Source of the DNA: Alphaproteobacteria bacterium
Lineage (GTDB): Bacteria > Pseudomonadota > Alphaproteobacteria > MPNO01 > UBA2964
Assembly (NCBI GenBank): GCA_012103315.1
Contig: WLWZ01000001.1
Coordinates: 434,001 to 498,000, forward strand
Reading direction: 5' to 3'
Length of the DNA: 64,000 bases
Made by a program: the position numbers and the translations under genes. The notes under the pieces are model-generated. The model worked only from the letters and a program-made list of their open reading frames with translations. It was not told the DNA's origin and made no database searches. This document shows, in pieces, positions 1 to 64,000 of this stretch. Numbering within the stretch: position 1 is the first letter of the stretch; the number at the start of each line of letters is the position of its first letter.

Positions 1-88
1 ACTTTAGGTATACTCTATCAGCAGCCATCGACGTGCTGACGCCAAACCCCAACAAACACACGACAACAATAAATGATTTGGTCCGCAT
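1..88 (-). CDS. Secreted protein of unknown function, N-terminal fragment
   Basis: Reading leftwards from an ATG at 88, 29 codons stay open to the window edge. The fragment starts MRTKSFIVVVCLLGFG and continues to a small-residue site (SMAA) before ADRVYLK, a typical Sec signal peptide: basic n-region, hydrophobic core, A-x-A-like cleavage site. An AGAAGGA Shine-Dalgarno sequence lies about 8 nt upstream, which fixes the start. The mature protein lies outside the window, so no family can be named. It is probably periplasmic or outer-membrane. Confidence 0.7.
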   Translation of the reverse strand, partial: MRTKSFIVVVCLLGFGVSTSMAADRVYLK

Positions 89-436
89 GACTAAAATCCT
101 TCTCTACAAAAAACCACAATCTATACAAATGCTAGCAAGTTAACCGATCCATACCGAAGTGTTAAGCGCGCCGCCCTCAGCAAATACAATAACAAACCTC
201 CTGAAACGTCGGCATTTGTTGTTTCGCAATCACTATTAGACGAAATATTGGCAAAAATATGACACTTTAGGGTAACTAAAATACCTCTGTCTTATCAGAT
301 GGGTACACGCATCTTCTTGGTAAGACGAAATGTCCGTTAGTGACCCAAAGTGGTCACGAATTGGATTTATGCCTCGATGGAACCAACCGCCCGATACCTA
401 TGGTGGTCGGAGCAGGGATATTAGTCACGGATCAAA
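89..436. other. Intergenic stretch, no gene recognised
   Basis: No ORF with a ribosome binding site or recognisable protein was seen here. It holds the leader of the leftward secreted-protein gene, an imperfect inverted repeat near 290-325 (GTCTTATCA facing TGGTAAGAC), and one copy of the dispersed ATGTCCG-type repeat at 330-357. The apparent reading frame at 330-533 runs through repeat sequence and is not credible as a gene. Confidence 0.5.
330..357 (+). repeat. Dispersed ~27-bp imperfect palindrome, copy 1
   Basis: The element begins ATGTCCGTTAG and ends AAAGTGGTCAC. It belongs to the family also seen at 437-463, 2037-2063, 2083-2108, 5156-5181, 33681-33707 and 34447-34475. The shared form is ATGTCCGCT, about 9 variable bases, then AAGCGGAC(AT), whose arms can pair. 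Intergenic repeats of this look are common in alphaproteobacterial genomes and often cause spurious small ORFs that start MSA. Confidence 0.6.
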
Positions 437-463
437 CTTCCGCTTCTGGCTATTAGCAGACAT
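437..463 (-). repeat. Dispersed ~27-bp imperfect palindrome, copy 2
   Basis: On the minus strand it starts ATGTCTGCTAATAG and ends AGAAGCGGAAG. It lies about 70 bp beyond the nitroreductase-tail remnant at 530-604. The same spacing is seen for copy 5 (5156-5181) relative to the intact nitroreductase gene, so the two copies were probably duplicated together with the tail. Confidence 0.6.
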
Positions 464-529
464 AGCGAATTGGTTAAAATACGTCTGCTCTGCGGCTGAT
501 AACGGAAGTACCGTCGAGCAGATTCAACC

Positions 530-604
530 CTAATCCAGATCAAACCCGTGGCTTTGGAGGAAAGCTTTAAACTCGGGACGTTCGCGTTGGCTAATTTAGC
601 CCCG
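530..604 (-). pseudogene. Remnant of a nitroreductase 3-prime end
   Basis: Read on the minus strand, the last 17 codons spell ERPEFKAFLQSHGFDLD and then a stop, identical in protein to the C-terminus of the intact nitroreductase at 5249-6082. The DNA differs at several synonymous positions, so the copy was once under protein-level selection or came from a diverged paralogue. Weaker similarity continues upstream to about 604, where an in-frame TAA and then the stop codon of the monooxygenase gene end it. The downstream spacer (437-530) also matches 5156-5248. This is a broken duplicate, not a gene. Confidence 0.65.
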
Positions 605-1777
605 CTAAATGAATGGGGTCGCTGGGTCGAGTCCAAAGATGACACGGCCATAGGTGGTGCCGGCGAGGTCCCAGCTGAGAACGATGTGATTACCGGCGGC
701 ACGCACATCTCGATACCGCCTTTGCGCGGCATTTTCCTCGAATATGCCATGCGAGCCGGCAATATCAAAAAGCCGCTCAATCGCCTGACGGCAAAGGCGA
801 GCTGCATAGGCTTGATCGCGGCGGTTACGTGCCTTGATTTCAAGCGCCATCGACCCACCGTCGCGCATTGCTTCCATCGCTTCTGTGACATCCCGCTTGA
901 TCAAGAGCCGCGCGCAATCGATCTCGGCTGATGCTTCGGCGATATGCATCTGCATGGTCTGAAATTCCGTCATGGCTGTACCAAAAGACTTCCGTTCAGC
1001 CAAACCGGTTGTGATGTCTTCCAGCATCGCTTCTGCGATCCCGAGCGAGGTTGCACAAAAATGGAACGGTACGGTCGACACATGGGGCAGCCGGTAGAGC
1101 GGCGCAACATCCGGACAACCGCGCGCTTCCCAACCGTCTTTGGCGGCCGCGTGGGAAAGGATGCGGTGGTCTGGCACAAAAGCACCATCGACGATGACGT
1201 TCTTTGATCCAGTTCCGGCCATTCCCATCACATGCCAATTATCATCAATTGAAACGTCGGAGCGGGGCACAAGACACAAGCTTGGCGTCAGTGGGCCGTC
1301 ATCGTGGGGCAGTACACTGCCCAATAGAAACCAGTCGGCGTGATCGCAACCGCTGGAATATCCCCAGGTGCCTGACAGTTGCCATCCACCCTCGACGCGC
1401 TCGTTGGTTCCTGATGGTAGAAACCCAGCGGAGATCGTGGCGTTTTCGTTCGCTCCCCATACGTCGTCTTGGGCCACCGGATCGAACATGCCGGTCAATA
1501 TTGCATGGTCAGACCAGACGCCGCAGACCCAGGCGGTGGCCGCGCAACCGCGCGCCAGCGCGGTAATAATGTCGATGATCTCATCAAGCGGGAGTTCAGC
1601 ACCGCCATAGCGGACTGGTTGTCCCAGGCGATGTAGCCCTGCCGCTTTTAAATCCGAGACCGTATCGTCCGGTAATCTGCGAAGTTTCTCCGTGGTGGCA
1701 CCGCGTAATTCGAGATTGTCCCTTAAGGCTTTTGCGTGTTCCAGCAGATCGGAGCCATTACTTTCAACGCTCTGCAT
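605..1777 (-). CDS. Flavin-dependent monooxygenase of acyl-CoA dehydrogenase fold
   Basis: About 390 residues with the all-alpha/beta-barrel acyl-CoA dehydrogenase layout. The sequence fits the HsaA/HpaB-C2/DszC group (Acyl-CoA_dh_2 C-terminal domain) better than true acyl-CoA dehydrogenases: an N-terminal helical part with RYGGAELPL, a middle barrel with GGWQLSGTWGYSSGCDHADW and MGMAGTGSKNVIVDGAFVP, and a C-terminal helical domain. Such enzymes use reduced FMN or FAD supplied by a separate reductase to hydroxylate aromatics or oxidise sulfur or nitrogen compounds. The start at 1777 (MQSVESNG) has an AGAGAG stretch 6 nt upstream; an ATG at 1792 is in frame but has no binding site. The gene is bracketed by copies of a nitroreductase tail (530-604 and about 1852-1880). 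The substrate is unknown. Confidence 0.75.
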   Translation of the reverse strand: MQSVESNGSDLLEHAKALRDNLELRGATTEKLRRLPDDTVSDLKAAGLHRLGQPVRYGGAELPLDEIIDIITALARGCAATAWVCGVWSDHAILTGMFDPVAQDDVWGANENATISAGFLPSGTNERVEGGWQLSGTWGYSSGCDHADWFLLGSVLPHDDGPLTPSLCLVPRSDVSIDDNWHVMGMAGTGSKNVIVDGAFVPDHRILSHAAAKDGWEARGCPDVAPLYRLPHVSTVPFHFCATSLGIAEAMLEDITTGLAERKSFGTAMTEFQTMQMHIAEASAEIDCARLLIKRDVTEAMEAMRDGGSMALEIKARNRRDQAYAARLCRQAIERLFDIAGSHGIFEENAAQRRYRDVRAAGNHIVLSWDLAGTTYGRVIFGLDPATPFI

Positions 1778-1851
1778 CCCGTTCTCTCTCATCGTCTAAA
1801 TTTGGACTCAAACAACCGAACCATCTTACTAATTTTCGCATACCTAATTCC

Positions 1852-1880
1852 AGATCAAAGCGGTGGCTTTGTGGGGGACC
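1852..1880 (-). repeat. Short third copy of the nitroreductase C-terminal coding end
   Basis: About 29 bp match the regions 533-560 and 5256-5280; on the minus strand they would encode QSHRFDLE against QSHGFDLD. It lies just upstream of the monooxygenase gene, so that gene sits between two direct copies of the same tail. No gene continues from it. Confidence 0.45.
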
Positions 1881-1908
1881 GCTCACTTTTGGACGTCGCC
1901 CATAAATT

Positions 1909-2004
1909 GTCATCCCGCACTTGATGCGGGATCCATGGGTCAGCTTTCGGTGCATGGGCAAGCATGGACCCCGGCTCCCTAAAATTTTTGCGGCCGGGGT
2001 GACG
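1909..2004. repeat. GTCATCCCG-type palindromic intergenic repeat
   Basis: It begins GTCATCCCGCACTTGATGCG and ends CCGGGGTGAC, so its termini are inverted; an internal hairpin joins CCCGCA with TGCGGG. Elements starting GTCATCCCGGACTTGATCCG are frequent between genes in many alphaproteobacteria. It may act as a transcript-stabilising or terminating structure for the flanking leftward genes. Confidence 0.6.
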
Positions 2005-2036
2005 ATTAAGTGTTTAGGCAATGGCTTGCCTGAATC

Positions 2037-2063
2037 GTCCGGTATCACCCTAGCAACGGACAT
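2037..2063 (-). repeat. Dispersed ~27-bp imperfect palindrome, copy 3
   Basis: On the minus strand it starts ATGTCCGTTGCTAGG and ends ATACCGGAC. It lies in tandem with copy 4, separated by 19 bp, in the spacer after the PEP-CTERM gene stop. Confidence 0.5.
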
Positions 2064-2082
2064 TCTGAGAATTTTTGCGAGA

Positions 2083-2108
2083 GTCCGTTTATGACCCGTA
2101 GCGGACAT
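2083..2108 (-). repeat. Dispersed ~27-bp imperfect palindrome, copy 4
   Basis: On the minus strand it starts ATGTCCGCTACGGG and ends ATAAACGGAC, close to the family form. It lies 17 bp beyond the stop of the leftward PEP-CTERM gene, a position where a REP-like hairpin could protect or end the transcript. Confidence 0.55.
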
Positions 2109-2125
2109 CAGCGAAGAGATGAAAT

Positions 2126-4837
2126 CTATCGAAATTTATAGGGATGATCATTTGAATGGCGGCAGAACGTTACAAGTCTCTTAGACTGTTTTTTGCGCAG
2201 CAGCCTGATAGCCGACAATCCGCCAAGCAGTACGAGGAATGTCCCTGGTTCCGGCACTTGATCTGCCACGACCGTGAGCCGCAAAGACTCGCGCCCACCA
2301 CCGACATCTTCAAAAGATGACTTCCAACTCAGACCTACCCCCAACCCGGCGTCGGTAAAGTCAAAGATCATGAGCGATAGTAGATCGGAGGCAAAGTTAT
2401 CTGCGACCAACACATCAAATGAATCACCGACATTAGCAGTAAAAGCGCCAAAATAATCAATATCGAAGATCGTCCCGGCCTGAATAGTTAGTGTGCCTTC
2501 AATCGCCCCAGTTCCCGGATCATCAGCAACATCAAGCCGATCATATCCACTGCCAAAAATCAGACCGCCAAGTTCGAGCGCCAGTGTCGATGCGCCCATC
2601 AAGGTGGCATCGCCTAATATCTGCATTAGTCCAGGCGAATTGCCGGGCCCCAGCTTACCGCCGCTATTGACTGTTACGTTGGATTCGACCGTGCCGCTGC
2701 CACTGAGTGTACCACCGCTAACAATTGTCATCGCACTCGTGGTCAGCGTACCATTGATGTCAAAATTCGTCGGCGTTAGTGCGCCAGTGACAGTAATGTC
2801 GGCGCCACTATCAACCGCTAATTTTTCCATTCCCGTTATTGTGGCACCGACCACAGTACTAGTGACGTTTCGGAATGTCAGGCTGTCAGTACCTGCGCCA
2901 CCATCAAAGCTGGTTACGGCAGAGAAATTGCTTCCATCAAAGGTTAAATCGTCCGTGCCAGCACCAAGGCTGATCGCTCCGGTTACACTCGCACCGGAAT
3001 TGATGACGGTTGTGGAATTACCCGCATCATTGGTAATCGCCGTGCCGGTTCCACCAGTCACCGATGCTCCTGAATTTATTGTGATATTCGTCTGTTTGCC
3101 GGCACCGGTTGCCGTCTTGATTCCTGTGCCGTTGGTACCGCTAACTGCATCGCTCGCTGTAATCGACAGCGTACCAGTACCGTTGTTGGTTGCGTCAATG
3201 CCATCCAGAGACCCGGTAACAGTGGTGACCGAAATGGTCAGGTCAGTTCCGGTGGCGTCGTTGACTGCATTAATTCCATCTTCAAATGTGCCGCTGATAG
3301 TTCCAGTAGATGTCACCTTCAGAGCACCAGAGCCGCTATTGGTTGCGGTCAGCTGACCGGTGGCCAGATAGTCGGTAAAAGTCACGTCGGAGCCGGTGCC
3401 TACAACGACGCTGTCCATGCCCAAAACGGTGGAGCCATCCACTGTCCCGGTTCCATTCCGGAATGTCAGGCTATCAGTCCCGCCTCCACCATCAAATTCA
3501 GAGACTCCCGAAAAATTACCACCATCAAATGTCAGGTTGTCATTCCCCGCACCGAGGATGATTTTGCCAGTGACACTGGCACCACTATTGACGGTCGTAT
3601 TTGATGCTCCTTCATCATTCACGATGGCTGTTCCCGAAGAGACGCTGACAGCAGCGCCGGAATTGAGCGTTATTGTACTGAGCGTACCACTGCCACCACT
3701 CGTGTTGATGCCGTCGCCGCCTCCTGTACCGCCGGTGACAACACCGCTCACCGTGACCGAATTATTTCCCGAGCCGTTATTGCTGACATTTATTCCGTCG
3801 GTATATCCGGAAACCGAGGCTGCCGTTACGGTGATATCGGTTCCTGTCGCCATTGTCGCATTAATACCAATGCCGCCGCCGGAGGTTACGGTTCCGGTCG
3901 CGGTGATTTCAGTCGCACCGGATCCTGAGTTTGTTGCTATTATCCCGACGGTATTCCCTGTAACGGCAGCGGAAGAAATCGTAATATCGTCGCCACTGGC
4001 TGTGTTGTCGGCGCGAATTCCCGCGACTTGGGTGCCAGTTACCTGACCCGTCGCGGTGATGTCCAAATCACCACTGCCACCGTTGTCCACCTTGATCCCA
4101 TCAAACAATCCGGTTACCGCTGCCGCCGAGACAGTCACATTTGTGCCTGATCCCAAAATGTACATTCCATAGCCGGTAGTACCGGTAACCGCGCCTGTCG
4201 ATGTGACATTCAAAAAGCCGGAACCATAGTTTCGGCCTATGATTCCAGTAGTATCGCCAGAAACTGCAGCCGTCGAAATTGTCGTGTTCACCGTAGACGC
4301 GTTATTTGTAACCTGGACCCCATAACTGGCATTGCCGGTAACGGTACCGGTCGTTGTAAGGCTCATATTGCCCGAACTATTATTGGTGGCCACAATTCCA
4401 CTGTCTGCGCCGGTAATAGTGGCAGTATTGGTGTCAGTGAAGGACAGCCCGCCAGTTCCGGTGAGCTCTAGCGCGTTACCGCCACTGCTGGCCGTACTGA
4501 TGCCGAATCCTGCTCCTGTTGTGACGGTCAGCGGCGTGCCGGTCAGTGTCTGGGTGGTATCCGACCCGGCATTGAGAGCGCCAGAACAGGCATAAACGCC
4601 TGCGCCACCAACACAGCTTCCTGCGTACACTGTCCTGCTGGTATACCCGAAAGCGACTGTAGCCAGTGCGGTGCCAAGAGCGAGGTGTGAACGTAGGCTG
4701 AGCTGTTTTCGGGCCCCATTTTCTCCTATTCGGCGGCGTGAATCCCACGGCACGGAAGTACTTGATGAAATATTCGAGGGGACTGTTCCGTTAGTTGAAA
4801 TTCTACTACGAGTAGGGTTGGCTGTGGTCCGTCGCAT
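2126..4837 (-). CDS. Large PEP-CTERM beta-helix surface protein
   Basis: A 903-residue exported protein. An extended N-terminus with a charged stretch to about residue 50 leads into a signal peptide core (LALGTALATVAFGYTS) and an ALA/YAG-like cleavage region. Most of the chain is Gly/Thr/Ser/Asn-rich repeats of roughly 40-50 residues with motifs such as SGSGDLDITATGQVTG, typical of right-handed beta-helices. Two blocks of GASVTGKI/AI-LGAGxDxLTFDGxNFS recur in the middle, and a passenger-type motif GPGNSPG follows near residue 715. The C-terminus carries a PEP-CTERM sorting tag: VPEPG, a hydrophobic helix (TFLVLLGGLSAIRLL) and RKK, with about 20 further residues after it. There is no autotransporter barrel, so anchoring by exosortase rather than type V secretion is expected. 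No exosortase lies in the window. AGGAG sits 7 nt before the ATG. Confidence 0.85.
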   Translation of the reverse strand: MRRTTANPTRSRISTNGTVPSNISSSTSVPWDSRRRIGENGARKQLSLRSHLALGTALATVAFGYTSRTVYAGSCVGGAGVYACSGALNAGSDTTQTLTGTPLTVTTGAGFGISTASSGGNALELTGTGGLSFTDTNTATITGADSGIVATNNSSGNMSLTTTGTVTGNASYGVQVTNNASTVNTTISTAAVSGDTTGIIGRNYGSGFLNVTSTGAVTGTTGYGMYILGSGTNVTVSAAAVTGLFDGIKVDNGGSGDLDITATGQVTGTQVAGIRADNTASGDDITISSAAVTGNTVGIIATNSGSGATEITATGTVTSGGGIGINATMATGTDITVTAASVSGYTDGINVSNNGSGNNSVTVSGVVTGGTGGGDGINTSGGSGTLSTITLNSGAAVSVSSGTAIVNDEGASNTTVNSGASVTGKIILGAGNDNLTFDGGNFSGVSEFDGGGGTDSLTFRNGTGTVDGSTVLGMDSVVVGTGSDVTFTDYLATGQLTATNSGSGALKVTSTGTISGTFEDGINAVNDATGTDLTISVTTVTGSLDGIDATNNGTGTLSITASDAVSGTNGTGIKTATGAGKQTNITINSGASVTGGTGTAITNDAGNSTTVINSGASVTGAISLGAGTDDLTFDGSNFSAVTSFDGGAGTDSLTFRNVTSTVVGATITGMEKLAVDSGADITVTGALTPTNFDINGTLTTSAMTIVSGGTLSGSGTVESNVTVNSGGKLGPGNSPGLMQILGDATLMGASTLALELGGLIFGSGYDRLDVADDPGTGAIEGTLTIQAGTIFDIDYFGAFTANVGDSFDVLVADNFASDLLSLMIFDFTDAGLGVGLSWKSSFEDVGGGRESLRLTVVADQVPEPGTFLVLLGGLSAIRLLRKKQSKRLVTFCRHSNDHPYKFR

Positions 4838-5155
4838 CTGATATCTCCTGCCCCGTACCTTTATGACCCTTCGGTCGGTATGGACGTTGGCCTCATTCCC
4901 GGATACCCGAATAGCTGCCCGAGCGCGTTGTTAGATTGAATACGTCTCCAGCCAACCACAACATGGAGGACGGACTAGGTACATTTGCCGATAGCAGAAC
5001 CCTAAACCAACAAAACGATTGTGGTAGTCTAGGCAATTTTCTTGCCAATAGGAAGGCCGTCACAGCATCCAGTGGAAATAATTCTAGGTGACATACTCCA
5101 GAGTGTAAGAGCCATTTACATTCGGGAAAAATGGAACCGAATCAGCTGATGATAG
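4838..5155. other. Leader and spacer upstream of the PEP-CTERM gene
   Basis: No gene is seen here. It contains the 5-prime leader of the leftward PEP-CTERM gene, including a short GACC/GGTC hairpin near 4864-4880. No known riboswitch could be recognised. It ends in the duplicated segment downstream of the nitroreductase gene. Confidence 0.4.
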
Positions 5156-5181
5156 GTCCGCTTCTGGCTAGTAGCGGACAT
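5156..5181 (-). repeat. Dispersed ~27-bp imperfect palindrome, copy 5
   Basis: The best-preserved copy: GTCCGCTTCTGGC on the plus strand ends TAGCGGACAT, with GTCCGC/GCGGAC arms. It lies about 70 bp beyond the nitroreductase stop, and the following 5182-5248 matches 464-529. Confidence 0.6.
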
Positions 5182-5248
5182 TGTGGACTGAACTAAAGAG
5201 GTCTGCTCTGCAGCTGATAACGGAACTACCGTCGAGCAGATAGACCCC

Positions 5249-6082
5249 TCAGTCCAGATCAAATCCGTGACTTTGGAGGAACGCTTTAAATTCCGGGCGT
5301 TCGGGTTTGCCGAGCTGGCGCGAGATATGTTCTGACCAGCCATAGAACTCGGCGACCCCCCATAAATCCGTCCGTGTTTGGCGCTCCTCGGGGATCGGGA
5401 AGGCGTCGTTGCGGGTCTGATCGTAGCCATCGATTTCGGCTTCGAGATTGCTGTCGTCATAGCGATCACGATGCACGACGATGGATTGCGGCAGGCGTTG
5501 GTTCACATAGCCGGGGGCTTCGGGCCAGCCCGCCATCACCCCGGCGATGGGGAATACACCATCCGGCATCTCCAATATATCGGCGATTGCATACATGCTG
5601 TCGCGCAGGCTGCTTAGTGGTGCGGTACCGAGCCCCGCGGCTTCGGCGGCTGTCACAAAGAAGCCCAAAGCGAGGGCGCTATCGACCGTGGCGTTGAGGA
5701 AAGCGTCCATATTGTTGTTGACGTTGGGCCGGTTGCGAAATTCGCCGACGCGCATGTTGCGACGGATATCGGCACAAAACACCAATAGCACGGGTTTGCC
5801 TTCTAGCCCTGTGGTGCGTGGGCACCAGGCTGCCAGCTGATCGCGGATCGTCTGGTCCTTGACCACGATAATCGAATATTGCTGCAGGTTGGATTTGCTG
5901 GGTGCAGATTGCGCACAGCCAAGCAGTACATCGAGCAGTTCATCGGATACCGGTTCGTCCTTGTAGAGCCGGATTGAACGCCGGGACAGCAATGCCTGTA
6001 TTTTCTCGCTGACCACGGTGCCATCACCGATGCCAGTATCTTTTCCATAGCGTGTGGTGAGCAGTTCTTTCGTGGTCGCCAT
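5249..6082 (-). CDS. Nitroreductase family oxidoreductase
   Basis: 277 residues of the FMN-dependent nitroreductase fold, cytoplasmic and probably dimeric. The FMN-binding start RRSIRLYKDEPV lies near residues 33-45, then SAPSKSNLQQYSIIVV near 59-74, and AAEAAGLGTAPLSSLR near 140-156, which lines the active site. It would reduce nitro groups, quinones or enoates with NAD(P)H; the substrate cannot be told. AGGAGGG about 9 nt upstream gives a strong start. It lies first in sequence before a shared leftward spacer and downstream (29 bp) of the ABM-domain gene, so the two are probably co-transcribed. Its 3-prime end and downstream spacer are duplicated at 437-604. Confidence 0.85.
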   Translation of the reverse strand: MATTKELLTTRYGKDTGIGDGTVVSEKIQALLSRRSIRLYKDEPVSDELLDVLLGCAQSAPSKSNLQQYSIIVVKDQTIRDQLAAWCPRTTGLEGKPVLLVFCADIRRNMRVGEFRNRPNVNNNMDAFLNATVDSALALGFFVTAAEAAGLGTAPLSSLRDSMYAIADILEMPDGVFPIAGVMAGWPEAPGYVNQRLPQSIVVHRDRYDDSNLEAEIDGYDQTRNDAFPIPEERQTRTDLWGVAEFYGWSEHISRQLGKPERPEFKAFLQSHGFDLD

Positions 6083-6111
6083 AGTTACGCGTCCCTCCTT
6101 TTTTTGACGCG

Positions 6112-6483
6112 CTAGCTCGCGTCCTGGGCTTTGTCGAGAATGTCCTGCGGTGTTTCGGTAACGATCTCGGCATAGACCGGTACAAACGGGCCGCTATCGA
6201 CCAGCTTTACGAACTCCGGCGCCATGTCGACCATCTCGATACGGATTTCCTTATGGATCTCGATATCGCGCCATTCGCCGATCAGATAGAAATGATCCTC
6301 ATCCTCGACATCGCGGCACAGCACGCCGTCCTTCACCTGGGCGTCGGATTTATGCATCGGATTGTCATCGCCGTAATCGAACTCGTTAAAGAGTTGGATA
6401 AACTCATCGCCTGAGCCGGGCTTTACCCGGAAATCATAGACGTGAAAGAAATTTCCCAGCTTGGCCAGTGGTTCCAGTGACAT
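6112..6483 (-). CDS. Small ABM-like (ferredoxin-fold monooxygenase) protein
   Basis: 123 residues matching the dimeric alpha-beta barrel antibiotic-biosynthesis-monooxygenase type: FFHVYDFRVKPGSGDEFIQL at residues 12-31, a central GVLCRDVEDEDHFYLIGEW strand pair, and a C-terminal PFVPVYAEIV strand. Members act as cofactor-poor oxygenases, quinone-forming enzymes or heme-binding proteins. It is the promoter-proximal gene of a two-gene unit with the nitroreductase, which suggests sequential action on one compound. A weak GGGAGAAG lies just before the ATG. The exact reaction is unknown. Confidence 0.65.
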   Translation of the reverse strand: MSLEPLAKLGNFFHVYDFRVKPGSGDEFIQLFNEFDYGDDNPMHKSDAQVKDGVLCRDVEDEDHFYLIGEWRDIEIHKEIRIEMVDMAPEFVKLVDSGPFVPVYAEIVTETPQDILDKAQDAS

Positions 6484-6635
6484 GATCGCTTCTCCCTTTT
6501 GCGGTTTCTGTGCAAACGGTACTCTTGTGGGCTGAGCTGATCAATGACGGGGAAGTTAATCTTGATTTAATGCCTAATAGTTGCTTTATCACACAAATCT
6601 TCAATCAATAGAAATTGCAATAAAAGGAGAATTCG

Positions 6636-7031
6636 ATGCTAATGAGGGCAGCTGTATTAGGTGTGATGGGATTGTCTGTGGTTGTAGGGCAGACAATTTT
6701 CGATAAACCCGTTGCCAGTCAGACCGCTGACGAATGTTCCAATGAACTCAAACAAGTTTTCAAACACACTAAATGGTTATTAACGACTGATTTTTCCAGT
6801 GGCGCTAGCGAGCTCAAGGTCACAATGGGGGTCGCCGCAGATGGTGCAATCACCATTAAGAATCGGCGCCGCGGTCCTTTTACGATCAAATGTTCTGGAA
6901 AGAATATTTCCTTCGATTGGAAGAACGACGATAGCAAGCGATACACTTTGACGATGGAAAAAGATGGAAATTTTGACGGATCGCGAACTGGCAGTAGTGA
7001 TGATTACGGTGCTACGCTAAAGAAAAGATAG
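6636..7031 (+). CDS. Small exported protein of unknown function
   Basis: 131 residues. An N-terminal hydrophobic segment (AAVLGVMGLSVVVGQTI) and a VASQTAD region look like a signal peptide; the mature part is about 100 residues and rich in Lys, Asp and Thr. It has two Cys (C34 and one in FTIKCSGKN) that could form a disulfide, and alternating strands consistent with a small beta-barrel. AGGAG lies 7 nt before the first ATG. No family was recognised. It stands alone between the divergent ABM gene and the Rieske operon. Confidence 0.6.
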   Translation: MLMRAAVLGVMGLSVVVGQTIFDKPVASQTADECSNELKQVFKHTKWLLTTDFSSGASELKVTMGVAADGAITIKNRRRGPFTIKCSGKNISFDWKNDDSKRYTLTMEKDGNFDGSRTGSSDDYGATLKKR

Positions 7032-7194
7032 TGCTTCCAGGGCAGTTGCAAATGGAGAGCTAACGCCTAATAAAATTTGGTATTCTTGCCCAATTCCCTT
7101 ATTCGGATTTGTGCTTGTTCCCATAGTGATACTTGTGACAATGGCGAGTCCTTCGCTACACTCGCGATCCTGACCGGTGAACGAGGGAACGGAT

Positions 7195-8466
7195 ATGCCA
7201 GATACGCCTTTTATTGATGATGGCAGCAATTTGCCGCTCAGCGAGTTGCGCTGGCCGGATGATGACCTGACTCGTATTCCCGACTGGATTTATACCTCTG
7301 ACGAAGTATTTCAGCGCGAACGCGAACGCATTTTCTTTGGCGAGAGCTGGTGCTTTGTCGCGCTTGAAGCCGAGATCCCCGATCCCGGCAGTTTCAAACG
7401 CTCCTATGTTGGCGATGTGCCGGTGATTGTATCGCGCGACCAGGATGGCGAGGTGCATGTCTTTGAGAACCGTTGCGCCCATCGCGGTGTTGAGTTCTGT
7501 CGTGATCTACGGGGCAAGGCGGAGAATTTCACCTGCCCCTATCATCAATGGATGTATGACCTGTCGGGTAAATTGATGGCTGTGCCGTTCCGCCGCGGCG
7601 ATCGTGGCGAAGGCGGGATGCCCAAGGATTTTAAACTCGAAGATCACAATCCCAAGAAGCTCAACGTAACAATCCGCCATGGCGTGGTGTTTGCGTCGTT
7701 CTCGGAAACCGTTGAGTCGTTGGAGGATTATCTCGGGCCGGACAATCTCGAACAGTTCGATGTCGTGTTTAAAGGCCGCAAGCTCAAGATTCTCGGGTTT
7801 TACAAAAACCGACTGCAGGGCAACTGGAAGCTCTATCACGAAAATCTCAAAGACCCGTACCATGCGACCTTGTTGCATGTATATCTCGCGACTTTCCGAC
7901 TGATGGTCGCCGGGCAGAAATCAGCGATGATCTGTGATGAAAGCGGGCGGCATTCGACGATGGCCTCGGCCAAGGATGATGACATCGAGATCACTGAGGA
8001 AACCGCGAGCCAGATGAAGTCGGCGTTCCGCGAAGGCATGGAACTTAGCGATCCCGAATTCCTCAACTATGTGCAGGAGTTTGATAGCCCGTGGACGGTG
8101 ACCATGCAGATCATCTGGCCGAATCTGATTGTTCAGCGTGAGCTCAATACGCTGGGCATTCGTCATATCGTGCCACGCGGCCCGAATGCGCTGGATATGT
8201 ACTGGACGATGTTTGGCTATGACGATGATACGCCGGAAATGGATAAGCATCGGCTCAAGCAGGCCAATCTGATGGGACCGAGCGGGTATCTTGGTGTCGA
8301 TGACAATGAAGCGATCAAGTTCCTGCAGGATGGGTTCAAACATTCTCAGGACGGCGAGGGGATTGTGAAGCTTGAGCCGGAAAAGGAAGGCAGCACCCAG
8401 ACGCTGATCTCCGAGGCCTCAGTACGGGCGCTTTATCGTCACTATCGTGAAGTGATGGATATTTAA
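7195..8466 (+). CDS. Rieske non-heme iron oxygenase, large (alpha) subunit
   Basis: About 423 residues. The N-terminal Rieske domain carries C-x-H in NRCAHRGVEFC and C-x2-H in FTCPYHQWMYD, which bind the 2Fe-2S cluster. The C-terminal domain has the mononuclear iron motif NLKDPYHATLLH with the bridging Asp, and a later acidic ligand is likely near FLQDGFKH. The stretch LMVAGQKSAMICDESGRHS resembles large subunits acting on benzoate, anthranilate, terephthalate or salicylate. The start at ATG 7195 has GAGG about 9 nt upstream; the GTG at 7177 lies before it. The small subunit follows directly, but no ferredoxin or reductase gene lies nearby, so electron transfer must come from elsewhere. The substrate is unknown. 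Confidence 0.85.
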   Translation: MPDTPFIDDGSNLPLSELRWPDDDLTRIPDWIYTSDEVFQRERERIFFGESWCFVALEAEIPDPGSFKRSYVGDVPVIVSRDQDGEVHVFENRCAHRGVEFCRDLRGKAENFTCPYHQWMYDLSGKLMAVPFRRGDRGEGGMPKDFKLEDHNPKKLNVTIRHGVVFASFSETVESLEDYLGPDNLEQFDVVFKGRKLKILGFYKNRLQGNWKLYHENLKDPYHATLLHVYLATFRLMVAGQKSAMICDESGRHSTMASAKDDDIEITEETASQMKSAFREGMELSDPEFLNYVQEFDSPWTVTMQIIWPNLIVQRELNTLGIRHIVPRGPNALDMYWTMFGYDDDTPEMDKHRLKQANLMGPSGYLGVDDNEAIKFLQDGFKHSQDGEGIVKLEPEKEGSTQTLISEASVRALYRHYREVMDI

Positions 8467-8467
8467 G

Positions 8468-8983
8468 ATGGCGACTAACCAACAGAGGGACACCAACCTG
8501 TCCCCAGATGAGGCCCGCGCGCTACGTTTTGATGTTGAAGAGTTTAACACCGAATATGCCCGTATTCTCGATGCGCAGGATATCGACGCGTGGCCGGATT
8601 TCTTCACCACTGACGGATTTTACCGAATTACCGGGCGCGAGAATTATGACGCCGGGCTAACCATTGGTCTGGTCTGGTGTGATGGCCGCCCAATGATGCA
8701 AGATCGCGCCGCGGCGGTGAAAACTACCATGGTGCATGCGCCGCGCTATCTCCGGCATTACAATAGCAACGTCCGGGTCACCGGTGTCGATGGCGATGGC
8801 ACGATCCATTCGGAATCCAACTATCTGGTCGTCGAGACCCTGATGGAGGAAGAAACCCGTATCTTTCAGGCTGGGCTTTATATCGATCAATTTGTCCGCG
8901 AAGACGGCGGGATGCTGCTCAAATCTCGCGACTGCATCTATGACAGCCTGCTGATCCCCAACGATATGGTCTATCCGGTTTGA
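8468..8983 (+). CDS. Rieske oxygenase, small (beta) subunit
   Basis: 171 residues of the NTF2-like ring-hydroxylating dioxygenase beta family: FDVEEFNTEYARILDAQD near the start, WPDFFTTDGFYRI, and RAAAVKTTMVHAPRYLRHYNSN variant in the middle. It packs against the alpha subunit to form an a3b3 hexamer and is mainly structural. The ATG lies 1 nt after the alpha-subunit stop, so translation is coupled. The length is normal for the family. Confidence 0.85.
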   Translation: MATNQQRDTNLSPDEARALRFDVEEFNTEYARILDAQDIDAWPDFFTTDGFYRITGRENYDAGLTIGLVWCDGRPMMQDRAAAVKTTMVHAPRYLRHYNSNVRVTGVDGDGTIHSESNYLVVETLMEEETRIFQAGLYIDQFVREDGGMLLKSRDCIYDSLLIPNDMVYPV

Positions 8984-8995
8984 TGGACGCTGCTT

Positions 8996-9739
8996 ATGGA
9001 GCTTAGCGTATCCGACCTGGTGGCTGTGGCGGCGATTTATGTCCTGGCTGGCTCCGTAAAGGGGGCGATAGGGCTTGGCCTGCCGACAGTGAGTATGGGT
9101 TTGCTGGGTATTTGGCTTCCGGTTGAAGAGGCCGCGGCGATCCTCGTGCTTCCGGCCATTCTGACAAATATCTGGCAATCATTTGCCGGTGGTGCGTTGA
9201 TGTCACTGCTGTCTCGATTGTGGCCAATGTTGATATGCCTCGTCCTTGGGACGCTCCTTACCGCTGGTATTATGACTAGTGGCAATACCGCGCTGACGGG
9301 AGCATTTCTTGGCACGATCCTGGTTGTCTATGCGGGGCTTGTCCTTGCAGGGTACCGGTTCACGGTGTCGCGGCGGGCAGAACCGGCGCTGGGTCCGGCG
9401 GCCGGGTTAACCACTGGGCTTATATCCGGTGCCACAGGCATATTCGTCGTTCCAGTGGCGCCGTATCTTGAGGCGCTGAATTTAGGGAAGGATGGTCTGG
9501 TGCAGGCCATCGGTCTGACGGCGCTCGTCGCGACCGCCGCCCTCGCGCTAGGGCTGGGCATCAATGGCAGCCTGGAGGTAGAGGTCGTAATACCCGGTTC
9601 TATTGCAGTGGTTGCAGCATTTACCGGTATGTTTGTTGGACAGAGATTACGCGCTAAATTGTCGGTTGATCTGTTCCGTCGATGGGTTCTGATCGGGCTG
9701 ATCTCGCTCGGGATCGCCATGATCTTCCGGGCTCTTTAA
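8996..9739 (+). CDS. TauE/SafE family membrane transporter
   Basis: 247 residues, nearly all hydrophobic, with about eight membrane helices. The N-terminus AGSVKGAIGLGLPTVSMGLLG is the conserved first TauE/SafE signature, and LTTGLISGATGIFVVPVAPYL is the second half-repeat. Members export sulfite, sulfoacetate or related organosulfonates, or import carboxylates. It follows the Rieske small subunit by 12 bp, so it is probably the third gene of that operon. That is consistent with moving a substrate or a released anion such as sulfite, but this is inference. Confidence 0.8.
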   Translation: MELSVSDLVAVAAIYVLAGSVKGAIGLGLPTVSMGLLGIWLPVEEAAAILVLPAILTNIWQSFAGGALMSLLSRLWPMLICLVLGTLLTAGIMTSGNTALTGAFLGTILVVYAGLVLAGYRFTVSRRAEPALGPAAGLTTGLISGATGIFVVPVAPYLEALNLGKDGLVQAIGLTALVATAALALGLGINGSLEVEVVIPGSIAVVAAFTGMFVGQRLRAKLSVDLFRRWVLIGLISLGIAMIFRAL

Positions 9740-9745
9740 ATCCTG

Positions 9746-9841
9746 TCACCAGTACCAGCGGATATGGGCAATAGCGACGAGGACAGCGAGCGCCAAAACG
9801 ATGAACGGCAGGTAAGGAAGTAGGAATTTGAATAAGTGCAT
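9746..9841 (-). CDS. 31-residue membrane microprotein coupled to TauE-like gene
   Basis: A 32-codon ORF beginning MHLFKFLLPYLP, followed by a single hydrophobic helix (FIVLALAVLVAIA) and ending HIRWYW. It starts 8 nt after the stop of the leftward TauE/SafE-like gene (9850-10941), and the sequence between, GAGGGACAGA, supplies a good Shine-Dalgarno overlapping that stop codon. The positive-inside pattern suggests one membrane span. It is too short for a family to be named; it could be a subunit or stabiliser of the neighbouring transporter. It also converges with the stop of the other TauE gene (9739). Confidence 0.55.
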   Translation of the reverse strand: MHLFKFLLPYLPFIVLALAVLVAIAHIRWYW

Positions 9842-9849
9842 TCTGTCCC

Positions 9850-10941
9850 TCACAGCTTAAACGGTAGATCGACGAAAAACCCGAGCACGTAGAGACTGCC
9901 TGCCAGGCCGGTGATGCCACCGAGCATCAGCTTCAGCAGATGTTCGGGCACAAACCGTTGGGTCTTGGCCGCACACCAGGCGCCTAAAATACCACCAGTG
10001 GCGGCGAAGAATCCCCAGGCCCATTCCGGTGCGATCATCGTTGTCGTGAAGGCGGGGATGATGACCGAATAGGTAAACAGCCCGACGGCAGACAGAACGA
10101 TGACATAGGGGATCGTCGCAGCGACCAGTACATACATTGGTAGTCGGTACAGAGCAGAGAAAATCGGCACTAATAGAAACCCGCCACCAACACCCAAGGC
10201 AGCGGAAACAATACCGACCAGCAGCCCGGTAACCGTGAGGGTAAGTTGTGAAATGCGCCACTGTTCCCCCCAATACTCGACGGTGAAATGGCCATTGCCG
10301 CGCTCGATAGTCTTGATTGGTTCACCGGCGGGAATACCGGACGGGGCTAATCCTTTCGCACGTTGGGCTTCCGCTTCTTTGTGGAAACGCGCTTCAATAC
10401 CAGTACCGGTTTTACGGGAACGATAGCCGCGGACGGCGGCGACGGTGAGATGAGCTCCGGCAGCGACCAAAGCCAATCCGACGACAAAGGTGAAGGGCTC
10501 GGTCTCAGATAAAATGGTGATGCGAATAAACGGACCTATGAGACCACCGGCGATACCACCGAGACAGACCCATTTAGCGAGATCGAGATTGTGTTGCCGA
10601 TTGCGGCGAAACCCGAACAACGCGCCAAACGGATTAAGAAAGGTCAGCAGTTGCGTTGTCGGCGTAACACTGGGTGTCGAAAATTGTAGGATGGTCATCG
10701 TATAGGGTAGGGCGAAAATCCCAGCTGCCTCGCCGACCACGGCCATTGTGTAGCCCGCCCAAAATCCCAGCCAGATCAAATGCCATATCGGCACTTTTAC
10801 ACCGGCGAGCGGAAAGGCGATGTCAGCCCCCGGCAAAAATCCGTGTTGCAGATAGGCGGCAGCAAACCCGGCTGACAATACCAGAGCGAGGAGCGGTACC
10901 TGCTCCGTAAGGAATTCCCGCAAAAGAGGTTTCTGGGTCAC
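9850..10941 (-). CDS. TauE/SafE family transporter, long form
   Basis: 363 residues. It has two sets of membrane helices (about eight in total) with the TauE/SafE signature GLLVGIVSAALGVGGGFLLVPI in the second half. A cytoplasmic loop of about 80 residues rich in charge (near residues 165-235: RSRKTGTGIEARFHKEAEAQ) separates the halves; this loop is longer than in the short family members. The translation start is a GTG with only a weak upstream binding site. A 31-residue membrane protein follows 8 nt downstream. A substrate such as sulfite or an organic acid is plausible but not shown. Confidence 0.75.
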   Translation of the reverse strand: MTQKPLLREFLTEQVPLLALVLSAGFAAAYLQHGFLPGADIAFPLAGVKVPIWHLIWLGFWAGYTMAVVGEAAGIFALPYTMTILQFSTPSVTPTTQLLTFLNPFGALFGFRRNRQHNLDLAKWVCLGGIAGGLIGPFIRITILSETEPFTFVVGLALVAAGAHLTVAAVRGYRSRKTGTGIEARFHKEAEAQRAKGLAPSGIPAGEPIKTIERGNGHFTVEYWGEQWRISQLTLTVTGLLVGIVSAALGVGGGFLLVPIFSALYRLPMYVLVAATIPYVIVLSAVGLFTYSVIIPAFTTTMIAPEWAWGFFAATGGILGAWCAAKTQRFVPEHLLKLMLGGITGLAGSLYVLGFFVDLPFKL

Positions 10942-11023
10942 GCGTTAATCTATCTGGTCGGGTGAAGGGGGCACGAATGCGCCGTTCAATTTTTTTAGTA
11001 ACAAGGGTTAGCCTTGGAAAAAG

Positions 11024-11055
11024 TATCGATGGCGGCAATTCTGCCGCCATCGATA
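11024..11055 (-). terminator. Strong intrinsic terminator for the leftward ABC/amidohydrolase operon
   Basis: A perfect 14-bp stem (TATCGATGGCGGCA facing TGCCGCCATCGATA) with a 4-nt loop. On the minus strand it is followed by CTTTTTCC. It lies about 100 bp beyond the stop of the substrate-binding protein gene and before the next leftward gene. Confidence 0.7.
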
Positions 11056-11084
11056 TACGTTGTATCGAATTTAATAAGACCGTC

Positions 11085-11139
11085 AGGTCTCAGCGGAACA
11101 TCGGTGTATAAGGTGTACACCCTGTATCCCCTGAGACCT
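11085..11139. repeat. Nested inverted repeat downstream of the substrate-binding protein gene
   Basis: Nine-bp arms AGGTCTCAG and CTGAGACCT enclose 37 bp, which contain a second palindrome GGTGTACACC. It lies in the 3-prime untranslated region between the gene stop and the strong terminator. It may be an RNA-stabilising fold or a protein-binding site. Confidence 0.5.
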
Positions 11140-11152
11140 TAAAGTCCCTTGA

Positions 11153-12127
11153 TCACTTTAAATCGACTCTGTCGGCACCGAGTTCTTTAAGAAACTCGCC
11201 GCGAAGGAATGGACGATAAAGAGCCTTGGTAGATTTAACGCCTTTGATCGAACCACGAGCGGCGATCCATTTACCTTCGCGAACCATAAGTTCGAGCAGG
11301 TCATTATCAAGCACCATGCGGTGACGATAACTGGACCAGGCAGATTTGATGTACGCTTTTTTGTACTTGCCTTTGGCAACACGATCGACGGCAGCCTGAC
11401 TGTCTGCTGGATCACTTTTGACCAGCTTTTCTCCTTCCATCAGAGCAGCGAGGACAGAGCGTACCGTATTCGGGTTTTTATCAAGCATTTCGGCTGTACC
11501 GACAAAGACGAACCGGGTCTTGTAATTGTTGATCCGAAATTCGCGATAGCGTTTTCCCAAAGATCGTTTGGCACCGCCATAGAATGACGGGAACATGGTC
11601 GCCGCATCGACGTCACCACGAACTAGCGCCGGCACGATATCGGGTGGCCGGACATTAACGATTGTGGCTTTGATACCGGCCTTCTTCAGTAATTCGTCCA
11701 GCATAAAATGGACATTTGTGCCGATGGTCGTCCCGATCTTTTGTCCGGCAAGGCTTTTGATCGATGTCAGGTTGATCTTGTCATTGGAATTAACCCGTCC
11801 CGCCTGATATTGAGACATTTCGGCAAGAACACCAAATTTAAGACCACGCATGGCACCGATGACGGCAGGAAATTCAGCCATAAGCGCAAAATCGAGCTGA
11901 CCGCCGATTAGCGCCTCAAACGCCGAGCGTCCCGTACGAAACGGCGTGACCTTTGCCGTAATCCCATGTTTTTTCCAAAGGTTTTTATCCATTGCCTGAG
12001 AAATCTGGGGAACGTCCAGGTAGGGGCCACCCCCTATCGTGATATTGGTTTTTTCCGCAGACGACGATGTCGCCCCGGAAATCGCAAGAACAACGCCTGC
12101 GATGGTTGATAAGGCTATTTTCTGCAT
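11153..12127 (-). CDS. ABC transporter periplasmic substrate-binding protein, SsuA/TauA/NMT1 type
   Basis: About 324 residues. The signal peptide MQKIALSTIAGVVLAIS ends near SSSAEKTN, and the mature type-2 periplasmic binding fold has ITIGGGPYLDVPQIS at its N-terminus, FALMAEFPAVIGAM and AGQKIGTTIGTNVHFMLDEL in the lobes, and RGDVDAATMFPSF. These match aliphatic sulfonate, nitrate or taurine and thiamine-precursor binding proteins. AGAGAGGAAG before ATG 12127 sets the start; an upstream in-frame ATG at 12157 would add residues ahead of the signal peptide and is less likely. It is the last gene of an operon with the ATPase, permease and amidohydrolase. Confidence 0.8.
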   Translation of the reverse strand: MQKIALSTIAGVVLAISGATSSSAEKTNITIGGGPYLDVPQISQAMDKNLWKKHGITAKVTPFRTGRSAFEALIGGQLDFALMAEFPAVIGAMRGLKFGVLAEMSQYQAGRVNSNDKINLTSIKSLAGQKIGTTIGTNVHFMLDELLKKAGIKATIVNVRPPDIVPALVRGDVDAATMFPSFYGGAKRSLGKRYREFRINNYKTRFVFVGTAEMLDKNPNTVRSVLAALMEGEKLVKSDPADSQAAVDRVAKGKYKKAYIKSAWSSYRHRMVLDNDLLELMVREGKWIAARGSIKGVKSTKALYRPFLRGEFLKELGADRVDLK

Positions 12128-12195
12128 ATTAAGACTCTTCCTCTCTTTCCATTTCAATCATTGACGTAGACTTTCCCTTCCTAGGCGGTCGTCAT

Positions 12196-12996
12196 TTAAC
12201 TTTCCGCGACCGTATGATGGCGTAACAGCTTCATTATTTTATTCCGGTTGGTCAGAAATTCTTCGGTCATTTCATCGACCTTCCTTGGTCTTGAGCTTGT
12301 TACCTCTAATGATTCAATAATGCGTCCGGGGCCGGTGGACATGATGTGTGCCCGATCGGACAACAACAAAGCTTCATCCACGTCATGCGTTACAAACAAA
12401 ACAGTTGTTCGGTGGAGATCCCAGACACCCAATAAAAGTTCGTGCATTGCGATACGGGTCTGCGCATCCAATGCTCCAAATGGTTCGTCCATAAGAAGGA
12501 CTTTTGGTTCAGATGCGAATGTCCGAGCCAATGCTACACGCTGTTTCATGCCACCCGACAATTGACCAGGATAGGTCGAGGCGCGGTCCTCCAGACCAAC
12601 CTCGCGCAGAGCAGCCAAGGCTCGCTCCCGGCGTTCAGCACGTGGCAATTGCAGGCGCTTTAAGGCGAACTCCACATTGCCGATAGCCGTAAACCAGGGA
12701 AACAGTGCGTATTGCTGGAACACAACGCCAACCTCTGGATTGATGCCAGAGACTGGTTCGTTGTCGATTTTAATTTGGCCACCTGAGATCGGTACGAATC
12801 CTGCGACCGCATTCAGGATCGTTGATTTTCCACAGCCTGATGGCCCGATCAGGGCAGTAAAGGACCCAGCCTCAAGGACGATATCAACATCACTGACTGC
12901 TTCCAGTGTATCGCCGCCCGGCAATTCAAACGAAATCGCCAGATTTTCTATATCGACACGGCCTGAGGGGGCAGCACTGTCTGTTCGATTATCCAT
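12196..12996 (-). CDS. ABC transporter ATPase, SsuB/TauB type
   Basis: About 266 residues. Walker A GPSGCGKST, Q-loop VFQQYALFPW, signature LSGGMKQRVALARTFA, Walker B VLLMDEPFGALD and the switch His in VLFVTHDVDEALLLSDR are all present. It energises import together with the permease encoded directly upstream. Its ATG at 12996 lies 4 nt after the permease stop, which implies coupling; the longer frame from 13044 overlaps the permease and is unlikely. Confidence 0.88.
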   Translation of the reverse strand: MDNRTDSAAPSGRVDIENLAISFELPGGDTLEAVSDVDIVLEAGSFTALIGPSGCGKSTILNAVAGFVPISGGQIKIDNEPVSGINPEVGVVFQQYALFPWFTAIGNVEFALKRLQLPRAERRERALAALREVGLEDRASTYPGQLSGGMKQRVALARTFASEPKVLLMDEPFGALDAQTRIAMHELLLGVWDLHRTTVLFVTHDVDEALLLSDRAHIMSTGPGRIIESLEVTSSRPRKVDEMTEEFLTNRNKIMKLLRHHTVAES

Positions 12997-13000
12997 TTGT

Positions 13001-13759
13001 CTACAACTGTTCCCAATGCACCAATTTGTTGCCGACATAGACAAAGAATTGGTCTAGCAGGGCACCCAAAATTCCAAGCTCTATCAACCCAACGAACATT
13101 CGGTCGGTTCGAATGTAATCTCGCGCGTCCTGAAGTCTAAAGCCGATACCGGCGGAGGCCCCTGAAAGTTCAGCGGCGACCAAAGACAGAAAAGCAAGTG
13201 CAGCCCCTAAACGCAGGCCAACAACGATGTGCGGCGCAGCGGCGGGAATAATTACTTCAAAGAACTCGCGTAATCGGCTGGCACCCAAGGAGCGTGCGGC
13301 GCGGATATAGGTTTGTGCGACGTGCGCTGTGCCGTGATGCGTATTCAGCCAAACTGCAAGGAAGACCGTATAAGCGATGACAAAATACTTTGATCCTTCG
13401 CCAATACCAAACCAGACAATGGCGATGGGGACCAAGGCGATAGCGGGAATCGGCCGAAGCAGGTTGAGAAACGGGCCCAAAGCTATAGCGAAAAAACGAG
13501 TGCGCGCTGTAAGGATCCCCACTGAGATGCCAAGAATGGCACCGATTACAAATCCAATAGAGGCCCGCGCGAGAGAAATCCCAAGGTCGCTGATAAGAAT
13601 ACCATCTTCATAAAGCTCCTTGGCTGCGATAAGGACAGTATACGGCGTTGGGAACAGCAGCGGATTGATTAACCCCGATATGGCGACAGCCCACCAAACG
13701 ACGACAACACCAGTCAACGATGCCGCTACCTTTAAAAGTTGGTTGAGTTGATTTGTCAT
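13001..13759 (-). CDS. ABC transporter permease, SsuC/TauC type
   Basis: 252 residues with six predicted membrane helices. The EAA loop of binding-protein-dependent permeases appears as ARSLGASRLREFFEVIIPAAA near residues 155-175, the site that contacts the ATPase. AAGGA lies about 10 nt before the ATG. It forms an operon with the amidohydrolase upstream (gap about 40 bp), the ATPase and the binding protein. Confidence 0.87.
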   Translation of the reverse strand: MTNQLNQLLKVAASLTGVVVVWWAVAISGLINPLLFPTPYTVLIAAKELYEDGILISDLGISLARASIGFVIGAILGISVGILTARTRFFAIALGPFLNLLRPIPAIALVPIAIVWFGIGEGSKYFVIAYTVFLAVWLNTHHGTAHVAQTYIRAARSLGASRLREFFEVIIPAAAPHIVVGLRLGAALAFLSLVAAELSGASAGIGFRLQDARDYIRTDRMFVGLIELGILGALLDQFFVYVGNKLVHWEQL

Positions 13760-13798
13760 TGTCAGTCGTCCTTGATCCTGGTCATGTCGACGTAAGAC

Positions 13799-15238
13799 CT
13801 ACCTTCTGCTGTTTTCTCGATGTTCGCTGGCCGGGCCATGACGCCGAACAATGGGCGCATTGTTGACCGTTTCAATGGCTTTGGGTAACTCGTCCTGTAT
13901 GAATTTATCCTGGTCCCATCCTGTGGCTCGCCCGTTCTCCATGACAACCTTGCCATCAACGACAACGGCTCCAATTTGATCCCGATTGTAGAGGCGAACG
14001 AGCTCCCATTCGAAGTCCCAGGACGGCAGGGTTTCGGGCCGCTGCTTATCCAATATGAGGAAATCAGCTCTCAAGCCTGTTTTGAGTTCACCCGTCACGC
14101 CGCCAAGTCCTGTAACGTCGGCACTGCCGCGAGTCGCTGCATCAATCCAGGTCCACGCCGCGCCGCTCGAAAAATCGGCAACAGACATGCCAGAGGCAGT
14201 TCTCTGACAGGCTTCAGCAGTTTCAAGCAATCTCAGCGCATCAAGACGCGTACTGTCACTTCCGATGCCAAACCGGACACCTCTCGCAGCAAAAGCGAGT
14301 GCAGGTGCAATATTGTCGCCTTTCCAAAGCGACGCCAACGGATTGTAACTGACGCCGGAACCGGTCTCACGTAGTAGCTCGATTTCGGAATCAGTTACCA
14401 GCGCGCAATGGTGATGCAGTGTGTGACGGCCGACGGCGCCGTTTTCGGCAAAATATTCCAACGGGCGCAAACCGTGGCGAACAACGCTCCAGTGAACTTC
14501 GACGTGGTGTTCGTTGGTATGGATTTGAAACAGGGCGCCGCGCGAAGCACAAAACTCTGACAGGGCACGCATCAAGTCCCCCGATGCTCCCTGCACGCCT
14601 GAAATGCAAAGCGACGGCGATATTCTTGAGTCCACTTCACATGCTTTCATGTGAGCTTCTGCGCGTTCAAGCGCGCCATCAATAAGGGCCGTTTTTTCGG
14701 CTGCCGATAGCGGTTCTGAATTTTCAACAAATTCGATTGACCCAGTACTCGATACGAGACGTATACCGATATCAACGGCGGCACGGTGGATAGCGTCGAT
14801 CTTGGCATTATCGGCGATTGTGAAATTGTTTATGGTCGTCAGTCCGCCGCGCAGTGCTTCAAGAAACATCCATTTCGCAGAGGCATACAGTGATTCCGTA
14901 TTGTGATGACTTTCCAGCGGAACCCAAATTCGACGCCATATTTGTGACGGCTCGCCACCAGTCAGGGTCTTGCCGAAGGCTTGCCCAACATGGGTGTGGG
15001 CATCAATGAAGCCTGGCACGATTGCGCAACCGGGCATCTCGACCGGAGACTCACCCGGATGAAGCTTCTCAAATTCTGAACGCGAGCCAACAAAATCGAA
15101 AATGCCATTTTTGATTTTGAGAATCTGGCCTGAGGCTGGTCCATCGGGAGTCAGCAAAGTCTCGGGTGCAAGAATAACCCGCGTGGCGTCAAACGCCTGA
15201 ACTGCACTGGATATCGAAGCTTTTCCCTCGAAACTCAT
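13799..15238 (-). CDS. Amidohydrolase, chlorohydrolase/deaminase type (TrzA/AtzA/SsnA-like)
   Basis: 479 residues of the metal-dependent amidohydrolase superfamily. The HxH metal motif is in PGFIDAHTHVGQAF near residue 80; IHTNEHHVEV and LHHHCALVT supply later His residues, and GSDSTRLDAL gives the conserved Asp after strand 8. The spacing fits the N-ethylammeline chlorohydrolase, guanine or S-adenosylhomocysteine deaminase branch, which attack C-N or C-Cl bonds on heterocycles. It is the first gene of the operon with the SsuABC-like importer and is divergent from a LysR regulator, so the imported compound is probably its substrate or a precursor. GGGGAT lies shortly before the ATG. Confidence 0.82.
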   Translation of the reverse strand: MSFEGKASISSAVQAFDATRVILAPETLLTPDGPASGQILKIKNGIFDFVGSRSEFEKLHPGESPVEMPGCAIVPGFIDAHTHVGQAFGKTLTGGEPSQIWRRIWVPLESHHNTESLYASAKWMFLEALRGGLTTINNFTIADNAKIDAIHRAAVDIGIRLVSSTGSIEFVENSEPLSAAEKTALIDGALERAEAHMKACEVDSRISPSLCISGVQGASGDLMRALSEFCASRGALFQIHTNEHHVEVHWSVVRHGLRPLEYFAENGAVGRHTLHHHCALVTDSEIELLRETGSGVSYNPLASLWKGDNIAPALAFAARGVRFGIGSDSTRLDALRLLETAEACQRTASGMSVADFSSGAAWTWIDAATRGSADVTGLGGVTGELKTGLRADFLILDKQRPETLPSWDFEWELVRLYNRDQIGAVVVDGKVVMENGRATGWDQDKFIQDELPKAIETVNNAPIVRRHGPASEHRENSRR

Positions 15239-15312
15239 TTGATCCCCATTTTGATCTTATTGCGCAAGTTGATCCTGCGTCTGTCTAACCAAACAAAGCG
15301 TACCCCATCGCT

Positions 15313-15332
15313 TTCTATAGTAAAGAATAGAA
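15313..15332. promoter_or_regulatory. Candidate LysR-type operator in the divergent promoter region
   Basis: An inverted repeat TTCTAT-N8-ATAGAA lies between the amidohydrolase start (15238) and the LysR start (15386). LysR-family regulators commonly bind such short dyads in shared intergenic regions. The flank is AT-rich. This is a sequence-pattern call only. Confidence 0.35.
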
Positions 15333-15385
15333 TTATTTTGTAAGTGTATAGCTTTCTTCTATGGGATGATTTTAAGACGTATGCT

Positions 15386-16273
15386 ATGAATATTCGTCAG
15401 CTCGAGTGTTTTCGAGAAATTTTAATCACCGGTACTGTGACCGGCGCCGCGAAAGCGCTCGGTATTTCTCAGCCCTCGGCCAGTAGCCTTATTGCAAATC
15501 TGGAACGTGAGCTGGGTTTTGCTTTATTTAAGCGCGCCCGTGGTCGGTTGGAGGCAACCCCCGAAGCACAGTATTTGTCGACTGATGTGCAACAAACCCT
15601 TGATAGTATTGAGTTAACGGCTCAGCGTGCAAAGCAAATCCGCGACCAACGGGTCGGGAGCCTCGTCGTTGCGACATATCCTGATATCGCCATCGACTTT
15701 TTACCGAAAGTCATCAGTGAGTTTCGCGAAGGTCGGCCGGACCTCCAGATCACAATTTTGGCGCGCCGATCTGAAATGATGCGAGGCTTATTGCCGACAC
15801 ATCTATATGACCTTGCTGTTGTTGAATCACCGAGTGAGCATCCGTCGGTCGAGATGGAAGAGTTCACCTTCGACTGTGTCTGTGCTCTGCCAGAGAATCA
15901 TCCTCTAGCCCGTCGGCGCGAAATTACCCCCTCTGATCTAGACGGTTTGCCGTTTATATCGCTGTTGCCGGAGCACGATATCTACGGCCAAATTGAACGG
16001 GCTTTCGCCGATTATAACGCGTCCTTAAATGTCGTCGTTGAAACGCAGACGATGGAATCAGTCAGTGGATTTCTCCGCCATGGTGCCGGTGTTGGTTTGC
16101 TAGATCCTTTGACGGCAAGGCGTTATGCTGGGCAGGAGATTGTCATTCGACCGTTCGCACCGTCTATAACGCAAAAGATTGCACTGGTGCTACCACGCGA
16201 CCGTCTCCGCTCAGTCGTTCTAGAAGAATTCATCAAGGTTCTGAGGTCCGCCCTTGGTGAGGTCGGACGTTAG
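15386..16273 (+). CDS. LysR family transcriptional regulator
   Basis: About 295 residues. The N-terminal winged helix-turn-helix is clear: MNIRQLECFREILITGTVTG, then AAKALGISQPSASSLIANLE and LFKRARGRLEATPEA. The C-terminal half is a periplasmic-binding-like effector domain with VVATYPDIAIDFLPKVISEF and HGAGVGLLDPLTARRY. MNIRQLE is the usual family N-terminus, so ATG 15386 is preferred to the upstream ATG at 15344. It is transcribed away from the amidohydrolase/ABC operon and probably controls it in response to the imported compound. It converges with the M20-like gene 6 bp downstream. Confidence 0.85.
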   Translation: MNIRQLECFREILITGTVTGAAKALGISQPSASSLIANLERELGFALFKRARGRLEATPEAQYLSTDVQQTLDSIELTAQRAKQIRDQRVGSLVVATYPDIAIDFLPKVISEFREGRPDLQITILARRSEMMRGLLPTHLYDLAVVESPSEHPSVEMEEFTFDCVCALPENHPLARRREITPSDLDGLPFISLLPEHDIYGQIERAFADYNASLNVVVETQTMESVSGFLRHGAGVGLLDPLTARRYAGQEIVIRPFAPSITQKIALVLPRDRLRSVVLEEFIKVLRSALGEVGR

Positions 16274-16279
16274 AACTCT

Positions 16280-17491
16280 TTACCCCAGGTAATCAGCGAT
16301 CATATAGGCGAACACTTTGGCGGTGTCGCGGGTACGGTCGACCGATGAACAGTCGTCATCGGTATGAGCGAACTGATCCTCACCACTGCCATAATTGGCA
16401 CACGGAATGCCGACATGGTTGAGGTAACCCTGATCGAAGGCAGTGGTCGTATAGAAGGTCTCTGGTGCCTCGCCGAGCATTTCTTCCGCTGCGTTGCACA
16501 CCGCCGCGACAATCGGTGAGTCCATTCCGACCAGTGATGGATACATAAACGGCCCTTCGGTCATCTCAACCTGCCATTTTTGGCCACTGGCCGGGTCTTC
16601 CATGCCGTCTACCTGCATGACGATGTCGCGAATAGCTTGCCATTTCTCATGCGGGTCATCGCCTGGCAGCAGACGGCGGTCCAACGTAATCTCGCATTCG
16701 CCCTGAATGGTGTGGGTTGAGTCCGGAAAGCTCCGGATATGATTAACCGCGAACGTTGGCGTGCCGAGCGCCGGATGTTCGCCGGTTAGTTCAAGCTGAT
16801 CTTCCAGCCGGTCGATGATTTCCCGGGCGCCGGTGATGGCGTTGCAGGCTTTATCAGGGGCACTCGAATGGCCGGGGCTGCCTTTGACTTTGACAAACGT
16901 ATCAATACGACCACGATTGCCGAGGGTGAGTTTCAAACTGGTGCCTCCAAGGATCGCCATGTCGGCGCGCACTCCTTCGCCTTCAACGACGCTGGTGATC
17001 GCGTCGTGGCGGCCGGTCTCACCCGAGACGCAGCACAGAAAGACCAGCTCGCCGTTCACCGGCAGATCGGAGGTGATGATCGTTTCCATCGCATGCAGCA
17101 TGGCGGCCATCGTGCCTTTTTGTTCGCTAGCGCCCTTCCCTAGAACAACCTCACCCGGCAAATCATATTGCGCGCCATCGACAACATCGCCGTCATAGGC
17201 ATTCACCATGGTCGATTGTGGCTGGTTCATCGCGTTGCTGATCAACATGAGTGACTTGCCAGTTTTGTTGGCGCCATAGGTCGCGATTAAATTGTCCATC
17301 TTGTCATATCGAATGTCGGTAATGCCCATCTCGCGCAGTCGTGGCTCGACGGCGTTGCGGATAAATTCGGCGAGTAGGGGTTCAGCTTCGAACTTGTCAG
17401 TTTGCGGACTCGGGACCCTCACCAGCTCAACGAGAATGTCCTTAACCCGGTCTGTAGAAATCGCGTCAGCGATAGTTTTTTTAATGCTCAT
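16280..17491 (-). CDS. M20-fold protein with altered metal-binding residues
   Basis: 403 residues with the two-domain ArgE/DapE/carboxypeptidase G2 layout: an N-terminal catalytic half, a dimerisation domain with KGSPGHSSAPDKACNAI, and a C-terminal TAFDQGYLNH and FAHTDDDCS. Several usual metal or catalytic residues differ. The HxD motif position reads N86-A-M88. The bridging Asp motif reads GKGASEQKG (E123). The catalytic EE pair reads SGETG, so the base position is Gly157. The region that normally has EPT reads GGTS. It may therefore have changed metal use or another reaction. The length is normal and nothing suggests frameshift. It lies next to the LysR/amidohydrolase locus, tail to tail. 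Confidence 0.7.
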   Translation of the reverse strand: MSIKKTIADAISTDRVKDILVELVRVPSPQTDKFEAEPLLAEFIRNAVEPRLREMGITDIRYDKMDNLIATYGANKTGKSLMLISNAMNQPQSTMVNAYDGDVVDGAQYDLPGEVVLGKGASEQKGTMAAMLHAMETIITSDLPVNGELVFLCCVSGETGRHDAITSVVEGEGVRADMAILGGTSLKLTLGNRGRIDTFVKVKGSPGHSSAPDKACNAITGAREIIDRLEDQLELTGEHPALGTPTFAVNHIRSFPDSTHTIQGECEITLDRRLLPGDDPHEKWQAIRDIVMQVDGMEDPASGQKWQVEMTEGPFMYPSLVGMDSPIVAAVCNAAEEMLGEAPETFYTTTAFDQGYLNHVGIPCANYGSGEDQFAHTDDDCSSVDRTRDTAKVFAYMIADYLG

Positions 17492-17666
17492 GCCGAAATT
17501 TTCCCTGTCATTTTAACGTCATTGTAGCGCAACCCGATGTCGGTCTCACCATCGAATAGAGGTGCTGAACTTCGTCTTAATCTTAACGAAGGATTAATCC
17601 GGGGTTTTCACAATAGGAGAAATAGCAACCGGTGCATCTGTGCATCGGTGTTTACGGAGATTTGTC

Positions 17667-18632
17667 GTGGGCCTGTCCCTGTCAAAAAAATCATCCGGCG
17701 GTGGTGGCGCATCGTTCAAGGACCGTTTTGCTGCGTGGTGGCACGGCACCGAGTTGCGTGAGCCGGAACCCGATTTCGATGACGGTGAGTATGAAGAAGT
17801 CGAGGTTGGCGAAGATAGCGGCGGTGAGAATGTTGCCGTTGGGGAGGCGCCTGCCGCTTCTCCCGATGAATGGTCCGAAGCGAAATGCAAGATTGCGAAT
17901 GGTCTGTGGACGCCCGGATTCATCTCTCCTGGTGGCGCGCAATATGTGGAAGAGCTGGTCGCTGGCTGTAGCCTAACGTCAGATGAAACGATGCTCGAGG
18001 TCGGTATCGGGATGGGTGGCAACACCACCACCATCATCAGTAAGTTTGGCAATTATGTAACTGGCTATGAAAACGATGAAAAACTCGCTGCGGAGGCCAA
18101 GAAAACTGCCGTTGAGTATGACATAGACGGCAAGGTGAAGATTGTCGGTGAACCGTTTGACCTTGCGCAGGTCAAAACCAACTATTTCCGTGCTGCGCTA
18201 ATGCGCGAAGCTCTCTATACAATGGAAGACAAAGAAACCGTCATTGCCAAGATGTGTGATTCCCTGAAAGAGGGCGAGTCGTTTCTGGTCATGACCGATT
18301 TTCTATTCGACGAGAGCGCTGATTCTGAGGAGCTGAATGCCTGGAGGGAGACCCAGCCAAAACCAGTTTATCCGTGGACAGCGGATGCCCTAAAGGCTGC
18401 TCTTGAATCCCACGGTGTCTTGGCCCGGATCATGGAAGATGAAAGTTCACGCTATTCGGAAATGATCCGCGGGGCATGGGCGGCATATCTCAATGAAATC
18501 AAAGATCAAAGTGTTAGCGAAGCCTTTGGACATCAGTTGGTGCATGAAGCGCAATATTGGCTCTTGCTGACCAGTGCGCTTGATAGTGGTGTTCTGAAAA
18601 TTTATCGGATTGAAGGCGTCAAAAACTCCTGA
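17667..18632 (+). CDS. SAM-dependent methyltransferase-like protein
   Basis: About 321 residues. A low-complexity, acidic N-terminus of about 70 residues (Gly/Ser then [13 protein letters not shown]) precedes a class I methyltransferase core. The SAM motif I is [15 protein letters not shown] near residues 110-125, and [12 protein letters not shown] gives the acidic ribose-binding residue. [20 protein letters not shown] and [10 protein letters not shown] fit later strands. GGAG lies 7 nt before the GTG at 17667; the in-frame ATG at 17640 has no binding site. It stands alone upstream of rpmJ. The target is unknown. Confidence 0.65.
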
Positions 18633-18718
18633 TAATTCGCTACATCAGTGCGTTGACAAAGCGGGCGCTGCTCACTATGTTCCCGCCTTCGCAAGACCAA
18701 AGAGCAGAAAGTAATCCG

Positions 18719-18844
18719 ATGAAAGTCGCTAACTCGCTTAAGACGCTTAAATTGCGCGATAAAAATTGCCGTGTTATTCGCCGCAAGGGCCGCGTCTATG
18801 TGATCAACAAGCAGAACCCGCGTTTTAAGGCACGCCAGGGCTAA
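18719..18844 (+). CDS. rpmJ: Large ribosomal subunit protein bL36
   Basis: 41 residues: [20 protein letters not shown] at the start and the invariant [20 protein letters not shown] near the end. This is the longer alphaproteobacterial form without the full zinc Cys3His set (one Cys only). It binds 23S rRNA late in 50S assembly. The ATG at 18719 matches family N-termini; an intrinsic terminator follows 24 bp after the stop. The gene is monocistronic. Confidence 0.93.
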
Positions 18845-18868
18845 AACAGCGCTCTCGGAAGTCTAAAG

Positions 18869-18892
18869 CCGCGCCTTTGGCGCGGTTTTTTT
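18869..18892 (+). terminator. Intrinsic terminator after rpmJ
   Basis: A 7-bp GC-only stem CCGCGCC / GGCGCGG with a TTT loop is followed directly by seven T residues: a textbook Rho-independent terminator. Confidence 0.9.
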
Positions 18893-19009
18893 GTGTCTGC
18901 ACCCTAACGTCTGTTGGGATAGGCTTGCACCGCATATTACCGCTATTTACCGCTATAGTTAACTTTCCCCGTGTGACATCGCGATTGACTGAGTGAGATC
19001 ATAATTTTG

Positions 19010-20497
19010 ATGGAAATGCCGGAGCCGGATGCCGCGACGATCGCGCGGCGGGCATCAATTCTCGACGAACTTAGGCGGATCGTGCCGGCGGCATCCGTCA
19101 TCGCTGAAGAAGAAGGTCTGCGGGCTTATGAGTGCGATGGTTTAACGGCGTACCGTCAACTGCCGTTGATCGTCGTCTTGCCCGAAACCACCGAACAGAT
19201 TTCTCGCATCCTTCGATACTGCAACGAAGCAGGTGTGAAAATCGTTCCGCGTGGTGCGGGGACGTCGCTCTCTGGCGGCGCTTTGCCATTGGCCGATGCC
19301 ATCACGCTTGGACTTGGGAAACTTAATCAGATCGTTGAGGTCGACTATAGCAATCGGTGTGTTGTTGCTCAGCCGGGTGTTACCAACCTCGCAATCACTC
19401 AGGCAGTTGAAGATGACGGCTTTTATTACGCGCCTGACCCATCGAGCCAAATTGCCTGCACCATCGGCGGCAATGTCGCAGAGAACTCGGGTGGCGTTCA
19501 CTGTCTTAAATACGGGCTGACGACCAACAATTTGCTCGGCGTCGAGATGGTTCTCATGGATGGCGAGATCATCCGACTTGGTGGCAAGCATCTGGATGCT
19601 GGTGGCTATGATCTGATGGGTGTTGTCACAGGGTCAGAAGGATTGCTTGGCGTGATTACCGAAGTGACGGTGCGCATTCTCACAAAGCCGCCCGCAGCGC
19701 GGGCGCTTCTGATCGGGTTTGACTCAAGCGAGGCGGCGGGCAGCTGTGTTGCGGCAATCATCGGCGCCGGTATTATCCCCGGCGGGATGGAAATGATGGA
19801 TCGCCCTGCTATCCACGCAGTGGAGGATTTTGTTCATGCCGGTTATCCGCTCGATGTCGAAGCCATCTTGATCGTTGAACTTGATGGACCGGGAGAAGAG
19901 GTCGAGTATCTGGTCGGTCGGGTAGACGAAATAGCACACGCGTCGGGCGCGATATCCGTTAGGGCCAGTCGTGATGAAGAAGAACGGCTGTTGTTTTGGG
20001 CGGGCCGCAAGGCGGCGTTTCCTGCCGTCGGTCGTATCTCGCCAGATTATTACTGTATGGATGGTACTATTCCGCGGCACAAATTATCGGAAGTCCTGAA
20101 GCGCATGGCGGAAGCATCTGACCGTTATGGATTGGGAGTTGCGAATGTGTTTCACGCCGGTGACGGCAATCTGCATCCGCTGATCCTGTATGATGCTAAC
20201 GTGCCGGGCGAGCTGGAAAAAGCTGAAGAGTTTGGTGCCGAGATACTCACTTTGTGTGTAGAGGTTGGCGGTGTTCTGACCGGCGAGCATGGCGTCGGTG
20301 TTGAAAAGCGCGATCTTATGGAGACCATGTTTACCGAGATCGATCTTATGCAGCAGCAACGCCTAAAATGCGCTTTTGACCCTGCTCAGCTCCTCAACCC
20401 AGGAAAAGTATTTCCGACCTTGCACCGTTGCGCTGAGCTGGGCCGTGTTCACATACAAGGCGGTGAAATGCGCTTTCCTGATTTGCCGCGTTTTTGA
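19010..20497 (+). CDS. glcD: Glycolate oxidase subunit GlcD (FAD-linked)
   Basis: 495 residues. The FAD-binding type-4 (PCMH) domain has LPETTEQISRILRYCNEAG, VPRGAGTSLSGGALP and TIGGNVAENSGGVHCLKYG. The C-terminal FAD-oxidase domain has VFHAGDGNLHPLILYD, with the catalytic His region, and LTGEHGVGVEKRDLM. With GlcE and GlcF it oxidises glycolate (and perhaps D-lactate) to glyoxylate and feeds electrons to the quinone pool at the inner membrane. ATG 19010 is used; a TTG directly before it and an ATG at 19016 are alternatives. Its TGA shares one base with the glcE ATG. Confidence 0.92.
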   Translation: MEMPEPDAATIARRASILDELRRIVPAASVIAEEEGLRAYECDGLTAYRQLPLIVVLPETTEQISRILRYCNEAGVKIVPRGAGTSLSGGALPLADAITLGLGKLNQIVEVDYSNRCVVAQPGVTNLAITQAVEDDGFYYAPDPSSQIACTIGGNVAENSGGVHCLKYGLTTNNLLGVEMVLMDGEIIRLGGKHLDAGGYDLMGVVTGSEGLLGVITEVTVRILTKPPAARALLIGFDSSEAAGSCVAAIIGAGIIPGGMEMMDRPAIHAVEDFVHAGYPLDVEAILIVELDGPGEEVEYLVGRVDEIAHASGAISVRASRDEEERLLFWAGRKAAFPAVGRISPDYYCMDGTIPRHKLSEVLKRMAEASDRYGLGVANVFHAGDGNLHPLILYDANVPGELEKAEEFGAEILTLCVEVGGVLTGEHGVGVEKRDLMETMFTEIDLMQQQRLKCAFDPAQLLNPGKVFPTLHRCAELGRVHIQGGEMRFPDLPRF

Positions 20498-21750
20498 TGT
20501 CGTTTCCGTCAACCGATATTTTGTATCCAACGGATAGCGCCGAGCTTGAAGCGGTTATTGGCGATGCGTTAGCGAACCATCGTTCGCTAGAGATCGTTTG
20601 TGGTGGATCAAAGCGCGCGCTTGGACAGGCCATAACAACAGACCAAATAGTTTCTCTATCCGAGCTGACCGGTATCACGCTTTATGAACCGGAAGAGCTC
20701 GTCCTAACGGCACGTGCTGGAACGCCATTGGCGGAGATAGAGGCTGCGCTAGAGGAACATAACCAGCAACTCGCCTTTGAGCCCCCTGATTGGGGACCGT
20801 TGCTTGGTACAGAAATGGCGCAATCGCTTGGCGGAATTGTCGCCACCAACCTCGCGGGTCCTCGCCGATTTCAAGCCGGAGCAGTACGCGATCATGTGCT
20901 TGGCGTGTCGATGGTGACCGGCAGGGGTGAAGCTGTGAAAACCGGTGGCCGGGTGGTCAAAAACGTCACCGGCTATGATCTGTGTAAACTTATCTCTGGC
21001 TCCTACGGCACCCTTGCTGTGGCGACGGATATAACCGTAAAAGTCCTGCCAGTCGGCGAGAAGACTCGGACGGTTCTGATCGCTGGATTAGATGAGGCCG
21101 ACACCGTAAGCGTTATGACGAAAGCACTTTCGAGCTCATATGACGTCTCTGCTGCCGCTTTCCTGCCGTGTGACCTAACTGCGAAATCTGGCGTTTCATA
21201 CGTCTCTGGCGCGGCTTCCTCGATCACCGCTATTCGTGTTGAAGGACCGGGGCCATCTGTTGAAGCACGGTGTCTGGCGCTCCGCGAATTGCTTGGGGCG
21301 CATGGTGATGTGGAGGAGCTACACTTCCATAATTCGCATCGTTTCTGGCAGGAGATTGGCAACGTCAGCCCATTTGTCGAAGAAGCGGGGCAAGTATGGC
21401 GGGTCTCGGTACCGCCGTCGGAGGCTGCTGCATTGGTGCAGAAAATTCAAAACGTCTGTGACGCAGAATTTTATTTCGATTGGGGTGGCGGGCAAATCTG
21501 GCTCCGGCTTGCAGGCGATCACAACGATGGTGGCGCAAAATTTGTGCGCAAAGCAATCAAGAATGGCGGTGGTCATGCGACGTTGATCCGCGCGAGTGAA
21601 GATGTCAGATCCTGTGTTGAAGTTTTTCAGCCTCAAGCAAACGGGGTGAAGGCCCTTAATCACCGCGTTAAGCAAGGCTTCGATCCAGGGAATATTCTTA
21701 ACCCGGGCCGTATGGAATTGTTGATTGGGACGGTGTCGGATGCAGACTAA
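20497..21750 (+). CDS. glcE: Glycolate oxidase subunit GlcE
   Basis: 417 residues with a shortened PCMH FAD-binding domain. YPTDSAELEAVIGDALAN and VCGGSKRALGQ are near the start, PLLGTEMAQSLGGIVATN and GGRVVKNVTGYDLCKLISGS form the flavin pocket, and FDPGNILNPGR at the end is typical of the family. It is the second flavin subunit of the complex. The TGATG overlap with glcD and an 11-nt overlap with glcF show a tightly coupled operon. Confidence 0.92.
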   Translation: MSFPSTDILYPTDSAELEAVIGDALANHRSLEIVCGGSKRALGQAITTDQIVSLSELTGITLYEPEELVLTARAGTPLAEIEAALEEHNQQLAFEPPDWGPLLGTEMAQSLGGIVATNLAGPRRFQAGAVRDHVLGVSMVTGRGEAVKTGGRVVKNVTGYDLCKLISGSYGTLAVATDITVKVLPVGEKTRTVLIAGLDEADTVSVMTKALSSSYDVSAAAFLPCDLTAKSGVSYVSGAASSITAIRVEGPGPSVEARCLALRELLGAHGDVEELHFHNSHRFWQEIGNVSPFVEEAGQVWRVSVPPSEAAALVQKIQNVCDAEFYFDWGGGQIWLRLAGDHNDGGAKFVRKAIKNGGGHATLIRASEDVRSCVEVFQPQANGVKALNHRVKQGFDPGNILNPGRMELLIGTVSDAD

Positions 21751-23056
21751 TTTCTCCTCCACACTGCTTAGCGACCCCAATATTGCCGACGCCAATGAAA
21801 TTTTGCGATCTTGCGTCCATTGCGGGTTTTGTACAGCAACCTGTCCGACCTATGCATTGTTGGGCGATGAACTCGACGGCCCGCGGGGCCGCATCTATCT
21901 GATCAAGGATATGTTGGAGCAGGACCGTCCGGCGTCCGACACCGATGTCCTGCATGTCGATCGTTGTCTGTCTTGTCTTTCCTGTCTGACGACCTGTCCA
22001 TCCGGTGTGAACTACATGCATCTCGTCGATCATGGCCGCCGCCACATCGAGAAAACTTATCGCCGAAAATTTATCGACCGGCTGTTGCGCTCCGTTTTGG
22101 GGTGGGTTTTGCCTGACGGTAAACGCTTTAGAGGGGCGCAATTTGCGGCAAAATTCGTGTGCCCAATTGTCAATTTTCTTCCAACTCAGCTCCAGAAAAT
22201 GGTGCGACTCGCGCAAAGAAGAAATGTAATTGATAAAGTGGTGACCCCTCAACTCCATAAAGCAATTGATGATAGAAAATATCATGTCGCCCTGCTGACA
22301 GGGTGCGTTCAGGACAATCTCGATGCCGCGATTAATCTGGCGACAATCCGTCTGCTTACCCGGCATGGCTGTGATGTTGAAGTGTTGTCCGAGGTCGGGT
22401 GTTGCGGATCAATCAACCACCATCTGGGTCAGGAGAAACTGGCTTTAGCCGCAGTGCGGACCAATGTCGCCGCGTGGGCGTCGTCGGATAAGCAAAACCC
22501 GTTTGATGCTATTATCGCAAATACATCCGGTTGTGGGACCATGCTCAAAGATTACGGATTCTTGCTCCGGAACGATTCTGAACACGCAGACAACGCTGCC
22601 CATATTGCATCACTGGCCTGTGACATCACTGAATTCATGTCGCGTATTGATCTTGGTGAATCTGTCCAGGTCACATCAATGAAAGTCGCCTACCAGTCGC
22701 CCTGCTCAATGCAGCATGGTCAAAAGATCACCAAGCAACCGGTTGATTTGCTGCGCAATGCTGGATTTGAAGTCGTTGAGCCAACCGGCGGGCATCTTTG
22801 CTGCGGGTCTGCTGGTGTCTATAACGTTCTCCAGACTGATATCGCTGGAAAATTACGAACCCAAAAAATTGCGTCACTGTCAGCCCTTTCCCCTGATATA
22901 ATCGCCAGCGGAAATATCGGTTGCATGACGCAACTCGACCAGGTGGGGACGAACGACATGCCATGTCCGATTGTTCATACGGTAGAACTGCTCGACTGGG
23001 CGACCGGTGGTCCCGTCCCTCCTATGATGACTGAGATGATGGCTCCCCGATCATGA
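21740..23056 (+). CDS. glcF: Glycolate oxidase iron-sulfur subunit GlcF
   Basis: 438 residues. Two 4Fe-4S ferredoxin motifs, CVHCGFCTATCPTY and CLSCLSCLTTCPSGVNY, lie in the first 100 residues. Two CCG domains (VGCCGSINHHLG and GGHLCCGSAGVYNVLQ) form the C-terminal part, as in heterodisulfide-reductase-like subunits. It transfers electrons from the GlcD/E flavins to quinone. ATG 21740 is inside the glcE end; a TTG start at 21725 is possible but less likely. The stop overlaps the next gene by ATGA. Confidence 0.93.
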   Translation: MQTNFSSTLLSDPNIADANEILRSCVHCGFCTATCPTYALLGDELDGPRGRIYLIKDMLEQDRPASDTDVLHVDRCLSCLSCLTTCPSGVNYMHLVDHGRRHIEKTYRRKFIDRLLRSVLGWVLPDGKRFRGAQFAAKFVCPIVNFLPTQLQKMVRLAQRRNVIDKVVTPQLHKAIDDRKYHVALLTGCVQDNLDAAINLATIRLLTRHGCDVEVLSEVGCCGSINHHLGQEKLALAAVRTNVAAWASSDKQNPFDAIIANTSGCGTMLKDYGFLLRNDSEHADNAAHIASLACDITEFMSRIDLGESVQVTSMKVAYQSPCSMQHGQKITKQPVDLLRNAGFEVVEPTGGHLCCGSAGVYNVLQTDIAGKLRTQKIASLSALSPDIIASGNIGCMTQLDQVGTNDMPCPIVHTVELLDWATGGPVPPMMTEMMAPRS

Positions 23057-23607
23057 AGAATGTACTCGACTGGATGGCTACATCTGCAATCTTGTCTTTT
23101 GACGTCCCTGTCACCGGAGGGCAAAACGATCCCCGATTAGATCCACTCTTTATTGCCCTAAAAGGAACGATGGATCCTGATGAAGCCGAACAGCTCGAGG
23201 CGGGCATTTGGGCCCTTTGGGGTCTTTCTGGTGATGATGATATTGACTACCTGATGACCGTCGGTATCGGCGCTATGGCAGAGCGCGACGGCGAAACGGC
23301 ACTCACGGCTTTTAACGAAGTTGTGTCGCGTGCGCCGAACTATGCCGAAGGTTGGAACAAGCGGGCGACATTGTTTTATCTCGCCGGTGAGCATGAATTA
23401 TCGATTGGCGATATCAAGACAACACTGCGGCTTGAACCACGTCATTTTGGTGCTTATTCGGGATTAGGGCTGGTCTATATGGCGCTCGGTGAAGAGCGGA
23501 AGGCACTCGACGCCTTCGAGCAGGCTCTCGAAATCCATCCCCACATGGATGGAGCGGAAACCCATATTCGGGAATTGCGCGAAATTGTTAAAGGCCGCGG
23601 GTTTTAA
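23053..23607 (+). CDS. Tetratricopeptide-repeat protein in the glcDEF operon
   Basis: 184 residues. Two to three TPR units are visible in the C-terminal two thirds: DGETALTAFNEVVSRAPNYA, GEHELSIGDIKTTLRLEPRH and GEERKALDAFEQALEIHPHM. The first 70 residues are not TPR and do not form a clear signal peptide. TPR proteins mediate protein contacts, so it could help assemble the glycolate oxidase complex. The ATGA overlap with glcF shows it belongs to the operon. Confidence 0.75.
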   Translation: MKNVLDWMATSAILSFDVPVTGGQNDPRLDPLFIALKGTMDPDEAEQLEAGIWALWGLSGDDDIDYLMTVGIGAMAERDGETALTAFNEVVSRAPNYAEGWNKRATLFYLAGEHELSIGDIKTTLRLEPRHFGAYSGLGLVYMALGEERKALDAFEQALEIHPHMDGAETHIRELREIVKGRGF

Positions 23608-23622
23608 TCTTGTCGCCTTGAT

Positions 23623-26600
23623 TTAGGGAATGGTGCGTCGGCGGCGCCTCGTAACCGCCAATACCCCCAATCCAGCGACAAAGATCAGCATACCGCCCGG
23701 TTCGGCAACACCGGGGGCCGGGACATCGGCTTGGGTAACCTCAATCCACAGGCTGTCGCCAATGAATAATTGGCTAAAGGTGAGCCCAGTAAAGTTAGTT
23801 GTCAGCGTATCAAAGAAGCCGCTGAGGAAACTCTGCCCACTCTCCAGACGGATGACTTCGAATTGGTCACCGACAGTGAGAGATGATGCGAAACCCTGAT
23901 CTGCGACGACATCCAAGCTGCCCGATAGATCGGTGTCACCACCCAAGATATTCAGTAGATCATGACCAACCCCGACAACCGCGCCGAAGAGTTCAAATTC
24001 AAAGTTCGCGGCCGCGCCTTGAACATAGTCACCATCGGTCAGAGTAAGGATACCCGGTGAGTTACCAGCGGCTAGCGTACCGCCGGTATTGTTTAAGGTG
24101 TGAGTACCGCTGCCGCCAAATACGACTGTGCCCGAACCACCAAAGCGTCCGCCGGTTATCTGAATGGTGCTGCTGGTCCCAGCCGTTGTCATCAATCCAT
24201 TGACGGTTGTTTGCCCGCCGCTCTGAACATAACTTCCGGCGGTCACATCCAAACGGCTTCCCGATTGGACATCTACCAACCCGCCGGTTTCCTGAACGAA
24301 TTGATTGCTGGTTCCGTTGATATCGACACCGGCTGCCCCGGTGGCACGAATGGTTCCCTGATTGCGGAACAGCGCTGTACCACCATCGATGGTGATTGCG
24401 TTGTTTGTCTGGTCCGCCGTGATGGTTCCCTGATTGATGATGCCACCTGTATTGGCACCAATTTGTCCAGCGCCGTTAATCATCTGCCCGCTACCAATGG
24501 TGAGAACATCTAAGGATCCGGTATTCTTAATACGGTTCTGGAAATTATCCGACATGACAATTGAGCCATTGCCACTAAGTGTCTGAGTACCCGCAAAATT
24601 AAGGTCGGTTGTGCTGCCCGTGGAGTTCACCTCAATGGTCCCGTCATTGACAAACCCGTTTTTAAACCGCCAGTCGTTACCATTACTGCCAGCAATTTTG
24701 GAGCCAGAGGTCAGTCGCACATTGTCTAGAGTCGCACCGGTTGAGTTCACCGTTGTTCTGATTTCGCCTGTCCCCGTTGTTGTCAGATCGCCGCCAAGGA
24801 GCTCTACGGCGAAGGAGGTAAAAGTCAGGTTTGAGCCCGTCTCAATCTCGATTTCAGTGTTGTTAGTATATGTCCCGATAATCAGTGATATACCGCCAGC
24901 GCCTTCCGCTTTCAGGATATTATTGTTGGTGAATCCAGGCGATCCCGGGTCGAGGGTCATGGCAACAGCACCTTGCTGTCTGATCGTCCCGTTATTGATG
25001 ATACCGCCTGAATTCGCCCCAATATTGCCAGCCCCGCGGATTTCCTGTCCGGCACCGATTGTCAAAACGTCTGTCGAAAGCGTGCCACCATTGGCACGAA
25101 TTTGATTTTGGATATTGTGGGACATGACGATCTCGCCATTGCCGCTGATCGTCTGGGATCCGATGAAGTTTAGCTGGGTTGTGCTGCCGGTCGAATTCAT
25201 CTCAAACGTACCGTCATTGACGAAGCCGTTTTGGATGCGCCAGTCGTTCCCATTGCTGCCAGCTATTTTGGAACCGGTGGTCAGTCGGACATTATCGAGA
25301 AGAGCCCCGGTAGAATTTACAGTTGTCCGTATTTCTCCGGTGCCGGTGGTGGTGAGATCGCCGCCAACGATTGTCGTGCTTGCGTTTGTGGTGGTTATGT
25401 TTGAGCCAGTGGTGGCTTCGAAGACTGTATTGTTGGTATAGGTTGCGGCATTCAGACTTATGCCGCCCGTGCCAGTCGCGCGTAACGTCCCATTATTGAC
25501 AAAACCGGCGCTATCATTCGGATCAATGGTTAGCGCTGCCGTCCCTTCCTGGATAATGGTGCCGTCATTAATGACGCCACCTAAGTTACTGAGGAGGGTT
25601 CCGGCGCCGCGGATTGAATGATTTGTATCATTGGTCAGGATATCTGTCGCACCGCTTGTCTGAATTCTGTTTTGGATATTGTCGCTCATCTTGATTGTGC
25701 CGGATCCGGTGAGAGTTTGGGTGCCAATAAAATTGGTCAATGTTGTGCTACCGGTCAAATTCAGTTCCCAATTACCCTCATTTGTAACGCCGTTCTGAAT
25801 ACGAACATCGGCACCGTTGGCCTGAATAAAGTTTGAGCCACCAGTGATCGTGACTCCATCCAGAAGAGCACCTGTTGAGGCAACGTTTGCCCGAATTTCA
25901 CCAGTGCCGGTGGTCGTCAGGTTCCCACCTATGATCGTGACATTCGCACTTTGGAACGCGACGTGCGATCCGGTGTTGGCCTGAATGGTGCTACCTGTGT
26001 TGGTATAGGTAGCGGCATTAAGAAGCAGGCCCCCGGTTCCTTCAGCACGCAGAATATTGTTATTGACGAAGCCCGCTGTATCGTTGGGATCGATCGTGAG
26101 TGCGACGGTCCCCTGCTGAACGATAGAGCCGTTATTAATAATGCCGCCATTATTATTTAGGAAGGTGCCGCCACCCTGAATGGTATGCCCAGTGCCATTC
26201 GTCAGGATTTCTGTGGCCCCGGTCATCAGAATCCGGTTTTGTATTTGATTATTGATTGTCAGCGTGCCGGTACCGGTAATCGAGCCAGTGCCTGAAAATG
26301 TAAGCGCGGTCGTGCTGCCAATGGAATTCATACTGATGGCACCATTATTGACGATGGTGGAATTCACCAAAGTCATATCCCGTCCGTTATCGAAATTCAG
26401 TGTGTCACCGGACGAGACGCTTAAACTGTCTATGGTGACATCGGCATTAAGATTAACTGTCGAATTGCCAGCGCCGCCATTATCGATTTGAACACTGAAT
26501 GTGTCGTTGACGTCATTGTTGGGAAACGCCGCGGTTGTCGGCGCGCTGCTAAAATTCCAGTTTGTGCCGTTATTTGCGACACTGTTCCAGTCATCGATAT

Positions 26601-26712
26601 TGCCGTCTTGCCAGGTCGCCGTAATAGCCGCAGCATTAGCTGCAGAGCTAATAGCAAGAGATACGAGGAGTGCTGTAATGGGGACAGCGGACTTAAAATG
26701 CCGTTTGTTCAT
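23623..26712 (-). CDS. Giant PEP-CTERM beta-helix surface protein
   Basis: 1029 residues. The N-terminal signal peptide (SAVPITALLVSLAISSAANA) is followed by four to five near-identical blocks of roughly 150 residues. Each contains a NQIQNRI/NIQNxI segment, an IxGxGxxxxNxGGIINxGTIxQxG stretch, ALTIDPNDxAGFVNN and GGxLTTTGTGEIRTTVNSTG. Such Gly/Asn/Thr ladders form beta-helices. GTLAAGNSPGI is the passenger-associated motif seen in autotransporters, but no barrel follows. The C-terminus has VAEPGGMLIFVAGLGVLAV then RRRRR, a PEP-CTERM tag. The gene lies between glcDEF and pyk, on the pyk strand, but shows no clear Shine-Dalgarno; a hairpin lies in its leader. DNA of the repeats is also partly duplicated. 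Confidence 0.85.
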   Translation of the reverse strand: MNKRHFKSAVPITALLVSLAISSAANAAAITATWQDGNIDDWNSVANNGTNWNFSSAPTTAAFPNNDVNDTFSVQIDNGGAGNSTVNLNADVTIDSLSVSSGDTLNFDNGRDMTLVNSTIVNNGAISMNSIGSTTALTFSGTGSITGTGTLTINNQIQNRILMTGATEILTNGTGHTIQGGGTFLNNNGGIINNGSIVQQGTVALTIDPNDTAGFVNNNILRAEGTGGLLLNAATYTNTGSTIQANTGSHVAFQSANVTIIGGNLTTTGTGEIRANVASTGALLDGVTITGGSNFIQANGADVRIQNGVTNEGNWELNLTGSTTLTNFIGTQTLTGSGTIKMSDNIQNRIQTSGATDILTNDTNHSIRGAGTLLSNLGGVINDGTIIQEGTAALTIDPNDSAGFVNNGTLRATGTGGISLNAATYTNNTVFEATTGSNITTTNASTTIVGGDLTTTGTGEIRTTVNSTGALLDNVRLTTGSKIAGSNGNDWRIQNGFVNDGTFEMNSTGSTTQLNFIGSQTISGNGEIVMSHNIQNQIRANGGTLSTDVLTIGAGQEIRGAGNIGANSGGIINNGTIRQQGAVAMTLDPGSPGFTNNNILKAEGAGGISLIIGTYTNNTEIEIETGSNLTFTSFAVELLGGDLTTTGTGEIRTTVNSTGATLDNVRLTSGSKIAGSNGNDWRFKNGFVNDGTIEVNSTGSTTDLNFAGTQTLSGNGSIVMSDNFQNRIKNTGSLDVLTIGSGQMINGAGQIGANTGGIINQGTITADQTNNAITIDGGTALFRNQGTIRATGAAGVDINGTSNQFVQETGGLVDVQSGSRLDVTAGSYVQSGGQTTVNGLMTTAGTSSTIQITGGRFGGSGTVVFGGSGTHTLNNTGGTLAAGNSPGILTLTDGDYVQGAAANFEFELFGAVVGVGHDLLNILGGDTDLSGSLDVVADQGFASSLTVGDQFEVIRLESGQSFLSGFFDTLTTNFTGLTFSQLFIGDSLWIEVTQADVPAPGVAEPGGMLIFVAGLGVLAVTRRRRRTIP

Positions 26713-26723
26713 TTTTACACCGG

Positions 26724-26738
26724 GGGTTTTTTAAACCC
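26724..26738 (-). promoter_or_regulatory. Hairpin in the leader of the second PEP-CTERM gene
   Basis: On the minus strand GGGTTT pairs with AAACCC around a 3-nt A loop, ending about 12 nt before the ATG at 26712. No Shine-Dalgarno is seen between it and the start. It could be the terminator of the upstream pyk (no strong U-tract follows) or a structure controlling initiation. Confidence 0.35.
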
Positions 26739-26786
26739 GATTACTAAACGACTTTCCCCAAAGCCCTTTAATTTAATGTAGCAAAT

Positions 26787-28211
26787 TTAGTCTTTGCGCT
26801 CAACCCAACCGATGCGCAGAACGTTGGTTGCACCCGGTGTCCCAAAGGGTACGCCCGCGGTAATCACCACGCTTTCAGATGGTGCCGCATAGTTGAAGTC
26901 TCTCGCGGTACGGCAGGCTCGGCCGACCATGTCGGAGAAATCGGTGACGTCTTCGGCGATGATACAGTGAACCCCCCAGGCAATGGCCAGTTGCCGGGCA
27001 GTGGGAAGTCGTTCTGTCAGACACAGAATTGGGACTCTTGGCCGTTCGCGGGCGGCGCGCAAAGTCGTTGAGCCGGACGTCGTATAGGTAATAATCGCCG
27101 CGGCTGAGATCGTATGGGCGATCTGTCGCGCTGCCGCCGTTATGGCGTCAGGGGCATTGGCTTCGGGGTCACTATGTTCTGTATCAAGCTGAGTCCAAAA
27201 CTCCGGGTCCAGCTCCACCCGATGAATGATACGATCCATCATTTCAACGGCTTCGAGCGGATACTGCCCCGCTGCTGTTTCGGCGGACAGCATGACAGCG
27301 TCGGCACCATCATAAATGGCGGTTGCGACATCGGATGCTTCGGCGCGGGTCGGGGTTGGCGATTCGATCATCGATTCCAGCATTTGTGTTGCGACAACGA
27401 CCGGTTTTCCCTGCGCGCGGCATTCGCGGATAATGCGTTTTTGCAGGCTGGGAACGTCTTCTGGTGGCAGCTCAACGCCAAGGTCGCCACGCGCGACCAT
27501 CACAGCATCTGACATGGTGATGATTTGGTCGAGATGTTCGATAGCACTCGGTTTCTCTAGTTTGGAGAGTACCCCAGCGCGACCGCCGATGATCTTGCGG
27601 GCTTCGGCAATGTCTTCCGGGCGCTGAACAAAACTTAGCCCGATGAAATCTACACCATGATTCAGGGCGAATTCTAAATCTTCACGGTCCTTAGTGCCGA
27701 GAGAGGATATTGGCAGGACAGCGTTGGGAACATTGACGCCCTTATGATTGGAAACGCGGCCGCCGGTGATCACTTCCGCCTCAGCAAAGTCTTTGCCGGC
27801 TTCGGTAACCTTGAGCCGTAACTTTCCATCATCGATTAATAACTCTGTTCCCACCGATAAAGCCGCGAAAACTTCTGGATGAGGAAGTGAGACACGCTTG
27901 GCATCGCCAGGCTTGCTGTCGAGATCAAGCCGCAGCGTCGCGCCGGCCTCAAGTTCCGCAGTTCCATCAGCGAATTCACCAACCCGTAACTTTGGTCCTT
28001 GCAAATCCGTGAGGATACCAACCGGTCGCCCAGTGTCGATTTCCAACTTGCGGATTGTCGAAATGCGGATTGCGTGATCGTCATGCGTCCCATGGCTGAA
28101 ATTGAGCCGGAACACATCGGCGCCGGCATCAAACAGCGTGCGGATCATTTCTGGCGTGTCGCTGGCGGGGCCCAGCGTCGCCACAATTTTAGCTTGTCGA
28201 TATCGGCGCAT
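26787..28211 (-). CDS. pyk: Pyruvate kinase
   Basis: 474 residues covering the whole family. The start MRRYRQAKIVATLGPAS is typical. FRLNFSHGTHDDH holds the substrate-binding region, GPKLRVGEF the beginning of the B domain, and GLSFVQRPEDI and MVARGDLGVELPPE the A-domain metal site. The signature VVVATQMLESMIESPTPTRAE precedes the allosteric C domain. It converts PEP and ADP to pyruvate and ATP in the cytoplasm. AAGGA lies 4 nt before ATG 28211. It follows the glycerate kinase by 22 bp, forming an operon that feeds glycerate carbon to pyruvate. Confidence 0.94.
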   Translation of the reverse strand: MRRYRQAKIVATLGPASDTPEMIRTLFDAGADVFRLNFSHGTHDDHAIRISTIRKLEIDTGRPVGILTDLQGPKLRVGEFADGTAELEAGATLRLDLDSKPGDAKRVSLPHPEVFAALSVGTELLIDDGKLRLKVTEAGKDFAEAEVITGGRVSNHKGVNVPNAVLPISSLGTKDREDLEFALNHGVDFIGLSFVQRPEDIAEARKIIGGRAGVLSKLEKPSAIEHLDQIITMSDAVMVARGDLGVELPPEDVPSLQKRIIRECRAQGKPVVVATQMLESMIESPTPTRAEASDVATAIYDGADAVMLSAETAAGQYPLEAVEMMDRIIHRVELDPEFWTQLDTEHSDPEANAPDAITAAARQIAHTISAAAIITYTTSGSTTLRAARERPRVPILCLTERLPTARQLAIAWGVHCIIAEDVTDFSDMVGRACRTARDFNYAAPSESVVITAGVPFGTPGATNVLRIGWVERKD

Positions 28212-28233
28212 GGATTCCTTATAGATCAGGGTT

Positions 28234-29517
28234 TCAATGGGCGCCAGCGCAGATCGCGATGGCGCGGAAATCATTCACATTGGTTAGCGTTGGACCTGTT
28301 ACGATTGTATGACCAAGTGTTTCAAAAAATGTTGTGCTGCGGTGGGCGGTGAGGAGGCCAGTTGGGTCTAACCCCATCTCAATGGCGCCTGAAACGCTGT
28401 AGGGGGTTAGGGTCGCGCCGGCATTTTGGCTATTGCCGTCGATCCCGTCGGTGTCACAGGCGAGCGCCCAAATTTTAGGGTCGCGATTGAGTGCTAATCC
28501 CAGGGCGAGTAGATATTCAGTGTTTGGGCCGCCGTCACCATTAGATCCCCCATGTGAACCACCGAGGGTCACCGTGACTTCGCCGCCTGAAAGCAACACC
28601 AGTGGACGCGAACGTTGGTCCCTGAAACAGGCAGCCTCTAGCGCCTGGTGAGCGTGGTCAGCGGCGATGTCTTTCGCTTCTCCAGCAATATCACTACCAA
28701 GGATTAGCGCTTCCCACCCTTGCCGTTCGGCCTCAGCGGCGGCCGCCTCTAGCGCGTCTTCAGCGCGGGCGATGATTTTGACGGAGTCTCGGTCGAATTC
28801 TTGACCATCGGAAAGGTCAGGTATCGCCTTGGCGAGATGTTGTTGGATAGATTCTGGTATCTCGATTTCATACTTGCGAAGGATTTCAACAGCTGTCGTG
28901 TCTTGTGTTGGCGGCCGGATAGTAGGGCCGGAAGCAATAACCGCAGGATCATCCCCGGCGACATCAGATACAAGCAGCGTTGCAACGCGCGCCGGATGAG
29001 CGGTGGCGGCGAGGCGCCCGCCCTTGATGACCGACAAAGCTTGGCGAACAATGTTGATCTCGGCAATGGCAGCGCCGGAGCGAAGCAATGCTCGATTGAC
29101 CTGTTGTTTGTCGGCGAGAGCAATTCCCGCGGCCGGCAAGGAGAGCAGGGCAGAACCACCACCGGAGATCAGCGCAATGACTAGATCATCCAGGGTTAAT
29201 TGGGAAACCAGTTGAAGGATATGGTTTGCGGCTCGTTGACCTGCTTCATCAGGAACCGGATGACCGGCTTCCATTACATCTATGGCGTAACAATCGGTCA
29301 TGTGTCCGTAGGGTACGACGACAGCACCAGACAACGGGTCGCTCCAATTCTGCTCAAGAACCTTCGCCATAGCTGCTGCTGCTTTGCCGGCGCCGATGAC
29401 AATGGTTCTACCGGTCGGAATTGGCGGAAGGTGTTCAGTCAGACAGTTTTTCGCGGAAACCGCGTCTATGGCAGTCTCAAAAAGATGGTGTAAAAACTTA
29501 TCTGGTCGTTGGTCCAT
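28234..29517 (-). CDS. Glycerate 2-kinase (GckA/TtuD, MOFRL family)
   Basis: 427 residues of the DUF4147/MOFRL glycerate kinase type, unrelated to GlxK. IVIGAGKAAAAMAKVLE near the start, VIALISGGGSALLSLPAAG and VKGG-type SVIKGGRLAATAHPA in the first domain, and a C-terminal MOFRL part with LLSGGEVTVTLGG, GGPNTEYLLALG and ALACDTDGIDGNS, where nucleotide and substrate bind. It phosphorylates D-glycerate at position 2, giving 2-phosphoglycerate for enolase and the adjacent pyruvate kinase. A GAGG 12 nt upstream is a weak start signal. Confidence 0.88.
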   Translation of the reverse strand: MDQRPDKFLHHLFETAIDAVSAKNCLTEHLPPIPTGRTIVIGAGKAAAAMAKVLEQNWSDPLSGAVVVPYGHMTDCYAIDVMEAGHPVPDEAGQRAANHILQLVSQLTLDDLVIALISGGGSALLSLPAAGIALADKQQVNRALLRSGAAIAEINIVRQALSVIKGGRLAATAHPARVATLLVSDVAGDDPAVIASGPTIRPPTQDTTAVEILRKYEIEIPESIQQHLAKAIPDLSDGQEFDRDSVKIIARAEDALEAAAAEAERQGWEALILGSDIAGEAKDIAADHAHQALEAACFRDQRSRPLVLLSGGEVTVTLGGSHGGSNGDGGPNTEYLLALGLALNRDPKIWALACDTDGIDGNSQNAGATLTPYSVSGAIEMGLDPTGLLTAHRSTTFFETLGHTIVTGPTLTNVNDFRAIAICAGAH

Positions 29518-29589
29518 AATGCCATTAGACCTCAGCGCCGTATTCGGTGCAAAGGACCGAGTGACCGTTAAACATCATGGGAGAGCGTA

Positions 29590-29841
29590 TTGGACATTTT
29601 TACACAGGGAACGAGGTCTTTTGCCGTCCTTAGATGGTTCGGTACGATAACCGGTGTTGTTGGCGCGTTGGTCCTCGCGCTGAACATTCCGGTTAGCGGT
29701 TGGGGTTGGGTCTTGTTTGGCGTGTCTTCCCTATGCTGGACGATCGCGGGCACCGTGATGCGTGATTACAGCCTGGTCGTTCTGCAAAGCACCTTTTTGA
29801 TCGTTGATATCATTGGGGTCTGGCGTTGGCTTATCGTATAA
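29590..29841 (+). CDS. Small membrane protein with three predicted helices
   Basis: 83 residues, predominantly hydrophobic: WFGTITGVVGALVLALNI, GWGWVLFGVSSLCWTIAGTV and YSLVVLQSTFLIVDIIGVWR. The DYSLV-LQ-x5-DIIGVWRW end resembles small YgjV- or SemiSWEET-like membrane proteins, but the family is uncertain. It uses a TTG start with GGGAGAG 6 nt upstream. It is divergent from the glycerate kinase gene. Confidence 0.6.
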   Translation: MDIFTQGTRSFAVLRWFGTITGVVGALVLALNIPVSGWGWVLFGVSSLCWTIAGTVMRDYSLVVLQSTFLIVDIIGVWRWLIV

Positions 29842-29986
29842 TAAATAAAGTAATGACCCCAATTTTCCTTCATGGTAGAAATAGTTCGATTTAGGGGTAG
29901 ATTTTGTGCCACAAGTGACCAAGATTAGCGACACCATTGACATAACCACCCGGCAAGCTACGCGCTGGACCTAAAAGGAGCAGACG

Positions 29987-30304
29987 ATGGCAGATATTGA
30001 TAAACAGACCCAGATTGAACTCGAAGCGGCTGCTTTTCGGACGCTGACGGCACATCTCCTAAAACGAAACGATGTTCAAAACATCGATATCATGAACTTG
30101 GCCGGGTTTTGCCGGAATTGCCTGAGCAAATGGTACCTCGCTGCAGCCAAAGACAAGGGCCTCGACATCACGATGGATGATGCCCGCGAAGAGGTCTATG
30201 GCATGACCTATGATGAGTGGAAGTCGACCTATCAGAAAGATGCAACGCCGGAACAGCAGGAAGCCTTTAAGAAGGTGATGGCTGATCCTGACCTCACCAG
30301 CTGA
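29987..30304 (+). CDS. DUF1244 family protein
   Basis: 105 residues. The conserved core HLLKRNDVQNIDIMNLAGFC, followed by RNCLSKWYLAAAKDKG and VYGMTYDEWKSTYQ, identifies the DUF1244 family, a small cytoplasmic helical protein common in alpha- and gammaproteobacteria. A conserved CRNC motif could bind metal or be redox-active. AAGGAG lies 7 nt before the ATG. A hairpin follows and then the GapR-like gene. The biochemical role is not established. Confidence 0.85.
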   Translation: MADIDKQTQIELEAAAFRTLTAHLLKRNDVQNIDIMNLAGFCRNCLSKWYLAAAKDKGLDITMDDAREEVYGMTYDEWKSTYQKDATPEQQEAFKKVMADPDLTS

Positions 30305-30349
30305 CGCCACTCTCCAGAACATAAATCTTATCCACAACTTCTTTGGCTC

Positions 30350-30371
30350 TCGGGACTCATTTGAGTCCCGA
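30350..30371. terminator. Inverted repeat between the DUF1244 and GapR-like genes
   Basis: TCGGGACTCA and TGAGTCCCGA form a perfect 10-bp palindrome with a 2-nt centre (effectively an 8-bp stem and larger loop). The following TTCGCAATTCTGTTT is only weakly T-rich, so it is a possible attenuating terminator or a dimeric protein-binding site. Confidence 0.5.
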
Positions 30372-30429
30372 TTCGCAATTCTGTTTCCTATCCTCAAATC
30401 GCTACGACAGATAAAGGGAGACACAATAA

Positions 30430-30747
30430 ATGTCGGACGGAACGGGTAACCTTGCACGCGAACATCTGCGTGCTTTCATTGAGCGCATAGAAAGGCTTGA
30501 GGAAGAAAAGGCCACGCTCATGGAAGATATCCGTGAAGTTTATGCCGAGGCCAAGGGCACGGGATTTGATCCAAAAATCATGAGACAAGTGGTTCGGATC
30601 AGGAAAATGGAACCCGACCAGAGACAGGAACAGGAATATGTTCTGGATACCTATCTCTCTGCCCTTGGCATGCTCGAACAGTCGGGTGCCGGTGAAGGCG
30701 CCGCAACGGCTCAGGACGTCGCCGACCAAATCGCCGCCGCGGAATAG
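30430..30747 (+). CDS. gapR: GapR-like nucleoid-associated protein (DUF2312)
   Basis: 105 residues. The core [20 protein letters not shown], then [20 protein letters not shown] and [21 protein letters not shown] is diagnostic of the DUF2312/GapR family. GapR in Caulobacter is a tetrameric coiled-coil clamp that encircles overtwisted, AT-rich DNA ahead of replication and transcription and stimulates topoisomerases. This copy has a short extra C-terminus ([15 protein letters not shown]). GGGAGA lies 8 nt before the ATG. The window also contains a strongly AT-rich spacer at 62.1-62.3 kb of the kind such proteins favour. Confidence 0.85.
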
Positions 30748-30790
30748 CAGCCGCTATAGCATCAAAATGCGACGCTAACTGAAACGTTTC

Positions 30791-31666
30791 TTATTCAGCC
30801 GCCGCGATCTTATCCTGGGTTTTGGTATCAAAATCGCTGGCATCATGACGTTCATGCAGCTGCTCATGCGGCTCCCCACGATGCTTATTGACCATACGAC
30901 CACGTTTCACAGTCTCGCGGGCATCGATCTCTTTCGCCCAGCGCATCGCGTTCGTATAGCTCTCCGCATCAACAAACTCGGCAGCATCATATTGCCGATT
31001 GAGCAGCAGTCCGCCATACCAGGGCCAAGTTGCGATATCGGCGATGGTATATTCGTCACCACATAAATAACGGTTGTCCGTCAGGCGGCGCTCCAACACA
31101 TCGAGCTGACGCTTGGCCTCCATCGTAAAGCGGTCAATGGCATATTCAATTTTGATTGGCGCATAGTTATAGAAATGGCCAAAGCCGCCACCGAGATAGG
31201 GGGCACTTCCCATGAGCCACATTAGCCAAGACAGGCATTCGGCGCGATCTGCCGGGTCGCGTGGCAAAAAGGCGTTAAATCTCTCAGCGAGATAAAGCAG
31301 GATGGCGCCCGATTCAAAAACCCGGGTCGGCGGGTTGGTGCTGTGATCCATCATGGCAGGAATTTTTGAGTTCGGGTTTACATCGACAAAGCCACTGCCG
31401 AATTGATCACCGTCACCAATCTTGATAATCCAAGCATCATACTCGGCGTCTTCATACCCGAGCGCCAGCAGTTCCTCGAGTAGGATTGTAACCTTCACAC
31501 CGTTGGGCGTGCCGAGCGAATAAAGCTGCAATGGGTGCTTGCCGATCGGCAGTTCTTTTTCATGCGTTGGCCCGGCAATCGGACGGTTGGTCGACGCAAA
31601 CGGCCCACCATTCTCAGCTTCCCATTTCCAGACTTTGGGGGGTGTGTAGTCAGAGGACTCAGACAT
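30791..31666 (-). CDS. yghU: YghU-type glutathione transferase (disulfide-bond reductase)
   Basis: About 291 residues. An N-terminal tail (PPKVWKWEAENGGPFASTNR) precedes the thioredoxin-fold domain with LYSLGTPNGVKVTILLEEL and VNPNSKIPAMMDHSTNPPTR, then FESGAILLYLAERF. The helical C-domain has YLCGDEYTIADIATWPWYG. YghU and YfcG of E. coli bind glutathione as two molecules and reduce disulfides. GGAG 9 nt before ATG 31666 favours MSESSDYT; ATG 31681 and 31732 are longer alternatives. Confidence 0.83.
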   Translation of the reverse strand: MSESSDYTPPKVWKWEAENGGPFASTNRPIAGPTHEKELPIGKHPLQLYSLGTPNGVKVTILLEELLALGYEDAEYDAWIIKIGDGDQFGSGFVDVNPNSKIPAMMDHSTNPPTRVFESGAILLYLAERFNAFLPRDPADRAECLSWLMWLMGSAPYLGGGFGHFYNYAPIKIEYAIDRFTMEAKRQLDVLERRLTDNRYLCGDEYTIADIATWPWYGGLLLNRQYDAAEFVDAESYTNAMRWAKEIDARETVKRGRMVNKHRGEPHEQLHERHDASDFDTKTQDKIAAAE

Positions 31667-31790
31667 ATTCGGTAGCTCCATTGAATTCGTGATGGATGTC
31701 GTGGTGCACCTTATCGGCGCACGCCGTTCCAATTAACTAGATCATATAAGGTGCCAACCCGGAATAGGGAAGCGGCTAGGGGAAATTCGT

Positions 31791-32513
31791 TTAGCGAGGC
31801 CGATAGGCGACGAAGCTGGTATTGGCAATCCACGCCAGATCAAGACGTTTAGACAGTTTGTTGAGAACGGAAAACACGTCTTTCGCCCTTTTGGGCCCTC
31901 TATAGTCGTGCCACAGGATGACGCCGCCCGGCTTAATCATTTCCAATGCCTTTTGCGTGTCGCTTTCGACATAAGATTGCGCATGCGAGCCGTCTATAAA
32001 AATCAGATCCATGGTTCCTTTATAGGGCGCGGGATCGAACTCTTTGCTGTCGCCAAAGAGCTGCACGATGCGCTCTTCTTCTTTGTTGCCCTGATAATAG
32101 AAACTATCAAACCGCGAGACGTCTTTCGCGGCCCTGCTGTCGGTTAGATTGTCACCCGCAGCTTCCTGATACGTCTCTAATGCATCCGGGGCGAGGGTTA
32201 TGGTTGTCACCGTTGCTTGCGGCGCATTGGCGGCGAGCAGATAGGTGGTCTTGCCGGTCGCTGTGCCAAATTCAAATATCTGTTTGGCATTGCGGGCCAG
32301 GTTGCAAATTATCCAGGTTTCAAAATCGCTAATCCCGCCATAGACACGGTAGGCACCGACTGTCCTGATTTCGGTCTCCGTTGTCGGGCCAAGCGGACCT
32401 GCTTTAAAGATCGGATCGAAATCTTCCGGCAAGACACGTTTGACCGGCCATTCTTTGAAGAAGCTGCGCTGCTTTCTGAGCAGACGCTCGCCAAGCAACA
32501 AATGCGTAACCAC
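31791..32513 (-). CDS. Class I methyltransferase, possibly membrane-anchored
   Basis: 240 residues from a GTG. The SAM motif I IFEFGTATGKTTYLLA lies near residue 80, and DLIFIDGSHAQSYVESDTQK with GGVILWHDY fits the Methyltransf_24/TylF type; the target is unknown. In the same frame upstream of the GTG runs QPIFSLPVIAIIVLAIALAV, a membrane helix, without any ATG, GTG or TTG before it. The real start may be a rare codon such as the ATT of that stretch, or the GTG leaves only the end of the helix. It lies 71 bp downstream of the DapA-like gene. Confidence 0.65.
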   Translation of the reverse strand: MVTHLLLGERLLRKQRSFFKEWPVKRVLPEDFDPIFKAGPLGPTTETEIRTVGAYRVYGGISDFETWIICNLARNAKQIFEFGTATGKTTYLLAANAPQATVTTITLAPDALETYQEAAGDNLTDSRAAKDVSRFDSFYYQGNKEEERIVQLFGDSKEFDPAPYKGTMDLIFIDGSHAQSYVESDTQKALEMIKPGGVILWHDYRGPKRAKDVFSVLNKLSKRLDLAWIANTSFVAYRPR

Positions 32514-32584
32514 GGCGAGTGCGATGGCGAGGACGATGATTGCGATTACGGGGAGAGAAAAAATCGGCTGGACCTGTCTTGAGC

Positions 32585-33529
32585 TTACGCCGCCAGCGAT
32601 GTCTCCGTCCGGCCAATGCCAGCGGAATCAAGTGCCGCGATAATCTCTTTATCGGCACCTTCTTCGAGCGGCAGCAATGGTGACCGGATCGTGGCGTGAT
32701 CGAGAATGCCACGATGCACCATCCCGATCTTGAGCGCCGGGGTGGCTTCCATATGCGAGCCACGGTGATAAACGCATTTGGTCACGGGCAGCAGACGGTC
32801 GTGAATTGCTTTTGCCTTTACGTAATCCTGTGCCTTACCGGCCTCAAGCAGCTCGAACAGGGCTTCCGGGGCGAGGCTGCCATAGCCAACCAGTGCACCA
32901 TCAACATCAAACATGGTGTGCAGAAGATACTCATCATGGCAGGTCAGAATTTGTAGATCAGGACGTTCGCGGCGCAGCACCGGAATTTCGACATCCCAAC
33001 GCCGCATGTTGCGCACGCCATTTTTGGTCGCGATGACGCCAGGCTGGGCGGCAATCTCAAGCTGGGTGTCGAGGTTATAGGTTGCTTTGGTGTTGTCTGG
33101 ATACTGGAACAGGATTTCCTGCAACCCGGACGCTTCATAAATTGCCTTATAGCGATCCTGCGGCGCACCATCCTGATAGCCAAAGCGCAGCCAACCGTGT
33201 GAAGGATAGACCAAAGCGCCGACCGCACCGGCATCGGCAGCCATCTTGGCTTCCTCAGCGGCGACATTGGTGCCTTCGCGCGTGATGCCGGCGATGATGG
33301 CGACCTTGTCGCCAGCGGCTTCAACATAGGTGCGGATCAGCGCAACCTGCTCTTCCGAAGTGAGAAACGTCCCTTCACCGGCATGGCCCAAAATGACCAG
33401 GCTCTTAACCCCTTCAACGGAGGCCAGCCAGCGCGCGACGCGGGCATTGGCTTCATGGTCGACAGCGCCGTCGGGTGTAAAGGCAGTAATAGGGGCGGGG
33501 TTGATGCCGCGGAGATCAAGCGGAGTCAT
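32585..33529 (-). CDS. DapA-like (dihydrodipicolinate synthase/NAL family) aldolase
   Basis: 314 residues of the class I lyase TIM barrel. INPAPITAFTPDGAVDHEAN at the start, LGHAGEGTFLTSEEQ (where the true DapA has a TGE loop), FQYPDNTKATYN in place of the YN-P-T motif, and IATKNGVRNMR with the Schiff-base Lys. The changed loops suggest a substrate other than aspartate semialdehyde, for example a keto-sugar or hydroxy-oxo acid. AGAGGA lies 7 nt before the ATG. A methyltransferase gene follows. Confidence 0.78.
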   Translation of the reverse strand: MTPLDLRGINPAPITAFTPDGAVDHEANARVARWLASVEGVKSLVILGHAGEGTFLTSEEQVALIRTYVEAAGDKVAIIAGITREGTNVAAEEAKMAADAGAVGALVYPSHGWLRFGYQDGAPQDRYKAIYEASGLQEILFQYPDNTKATYNLDTQLEIAAQPGVIATKNGVRNMRRWDVEIPVLRRERPDLQILTCHDEYLLHTMFDVDGALVGYGSLAPEALFELLEAGKAQDYVKAKAIHDRLLPVTKCVYHRGSHMEATPALKIGMVHRGILDHATIRSPLLPLEEGADKEIIAALDSAGIGRTETSLAA

Positions 33530-33810
33530 GATATTTTCCTCTGTTTAGGACTGTTACCGGGAAGTTCCCATATTGCAGTTAAATTGACAATACTGGCATC
33601 GGAATACCGAACGTTGCCTGCTGAAATTGGTTGTTGTCCATTTTCTAAGGTGCAGCAGACATTGGTTCGTCGTGCTTTTCCTTCCGCTACTAGCCAGAAG
33701 CAGACATTCGCAATCGACTCCTGAACAGACCCAATATTACGTTTAAGCTAAATCGCGAAAATAAAGCGCAACGTGGATTGTTGCCCGAACGAGCGTCTTA
33801 TTAGCTGTGT
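33530..33810. other. Intergenic region containing repeat copy 6
   Basis: No gene is recognised. It carries the leader of the DapA-like gene and, at 33681-33707, a dispersed-repeat copy. The remainder is unremarkable. Confidence 0.4.
33681..33707 (+). repeat. Dispersed ~27-bp imperfect palindrome, copy 6
   Basis: CTTCCGCTACTAGCC followed by AGAAGCAGACAT. It is nearly the reverse complement of copies 2 and 5, so it is in opposite orientation to them. It lies on one side of the small membrane-protein gene 33811-34233, with copy 7 on the other. Confidence 0.6.
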
Positions 33811-34233
33811 TCACCTACCAACCCCGAGCGCCACTAAAAATGTGACTAAAACAAAAGACGTCCATATCAATATGTTCGAGATACCTAGCAGAGTATTCCT
33901 CAGCTTCTTTCGCACAAAAAACAAAAAATGCTCCCAACCACACGTTTGGTCGCTTAGGAAATCGTGCTCGATTTTACGGATGTACTCTGCAAACTGCAAA
34001 AGCCTAAGGCGAACGCCAAGCTCCCTGAGCGCACCAAGGGCGGTAATCCCGAATGGTAACCACCAGGCTAAAGGATTCACGTCACTAGGATTTCTAGAAA
34101 AAAGCCAGCTATAAATTGCGCCAACTCCCACTAGAATAGCCGCCTCAAACAAATAGCTTTGCCGAACAAGATACAAAATTTCTGTACGGAGCGACTTATA
34201 TTTTTCTAGCAAGAATGACTTATCTGGATCCAT
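33811..34233 (-). CDS. Membrane protein of unknown function, atypical composition
   Basis: 140 residues from ATG 34233. A basic, helical N-terminus (DKSFLLEKYKSLRTEILYLV) precedes two closely spaced membrane segments (AAILVGVGAIYSWLF and AWWLPFGITALGALR), then a charged stretch and a last membrane segment (LLGISNILIWTSFVLVTFLV). No family was recognised. The DNA is visibly richer in A and T than the neighbours, and the gene lies between two dispersed repeats, so it may have been acquired. No Shine-Dalgarno is seen, which lowers confidence in the exact start. Confidence 0.5.
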   Translation of the reverse strand: MDPDKSFLLEKYKSLRTEILYLVRQSYLFEAAILVGVGAIYSWLFSRNPSDVNPLAWWLPFGITALGALRELGVRLRLLQFAEYIRKIEHDFLSDQTCGWEHFLFFVRKKLRNTLLGISNILIWTSFVLVTFLVALGVGR

Positions 34234-34242
34234 GGCTATCAA

Positions 34243-34545
34243 TTTTATAGTAAACGCTTGGAGCGGACATCTGCAGCCAAGCGTAAGTATTACAGCGCCT
34301 GTTTAAGACCGCTCATAGGACATAGAATGGGCTCCCCACGACATGGCCAAAGCATAGTTTCATCGTTGGTTTGAAGCCTGTAATACTCTGATGTCTCCTG
34401 GATAGTGCGCATATCGTAGCATCTCCCCGAGGGTCGGGCGCGGAAAAATGACTGCTTTGGGTCAGTAGAAGACATTTTAGATTGGGTCGATTACTTCCGT
34501 AGTTGATAGCTAAGCGGCCGTCAGGTGTCGAGATCCAGTGCTCCT
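34243..34545. other. Intergenic region with repeat copy 7
   Basis: About 300 bp without a convincing gene. A half-element (AGCGGACAT near 34262-34270) and a full repeat at 34447-34475 are present. The small frame at 34290-34475 starts inside the repeat and is not credible. Confidence 0.4.
34447..34475 (-). repeat. Dispersed ~27-bp imperfect palindrome, copy 7
   Basis: On the minus strand it reads ATGTCTTCTACTGACC then CAAAGCAGTCATT, most like copy 1 (GTTAGTGACCCAAAG). Copies 1 and 7 thus form a sub-group with GACCCAAAG in the centre. Confidence 0.55.
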
Positions 34546-34998
34546 TTAAGGCGTAAGCCCGTATTTCCGGAAATAGGTTTCGCGGAGTTTTTCTTCTGTC
34601 ACGGCTGGGTTGTCATAGGCCGGTGACAGGATTGGGCTGACTGATGTGAGTTTGATCAGCACGGCGTCATGGACTTTCGTATTTGGTCCAAGTTCCTGCA
34701 GTATGGTCTCGTTAAATTCTTCATAGAGCGCAGCGCCCGGAGAATGCGCCGTCGCGGTGCCAGTGAAGCGATAGCCTCGACGCGAAAACACATCGATAGA
34801 GTTAACCTCTGTTTTCGGATCGCGTTTCAGATTATCGATGGTACCCGGCGACGCCAGATTGGCGAAGATCAGCGATCTATCATCATAGTGCCGCAAGGTA
34901 CTCTTGGGTGATAGGTTTGGGCTACCATCCTCATTGATCGTCGCGACAAAGCTCAGATTGGCCTGTTTGATAATTGCTTTCATATCGTCATCGAGCAT
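34546..34998 (-). CDS. Pyridoxamine 5-phosphate oxidase-like FMN-binding protein
   Basis: 150 residues of the split-barrel fold. LSFVATINEDGSPNLSPKST near the start and RSLIFANLASPGTIDNLKRD are typical of the PNPOx-like general stress and heme/flavin-binding group. FRRGYRFTG-type SRRGYRFTGTATAHS forms a later strand. True PNP oxidases are longer. Several members bind FMN or F420 and reduce small molecules; which applies here is unclear. AAGGAA lies about 11 nt upstream of ATG 34998; ATG 34983 is an alternative start. Confidence 0.7.
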   Translation of the reverse strand: MLDDDMKAIIKQANLSFVATINEDGSPNLSPKSTLRHYDDRSLIFANLASPGTIDNLKRDPKTEVNSIDVFSRRGYRFTGTATAHSPGAALYEEFNETILQELGPNTKVHDAVLIKLTSVSPILSPAYDNPAVTEEKLRETYFRKYGLTP

Positions 34999-35142
34999 CG
35001 CGGCTGGTTCCTTATTTCATAGCATTTGTGTGGTTCAGAGAATTGTAATCGGTATGGCGAAGTCTGTCAGGCGCGAAGATAGTTTCCTCAGTGTCTGTGC
35101 GGGAGTAGCCTGTCAGCGAAACCAGACACCTTGAGGATCATT

Positions 35143-36348
35143 TTGACCCGACAACAAACCGAATTCCTGTTTCTCAATATCGGGCATTACCTCGATCACC
35201 TGTTCATGTTGGTCTTTGCAACGGCAGCGGCGCTGATCCTGACGCGTGAATGGGGGATGAGCTATGCCGAGTTGATCCCCTATGCGACACCAGGTTTCAT
35301 TGCTTTTGCGGCCTGTTCAATCCCCGCCGGATGGATTGCCGATAAGTGGCGTCGCGATGGCATGATGGCGATCTTCTTTATCGGCATCGGACTGAGTTCC
35401 GCGGCGACCGCCTTGGCGGAGTCTCCATTGCAAATTGCTGGCGGGCTGTTTTTTATTGGCGTGTTTGCGGCGATCTATCATCCGGTCGGACTATCGATGG
35501 TGGTGCAAGGCCGTGAGAAGACCGGCGTGCCGCTGGCCGTCAATGGGGTGTTTGGCAATCTTGGTGTTGCCAGCGCAGCCCTGATCACCGGATTTCTGAT
35601 CGACACGACCGGCTGGCAGGCAGCCTTTATTGCCCCGGGTGTTTTCTCCGTCGTCGTCGGACTCGCCTACATAATCTTAATCATCTCTCAGAAGGACACC
35701 GCCGCCGAAACGGCTACCGCTGCCAAGCAGGCTGCGAAGTCAGAGCCTGAAGATTTTCCCCGTGCTGTCCTTATTCGTCTTTTCTCGATCATTATCTTTT
35801 CGACGGCGGTTGGCGGTTTGATTTTCCAGAGCACGACCTTCGCCTTGCCGGAGGTGTTTGATGAACGGTTGAAGGATTTGGCGGGCAGCGCGACGCAGGT
35901 CGGTTGGTACGCGTTTTTGGTCTTCACGGTTGCAGCTTTCGCGCAGCTCGCCGTCGGCTATCTGGTTGATAGCCATTCGGTACGGACAGTGTTTGCCGTG
36001 GTTGCTGGTCTGCAAATGGTGTTTCTCGGCGCCATGATTCATTTGACGGGCATTGCGGCGCTGGTCGTATCGGTCGCGTTCATGTTGGCGGTGTTCGGCC
36101 AGATTCCCATCAATGATGTGCTCATCGCGCGGGCGACAAAATCCGAATATCGCAGTCGGGTTTATTCGGTGCGCTATATTGTGGCATTTTCGGTGTCGGC
36201 ATCGGCGGTGCCGGTTATCGCCTGGATACACGGCGGCTGGGGTTTCTCCGCCTTGTTTATCGTCCTCGCCGTCGGCGCTGCAACAATTCTTGCTTCAGTG
36301 CTTATGCTGCCGAGAACAGGCTCGTTCATTCGCTCGTCGGTAGGCTAG
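35143..36348 (+). CDS. Major facilitator superfamily transporter (Fsr-like)
   Basis: About 401 residues with 12 predicted membrane helices. The first loop motif appears as AGWIADKWRRDGMM near residue 70, and the second half has QLAVGYLVDSHSVRT. FLFLNIGHYLDHLFMLVFAT at the N-terminus resembles the fosmidomycin-resistance-type MFS subfamily. A central loop is rich in Ala/Thr/Lys. GAGG lies 6 nt before TTG 35143; TTG 35131 is possible but less supported. The substrate is unknown. Confidence 0.8.
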   Translation: MTRQQTEFLFLNIGHYLDHLFMLVFATAAALILTREWGMSYAELIPYATPGFIAFAACSIPAGWIADKWRRDGMMAIFFIGIGLSSAATALAESPLQIAGGLFFIGVFAAIYHPVGLSMVVQGREKTGVPLAVNGVFGNLGVASAALITGFLIDTTGWQAAFIAPGVFSVVVGLAYIILIISQKDTAAETATAAKQAAKSEPEDFPRAVLIRLFSIIIFSTAVGGLIFQSTTFALPEVFDERLKDLAGSATQVGWYAFLVFTVAAFAQLAVGYLVDSHSVRTVFAVVAGLQMVFLGAMIHLTGIAALVVSVAFMLAVFGQIPINDVLIARATKSEYRSRVYSVRYIVAFSVSASAVPVIAWIHGGWGFSALFIVLAVGAATILASVLMLPRTGSFIRSSVG

Positions 36349-36397
36349 GGGAAAAAACTACCAAATCGGCTCTGCGCGTATTAGAGATATCCGCATA

Positions 36398-37315
36398 ATG
36401 ACCGCGCAGTCTGAAAACAGTTTTGTCGTAATAGCGACGTACCACTTCGTGGGCCTTGATGATTTCGAGGACATGAAGCCGCCGCTGCTCGATCTCTGTC
36501 TCGAAAATGACCTCATGGGTACGATCCTGCTGGCGCGCGAAGGCCTAAACGGGACCATCGCCGGGCCGCGTATGGGCGTCGATAATTTACTGGATTACTT
36601 GCGAGCGGATGAACGCTTCAAGACGCTACGCTATAAAGAATCCTATACCGACAAAGCGCCGTTTCGACGCATGAAAGTCCGGCTCAAGCGCGAGATCGTT
36701 ACGATGGGTGTGCCGGACACTGACCCCGGAGAACTTTGTGGTGAGCGGGTTGATGCGAAACGCTGGAATGAACTGGTCAAAGATCCAGACGTGCTGACCA
36801 TCGATACCCGCAATGCCTATGAGTGCGATATCGGCACGTTTGAGAATGCGATCTCCCCCAACACCGAGACGTTTCGCGAGTTTCCCAATTTTGTCGATGA
36901 GAAGCTTGATCCACAAAAGCACCGCAAGGTCGCGATGTTCTGTACCGGTGGCATCCGCTGTGAGAAGGCGACCAACTATCTCATGAAGCAGGGGTTTGAG
37001 GAGGTCTATCACCTCGACGGTGGCATCCTGAAATACCTTGAAACTGTAGATAAGGAAGAAAGCCTGTGGCAGGGCGAGTGTTTTGTGTTTGATGACCGGG
37101 TTGCGGTCGATGAGAACCTCGCGCCGGGATCTTATGCGCAATGCTATGCCTGCCGTCGGCCGCTCTCCGACGCTGATCGAGTGTCACCGCATTATCAGAT
37201 AGGTGTGTCGTGTCCGCATTGTCATGGCACCCATAGTGACCAGAAGATCGCGGGGCTTAAGGAACGCCAGCGCCAAATCGAGATGGCCATGAGCCGTGAA
37301 AATCAGGACGGCTGA
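36398..37315 (+). CDS. trhO: tRNA uridine(34) hydroxylase TrhO (rhodanese family)
   Basis: 305 residues. An N-terminal acylphosphatase-like domain with LLAREGLNGTIAGP precedes the rhodanese domain with the catalytic loop MFCTGGIRCEKATNYL near residue 190. The C-terminal zinc-like Cys cluster is YAQCYACRRPLSD and VSCPHCHG. This is the YceA/TrhO architecture; the enzyme uses O2 to make 5-hydroxyuridine at the tRNA wobble position. A GST gene follows 6 bp later. Confidence 0.9.
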   Translation: MTAQSENSFVVIATYHFVGLDDFEDMKPPLLDLCLENDLMGTILLAREGLNGTIAGPRMGVDNLLDYLRADERFKTLRYKESYTDKAPFRRMKVRLKREIVTMGVPDTDPGELCGERVDAKRWNELVKDPDVLTIDTRNAYECDIGTFENAISPNTETFREFPNFVDEKLDPQKHRKVAMFCTGGIRCEKATNYLMKQGFEEVYHLDGGILKYLETVDKEESLWQGECFVFDDRVAVDENLAPGSYAQCYACRRPLSDADRVSPHYQIGVSCPHCHGTHSDQKIAGLKERQRQIEMAMSRENQDG

Positions 37316-37321
37316 CCGACT

Positions 37322-37975
37322 ATGAGTGCCAATCCCATCCTCTATTCCTTTCGACGTTGTCCCTATGCGATGCGGGCGCGTATGGCGGTGATGAAATCGG
37401 GTGTCGTGTGTGAATTGCGCGAGGTTGTGCTGCGCGACAAACCTGTCTCGATGATCGAATTATCCCCAAAAGGCACGGTGCCGGTCTTGCAACTGGCAGA
37501 TGGTCAGGTGTTGGAAGAAAGCCTCGATGTTATGCGCTGGGCGCTCGATATCAATGACCCGGACAACTGGCTGGAACCTACTGAAGACGTTGAAGAGTTG
37601 ATTGAGCAACTCGACGGCGACTTTAAAGACGCGCTTGATCGCTATAAATATTCCGTGCGGTTTCCCGAACATCCGCAGAGCTATTACCGCGATCAAGGAG
37701 CGGAATTTCTCGCGATGCTAGAAACGCGGCTTGCTGAAAATGACGGGCTGGGGCTGTGCGGCACACGAACGACCTTCGCTGATATCGCGGTGTTTCCGTT
37801 TATCCGGCAGTTCGCCTTTGTCGATAAGGCGTGGTTTGACGATGCGCCGTATCCATTATTACAGACGTGGTTCAACCGACATTTGGAGGGCGAGCTCTTT
37901 CTCTCCGTGATGCAGAAATACCCGGCCTGGAAGCCGGGTGATGATGTGCTGTTATTTGGTGAAGCAGCGACCTAG
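37322..37975 (+). CDS. Glutathione S-transferase family protein
   Basis: 217 residues. The thioredoxin-like N-domain begins LYSFRRCPYAMRARMAVMKS with a CPYA active-site motif, then SPKGTVPVLQLADGQVLEES, where cis-Pro binds glutathione. The helical C-domain includes FADIAVFPFIRQFAFVD. It is close to bacterial beta/omega-like GSTs that act on disulfides. The 6-bp gap to trhO suggests co-transcription, perhaps as part of an oxidative or thiol response. Confidence 0.82.
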   Translation: MSANPILYSFRRCPYAMRARMAVMKSGVVCELREVVLRDKPVSMIELSPKGTVPVLQLADGQVLEESLDVMRWALDINDPDNWLEPTEDVEELIEQLDGDFKDALDRYKYSVRFPEHPQSYYRDQGAEFLAMLETRLAENDGLGLCGTRTTFADIAVFPFIRQFAFVDKAWFDDAPYPLLQTWFNRHLEGELFLSVMQKYPAWKPGDDVLLFGEAAT

Positions 37976-37994
37976 TCGCTAAAACTTCTCAACC

Positions 37995-38690
37995 TTAAAA
38001 CTTTTCGACCCAAGGCCGCAGCTCCAACTCCCAGGCCCAGCTATCACGGGGCTGACGCCAGAAATTGTAATAGCTGTTGGCGATGCTGTCGGGTTCCAGC
38101 AATCCATCTGATCCACGATCCGTTCTTGGGTCGCCGGGTTGTTTGATCCCGCCATCGATCACGAAATGTGCGATGTGTACGTTTTGTGGGTGCAGTTCGC
38201 GCGCCATGCTCTGGGCCAACCCGCGTAAACCGAACTTGCCCATCGCGAAGGTGGCGGAGTTGGGATAGCCCTTCACCCCGGCAGAGGCCCCGGTGAAAAA
38301 GATCGCGCCATTGCCACGGGCGACCATCTGTTTGGCGGCCTGCTGCGCGACGAGGAAACCACCATAACAGGTGATCTTGATCGCGGTCAGAACGGCCTCG
38401 GGATCAATCTCAGTGATCGGGCCACGGACGCGGTTGGACGCGTTATAGACTACGATATCGGGCTCACCGAGATCGCTGGTCACCGCGCTGAACAATCCTT
38501 CAACCGCAGCGGGGTCGGTGGCATCACAGGCATAGGCTTTGGCGCCGGTTTCGGCGACCAGGTCACCGAGCTTATTAGTGTTGCGGGCGGCAAGGGCGAC
38601 CTTAATGCCTTCCGATGAAAAACGCCGGGCAAGCGAGGCGCTAAGCCCTGCGCCAACGCCAACGATCAGTGCGGTTTCGCCTTCAGCCAT
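37995..38690 (-). CDS. Short-chain dehydrogenase-like protein lacking the catalytic Tyr
   Basis: 231 residues of the classical SDR Rossmann fold. The dinucleotide motif is VGVGAGLSASLARRF; ACDATDPAAV and VYNAS follow. The catalytic Ser is S136 (FFTGASAG), and Lys is K152, but the Tyr of YxxxK is F148 (TFAMGK). This F-x3-K form occurs in a group of SDR-like proteins and suggests altered or no dehydrogenase activity. AAGGA lies 7 nt before the ATG. It lies downstream of the dual-BON lipoprotein gene (gap about 40 bp). Confidence 0.78.
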   Translation of the reverse strand: MAEGETALIVGVGAGLSASLARRFSSEGIKVALAARNTNKLGDLVAETGAKAYACDATDPAAVEGLFSAVTSDLGEPDIVVYNASNRVRGPITEIDPEAVLTAIKITCYGGFLVAQQAAKQMVARGNGAIFFTGASAGVKGYPNSATFAMGKFGLRGLAQSMARELHPQNVHIAHFVIDGGIKQPGDPRTDRGSDGLLEPDSIANSYYNFWRQPRDSWAWELELRPWVEKF

Positions 38691-38729
38691 GGTATTTCCT
38701 TATCTGTTTGAGCGTAGTGTATGCGGTGA

Positions 38730-39305
38730 CTACGGTCGGGTCTCAATGTGGTTCACGACTTTGGTCACGTGCTCGACCCGTCTGGCAATCGTCATAACCT
38801 TGCCCAACTCATGTTTTGAAAGAGCGCGGCCAATAATATAGACCACCGAATTCACCACACGGGTTTGATAGTTTGCGGAATTGACGCCGTTTTCCGCGAG
38901 CAATTGCGAAGTGACTTTGGTCTTAATCCAGACATCATTTGCCGTGTTCTTGAAACCACCTGCGCCTGTAACCTGCACATCGTTATAGATCGTGCGGACA
39001 CCGGGGATACCTTTGGCGAGGGCCGCAATGCGGTTGCGGTTTTCGGGTAGTTTCACCGCACCGGTCAGCATGACCCGACCTTCATAGACATTTGTTTTGA
39101 GATCGAAAAACAAATCCTGGTTCTGGCCATTCAAGACGCGTTTGTTGATATCGAGCCGGATTTCAGCATCGGTCGCGACCTGACCCAATCGCCGGTCTTC
39201 CACTGCGGCGCAGCCCTGCGCCAATAGGCCGAAGATCAGAAAAGTCGCTGCGATCTTTGATGCCCGGAGGCGTGGTTGAAGTTGAGTGTTTGACCTAGCG
39301 TCCAT
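38730..39305 (-). CDS. Dual BON-domain outer-membrane lipoprotein (DolP-like)
   Basis: About 191 residues. The lipobox is FLIFGLLAQGCAAVED, with the lipidated Cys near residue 32 (counting from ATG 39305), so it is anchored to a membrane. Two BON domains follow: IRLDINKRVLNGQNQDLFFD / VYEGRVMLTGAVKLPE and DVWIKTKVTSQLLAENG / VVNSVVYIIGRALSK. This is the DolP/YraP layout, which helps outer-membrane integrity at the division site. GGAGG lies 6 nt before ATG 39305, inside the end of the acyl-CoA ligase gene, an 11-nt overlap. Confidence 0.83.
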   Translation of the reverse strand: MDARSNTQLQPRLRASKIAATFLIFGLLAQGCAAVEDRRLGQVATDAEIRLDINKRVLNGQNQDLFFDLKTNVYEGRVMLTGAVKLPENRNRIAALAKGIPGVRTIYNDVQVTGAGGFKNTANDVWIKTKVTSQLLAENGVNSANYQTRVVNSVVYIIGRALSKHELGKVMTIARRVEHVTKVVNHIETRP

Positions 39306-41088
39306 AAAGAGCCTCCAGTGTTTCGCCATATTTCTCACGGATCATGTGCCGTCGTATCTTGAGCGTCGGGGTCATCATCCCGTTATCAATCGTGAAGGCT
39401 TCTGCGGTTAAGGTAAAGCGCCGGACCTTCTCAATCACAGAAAGATCACCACTCACCCGGTCGACCGCTTCGTTGATCACAGACTTGAAGTTGGGGTGTT
39501 CGATCACTGCGTCAAGGTCTGTCGTGACGAACCCCTGTTCTTTCGCCCAGGCGGCAGCGAAGTCTGGATCCGGTACAACCAGTGCGACGAGATTCGGGCG
39601 TTTGTCGCCATAAACCATTGCCTGGCCAATTTCCGGCTGCGCTGTCAGCATCCCTTCGATACGTTGTGGCGCGATATTGTCGCCTCCTGAATTGACGATG
39701 ATGTCCTTCTTGCGGTCTGTAATGCGCAGATGACCGTCGTCATCGAATTCGCCGATATCGCCGGTGTGCAGCCAGCCATCCTTGATGGCCTCTGCTGTCG
39801 CCTCTGGATTGTTCCAATAGCCCTGCATGACCAGCTCGCCGCGCACGATTATTTCGCCGTCATCAGCGATACGGCATTCGACATCTTTCATAATCTGACC
39901 GACGGTTTCGATCCGGTTATGCGATGGTGGATTGCAGCTAATGACCGGTGCGCTTTCCGTCTGGCCATAGCCTTGTAGGATGCGCACTCCGAGAGCGGTA
40001 AAGAAGATGCCGATGTCGTAGTTAAGGGGTGCGCCGCCTGAGACCAATGCTTTGAGACGGCCCCCAAACCGTTGCTGGACTTTCGCGCGCACGAGCTTGG
40101 ACAACATCGCATTTTGCAGTTTCTCAAAGAACCCCATGTTGTGAGCTTCTTCATATTGTTTGCGCCCCATTGCGATGGTTTGTTCAAAAAGCATTTCAGA
40201 TTTGCCGCCAGCTTGTTTGACGCCACGCCGGATTCGGTCGTGCATCACTTCGTAAAGCCGTGGCACGGCCGTCATCAGGGTTGGGTGAACCTCCGCCATA
40301 TTCTGCGCCAGCTTGTCGATGCCTTCTGCGTAATAGATTTGTGCTCCGAGCATGATCGGGAAGAACAACCCGGCAGTGTGTTCGTATGAATGCGATAAAG
40401 GCAGGAAGGACAGGAAGACCTCATCATCCAGTCCCATCTCTTTCAGCATTTCTGTCGAGCCGGTGCAGTTGCTCAGGATCGCGCCGTGGCTCAGCATCAC
40501 GCCCTTCGGTGTGCCGCCGGTGCCTGAGGTATAGATTAGGCAAGCGGTGTCTTCGCGGGATAAGCCTGTGACCGCGGCTTCTATAGTTGCAGCAGCGTTA
40601 TCCTCGGCATCGGCGATGGCTGTCTCCCATCGATGGGTGGGGACATCTGAGGCGTCGGCTTCCGCGATATCTTCAATCGTGATGGCGAATTTGACGCAGC
40701 CAGCTTCCTGCGCCGCGGGCAAGACTTTCGCGGCCAGCGCAGACGTGGAGATGATAACGGCGCTGGCACCGGAATCTTCTAAAACATGACGATGATCGGC
40801 AATGCCGTTGGTGATGTAAGTGGGAACCGAGATCGCGCCGGCTGCCATGATCGCAAGATCGGCAATCGGCCATTCCGGGCGGCTTTCTGACACCAGCCCA
40901 ACACGATCACCCGGTTTAACACCTAGTTTCGCGAGAGCTTCGGCGAGCGCGCCCATTTGGGTCACGGCCTCAGCCCAGCTCACTGACTGCCACTCGCCAT
41001 CTATCTTTGACCACAGGAACGGCGCATCGTCTTTCCGTAACGCTTGCTCAAAAAACAAGGCGACCAGACTTTGTGTTTGCTTTGTCAT
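39295..41088 (-). CDS. Long-chain acyl-CoA synthetase (FadD15-like)
   Basis: 597 residues of the AMP-forming ligase family. The AMP-binding motif is YTSGTGGTPKGVMLSHGAIL, and GYGQTESAPVIS is the adenine-binding loop. GDIGEFDDDGHLRITDRKKD is the hinge region. The fatty-acyl gate area fits the long-chain FadD15/eukaryotic ACSL type. It activates fatty acids to acyl-CoA at the cytoplasmic face of the membrane. ATG 41088 is preferred; GTG 41097 lies upstream. The 3-prime end overlaps the dual-BON lipoprotein gene. Confidence 0.85.
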   Translation of the reverse strand: MTKQTQSLVALFFEQALRKDDAPFLWSKIDGEWQSVSWAEAVTQMGALAEALAKLGVKPGDRVGLVSESRPEWPIADLAIMAAGAISVPTYITNGIADHRHVLEDSGASAVIISTSALAAKVLPAAQEAGCVKFAITIEDIAEADASDVPTHRWETAIADAEDNAAATIEAAVTGLSREDTACLIYTSGTGGTPKGVMLSHGAILSNCTGSTEMLKEMGLDDEVFLSFLPLSHSYEHTAGLFFPIMLGAQIYYAEGIDKLAQNMAEVHPTLMTAVPRLYEVMHDRIRRGVKQAGGKSEMLFEQTIAMGRKQYEEAHNMGFFEKLQNAMLSKLVRAKVQQRFGGRLKALVSGGAPLNYDIGIFFTALGVRILQGYGQTESAPVISCNPPSHNRIETVGQIMKDVECRIADDGEIIVRGELVMQGYWNNPEATAEAIKDGWLHTGDIGEFDDDGHLRITDRKKDIIVNSGGDNIAPQRIEGMLTAQPEIGQAMVYGDKRPNLVALVVPDPDFAAAWAKEQGFVTTDLDAVIEHPNFKSVINEAVDRVSGDLSVIEKVRRFTLTAEAFTIDNGMMTPTLKIRRHMIREKYGETLEALYGR

Positions 41089-41165
41089 CCCGATCACATT
41101 CCGACGTCGTTAATTTGCGCTAGTATAAATCAATTAGCCTCCGACTCGAACCGGTCAGTGACGCG

Positions 41166-42011
41166 TTATTTCAGCGTTGCGGTGGCTGTTACGGCCAAAT
41201 CACTTTCGTAGTCAGTCGCCCACATTGTTACAGTATCGCCGTCCGGTGATCCAAAAATGCTGTAAGGGCCGAGATCGAAAACCGGCTTTTCGGATTGGTA
41301 GCTGAACGCGGTGAGCGGTCGATCCGGTGCTTGGGCGCGGCACATTTCCATCATCAGGAAGGACACCAGTGTTACAGGAACAAGCAGACCTGGATAGCCT
41401 TCTTCTTTGGTTGTGTAATCGCGATCATAATGGACGCGATGCGAATTAAAGCGCACGGCGGACAGGCGAAAAATCATCACCGGATTGGACTCGTAAGTTC
41501 GGCTCCACGGTGGTGCGGATGGGGTGTCGAAGGGTTGATCAATATCGCCGGCGCCATCTTCACCGAAATATAACACGTCACGTTCATCGACCACGGCGAG
41601 GCCACGCGGCGATGAAATGCTCTCCCGGACAGTGACGCGTGCGGTGGGTCCGGCGCCAAACTCTTCAATTTTAATCTCGGCGACTTCTGTCACCTTCGTG
41701 ACATCGTCCCCAATGCACAGGGTATCGAGGTACTGACCTCTAACGCCAACGAGGCGGCGTCTCGGTAAGGGAACGGGCGGAGCGACGCCGCCGCCGGTTG
41801 GCTGACCATCCTCGCGGAGTTGGTCGAGCGGCACTAAAGGTGGAAAGAACACTCCATGCCAGCCGGGTGGTACAGCGTTGCCTTTGTTCTGTGCCGGGTG
41901 GTCAACATCCAGCGCGACCGCCAACCGCCCAACCTGAGAGGCGGTGATGACGTCCTCCGCCGTCTGGCTGTTGCCGACATATTGTTGCAGATTAGCGAGC
42001 TTGTCAGTCAT
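41166..42011 (-). CDS. MaoC-like acyl-CoA hydratase (HTD2 / mesaconyl-C4-CoA hydratase type)
   Basis: 281 residues with a double hot-dog layout. The first half has GNSQTAEDVITASQVGRLAV and VPPGWHGVFFPPLVPLDQL, the FAS1 dehydratase-like region found in HTD2 and mesaconyl-C4-CoA hydratases. The middle is PRRRLVGVRGQYLDTLCIGD, and the second half holds FRLSAVRFNSHRVHYDRDYT with the hydratase Asp/His motif R-x-H-Y-D. It would hydrate an enoyl-CoA in fatty acid synthesis or an organic-acid pathway. It stands alone. Confidence 0.7.
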   Translation of the reverse strand: MTDKLANLQQYVGNSQTAEDVITASQVGRLAVALDVDHPAQNKGNAVPPGWHGVFFPPLVPLDQLREDGQPTGGGVAPPVPLPRRRLVGVRGQYLDTLCIGDDVTKVTEVAEIKIEEFGAGPTARVTVRESISSPRGLAVVDERDVLYFGEDGAGDIDQPFDTPSAPPWSRTYESNPVMIFRLSAVRFNSHRVHYDRDYTTKEEGYPGLLVPVTLVSFLMMEMCRAQAPDRPLTAFSYQSEKPVFDLGPYSIFGSPDGDTVTMWATDYESDLAVTATATLK

Positions 42012-42266
42012 GGCTCTTTCTTTCCAACCCTACCGGCTATTGTAGTAGTCCCATGGCGGTAGCAGCTCAACGCACTCATGGTCTTGCAATGTCGGGCAAG
42101 AGGCCAGCAGAGTGCGTACGATACGGGTGGTAGACAACTAGGATATATCCTTAAAACTATTGTTATAGACTACCTTAATACTTTTATAAGTAGTGTTGGG
42201 ATACAACACCTTGTTTTAGACCGTATTGCCCGTTTTGGACCGTAATTCGATGAAAGCCCAGCCGCT
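42012..42266. other. Intergenic region upstream of the CheY-like gene
   Basis: No gene is seen. The stretch 42139-42220 is AT-rich and includes a small hairpin, GTGTTG / CAACAC (42193-42209), shortly before the response-regulator start; it may carry the promoter. Confidence 0.35.
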
Positions 42267-42656
42267 ATGAGCAAAATTGATCTAGATATGAGAATTCTGG
42301 TTGTTGATGATCAGGTCACGATGACGCGTATTATCAAGAATTTACTAGGACAGCTGAAATTTACAAATATCGATACTGCTTCCGACGGGGACCATGCTAT
42401 CGCACAGCTCCGCAAACACCGTTATAGCTTGGTGATTTCAGACTGGAATATGGAGAGGGTTTCGGGCCTTGCGCTGCTAAAACATGTGCGTGGCGACAAA
42501 GATCTATGCGACATCCCCTTCATTATGATTACGGCAGAATCAAAAGTGGATAACATCGTTGCGGCTAAGGCCTCCGGCGTTAGCAATTATATCGTTAAGC
42601 CTTTTACGGCAGCGACACTTCAATCAAAAATAGCGGCGACTTTCAAAGGGAAATAA
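42267..42656 (+). CDS. Single-domain CheY-like response regulator
   Basis: 129 residues, all receiver domain. The acidic pocket is D14-D15, the phosphoacceptor D59 (VISDWNM), the switch T89 (IMITAES) and K111 (YIVKPFT). The presence of LKFTNIDTASDGDHAIAQLR fits the CheY3-like chemotaxis type. There is no output domain and no kinase gene nearby, so its partner lies elsewhere. An intrinsic terminator was not found. Confidence 0.85.
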   Translation: MSKIDLDMRILVVDDQVTMTRIIKNLLGQLKFTNIDTASDGDHAIAQLRKHRYSLVISDWNMERVSGLALLKHVRGDKDLCDIPFIMITAESKVDNIVAAKASGVSNYIVKPFTAATLQSKIAATFKGK

Positions 42657-42688
42657 TGGCGCTCATAAGGGGCACCCATAGAGGCTCT

Positions 42689-43612
42689 TTATCCTGCCGA
42701 CCATAATGGCACGCATCTCGTGGCGATCACCCGCTCATAGGGTACGGGGCCGCTAAGCTGGCCGACGGACTGAGCGAAATCATTCATGCGCCGTACGGTT
42801 TCTTCGGGCATTGCCGGGTCATAGAACGGCGCGTCGCGCTCGACGATGGTGGAAATCAGGGATGCCGCTTCCGGCGGGAATAAACCATCCCCGACTTTGC
42901 GCGCGAGGGTCGGGTCTGCACGCAACGCCTTCTGCACTTTGACGATAGCTCGGACAGCGGCGTCGATGGCGTCGGGCTCGCGGGCAATATAATCATCGGT
43001 CGAGACCAGCCCGGCGCAGGTTGCGAAACGAACATTGCCCGGGTCATCACCGCGTCTGACATCGACATGGATTTTGCCGACACCTCTGCTAACGGCAGTT
43101 TCTGCCCCCATGGCGTTAGACCAATACCCGTCGATATCTCCGTTGGTCAGACCTTCGGCGGCGAACACCCCAAAGGAAACGTCGCGGTCTTTGGCGCCGG
43201 GTAGATCGATAATGGTGACGTCGTTCTCGGGGTCGAGCCCGCCACTTCTCAGCATCTGTTTAAAGGCGAGATCAGGTCCTTCAGCAGCCGTCAGTGTCAA
43301 ACCGCGTAACGCCTCGACATCGCCGCGATCCGCCGCAAGGTCGGCGCGAACGGTGAGTAGCCACGGCGTTCCCTGAGACAGGGCAACACATACCTTGGCG
43401 CCTTCCCAATCCGTAAATTCGGTCAGGGCGTCAAACACGGAACCTGCGATCATCGCGTCCGCTTCTCCGTCTTTAAGGGCCTTGGTCGAGCCTATCGAGG
43501 ACACCAGCTCTATCTCGACATCCAGCCCCTCGGCTTTGAAATACCCAAGCTCATAGGCGGCCAGGGCTGGGAAACAGGTGTTGCTGACAAGGTCCACGGC
43601 AGCGATACGCAT
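42689..43612 (-). CDS. ABC substrate-binding-like protein (NMT1/THI5 type), no signal peptide
   Basis: 307 residues. MRIAAVDLVSNTCFPALAAYELGYFKAEGLDVEI... is the start of an NMT1/SsuA-like binding fold, shown here only in part; the middle has DADAMIAGSVFDALTE-type GEADAMIAGSVFDALTEF and GLTLTAAEGPDLAFKQML. The N-terminus has no signal peptide, and no permease or ATPase gene is adjacent. It may be a cytoplasmic sensor or enzyme (for example a THI5-like protein) rather than a transporter component. Confidence 0.6.
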   Translation of the reverse strand: MRIAAVDLVSNTCFPALAAYELGYFKAEGLDVEIELVSSIGSTKALKDGEADAMIAGSVFDALTEFTDWEGAKVCVALSQGTPWLLTVRADLAADRGDVEALRGLTLTAAEGPDLAFKQMLRSGGLDPENDVTIIDLPGAKDRDVSFGVFAAEGLTNGDIDGYWSNAMGAETAVSRGVGKIHVDVRRGDDPGNVRFATCAGLVSTDDYIAREPDAIDAAVRAIVKVQKALRADPTLARKVGDGLFPPEAASLISTIVERDAPFYDPAMPEETVRRMNDFAQSVGQLSGPVPYERVIATRCVPLWSAG

Positions 43613-43757
43613 TTTCGAAACTCCGAAGGATGTTTGTATTGATCAAAACGCAATGGCGAGGATCGCTCATGAAGGGAAATATGTCACCGGTTCTTTATTC
43701 GCGGTTGGTTTCCGTTAACGCGCGCCTTATATCGTTAGACGAAACAAGGAGTATCTG

Positions 43758-45551
43758 ATGGCCGCAGCACGACAAAAGAAACCGCAACCTCCAAAACAAT
43801 TACCCCGGTGGAACCTCAAAGATCTTTATCCAGGTCCCAATAGCACGGCCCTGAAGAAAGATTTAGCGAAGGCCAAGAAAGACTCCACGGCCTTTCACAA
43901 AAAATATTTTGGTAAAACTGGCAAGTTGTCCGGGATCGCACTCGGTGGTGCTGTCAAAGCCTATGAGAAAATTGATGAGACATTGTCACGGGTCATGAGC
44001 TATGCGCAGCTCGTGCATGCCGCTGATGTCGCTGACCCGGAGATTGCGCGGTTCTATCAGACAACGCAGGAAGCGGTGACTGATATCGCAGCGCATCTGG
44101 TGTTCTTCACATTGGAGATTAACCAGATTTCCGATGCGGCGCTGAAGAAGAAACTCAAGGCACCGTCGTTGGCACATTACGCATCGTGGATACGTGATGT
44201 GCGGGTGTTCCGCCCGCATGAGCTCGATGAGGAAATGGAACGCTTGCTGCATGATAAGCGGGTTGCCGGTCGCGCTGCGTGGAATCGTTTGTTTGACGAG
44301 ACTATGGCGCGTATGCGGATCGATATGGATGGCAAGCAGAAGACTACAGAAGAAGTTCTACACAGCCTGTCTGACACAAAGGGCGAAGTTCGTAAAAAAG
44401 CCGCCAAGGCGTTGGGCAGAACGTTTGGCGACCATATTCAGTTATTTAGCCTGATCACCAATACGCTGGCGAAAGATAAAGAGATCGATGATCGCTGGCG
44501 TAGCTATGCGCGTCCGCAATCTTCGCGCAATCTTGCTAACCATGTTGAGGATGAGGTTGTCGATGCGCTGTCGGCGGCGGTCAGAAAATCCTATCCTGAT
44601 CTGTCGCACCGCTATTACAAATTAAAGGCACGCTGGTTCAGTAAGCGCAAACTTGATTACTGGGATCGCAACGCGCCTCTCCCGGATGCTGGCGGTAAGG
44701 AAATCCCGTGGGATACTGCCAAGTCGCTGGTCCTCGATGCCTATGGCGCCTTCTCGCCTGATCTTGCCAAGGTCGGGAAACAGTTCTTCGACAAGCCGTG
44801 GATCGATGCCGCACCAAGGCCCGGTAAGGCGGGAGGTGCCTTTGCCCATCCGACTGTACCGTCAGCGCATCCTTATCTGTTGGTCAACTATATGGGCCGC
44901 CCGCGTGATGTCATGACACTCGCGCATGAGCTTGGCCATGGCTGTCACCAAGTGCTAGCCGGGCCACAGGGACATTTGAAATGCGATACGCCACTAACCC
45001 TGGCCGAGACTGCCTCGGTGTTTGGCGAGATGCTGACCTTCCGTTCTTTACTGGCGGGGGAAAAGAACCCCGCGCGGCGCAAGGCGATGTTGGCGGGTAA
45101 GGTTGAGGACATGCTCAACACAGTAGTTCGGCAGATTGCCTTCTATGAGTTCGAGTTACGGGTTCATACTGAGCGCCGCGAAGGTGAACTCTCGGCTGAT
45201 CGCATTTGCGATATCTGGATGGATATTCAGGGTGAAAGCCTCGGTCCGGCGATCCGCTTCCACGACGAGTACAAATATTTCTGGACCTACATTCCGCATT
45301 TCATCCACTCGCCGTTTTATGTTTACGCCTATGCGTTTGGCGATTGTTTGGTGAACTCGCTTTATGCGGTTTACGAAAACGCCAACGAAGGATTTGCCGA
45401 ACGATACCTCGATATGTTGCGGGCTGGCGGTACCTTGCATCATAAAGAGTTGCTCGCACCGTTTGGTCTTAATGCTTCTGATCCGAAGTTCTGGTCGAAA
45501 GGACTCGGCGTCGTATCGGGGCTAATCGATGAGCTCGAAGAGATAGGCTGA
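43758..45551 (+). CDS. M3 family oligoendopeptidase (PepF-like)
   Basis: 597 residues. The zinc motif HELGHGCHQ (HExxH) lies near residue 392, followed by the third ligand Glu in TLAETASVFGEM. PHFIHSPFYVYAYAFGD is the conserved substrate-binding Tyr/His region. It is a cytoplasmic metallopeptidase that degrades short peptides. AAGGAG lies 7 nt before the ATG. The ABC1 kinase gene follows after 5 bp, an operon. Confidence 0.9.
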   Translation: MAAARQKKPQPPKQLPRWNLKDLYPGPNSTALKKDLAKAKKDSTAFHKKYFGKTGKLSGIALGGAVKAYEKIDETLSRVMSYAQLVHAADVADPEIARFYQTTQEAVTDIAAHLVFFTLEINQISDAALKKKLKAPSLAHYASWIRDVRVFRPHELDEEMERLLHDKRVAGRAAWNRLFDETMARMRIDMDGKQKTTEEVLHSLSDTKGEVRKKAAKALGRTFGDHIQLFSLITNTLAKDKEIDDRWRSYARPQSSRNLANHVEDEVVDALSAAVRKSYPDLSHRYYKLKARWFSKRKLDYWDRNAPLPDAGGKEIPWDTAKSLVLDAYGAFSPDLAKVGKQFFDKPWIDAAPRPGKAGGAFAHPTVPSAHPYLLVNYMGRPRDVMTLAHELGHGCHQVLAGPQGHLKCDTPLTLAETASVFGEMLTFRSLLAGEKNPARRKAMLAGKVEDMLNTVVRQIAFYEFELRVHTERREGELSADRICDIWMDIQGESLGPAIRFHDEYKYFWTYIPHFIHSPFYVYAYAFGDCLVNSLYAVYENANEGFAERYLDMLRAGGTLHHKELLAPFGLNASDPKFWSKGLGVVSGLIDELEEIG

Positions 45552-45556
45552 CAGCG

Positions 45557-46909
45557 ATGGCTGATGATGCCTCTGAACGCAATTCGTTGGGCGGCCGGGT
45601 AAAGCGTTATGCCCGTGTCGGCGGCGCGGTCGGCGGGTTGGCGGCGCGTTTGGCGGGCGCAAAATACCTTGGCACGTCGTTGGACAAGGACGCGCATGCG
45701 CGGGATTTACGGGATGCGTTGGGTGGACTCAAAGGTCCGCTGATGAAGGTGGCACAAATCATGTCGACGGTGCCTGACATGTTGCCGCCGGAATATGTCG
45801 AGGAGCTGGCACATCTGCAATCCAACGCACCGGCAATGGGGTGGCTGTTTGTCAAGCGACGGATGGCGGCGGAGCTCGGTCCTGATTGGCATAAGAAGTT
45901 TAAAGAATTCCAGCACAACGCCGCGGCAGCGGCATCATTAGGGCAGGTACATCGCGCCGAGACAAAAAAGGGCGAGGCGTTGGCTTGTAAGCTGCAATAT
46001 CCCGATATGCAGTCAGCGGTCGAAGCTGATCTACGGCAGCTTAAGGTGATCTTTGCGGTTTATCGGCGCTATGACAAAGCCGTCGATCCGCGTGAAATCC
46101 ACAGCGAAGTTGCGGCGCGGTTGCGGGAGGAACTCGACTACAAACGCGAAGCCGCGCACATGACACTCTATGGAAATATGTTGGCGCAGGAAGACAACGT
46201 GCATGTGCCAAAACCGTTTCCAACACTCTCAACTGATCGTTTGCTCTCGATGAGTTGGTTGGAGGGCGAGAACCTTCTGACGGTAAAGGATTCTGCACAG
46301 ACGAAACGCGATCAGGTCGCCCAGAATCTGTTCCGCGCCTGGTATGTGCCATTTTATCATTACGGCGTCATTCACGGTGACCCACATCTTGGGAACTATT
46401 CCGTGCGGCCAGATGGTACAATCAATCTGCTTGATTTCGGCTGCATTCGTGTTTTTGGCCCGTCCTTCGTGCAGGGGGTTCTCGATCTCTATAATTCTCT
46501 GCTCAACAATGATGCCGATCTTGCCGTCCATGCCTATGAAACCTGGGGGTTTAAGGGTCTCAATCAGGAAATCATTGATGTTCTGAATATGTGGGCGGCT
46601 TTTATCTATGCGCCGTTATTGGTTGATAAAAAACGTAAGATTCAGGAAACCGATGGCACCATGTATGGCGCAAAGGTTGCTGCCGAGGTCCATCGCGAGC
46701 TGCATCGTCTCGGCGGCGTGAAGCCGCCGCGAGAGTTTGTTTTGATGGATCGCGCCGCCATTGGGTTGGGGTCTGTGTTTACCCATTTGGCGGCAGAAGT
46801 GAACTGGCACCGACTATTCAATGAGCTGATTGACGATTTTGACGTCAAAAAATTGGCGAAGACCCAAAAAGCAGCGCTCAAGAAGGCAAAAGTACCGGAA
46901 ACGGCTTAA
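45557..46909 (+). CDS. ABC1/UbiB/AarF atypical kinase
   Basis: 450 residues. The ABC1 core is visible: GPLMKVAQIMSTVPDMLPPE (KxGQ-like motif, here KVAQ), AAAAASLGQVHRAE (Ala-rich loop with the nucleotide-binding region), the Lys in ALACKLQYPD, ELDYKREAAH, VIHGDPHLGNYSV (catalytic loop) and NLLDFGCIRVF (metal Asp). Members support ubiquinone biosynthesis or lipid homeostasis. The Gly-to-Ala change in KxGQ is a point to note. Co-transcribed with the M3 peptidase gene. Confidence 0.88.
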   Translation: MADDASERNSLGGRVKRYARVGGAVGGLAARLAGAKYLGTSLDKDAHARDLRDALGGLKGPLMKVAQIMSTVPDMLPPEYVEELAHLQSNAPAMGWLFVKRRMAAELGPDWHKKFKEFQHNAAAAASLGQVHRAETKKGEALACKLQYPDMQSAVEADLRQLKVIFAVYRRYDKAVDPREIHSEVAARLREELDYKREAAHMTLYGNMLAQEDNVHVPKPFPTLSTDRLLSMSWLEGENLLTVKDSAQTKRDQVAQNLFRAWYVPFYHYGVIHGDPHLGNYSVRPDGTINLLDFGCIRVFGPSFVQGVLDLYNSLLNNDADLAVHAYETWGFKGLNQEIIDVLNMWAAFIYAPLLVDKKRKIQETDGTMYGAKVAAEVHRELHRLGGVKPPREFVLMDRAAIGLGSVFTHLAAEVNWHRLFNELIDDFDVKKLAKTQKAALKKAKVPETA

Positions 46910-47033
46910 AAACCTTCATACAAGAATCTTTCATTAGGTGTTTCATTTGCGGGCGGTATTTGCTAGATAAGCGGGCCTTCGCGAGAGATTGATGTTCGCG
47001 GGGCTTGTTTGTCGGAAGGAGATACCGAAAACC

Positions 47034-47237
47034 GTGCAAGTATTTGTTCGTGATAATAATGTCGACGGCGCTCTGAAAGCGCTGAAGAAAAAGATGCAGC
47101 GCGAGGGCATCTGGCGCGAAATGAAGCGCAATCGCTCTTATGAGAAGCCCTCTGAACGCCGCGTCCGGAAGAAGGCTGAAGCCGTCCGCCGTACCCGCAA
47201 GCTCGAACGCAAGCGGATGCAAATCGAAGGTTTCTAA
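47034..47237 (+). CDS. rpsU: Small ribosomal subunit protein bS21
   Basis: 67 residues beginning [20 protein letters not shown], with [20 protein letters not shown] and a basic tail [16 protein letters not shown]. It binds near the anti-Shine-Dalgarno in the 30S subunit. The start is a GTG. AAGGAG lies about 13 nt upstream, a longer spacing than usual; the in-frame ATG at 46989 would add residues unlike the family. Confidence 0.92.
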
Positions 47238-47249
47238 ACCAATTCTTTT

Positions 47250-47270
47250 CCGGGGTTACCCGGTTCTCTT
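47250..47270 (+). terminator. Possible terminator after rpsU
   Basis: A 5-bp stem CCGGG / CCCGG with loop GTTA is followed by TTCTCTT, 12 bp after the rpsU stop and overlapping the end of bioA. The T-run is broken, so strength is doubtful. Confidence 0.4.
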
Positions 47271-48551
47271 AGACCACTCATTCATGATTTTGACGACGGC
47301 CCCCGTTAGGGCCGTCATCTCGTTTGCGCCGACAATAAAGGGTGGCATTAAATAGACGATGTCGCCAAATGGTCTTACCCATACATTTTCTTCTGCAAAG
47401 CGTTGACGCAGCCAGTCGATATCGCGTGCCTCTGCCATCTCGACGACACCGATAGCGCCTAGCACCCGGACGTCCTCGATGCCCGGAATATTGCGACAGG
47501 GTTCCAACTGCTCTCGCAGGGCACCTTCTATTCGCTCTACCTGCTCCAGTCGTTCGCCATCTTCAAACAGATCAAGCGAGGCATTGGCGGCAGCGGCCGC
47601 TAACGGGTTCGCCATATAGGTCGGCCCGTGCATAAAGGCTGCCTTGTCATCGTCAGACAAGAACGCCGAGAAGATTTTTTCATTTGCGGCAGTTGCTGCC
47701 ATGCCGATAGTGCCACCTGTCAGGGCTTTGCCGATACACATAATATCGGGAACGACGGATGCCTGTTCGCAAGCAAACATCGTGCCGGTCCGCCCGAACC
47801 CGGTGGCGATTTCATCGGCGATAAACAAGACATCGTTACGGGCACAGCATTCTGCGATAGCGGAGAGTGTTTCGGGAGAATGAAATTTCATGCCACCAGC
47901 ACCCTGAACAAGCGGTTCGAGGATAACGCCGGCGATTTCTTTGTGCCCGCCGGTCAGCAGTTGGTCAAAGGCTGCCAGCTGGTCAGCTGTTTCGGGTAAC
48001 TCAATAATGATCTGTTCCGGAATCGCGCCTTTAAACAAGGCATGCATTCCTTCATCTGGATCGCAGACGGACATCGCACCGCTGGTATCGCCATGATAGG
48101 CATGTTGGAACGCGACAAAGCGGGTGCGGGTCGGTGCCCCTTTATTGTGCCAGTACTGCACCGCCATTTTGAGGGCGACCTCGATGGCGACAGATCCCGA
48201 ATCCGAAAAGAAGATATGCTGAAGTGCGTTTGGTGTGCCGTTGCCGGGCAGGATACGGGTCAGCCGCCAGGCGAGTTGTAAAGCGGGTTCATGTGTCAGC
48301 CCGCCAAACATGATATGTGGCATGTCATCGAGTTGCTTATGCATTGCATCGATAATTGCCTCATGGTTGTAACCGTGACAGGCCGTCCACCAAGATGAGA
48401 TACCGTCTATGAGCCAGCGCCCATCTGCGAGCTTAATCTGCGCGCCGCAGGTCTCAACAGCGGTTAGCGGCGGTGCCTCGATTTGCATTTGGGTATAGGG
48501 TCGCCAGAGAAATTTTAGTCTGGGATCGCTTGGTGGAGAGGGCTGGGTCAT
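47256..48551 (-). CDS. bioA: Adenosylmethionine-8-amino-7-oxononanoate aminotransferase (BioA)
   Basis: 431 residues of the class III PLP aminotransferases. RPYTQMQIEAPPLTAVETCG and GISSWWTACHGYNHEAI near the N-terminus are specific to BioA. QHAYHGDTSGAMSVCD, FIADEIATGFGRTGTMFACE and CIGKALTGGTIGMAA (PLP Lys) follow. It transfers the SAM amino group to KAPA, giving DAPA. The ATG lies 9 bp after the bioB stop, so bioB-bioA form one leftward operon, divergent from bioFD. Confidence 0.95.
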   Translation of the reverse strand: MTQPSPPSDPRLKFLWRPYTQMQIEAPPLTAVETCGAQIKLADGRWLIDGISSWWTACHGYNHEAIIDAMHKQLDDMPHIMFGGLTHEPALQLAWRLTRILPGNGTPNALQHIFFSDSGSVAIEVALKMAVQYWHNKGAPTRTRFVAFQHAYHGDTSGAMSVCDPDEGMHALFKGAIPEQIIIELPETADQLAAFDQLLTGGHKEIAGVILEPLVQGAGGMKFHSPETLSAIAECCARNDVLFIADEIATGFGRTGTMFACEQASVVPDIMCIGKALTGGTIGMAATAANEKIFSAFLSDDDKAAFMHGPTYMANPLAAAAANASLDLFEDGERLEQVERIEGALREQLEPCRNIPGIEDVRVLGAIGVVEMAEARDIDWLRQRFAEENVWVRPFGDIVYLMPPFIVGANEMTALTGAVVKIMNEWSKRTG

Positions 48552-48560
48552 GCCCTTGGA

Positions 48561-49568
48561 TTATGTCGTAGATGCGGACGGCTTAAGACCAAGCCGATCA
48601 AATAGTACCATATCTGCTTCGCGTTCCGGATTGTCAGTCGTTAGCAAGACATCACCATAGAAGATCGAATTGGCGCTGGCGGCAAAGCACAGCGCCTGCG
48701 CCTCATCGGTCATGTCATTGCGTCCGGCTGAAAGTCGGACGACGGAGGCTGGCATCATCACTCTGGCAACCGCGATGGTGCGGGCGAACTCAATGGCATC
48801 AATCGCCGGTGTTTCCGAAAGCGGCGTACCTTCAACGGCGACCAGCATATTAATCGGCACGCTTTGCGGATGTTCCGGCAAAGAGGCGAGAGTGGTCAGC
48901 ATTCCCGCGCGGTCTTTCGGTGTTTCGCCCATGCCGACGATGCCGCCGCTACAGACATTGATCCCGGCATCCCGGACATTTCCAAGTGTGTTCAGCCGAT
49001 CTTCGTAGGTTCGAGTGGTAATGATCTCGCTGTAATATTCTTCCGAGGTGTCGACGTTGTGATTGTAGTAATCGAGTCCGGAGTCGCTCAATCGTTTGGC
49101 TTGTTCCTCGCGCAACATGCCGAGCGTGACGCAACTTTCCAGCCCAAGGTCTTTGACACCTTCGACCATTTTGCAGACCGCATCCAGGTCGCGATCGGTT
49201 GGACTGCGCCAGGCAGCCCCCATGCAGAATCGGCTGGCACCACCACGTTTGGCTTCGCGCGCGGCGGCTAAAACCGAATCGATATCCATCAGAGCATCGC
49301 GGTCGGTGTCGGTATCGTAATGCGCACTTTGCGGGCAATAGGCGCAATCTTCAGGGCAACCGCCGGTCTTGATCGATAGCAGTGTGCTGATCTGCACCTC
49401 GTTTGGGGCAAAGTATTTTCGGTGCAGGGACTGGGCGTTAAACAATAAGTCATTGAAAGGCTTTGAAAATAACGCTTCCGCCTCCGCCAGGGTCCAGTCA
49501 TGCCGAATTTCTGCCTGTGGAACCTGTGGACCCGTACGTTCGATAATATCTTTGCTTGAAAGTGCCAT
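48561..49568 (-). CDS. bioB: Biotin synthase (BioB)
   Basis: 335 residues of the radical SAM type. The CxxxCxxC cluster motif is [34 protein letters not shown] and [20 protein letters not shown] are standard, and [13 protein letters not shown]-type [20 protein letters not shown] gives the second cluster Cys region. [17 protein letters not shown] is conserved near the end. It inserts sulfur into dethiobiotin. A promoter region shared with bioF lies just upstream. Confidence 0.95.
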
Positions 49569-49591
49569 CGCGCCCTACCTATGAACTGGCG

Positions 49592-49597
49592 TATAAT
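49592..49597 (+). promoter_or_regulatory. Possible -10 box in the bioB/bioF intergenic region
   Basis: TATAAT lies between the divergent bioB and bioF starts. No good -35 hexamer lies 17 bp upstream, and no BioR- or BirA-like operator palindrome was recognised. Function is unproven. Confidence 0.25.
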
Positions 49598-49652
49598 ATG
49601 ACGACACGCAACGATCTGAAAGGTGCAGTTCGGGTTTCGGACAGCAAAGTTG

Positions 49653-50825
49653 ATGGAAGGGCGAGGGCCGACATCCAGCATTGAACAGGTAGCGCGCAGC
49701 AAGCTGGCAGAGCTTGAAGCGGCGACGCTTCGGCGTGCGCTGTCGGAGACAGGACGAGGGGAGGCTGGGCAGGCGACACGCGATGAGCGGCAAATGATTT
49801 CATTTTGCTGTAATGACTATCTTGGTCTGTCGCAGCACCCAGATGTGAAACGCGCTGCGTCGGAAGCCATAAAACAGTTTGGGGCGGGCGCCGGAGCCTC
49901 GCGACTGGTCACCGGAAATCACCCTTTTTATGACGATCTTGAGATCCGGTTGGCGCGGTTAAAAGGCACCGAAGCAGCGCTGGTGTTTGGTAGTGGCTAT
50001 CTCGCTAATTTGGGCATACCGCCGGTTCTTGCTGGGAAGGGTGACCTTATTCTGGCTGATGAATTGTCCCATGCCAGCATGCGGGCGGGAATTCAGGCGT
50101 CACCGGCTGAGAGTAGATTCTTTCGCCATAACGATATTGAGGACTGTCGACGCATTCTTCAAAAAGAACGATGTAATTTTCGTCATTGCCTGATCATGAC
50201 TGAAGGGATCTTCAGCATGGATGGCGATCGAGCACCGCTGGCCGATTTGTGCGATCTGGCGGAAACATTTGATGCCTGGTTAATGACAGATGATGCCCAT
50301 GGCTTGGGTGTCGTGGGTGATGGTCGGGGCAGCGCTGCTGAAGCAGGCGTTGGGGCACGCATCCCCCTTCAGATGGGCACCTTGTCGAAAGCGGTTGGGT
50401 CCTATGGTGGGTTTATCTGCGCCTCCCAGCCAGTGATTGATTTATTGATTAACCGAGCGCGCAGTCTGATTTATGCAACAGGGTTACCACCCGCTGTTGT
50501 TGCCGCATCTTGTACTGCCCTCGAGATTATTGAAGCTGATCTGGAACTCACTCGCTTACCGATGGCGCGGGCACGACGATTTACGCAGCAGGTGGGATTA
50601 CCGGACCCAGAGAGCACCATTGTGCCTTTGGTAGTGGGAACAGCTGAAAAGGCTCTCGCGGCGTCACACCAACTCGCAGAAGAGGGTTTTCTGGTGACGG
50701 CAATCCGTCCGCCGACTGTGCCAGAAGGGACGGCGAGGTTGCGCTTTACATTTGCCGCGTATCATTCAGACAAAGATGTCGACCGCTTGGCCGTTGCAGT
50801 GCGAAAGACAGGTTTTCTGCCGTGA
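49653..50825 (+). CDS. bioF: 8-amino-7-oxononanoate synthase (BioF)
   Basis: About 390 residues of the PLP alpha-oxoamine synthases. ISFCCNDYLGLSQHPDVKRA, GAGAGASRLVTGNHPFYDDL, DELSHASMRAGI, WLMTDDAHGLGVVGDGRGSA and MGTLSKAVGSYGGFICAS (Schiff-base Lys) are all present. It condenses pimeloyl-CoA or pimeloyl-ACP with alanine. ATG 49653 is used; an in-frame GTG at 49623 would add ten residues, and neither has a strong binding site. The stop overlaps the bioD GTG. Confidence 0.93.
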   Translation: MEGRGPTSSIEQVARSKLAELEAATLRRALSETGRGEAGQATRDERQMISFCCNDYLGLSQHPDVKRAASEAIKQFGAGAGASRLVTGNHPFYDDLEIRLARLKGTEAALVFGSGYLANLGIPPVLAGKGDLILADELSHASMRAGIQASPAESRFFRHNDIEDCRRILQKERCNFRHCLIMTEGIFSMDGDRAPLADLCDLAETFDAWLMTDDAHGLGVVGDGRGSAAEAGVGARIPLQMGTLSKAVGSYGGFICASQPVIDLLINRARSLIYATGLPPAVVAASCTALEIIEADLELTRLPMARARRFTQQVGLPDPESTIVPLVVGTAEKALAASHQLAEEGFLVTAIRPPTVPEGTARLRFTFAAYHSDKDVDRLAVAVRKTGFLP

Positions 50826-51481
50826 CGTCGTTGTTTGTTTCAGGCTCTGGGACCAATGTTGGTAAGACATTTGTCACCACTATACTGCTCAACGAAATAC
50901 GACAGGCAGGAATCGCATGCACCGCGGTAAAGCCCGTAATCTCCGGTTTTGATGACGATGGTCCGGGTGAAAGTGATACAGCCTTGATCTTGGAAGCGCT
51001 GGGTCGTGACGTTACACGGAATAGCATTGATGAGATTTCGCCGTGGCGATTTCGTGAACCAATTTCTCCTGATATGGCAGCCGCTCACGAGGGTCGGGCG
51101 CTCGATATTCAGGAGATTGCGAGATTTTGCGATGCGAATGGTGCGCTAAATTCAATCCGGATTATCGAAGGGGTCGGCGGCGTGATGGTGCCCTTAACAG
51201 AACAGGCAACCATACTCGATTTGATGGTTGAGGTAGCCGCCCCTGTGCTGTTGGTCGCCGGTTCTTATCTCGGAACGTTGAGCCACACGCTAACCGCGCT
51301 ACACGCTGTACAGAATAGAGGGCTGACCGTTGCGGGCGTCGTCATCAGCGAATCGTTGGAGAGCCCGGTTCCGCTTTCGGAGACCCAGGCAACGTTATCG
51401 CGCTTTGCGGGTAAGGTGCCGGTCGTCACCCTGCCGCGCGATGGCTCGTCAGAGATTGCAAAGGAAATCGGCCTTATATAG
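50822..51481 (+). CDS. bioD: Dethiobiotin synthetase (BioD)
   Basis: 219 residues of the P-loop ATPase type. The start SLFVSGSGTNVGKTFVTTIL carries the Walker A-like GTNVGKT; AVKPVISGFDD is the DAPA-binding Lys region, and IIEGVGGVMVPLTEQATILD supplies the catalytic Glu/metal site. It closes the ureido ring with CO2 and ATP. The GTGA overlap couples it to bioF. No pimeloyl-synthesis gene (bioC/H/G) is in the window. Confidence 0.92.
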   Translation: MTSLFVSGSGTNVGKTFVTTILLNEIRQAGIACTAVKPVISGFDDDGPGESDTALILEALGRDVTRNSIDEISPWRFREPISPDMAAAHEGRALDIQEIARFCDANGALNSIRIIEGVGGVMVPLTEQATILDLMVEVAAPVLLVAGSYLGTLSHTLTALHAVQNRGLTVAGVVISESLESPVPLSETQATLSRFAGKVPVVTLPRDGSSEIAKEIGLI

Positions 51482-51486
51482 AGGCG

Positions 51487-52281
51487 CTACTTAGGTGCGT
51501 TGGCATGCATCCAGTCGACAATGCGGCCCACAACCCGATCTTCAATGCCGAGAAAACCGTGTGCCGATTGTGCTTTGCACGGGCCGGAAATGTCTGGATC
51601 ACCACCATCAAACAATATGGTCTCCACCTTTGGGGCGTTCTTCAGCGCTGCTGCAAAGGCGGGTAGACTCTCGGCAGGGGTAACGACGCAGCCATCTTCT
51701 TTATGGTGGGCGATCAAAGATGGGACCTTGATTTTCCGAAGGTCGGCACCATGCGCGGTCGGTTTATCTGCATTGGAAACTTCGGTAACCGTTGCAGTGA
51801 AAACCACTCCATTAATGGGAAGGAACCCCGCTAGATGGGCAATCGAAACAGTGCCGCGGCTGGTACCGATAAGCCATAGCGGTGCTGTTGTTTTGGTTTT
51901 GACCCATTTAACGACGGCGGCAATGTCTTGTCGGTATTCATCGGAGTCCCGCCAGTGAATCAGGCCTTTGCGGCGGCGGTCAGAAGCGACATCGACATTA
52001 ATGGTCAGCACACCGCGATTGGCAAAGCGGTTGCGTGACCGCGTAAGAAAATTCTTACCCCTTGGTCCGCGCCCTTTCCAGAGCTTGATCTTGCCACTAC
52101 CACCCGAAAACAGGATGGCAGCAGATTTTACGGGTCCATCGGGTTGGGTGATGACAAAGGAAATGGTGACGTCGTCGCGTGTCGGGATGGTTTCTTCTGT
52201 TTCGGCCCGCAACGAATTTGCGAGAAGCGTCAGAACGAAAATGCTGCCTAGAGTTAGGCCTAATGGCGATCTTTCTATCAT
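51487..52281 (-). CDS. Exported alpha/beta hydrolase
   Basis: 264 residues. A signal peptide (LGLTLGSIFVLTLLANSLRA) places it in the periplasm. The nucleophile elbow is WLIGTSRGTVSIAHL (G-x-S-x-G form GTSRG), the acid is probably in FDGGDPDISGPC, and the His in SAHGFLGIE. VSFVITQPDGPVKSAAILFSG leads the core. It belongs with uncharacterised dienelactone hydrolase-like or serine esterases. It converges with bioD (6 bp). Confidence 0.7.
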   Translation of the reverse strand: MIERSPLGLTLGSIFVLTLLANSLRAETEETIPTRDDVTISFVITQPDGPVKSAAILFSGGSGKIKLWKGRGPRGKNFLTRSRNRFANRGVLTINVDVASDRRRKGLIHWRDSDEYRQDIAAVVKWVKTKTTAPLWLIGTSRGTVSIAHLAGFLPINGVVFTATVTEVSNADKPTAHGADLRKIKVPSLIAHHKEDGCVVTPAESLPAFAAALKNAPKVETILFDGGDPDISGPCKAQSAHGFLGIEDRVVGRIVDWMHANAPK

Positions 52282-52427
52282 TAGGGTCTTCCACCAAAAT
52301 TTCCGATAATATTAGCTGATATCACAGGGTTTCACCATTGCGTGACTCCCCCCTTGGCAAATCCCCTACAAAGAGTCATTGTGCGCTCGCCGGACAATCT
52401 TGGCGGCTAATTTGCGCTTGTAACTTG

Positions 52428-53600
52428 ATGAAAATCGCTGTTCCGAAAGAAAAATGGGCCAACGAAGCCCGTATCTCAGCATCCGCCGATTCCGTAAAGA
52501 AATTTATCGCACTGGGCTTTGATGTCGTTGTCGAATCCGGCGCCGGTGACGCGGCCTCGATTTCAGATGCAGACTTGTCCGAGGTGGGTGCAACGATTGC
52601 GTCCAGCGCCGCGGAAGCTGTCAGTGATGCTGATATTGTTTTACGCGTTCAACGGCCCATGACTGCAGCTGATGGCGGCGACGACGAAATCGCGATGATG
52701 AAGTCGGGCACCATTCTTATTGGTACCTTGTCCGCTCTTTCCAACGCTGATCAGGCAGAGGCTTATGCCAAACAGGGTGTGACCGCTTTTGCGATGGAAC
52801 TGCTGCCGCGTATCAGCCGCGCGCAATCGATGGACGTGTTGTCTTCGCAGTCCAATCTCGCAGGGTACAAAGCGGTGCTTGATGCCGCGCATGAATATAC
52901 CAGAGCCTTCCCAATGATGATGACGGCGGCAGGAACGATCCCACCGGCAAAAGTTCTGGTCCTTGGTGCTGGTGTTGCCGGGCTTCAGGCTATCGCAACG
53001 GCACGTCGCCTTGGCGCTGTGGTGTCGGCTTATGATGTACGACCGGTTGTGAAAGAGCAGGTCGAAAGCCTTGGTGGTCGTTTTGTTGAAGTTGACCCCG
53101 ATGCGACGGAAGATGCGGAAACCGCTGGTGGCTATGCCAAGGAAATGACAGACGAGTATAAGGCGCGTCAGGCTGAAGTTCTGAAAGAAGCGCTGATCAA
53201 GACCGATATCGCAATTTGTACGGCGCTTATTCCCGGTCGTCCGGCGCCGGTTCTTATTCCAGAAGCGACTGTTCAGGAAATGAAAGAGGGGTCGGTGATC
53301 GTCGACCTCGCAGTTGAGCAGGGCGGTAACTGCCCGATTAGCGAATATGGTGATGTTGTTGTCAAACATGGTGTGAAGATCGTTGGTCATGCCAACGTGC
53401 CAAGCCGTTTGGCTGCAGATGCCAGCATGTTGTATGCCAAAAACCTTCTGAACTTTATTACGCCAATGGTAGATGCAGAGACCAAAGAGCTGGCCATTGA
53501 TTGGGAAGACGAGATCATTCAGGGTTGCTTGGTCACCCGTGACGGAGCCGTTGTTCATCCCGGCCTCTCTCCGGCCGAAGAAAAAGCGAAGGCAAGCTGA
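52428..53600 (+). CDS. pntAA: NAD(P) transhydrogenase subunit alpha, part 1 (PntAA)
   Basis: 390 residues: the soluble NAD(H)-binding domain I only. The N-terminus [20 protein letters not shown] matches the family; the Rossmann motif is [20 protein letters not shown], and [20 protein letters not shown] with [10 protein letters not shown] follows. [20 protein letters not shown] is conserved. In the R. rubrum type enzyme domain I is a separate subunit, as here. It transfers hydride between NADH and NADP+ using the proton gradient, supplying NADPH. ATG 52428 fits the family start. Confidence 0.94.
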
Positions 53601-53602
53601 GC

Positions 53603-53938
53603 ATGGACCCCACGAAGATAATGCAGGCTACCGAGACAGCGGCGGCATCGGCAGCAACAGGTTCTCTTATCTCTCTCTTTACTGTTTTCGTTCTGGCGAT
53701 TTTCGTCGGCTATTACGTTGTTTGGAATGTCACCTCGGCTTTGCATTCACCGTTGATGAGTGTCACCAATGCAATCTCGTCGGTCATTATTGTTGGCGCG
53801 TTGATCGCGGCTGGACCGACCGATGCTAATTTCTCCAAGATCATGGGTTTTCTCGCTGTCGTTCTGGCATCGGTGAACATCTTTGGCGGCTTTATCGTCT
53901 CGCAGCGCATGCTGCAGATGTTCCGGAAGAAGGGGTAA
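53603..53938 (+). CDS. pntAB: NAD(P) transhydrogenase subunit alpha, part 2 (PntAB)
   Basis: 111 residues with about three to four membrane helices: [40 protein letters not shown] and a last helix [19 protein letters not shown]. These form part of the proton-conducting membrane domain II. The gene lies 2 bp after pntAA and 3 bp before pntB, the split-gene layout of Rhodospirillum-type enzymes. Confidence 0.94.
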
Positions 53939-53941
53939 AGC

Positions 53942-55330
53942 GTGTCGGAGGAATTAACCGGACTGGCCTACCTGCTGGCAGCGATCTGTTTCATCCTGGC
54001 GCTGCGCGGTCTGTCATCCCCTGAAACAGCGCGGCGCGGTAATCTCACGGGCATGATCGGGATGGCGATCGCCATCGGTACCACGTTGGCGAGCCCGCAT
54101 GTGCTGAGCTACACTTGGATTATTGCTGGCATTCTAGTCGGTGGCACCATCGGTACCGTCACGGCGCTTAAGATTCAGATGACGGCGCTGCCGCAACTGG
54201 TGGCGGCGTTCCATAGTCTGGTTGGCCTGGCAGCGGTATTTGTCGCAACGGCGACGCTTTATGCGCCGGAAGCCTATGGCATAGGAGCGGTTGGCAACAT
54301 TCTGACGGCGAGCCTGGTCGAAATGTCGATTGGAACTTTCATCGGCGCCATTACCTTTACGGGCTCTATCGTGGCCTTTGCCAAGCTGCAGGGCTTGGTC
54401 TCGGGCGCCCCTTTGGTTTTCCCGGGGCAGCATCTTCTGAACGCGGTTCTCGGTATCGCGGCAATTGTGTTGATCGCGTGGTTCTCTACGACGGAGTCTT
54501 ATCAGGCCTATTGGTTAATCGTGGCATTGGCATTGGTCCTGGGGTTTCTGATTATTCTCCCAATCGGTGGCGCCGACATGCCGGTCGTCGTCTCAATGTT
54601 GAACTCTTATTCAGGCTGGGCGGCGTGCGGTATTGGCTTCACCCTCGGCAACACATTGCTGATTATTACCGGCGCATTGGTCGGTTCATCGGGAGCGATC
54701 CTGAGCTATATCATGTGCAAAGGCATGAACCGCTCGTTCTTTAACGTTATCCTTGGCGGTTTTGGCACCGAAGAAGGTGTCGCCGCTACTACACAAGGCG
54801 ACAAAACGGTTCGTCAGGGTAGTGCCGAAGATGCCAGCTTTATCATGCAAAATGCGGGTAAGGTGATTGTTGTACCGGGCTATGGTATGGCGGTTGCACA
54901 GGCTCAGCATGCTCTCCGTGAGATGGGAGATGTTCTCAAAGAGGCTGGCGTTGAGGTGTCTTATGCGATCCACCCAGTAGCAGGACGTATGCCTGGCCAT
55001 ATGAATGTCTTATTGGCGGAAGCCAACGTGCCATATGACGAAGTGTTTGAACTCGAAGAGATCAATCACGAATTTTCCACCGCAGATGTGGTTTATGTCA
55101 TTGGAGCGAATGATGTGACCAATCCGGCGGCAAAAACTGACCCCAATAGTCCAATCTACGGAATGCCGATCCTTGATGTTGAAAAGGCGCAAACCGTACT
55201 GTTTGTTAAACGTGGCATGGCTTCTGGCTACGCTGGGGTCGATAACGAGCTGTTTTTCCGCGATAACACGATGATGCTGTTTGGCGACGCCAAAAAGATG
55301 ACGGAAGAAATTCTTCAGTCACTTGGCTGA
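53942..55330 (+). CDS. pntB: NAD(P) transhydrogenase subunit beta (PntB)
   Basis: 462 residues. About nine membrane helices (domain II) fill the first 280 residues, including TGSIVAFAKLQGLVSG and VVVSMLNSYSGWAACGIGFT. The NADP(H)-binding domain III follows with VIVVPGYGMAVAQAQHALRE, AIHPVAGRMPGHMNVLLAEA and VIGANDVTNPAAKTDPNSPI. The start is a GTG 3 bp after pntAB. Confidence 0.95.
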   Translation: MSEELTGLAYLLAAICFILALRGLSSPETARRGNLTGMIGMAIAIGTTLASPHVLSYTWIIAGILVGGTIGTVTALKIQMTALPQLVAAFHSLVGLAAVFVATATLYAPEAYGIGAVGNILTASLVEMSIGTFIGAITFTGSIVAFAKLQGLVSGAPLVFPGQHLLNAVLGIAAIVLIAWFSTTESYQAYWLIVALALVLGFLIILPIGGADMPVVVSMLNSYSGWAACGIGFTLGNTLLIITGALVGSSGAILSYIMCKGMNRSFFNVILGGFGTEEGVAATTQGDKTVRQGSAEDASFIMQNAGKVIVVPGYGMAVAQAQHALREMGDVLKEAGVEVSYAIHPVAGRMPGHMNVLLAEANVPYDEVFELEEINHEFSTADVVYVIGANDVTNPAAKTDPNSPIYGMPILDVEKAQTVLFVKRGMASGYAGVDNELFFRDNTMMLFGDAKKMTEEILQSLG

Positions 55331-55393
55331 TACCCCAATTTTCGATGCAACAGAATAATTGATTTGGGTCGCTGGCCGATCCATATTGACGAT

Positions 55394-55990
55394 ATGGCTA
55401 TTCTTAAAATTGCCCGTATGGGCCATCCGATCCTGGCGGAGCGTGCCAAGGAAATTCCTGACCCGACCGCGCGTGAAGTTCGCAAGCTGGTCGAAGATAT
55501 GTATGAAACGTTGGATGATATCAGAGGTGCCGGTCTCGCAGCACCACAGGTTCACATCAGCAAGCGGCTTGTAATTTTCGAGGCCCCACAAGAACGCGGT
55601 GAAGAGGAAGAGGCGCCGGAAACCGATTTCGCACCGATGACTGAAATTATCAATCCCGAATGGCAGCCTTTGTCAGACGAGATGGCGCTGGGCTGGGAAG
55701 GGTGCCTGTCGGTACCGGGTCTCACTGGGGCAGTCGAACGCCATACCCACATTCGCTATCGCGGTTATTCGCCTCAAGGTCAGCTGATTGATCGAGAAGC
55801 GACAGGTTTTCATGCCCGGGTTTTTCAGCACGAGTTCGATCATCTTGATGGAATTCTCTATCCGATGCGGATGCAGGATCTGTCTCTGCTGGTGTTTACT
55901 GAGGAGGCGCAAAAGTTTGGCTTGCCGTCGCTCGGGGCCAACGAAGAATCTGAAGAACCTTCCAGCGACGGTGAAGGAGAAGCTGCGTAA
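55394..55990 (+). CDS. def: Peptide deformylase
   Basis: About 198 residues. The three family motifs are present: GAGLAAPQVHISKRLVIF, EGCLSVPG and the zinc motif HEFDHLDG. MAILKIARMGHPILAERAKE is the usual N-terminus, so ATG 55394 is chosen; a TTG at 55364 would add ten residues. A loop rich in Glu (ERGEEEEAPETD) in the first half and an acidic C-terminal tail (EESEEPSSDGEGEAA) are extensions. It removes N-formyl groups from new proteins. It overlaps COQ9 by TAATG. Confidence 0.9.
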   Translation: MAILKIARMGHPILAERAKEIPDPTAREVRKLVEDMYETLDDIRGAGLAAPQVHISKRLVIFEAPQERGEEEEAPETDFAPMTEIINPEWQPLSDEMALGWEGCLSVPGLTGAVERHTHIRYRGYSPQGQLIDREATGFHARVFQHEFDHLDGILYPMRMQDLSLLVFTEEAQKFGLPSLGANEESEEPSSDGEGEAA

Positions 55991-56640
55991 TGGCAGATCA
56001 TTCTGACAACCGCGTACAACAACGGATGAAATTACTCGAGGCAATCCTGCCACATGTTGCCTTCGATGGTTGGACGGATGACGCCCTGCGCGCCGGTGCA
56101 GTAGATGCCGGAATGGATGACATTGCTGTAGATCGTTTCTTTCCGGGTGGGGCAAGGGAGATCGCGGCCGCTTTCAGCGAATGGGCGGATCAGAAAATGC
56201 TCGAAGCGCTAGCAACGCAGGACGTTGACGGTTTGAAATTACGCGAGCGCGTCGCCCTCGCTGTGCGATTACGGCTGGAAGCATTAGCACCACATCGCGA
56301 AACCGTTCGTCGGACCGTTGCCTTTCTGTCACTGCCCGGAAACATTTCGCGTGGCGGCAAAGGCGTTTACAAAACTGTAGACGCAATCTGGTATGCGGTG
56401 GGTGACCGCTCCTCGGATTTTAGTTTTTACACCAAGCGTGCTTTGCTTGCCGGGGTCGTTACCTCGACGAGCCTCTTTTGGCTCGATGATGATTCAGATG
56501 ACTGCGTTGACAGTTGGGCGTTTCTCGACCGACGCATTGCCGACGTTATGAAAATTCCGGCCCTCCGCGGCAGACTGGAAAAAATAGCCTGCCGTCTTCC
56601 AGATCCGTTTAAAATTCTACGAGCTGTGCGCGCCCGCTAG
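55990..56640 (+). CDS. COQ9 family ubiquinone biosynthesis protein
   Basis: 216 residues of the COQ9 type (TetR-like fold that binds lipids). HVAFDGWTDDALRAGAVDAG at the start, LKLRERVALAVRLRLEALAP in the middle and SFYTKRALLAGVVTSTSLFW towards the end match the family. In eukaryotes COQ9 presents the quinone precursor to COQ7. Its position right after def is common in alphaproteobacteria. The ATG shares one base with the def stop. Confidence 0.85.
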   Translation: MADHSDNRVQQRMKLLEAILPHVAFDGWTDDALRAGAVDAGMDDIAVDRFFPGGAREIAAAFSEWADQKMLEALATQDVDGLKLRERVALAVRLRLEALAPHRETVRRTVAFLSLPGNISRGGKGVYKTVDAIWYAVGDRSSDFSFYTKRALLAGVVTSTSLFWLDDDSDDCVDSWAFLDRRIADVMKIPALRGRLEKIACRLPDPFKILRAVRAR

Positions 56641-56649
56641 AAATGCGTC

Positions 56650-57180
56650 TTAGTTCGGTGTCAGCGGAACAGCCTTGGTCTGATTGGCCCGGAACTTGTC
56701 GACCGCTTTGGCAATTTTTTCATCGCCGAGTGCTAATACAGCAGCTGAGAGCAACGCAGCGTTTACCGCGCCAGCCCGACCAACAGCAAGAACCCCGACA
56801 GGAATGCCACCCGGCATCTGAACCATCGAAAGTAAGCTATCCATGCCGCCCATTACACGGGTTTCCATTGGGCAGCCAAAGACAGGTTTAGCTGTCATAG
56901 CGGCAACACAGCCAGGGAGAGCAGCTGCCATGCCCGCGCCAGCGATAAACACCTTTGCACCGCGTCCTTCGACGTCCTTGATCCAATCGACGAGCCGGTC
57001 AGGAGTCCGGTGGGCTGAATGAACGGCGACTTCGTGGGCAATGCCGAGTTTTTTCAGCGTGTCAGCTGCATGATGCATGGTTTCCCAGTCTGATTGGCTC
57101 CCCATAACGATCCCGACGAGCGGGTTTTTGGATTTTGCAGGTTTGCGGGAGGCCTTTTTCGCAGCGGGTTTTTTAGCCAT
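56650..57180 (-). CDS. purE: N5-carboxyaminoimidazole ribonucleotide mutase (PurE class I)
   Basis: 176 residues. The core [40 protein letters not shown] and [20 protein letters not shown], with [18 protein letters not shown], is diagnostic. It moves the carboxyl group from N5 to C4 in purine synthesis. A lysine- and alanine-rich extension of about 23 residues ([16 protein letters not shown]) precedes the core, longer than in many PurE. The gene converges with COQ9. No purK partner is adjacent. Confidence 0.92.
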
Positions 57181-57354
57181 CTATTTACTCATCTGTTGTC
57201 GGTTTAAATTTAATACTCGCTAATATACGGAAGCGTTGTCCCCCCGCAATACCCGCCGATTCTCTAGATTTCTAATAGTTCTTTAACGAAATGAGCGTTG
57301 ACTACCAGCATGGCGTTTCACGTCTTGGTGGACGCAAGCTAATGCGGGTAGGCT

Positions 57355-58095
57355 ATGAAAGTTTCGAGTTCCAGACCGATTGTGCCAAACGCAAGGTTGG
57401 CCACCGCCTATTCGCGGTCCGGTGAGGCTGCGGCCCCTGCTGCACGGGCAATTTCCGATTCTGCCAGTGTCCTCGGTATTCCTGATGCTGAACTAACACC
57501 GAAAGTTCAAGGCGCAATTCAACGTCTTATGGAAGAGGTTGATTCTCTCCGTCGTGAGCTTGAACAAAGTCGCCAACGGATCGCGTATCTTGAACAGCTG
57601 GCGGACCAGGATGCATTGGCACCGGTTGCGAACCGGCGGGCTTTTGTTCGAGAGCTGTCGCGGATCATGGCATTCGCCGAACGTTATAATTCACCCAGTA
57701 GCCTGGTATATTTTGACGTAAACGGGCTGAAACCTATTAACGACACGCACGGGCACCCTGCTGGTGATGCGGCTCTGATGCGGATCGCTGATGTCCTGGT
57801 TGAAAATGTCCGGGAGTCTGATGTTGTGGGTCGTCTTGGTGGTGACGAGTTTGCTGTAATTCTGTCGCAGGCGGATGAAGCGACAGCCGCCGAAAAAGCC
57901 CAGATGCTTGTTCAACGTATCGGAGATCAGCCGCTTGACTGGAATGGTGCAGATATTCCTCTCATGGTCTCATACGGGACTTACACATTTAGGGGGGGTG
58001 ACACTGCCGGTGATGCCTTGGCCGCGGCGGATCGTGCCATGTATGAAAATAAGATGGCCTATAAGAAAAAGACGCAAGCAGCAGTGGCGTCTTGA
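57355..58095 (+). CDS. Diguanylate cyclase with coiled-coil N-terminus
   Basis: 246 residues, no membrane segment. Residues about 55-85 (LMEEVDSLRRELEQSRQRIA) form a coiled coil for dimerisation. The GGDEF domain has LVYFDVNGLKPINDTHGHPA and an intact RLGGDEFAVIL. An inhibitory I-site RxxD (RESD) lies five residues before GGDEF. It should make cyclic di-GMP from GTP. A weak GGTAGG lies just before the ATG. A DUF465 gene is convergent 13 bp beyond its stop. Confidence 0.85.
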   Translation: MKVSSSRPIVPNARLATAYSRSGEAAAPAARAISDSASVLGIPDAELTPKVQGAIQRLMEEVDSLRRELEQSRQRIAYLEQLADQDALAPVANRRAFVRELSRIMAFAERYNSPSSLVYFDVNGLKPINDTHGHPAGDAALMRIADVLVENVRESDVVGRLGGDEFAVILSQADEATAAEKAQMLVQRIGDQPLDWNGADIPLMVSYGTYTFRGGDTAGDALAAADRAMYENKMAYKKKTQAAVAS

Positions 58096-58108
58096 GGCCG
58101 CTCCGGTG

Positions 58109-58309
58109 TCAGGCGATATTGTCTGGAATTAACCGACTTCTCATCGTTTGAATTTCATCTTTTAAAACAAGTTTGCGCTTTTTAAGCCTTTGCAGTTGTA
58201 GCTGGTCAAACGGGACCGCTTCGGAAACTCGATCAATTACGCCGTCGAGATCGTTATGCTCGGTTTCAAGCTCGGCTATCCGGCGTCTAAGGGTGTCCTG
58301 ATCTTCCAT
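58109..58309 (-). CDS. YdcH/DUF465 family protein, copy 1
   Basis: 66 residues, a single helical hairpin: DTLRRRIAELETEHNDLDGV then VPFDQLQLQRLKKRKLVLKD and EIQTMRSRLIP. The LKKRKLxLKDEI end is the DUF465 signature. The function is unknown; many bind other proteins or DNA-related complexes. A second, different member lies at 59546-59710, on the other side of pfk. Confidence 0.85.
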   Translation of the reverse strand: MEDQDTLRRRIAELETEHNDLDGVIDRVSEAVPFDQLQLQRLKKRKLVLKDEIQTMRSRLIPDNIA

Positions 58310-58438
58310 TGTTTCCGTTTAAAGTACCGTTTTACTAGCGTTATCGGCCATTGTGGAGGTACAGATATCGCAACTGACTTTACGTGTTCCTAATATACCC
58401 AGTTTTTATGACGTGTGTTCTAAGATGGTGAAAAGATA

Positions 58439-59491
58439 ATGGCAACAAATCGTATTGGGGTCCTGACAAGCGGTGGCGATTGCGCCGGGCTCAATGCCGT
58501 AATTCGGGCAGTCACCAAACGGGCGATTACTGAGTATGGTTGGGAGGTGTACGGCATTAATGACGGCAGTCACGGATTGCTGGATCGACCACCACGTTAT
58601 CAGCAGCTGTCGCTTTCTGATTTTTCTGGCACCGTCCTGCGGTTGGGCGGAACGATTTTAGGCTCTGTAAATAGCGGCGATCCCTTTGATTTTTTGATGC
58701 CAGATGGCAGCCACCAGGATCGCTCCGAAGAAATTATAGAGGGCTACAATCAACTAGGCCTCGATGCTCTGATCGCTATTGGCGGTGACGGCAGTTTGGC
58801 GATCTTGCGTAAACTTGCCCAGCAAGGGGGGTGGAATCTGATCGGCATTCCCAAAACAATCGATAACGATGTTGATCTCACCGAGAATGCTGTTGGCTAT
58901 CTAACGGCTGTTGATGTTGCGACCGAGGCGTTGGATCGACTGCAACCGACGGCGGCTAGCCATAACCGGGTTATGATTTTGGAGGTCATGGGAAGAGATC
59001 ACGGCCACATCGCAATTAATGCGGGGATTGCCGGCGGTGCTGACGCGATACTGATACCGGAGATCCCCTACGATCTTGATCGCCTTAGCACTAAACTAGA
59101 AGATATTCGTAAACAGGAAGGCCGCACATTTGCTCTGATCGTTGTCGCGGAAGGGGTAAAGCCCGTTAGTGATTCCGCAGAAGCTGGTATCGGTCAGTAT
59201 TTGTGTGACCGTCTAACGGACATGGCTGGAGCAGAATGTCGGGTGACCGTTCTGGGCCATACACAGCGCGGCGGTATCCCGACACCGCGTGATCGATTGT
59301 TTGGCTCCGCCTTTGGCGTCCATGCCGTTGATCTTATTGCCGCCGAAAAATTTGATCGGATGGTGGCATGGTCAAGTCGTGACTGTGTCGATGTGCCGCT
59401 TGCCGACGTAGTTGGCCATTCGCATCCGGTCGACCCTAAGAGTGCGGTGGTGCGTACTGCTCGGGGACTTGGAATCTGTCTTGGAGATTAA
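58439..59491 (+). CDS. 6-phosphofructokinase, group III-like
   Basis: 350 residues of the PFK-A fold. TSGGDCAGLNAVIRAVTK binds the nucleotide; AIGGDGSLAILRKL near 113-126 and IPKTIDNDVDLTENAVGY near 137-155 form the phosphoryl-donor and fructose 6-phosphate sites. MGRDHGHIAINAGIAGGAD and LGHTQRGGIPTPRDR follow. The Gly in GGDGS is usual for ATP-dependent enzymes, whereas the Lys in PKTIDND is usual for pyrophosphate enzymes, so the donor cannot be assigned. It catalyses the committed step of glycolysis. Confidence 0.88.
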   Translation: MATNRIGVLTSGGDCAGLNAVIRAVTKRAITEYGWEVYGINDGSHGLLDRPPRYQQLSLSDFSGTVLRLGGTILGSVNSGDPFDFLMPDGSHQDRSEEIIEGYNQLGLDALIAIGGDGSLAILRKLAQQGGWNLIGIPKTIDNDVDLTENAVGYLTAVDVATEALDRLQPTAASHNRVMILEVMGRDHGHIAINAGIAGGADAILIPEIPYDLDRLSTKLEDIRKQEGRTFALIVVAEGVKPVSDSAEAGIGQYLCDRLTDMAGAECRVTVLGHTQRGGIPTPRDRLFGSAFGVHAVDLIAAEKFDRMVAWSSRDCVDVPLADVVGHSHPVDPKSAVVRTARGLGICLGD

Positions 59492-59545
59492 AGCAACCTG
59501 TGCCTAAAATACGGTGTTCTGTTTCCGACTTATAAGGAGGTCAAT

Positions 59546-59710
59546 ATGATTGTTGACGAAGCTAAGTCTTCACTCGAAACACACCACGCTAGTTTAGAAA
59601 TTAAGCTCCTTGAAGAACTTAACCGTCCTCAACCCGACCAGAACCTGATCGTAGCCATCAAAAAGCAAAAACTCCGATTAAAAGACGAAATGCTGGGCAT
59701 GAACGCCTAA
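59546..59710 (+). CDS. YdcH/DUF465 family protein, copy 2
   Basis: 54 residues: MIVDEAKSSLETHHASLEIK, then RPQPDQNLIVAIKKQKLRLK and DEMLGMNA. The His in LETHHASLE and the KKQKLRLKDEM end are the DUF465/YdcH signature, in a shorter form than copy 1. AGGAGG lies 5 nt before the ATG, a very strong start. It may be transcribed with pfk (54 bp). A 7-bp hairpin (TCACCGA / TCGGTGA, 59731-59758) lies beyond its stop. Confidence 0.8.
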   Translation: MIVDEAKSSLETHHASLEIKLLEELNRPQPDQNLIVAIKKQKLRLKDEMLGMNA

Positions 59711-59846
59711 AAACAAAAATCACTTTCTTCTCACCGACTAGGTAAATCCGCTCGGTGACATCTATGGGATGACAAGCACCGTCGTTATGGGCGACGATGA
59801 ATGCAGTCGTTTGCGAGAAAATCAAAAAGCAAAACGGGGAGTCGAG

Positions 59847-61748
59847 ATGTCAGGAGAGTTCGATAGCGCTTATCAGCGTGCGATGACCGATAGGGATGCC
59901 TTTTGGGCCGAGGCTGCCGAAGGTATTGATTGGGATCAGAAATGGGACGCGGTCCTTGATGAGTCTAATCCACCATTCTATCGCTGGTTCTCCGGCGGCA
60001 TGCTCAATACTTGCTACAACGCGCTTGATCGCCATGTCGAGAATGGTCGCGCTGATCAGAATGCCCTGATCTATGACAGCCCAATGACCGCACAGGTCGT
60101 CAAATTTACCTATCGTGAATTGCGGGACCAGGTTGCGTTGTTTGCGGGTGCGTTGACGAATGAAGGCGTCAGTAAAGGGGATCGGGTTGTTATCTATATG
60201 CCGATGATCCCGGAAGCGGTAATTGCGATGCTTGCCTGTGCGCGTCTTGGTGCCGTGCATTCGGTTGTGTTCGGTGGATTTGCTGCGAATGAGCTTGCGG
60301 TGCGTATTGACGACGCAAAGCCCAAAGTCATCGTGTCGGCGTCTTGTGGTCTAGAACCAGGCCGTGTCGTTGAATATAAGCCATTGCTTGATGGAGCTCT
60401 TGATCTCGCAAAGCATAAACCAGATCGATCTATTGTCGTGCAGCGCGAGGCTTTGCAATGTTCGATGGGACCAGATGATCTCGACTGGAAGGATGCGATA
60501 GAGGCTACCCAGCCACATGGCTGTGTTTCAGTATCGGCGACCGACCCGCTCTATATTCTGTATACATCCGGGACGACAGGTGAGCCAAAAGGCGTCGTCC
60601 GCGATAATGGCGGTCATGCTGTTGCACTGAACTGGACGATGGGAGCCGTCTATGACGTCCAGCCGGGTGATGTGTATTGGGCTGCTTCAGATATTGGTTG
60701 GGTGGTTGGTCACTCTTACATCGTCTACGGACCTTTGTTGGCTGGCGCGACGTCCATTTTTTACGAAGGGAAGCCGGTAGGAACACCGGATGCGGGCGCT
60801 TTTTGGCGTGTTATTTCTGATCATAAGGTGACGACGCTTTTCACTGCACCGACGGCCTTTCGTGCGATCAAACGGGAAGATCCAAAGGGCAAGCTGGTTG
60901 CCGATTATGACCTTGCACATTTCAAGGCGCTGTTTTTAGCTGGTGAGCGCTCTGACCCTGACACATTAAGTTGGGCTGAGAACTACCTTGGTGTGCCAGT
61001 TATTGATCATTGGTGGCAGACCGAAACTGGTTGGTCGATCTGCGCTAATTGTCTTGGGATTGAGCAGCTGCCGGTTAAACATGGTTCGCCCACCAAACCT
61101 GTGCCCGGTTGGGATCTTTGCGTCCTTGATGAGGGCGGAAATGAGGTTGCCTCCGGAGATATTGGGGCGCTGGTGGCGAAACTGCCTCTGCCGCCTGGGA
61201 CGTTGCTGACTCTCTGGAATGCTGATGAAAGATACAAAGACGCCTATCTGAAAGAGTTCCCCGGTTACTACCAAACAGCAGATGCGGGCTATATCGATGA
61301 AGATGGCTATGTCTTCGTGATGGCGCGGACTGACGACATCATCAATACAGCCGGACACCGCCTGTCGACTGGAGGAATGGAAGAAGTCCTTGCAGCACAT
61401 CCCGATGTCGCTGAATGCGCCGTCATAGGTGTTGCAGATGAATTGAAAGGTCAGGTACCTCTCGGCTTTCTCGTTCTTAATACTGGCGTGAATCGCGAAA
61501 ACACTGAAATCGTTGGCGAAGTGGTTGGCATGGTCCGAGATAACATTGGTCCGGTGGCATCCTTTAAAACAGCAACCGTCGTTCAACGACTGCCTAAAAC
61601 CCGTTCTGGTAAGGTATTGCGCGGAACGATGCAGAAGATTGCCGACAGCCAGAGCTACAATATGCCGGCCACAATAGATGACCCGGTAATTCTTGATGAA
61701 ATTACCGAGGCGCTGAAATCGATTGGTTATGCTGAGGGTGACGTTTAG
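59847..61748 (+). CDS. prpE: Propionyl-CoA synthetase (PrpE)
   Basis: 633 residues of the acetyl/propionyl-CoA synthetase family. NTCYNALDRHVENGRADQNA and LIYDSPMTAQVVKFTYRELR are typical of PrpE. The AMP-binding loop is YILYTSGTTGEPKGVVRDNG, and VIDHWWQTETGWSICAN, YQTADAGYIDEDGYVFVMAR and KTRSGKVLRGTM (the acylated catalytic Lys) follow. It activates propionate or acetate. GGGGAG lies 5 nt before ATG 59847; an in-frame ATG at 59769 is less likely. Confidence 0.9.
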   Translation: MSGEFDSAYQRAMTDRDAFWAEAAEGIDWDQKWDAVLDESNPPFYRWFSGGMLNTCYNALDRHVENGRADQNALIYDSPMTAQVVKFTYRELRDQVALFAGALTNEGVSKGDRVVIYMPMIPEAVIAMLACARLGAVHSVVFGGFAANELAVRIDDAKPKVIVSASCGLEPGRVVEYKPLLDGALDLAKHKPDRSIVVQREALQCSMGPDDLDWKDAIEATQPHGCVSVSATDPLYILYTSGTTGEPKGVVRDNGGHAVALNWTMGAVYDVQPGDVYWAASDIGWVVGHSYIVYGPLLAGATSIFYEGKPVGTPDAGAFWRVISDHKVTTLFTAPTAFRAIKREDPKGKLVADYDLAHFKALFLAGERSDPDTLSWAENYLGVPVIDHWWQTETGWSICANCLGIEQLPVKHGSPTKPVPGWDLCVLDEGGNEVASGDIGALVAKLPLPPGTLLTLWNADERYKDAYLKEFPGYYQTADAGYIDEDGYVFVMARTDDIINTAGHRLSTGGMEEVLAAHPDVAECAVIGVADELKGQVPLGFLVLNTGVNRENTEIVGEVVGMVRDNIGPVASFKTATVVQRLPKTRSGKVLRGTMQKIADSQSYNMPATIDDPVILDEITEALKSIGYAEGDV

Positions 61749-62071
61749 AGAATGACAGACTTGTTCTCAATATGTTGCAGGGTAAGCATTTTCGCCTGTT
61801 GATATGCCTTTATAGCTGACGAAGATTTCGTCGCCGCAGCGTTATCAAGTGGGATTTGAGAAAGTTGATGGGCGCTATAAGGAGCGCTGATGAGGTTGTT
61901 TTCACGGGTTACAGTCCCGTACTTGAAAAACCGAGTGTCCTGTTCGGTTGCTCGTGTGGCGGTGACTGGTTGTACAGAACGGGCCGATGCGACATTTGTC
62001 GAAGACATCGACGTTGCCGGATTACGGGATCGTGTCGTCTGAAGTGTGTGTGGCGTAGAAATTATCTTCAA
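61745..62071 (-). CDS. Hypothetical small protein
   Basis: About 108 residues from a TTG at 62071 that has GAGG 6 nt upstream; a GTG at 62083 lacks a binding site. The protein starts MKIISTPHTLQTTRSRNP, is Ser/Thr/Ala-rich in the first half, and ends PLDNAAATKSSSAIKAYQQA then MLTLQHIENKSVIL. No family was recognised. Small proteins ending with an SAIxAYQ-like helix occur in related genomes, so it is plausible. It converges with prpE, overlapping by 4 bp. Confidence 0.45.
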   Translation of the reverse strand: MKIISTPHTLQTTRSRNPATSMSSTNVASARSVQPVTATRATEQDTRFFKYGTVTRENNLISAPYSAHQLSQIPLDNAAATKSSSAIKAYQQAKMLTLQHIENKSVIL

Positions 62072-62116
62072 AACAAACCTCACCGTGTGAGATTTATATA
62101 TTTGTCAGGCTGAACA

Positions 62117-62290
62117 TAATGTCAATGAATATTTAATATTTATTGACTTGTGTTAACCTTAATTAATATTAACCAAACAATTTAATAATTTTTTAAATAA
62201 AAAATAATATTATTAATTAAAATTTTTGGCTAATTATATTTGTTTTGGTTTATAAATATTAATACATACCTTTAATAAGTTAGAAACAAC
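62117..62290. other. Extremely AT-rich intergenic tract
   Basis: About 170 bp made almost wholly of A and T, with runs such as TTAATTAATATTAA and TTTTTTAAATAAAAAATAA, in strong contrast to the flanking genes. No gene and no DnaA box were recognised. It lies between the small hypothetical gene and the PAS-GGDEF-EAL gene. It could be a promoter or UP-element region, or a binding zone for AT-preferring nucleoid proteins such as GapR. Confidence 0.65.
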
Positions 62291-62382
62291 TCATCGGCTA
62301 TTCTGTCGCTGAAGGTCATCAATGGATGACTGGTAGAAGCGGATTTCCAAGTAGGAAATCAAATGAATGCAGGAAGCATGAC

Positions 62383-64000
62383 ATGAGTGACGCATCTACA
62401 GAATTAGAACGATTGCGGGCGGCGATTACAGCCTCCGGCGATGTTGTTTATGACTGGGATCTGCCAACAGATGAATTTTCGTGGCTTGGTCGGGTCGCCG
62501 ATGCCTTCCAGATTTCTGGCCTCGATCAAATTTCATCTGGCGAGCTTTTTCATCAGAGAATTCATCCCGAAGATCTGAGCAAACGCCTTGACCAGATTTC
62601 CGCCCTGTATCAGGGCAGTTCCGAATTCGAATGTGAGTTTCGTATTCGTGATGCTAATGGTGAACAACACTGGTTTCACGACCGCGGCGTTGCAGAAATG
62701 GGCGCCGATGGTATGCCGATCCGTTTGCGTGGCACAATGCGCGCAATCAGTCATCGCAAAGATGAGCAGGAAAGAACCCAATATCTTGCGAATTATGATG
62801 AGCTAACCGGGCATTTCAACCAGACGCGTCTCCGTGAAGCGCTTGATCATGCGCTCTATTATGGCTCTCGATACAAAGTTGTCGGGGCCTATTTGGTCAT
62901 TGGGATCGACAACATCAACATGGTCAACCAAGCTTTTGGTTATGAGGTTGCCGATGCGGTGATCGTTGCGCTGGGGCATCGGTTAGATCGCTGCCTGCGG
63001 GCCTGCGATGTTATTGGCAGGTTGGGCGGAGATCGTTTTGGCGTCGTTCTGAGCAATGGTCCGGGGTCGGAGCTACCGATTGCAGCGGATAAAATTCTTG
63101 AAGTCGCTCGCAATACTGAGGTCGACACACCGGCAGGACCAATACATGTAACCGTGTCAATCGGTGCTGCGGGATTCCCAGATACTGCGATGACGGCGAG
63201 CGATGCGATGACCAAAGCCGATATCGCGTTGCAGAATGCCAAGCGCGCTGGACGTAATACCTGGTCAGCTTATTGTTATTCGGAGGAACAGCGCGAAGGT
63301 CATCGCAAGAACATGGTCATCGCGGAACAGGTTAAGCAGGCCTTGCGCGATGACCGCTTGGTGCTCTCTTATCAACCAATTGTCTCGAGCGATACGCATG
63401 CCCCGGTGGTTCATGAATGCTTGTTGCGCATGATCCAACCCGATGGTGAAGTGATTGCCGCTGGCATGTTTATGCCGGTTGTCGAAGAGCTGGGCCTCAT
63501 CCGGTTGATTGATCGCCGGGTTTTCGATTTGGCTATAAAAGTCATGGCGGAAAACTCAGAAGCCCGTCTCGCGGTTAATGTTTCTGGCCTCACGACAAGT
63601 GACAAGCAATGGTTACGTCATGTCGTCGGTATGCTGCGTAATGAACGGGGTATCGCAGAACGATTGATCGTCGAAATAACAGAAACGGCGGGTCTCGAAG
63701 ACGTTGAAGAATGTGCCCGGTTCGTCTCAACTCTGCGCCAGCTTGGCTGTAAAGTTGCCCTTGATGATTTTGGAGCGGGCTACACGTCGTTCCGTCATCT
63801 GAAAATCCTGTCGGTAGATATGGTCAAGATCGACGGCTCGTTTGTACAAGACCTAGTGCAGAACCCAGCCAATATGATCTTTATCCGCTCGCTTCTCGAT
63901 TTGGCGCGAAACTTCAATCTTGAAACAGTGGCAGAATGTGTTGAGACCATGGAGCAAGCGCAAATGCTCAAGGAAGAGGGTGTAGAACTTCTTCAAGGTT
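62383..64000 (+). CDS. PAS-GGDEF-EAL protein, 3-prime end outside the window
   Basis: 539 codons are visible. Residues about 10-125 form a PAS/PAC sensor (VVYDWDLPTDEFSWLG, FECEFRIRDANGEQHWFHDR). The GGDEF domain (about 130-300) reads RLGGDRFGVVL, with Arg in place of the catalytic Glu, but keeps an RxxD I-site (RACD). The EAL domain starts YQPIVSSDTHAPVVHECLLR, where EAL is ECL, and keeps LAVNVSG, IVEITETA, LDDFGAGYTSFRHL and DMVKIDGSFV. The likely role is cyclic di-GMP hydrolysis with a degenerate cyclase. AGGA lies 7 nt before ATG 62383. It continues past 64000. Confidence 0.85.
   Translation, partial: MSDASTELERLRAAITASGDVVYDWDLPTDEFSWLGRVADAFQISGLDQISSGELFHQRIHPEDLSKRLDQISALYQGSSEFECEFRIRDANGEQHWFHDRGVAEMGADGMPIRLRGTMRAISHRKDEQERTQYLANYDELTGHFNQTRLREALDHALYYGSRYKVVGAYLVIGIDNINMVNQAFGYEVADAVIVALGHRLDRCLRACDVIGRLGGDRFGVVLSNGPGSELPIAADKILEVARNTEVDTPAGPIHVTVSIGAAGFPDTAMTASDAMTKADIALQNAKRAGRNTWSAYCYSEEQREGHRKNMVIAEQVKQALRDDRLVLSYQPIVSSDTHAPVVHECLLRMIQPDGEVIAAGMFMPVVEELGLIRLIDRRVFDLAIKVMAENSEARLAVNVSGLTTSDKQWLRHVVGMLRNERGIAERLIVEITETAGLEDVEECARFVSTLRQLGCKVALDDFGAGYTSFRHLKILSVDMVKIDGSFVQDLVQNPANMIFIRSLLDLARNFNLETVAECVETMEQAQMLKEEGVELLQG

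Follow-up and report, generated by a model that had tools for sequence, protein, structure and literature searches.

Serial insertion of genes behind resident 3' ends, with displacement of the native gene ends, in a marine alphaproteobacterium and its relatives

The 3' end of a nitroreductase gene (ntr) in an uncultured marine alphaproteobacterium recurs four times, on one strand and within 7 kb, beyond an intact single-copy gene. How did copies of a gene end come to lie outside the gene, with other genes between them? Two displaced copies (t2 and t3) fall in the window, the 64,000-nucleotide stretch of DNA that was analyzed, and two (t4 and t5) lie outside it. Counting the functional end, t1, the five tails share one strand and a direct orientation, and every one sits at a gene boundary. 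Read along the ntr strand, the order is ntr, t1, a spacer, a 903-aa PEP-CTERM ORF, t2, a monooxygenase gene, t3, a second spacer, a 190-aa ORF, t4, a small PEP-CTERM ORF, t5, and a convergent JmjC/cupin gene. The relatives used for comparison are metagenome-assembled genomes named 'Rhodospirillaceae' or UBA2964.

Table 1 Features of the ntr locus; positions are those of the window unless a contig of the host genome (G000) is given.
Feature	Position	Strand	Evidence
ntr, nitroreductase, resident gene, intact, single copy	5249..6082	-	PF00881, E 2.7e-19
t1, present functional ntr 3' end	5249..5310	-	
Hairpin-rich spacer after t1, homologous to the spacer after t3	5156..5248	-	79-82% identity
Inserted 903-aa ORF with C-terminal PEP-CTERM-like motif (VPEPGTF...RLLRKK)	2126..4837	-	
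t2, displaced ntr tail remnant	1849..1871 (wider match 1843-1883)	-	29.1 bits
Inserted flavin-dependent monooxygenase, acyl-CoA dehydrogenase fold	605..1792	-	PF08028, E 5.2e-32
t3, displaced ntr 3' end	530..591	-	76.5 bits
Spacer after t3, homologous to 5156-5248	437..529	-	
5' end of 190-aa secreted-type ORF, running past the window edge (L015:12016-12588)	1..88	-	
t4, beyond the window, after the 190-aa ORF	G000:C2:433204-433229		29.5 bits
Small PEP-CTERM ORF, beyond the window	between t4 and t5		
t5, beyond the window	G000:C2:432265-432305		41 bits

The 903-aa ORF has no match in Pfam or NCBIfam. The monooxygenase is of the HsaA / p-hydroxyphenylacetate hydroxylase oxygenase kind; because its score against the HsaA family NF045629 (304 bits) is under the cut-off of 450, we describe it as HsaA-like and do not assign it to HsaA itself. 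On the other side of ntr, genes for the large and small subunits of a Rieske dioxygenase (window 7177-8983) adjoin ntr and an ABM-domain protein; they resemble anthranilate 1,2-dioxygenase AndAc/AndAd at scores under the family cut-offs. Both spacers are predicted to form strong nested hairpins (-36.4 kcal/mol for the one after t1) despite a sequence difference of about 20%, and are possibly the ntr terminator. Two palindromes were also noted: a dispersed repeat, ATCCCGCACTTGATGCGGGAT, at window 1915-1942 and upstream in L015, with many copies in G000 and in the relative G004, and a second, small one (GTCCGCT...AGCGGAC) at 2083, 5156 and 33683.

A preliminary description of the window had reported that the last 17 codons of ntr recur at 530-580 with synonymous changes, that a shorter match lies at 1852-1880, and that the spacers are duplicated as well. 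Each of these observations was borne out. The match to t1 extends over the whole of t3 and, taken with the spacers, forms a 154-bp alignment at 82% identity (E 2.9e-37 in a self-comparison of 53 kb). The short copy, t2, which bears a missense change and a frameshift at the stop codon, scores 29 bits, compared with a Markov maximum of 17-24 bits in eight randomized inserts. The two displaced copies recognized earlier are therefore real, but t4 and t5, outside the window, had been missed. A scan of the 4.1-Mb genome with a pattern of 27 positions, allowing at most three mismatches, returned four sites, all at the ntr locus, and the reversed-pattern control returned none. Since the scan matches are confined to this locus and the scores exceed background, the tails are neither chance matches, which the preliminary description had named as grounds for dismissing it, nor a dispersed repeat. 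The spacers do hold the small dispersed palindrome, with weak matches on other contigs; for the coding tail, chance or a mobile repeat is refuted, and we give it next to no credence overall.

It had also been proposed that recombination between paralogous nitroreductase genes had exchanged a cassette, and that one of the paralogues then disappeared, leaving its tail. Genes were indeed inserted, and the purely silent differences between t1 and t3 speak for such an exchange, but a role for paralogues is not supported: ntr is single-copy in all 17 genomes in which it has a match, and the search of relatives for a complete second ntr beside the monooxygenase found none. The nearest monooxygenase homologue, in G002 (82% identity), lies about 0.9 Mb from ntr, has no second ntr as a neighbor, and shares homology limited to the ORF. 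Five tails rather than two, and identical scars at two other genes, radC and HIBDH (below), further count against this proposal, which we find hardly credible. Instead, the pattern is one of serial additive insertion at a single ntr gene with displacement of the native tails, as is shown by those sister species that lack the inserts and by the occurrence of the same scar at other genes.

In three relatives (G007, TMED123, and G008), a conserved convergent operon lies 28-44 bp past the ntr stop codon. In others, the distance from ntr to this operon is 12.7 kb (G004), 17.2 kb (G003), and 20.0 kb (G002), as against 23.2 kb in the host, and the intervening genes vary or are shuffled among species. 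A displaced ntr end of 52 nt is found in G004 at +4524 (42 bits); a 15-nt exact match at +2431 scores 23.1 bits, inside the range of randomized maxima, and is tentative. No clear ntr tails were seen in the 17-20 kb inserts of G002 and G003, and no displaced ends of the opposing gene of the convergent operon rose above background. The ntr 3' end is the insertion point, with at least four events in the host and at least one, probably two, in a sister species. As judged from filled sites with differing genes and the displaced ends in G004, it is an insertion hotspot within the genus. Within the G004 insert (L019), from +4592 to +6762 past the ntr stop, a 664-bp segment occurs twice in tandem (83%), with a pair of paralogous ORFs that have diverged; part of the spacer of this segment is present a third time, at +876.

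The scar is not confined to ntr. The last 120 nt of each of 852 called genes in 906 kb of the host genome were compared with the next 8 kb; once full-length paralogues had been removed, displaced 3' ends remained at two genes only, ntr and HIBDH. Behind HIBDH lie a RidA gene and, next to it, a 125-bp copy of the HIBDH end (84%). The survey of 432 kb of G004 turned up a PNPOx-family gene with, behind it, a gene on the opposite strand (a peroxiredoxin judging from its sequence) and then a 65-bp displaced end (92%). The 439 kb covered in G002 include radC, behind which come a 1.3-kb insert and an 86-bp displaced end (96.5%), and also a 375-aa gene with a displaced end of 29 bp. Insertions of the same type have therefore occurred behind HIBDH, PNPOx, and radC (in two species, G002 and G003), and probably behind the 375-aa gene. 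Two control genomes (400 kb each, too few for a comparison of rates) yielded no displaced ends with a C-terminal protein match; the G054 matches in this control survey lacked such a match and behave like dispersed repeats. A candidate tail of a G002 gene (1502797-1503468) was likewise set aside, as the match is a shared PEP-CTERM sorting signal.

The clearest case is radC of G003 (C4 101000-112000). In the host, a 350-aa gene comes immediately after radC, and TerC comes next. In G003, an intact radC is followed by about 2.35 kb of lipid genes (L174:2621-4818; a CDP-alcohol phosphatidyltransferase, a CdsA-like gene, and an acyltransferase) and then by 267 bp of the radC end, from which 6.2 kb are collinear with the host, through the 350-aa gene and TerC. 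This collinearity into the ancestral flank identifies the displaced radC end as the native one, so that the insert came with the replacement 3' end. One end of the insert is homologous and the other is not: the intact gene stands at the left, and the right-hand joint falls within radC, at the point where homology with the displaced copy abruptly sets in. The cytidylyltransferase behind radC is split across two overlapping ORFs, perhaps by a frameshift.

The differences between intact and displaced ends point to the source of the inserted DNA. Over the last 18 codons, stop included, t1 and t3 differ by nine base changes in eight codons, all synonymous, a pattern matched by none of 200,000 neutral simulations; the preliminary description had argued from the silent differences that both tails evolved under selection beforehand, and this view stands. 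The intact and displaced radC ends differ at four synonymous and no non-synonymous codons in G002 (neutral P 0.006) and at 28 synonymous and five non-synonymous codons in G003. Duplication in place followed by decay of the dead copy predicts mostly non-synonymous change and was rejected. Silent differences instead imply that the two ends evolved apart in separate lineages, each as part of a working gene, before transfer joined them; as the differences are almost exclusively synonymous (8/0, 4/0, and 28/5), a donor orthologue supplied the intact end, the displaced one is native, and the acquired DNA and gene end are of foreign lineage. The two G003 radC ends differ from each other at 33 of 267 nt and from other species at 49-60, and are thus mutually closest, which makes the donor a near relative. 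No sharp mosaic breakpoint was seen in the host ntr, where synonymous divergence from the sister species is too even along the gene to be informative.

Foreign genes were thus added directly behind a resident gene. Each event brought in a donor-derived 3' end along with the gene next to it in the donor, and displaced the native 3' end outward past the insert; at radC, where the connection can be traced, that native end remains attached to the native flank. We consider it probable that such additive insertions with displaced native ends arose, repeatedly, by one-sided homologous recombination, that is, homology-facilitated illegitimate recombination (HFIR). The evolutionary record is solid; HFIR is the molecular route that we infer. 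Incoming DNA from a relative would carry the 3' part of a gene X plus a gene Y and pair with the recipient by homology in X; illegitimate joining would then link its heterologous end to the recipient at a point within X close to where homology stops. X would be kept intact, Y gained, and nothing lost, which is why the scar would survive. These steps would account for the intact hybrid gene, the added gene, the variable length of the displaced end, and the absence of an integrase. As for entry of the DNA, Ku and the RcGTA marker (GTA_TIM) were searched for and are absent, which leaves no basis for appealing to non-homologous end joining or to a gene transfer agent of the RcGTA type; with ComEC present, natural transformation is possible, though unproven.

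Some observations sit uneasily with one-sided recombination. The stacking of at least four events at a single short gene end resembles site preference, the opposing operon gene carries no displaced ends even though insertion should be allowed from both sides, the inserts of G002 and G003 lack clear ntr tails, and the host ntr has no sharp breakpoint. In a rival explanation, mobile elements would attach at the gene 3' end, bringing a replacement end and piling up in tandem, with integrases since lost or acting in trans. Elements with integrases leave exactly such displaced gene ends, and the direct orientation of all copies at the ntr 3' end, the short tails (15-62 nt) repeated at one gene, and the unscarred opposing gene agree with this explanation. 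On the other hand, each insert holds between one and three ordinary genes and no integrase, and a search confined to tyrosine recombinases found two in the whole host genome (C2:286 kb and C20), neither of them at the locus. The joint also varies within one gene: displaced radC ends of 86 nt in G002 and 267 nt in G003, like the range among the ntr tails, disfavor a single fixed crossover. Scars at four to five unrelated genes fit a site-specific enzyme no better, and we regard such integration as unlikely. An integron cassette array was rejected, as there is no integrase at the locus and the repeats are coding ends of the resident gene; the spacer hairpin folds but, being present at only two of the five tails, does not qualify as an attC-like site. 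To our knowledge, the tails bear no resemblance to dif, as found in Xer/dif modules.

The same direct-repeat bracket would result if circular DNA carrying a 3' piece of ntr or radC plus a gene, possibly excised in the donor between two tails, integrated by a single (Campbell) crossover, for which a tail common to donor and recipient offers a ready site. RecA acts poorly, however, on shared tracts as short and diverged as these (15-60 bp at 75-86% identity), and neither a circular intermediate nor a replicon gene was seen. The part-way switch between donor and native sequence expected in both copies is not visible in G003 radC, a comparison of low power. We judge this route improbable, and find it about equally hard to credit a dedicated integrase-free route, resembling a cassette array with no recombinase, that adds single genes behind resident 3' ends and prefers ntr.

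The nearest precedent for serial insertion with displaced ends is the type VI secretion system (T6SS) of Vibrio cholerae, in which a conserved upstream part gains a new 3' part and gene while the old effector 3' end and immunity genes shift downstream into an array (Kirchberger et al. 2017, PMC5361080); the authors propose the same mechanism, HFIR. There, the anchor precedes variable toxin modules under strong selection, whereas in our case enzymes of ordinary function serve as anchors (nitroreductase, RadC, HIBDH, and PNPOx); what their 3' end encodes is restored with almost no change, and the genes gained are unrelated ones of metabolism or the cell surface. The orphaned 3' regions of Rhs/CDI loci, to which PMC5361080 refers, likewise line up displaced ends past an intact gene; those ends are alternative toxin domains, unlike the remnants of the same domain seen here. 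HFIR has been described in Acinetobacter, S. pneumoniae, and P. stutzeri, and at dimorphic loci in E. coli, with one homologous and one illegitimate end at DNA uptake (PMC2884548, PMC3240628). In PMC2884548, segments are replaced, in contrast to the additive events here, which retain the displaced gene end and are iterated at one gene. Integrative elements and integron arrays resemble our loci in that direct gene-end repeats bracket acquired genes in an ordered array, and differ in that here there is no integrase at the locus, no fixed crossover, and several unrelated targets.

There is little documentation of the ways in which most accessory genes reach bacterial chromosomes when no mobile element is involved. 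A displaced gene end is a legible scar that marks the boundary of the insert, distinguishes native from donor tail, documents the addition of genes without the breaking of old ones, and can be searched for in any genome. The ntr locus, with at least four events stacked at a single gene, is useful in this respect. Should the class prove common, it would become possible to count and date gains of genes by one-sided homology and to test them against gains driven by integrases. The 906 kb surveyed in the host contained no displaced 5' ends of a comparable kind. A mirror-image case was noted in G002 (C1 1487798-1489971): a second copy of the 5' end of a 298-aa gene lies about 1.2 kb upstream (57 bp, 77%), and may either have been displaced or reflect a signal sequence in common.
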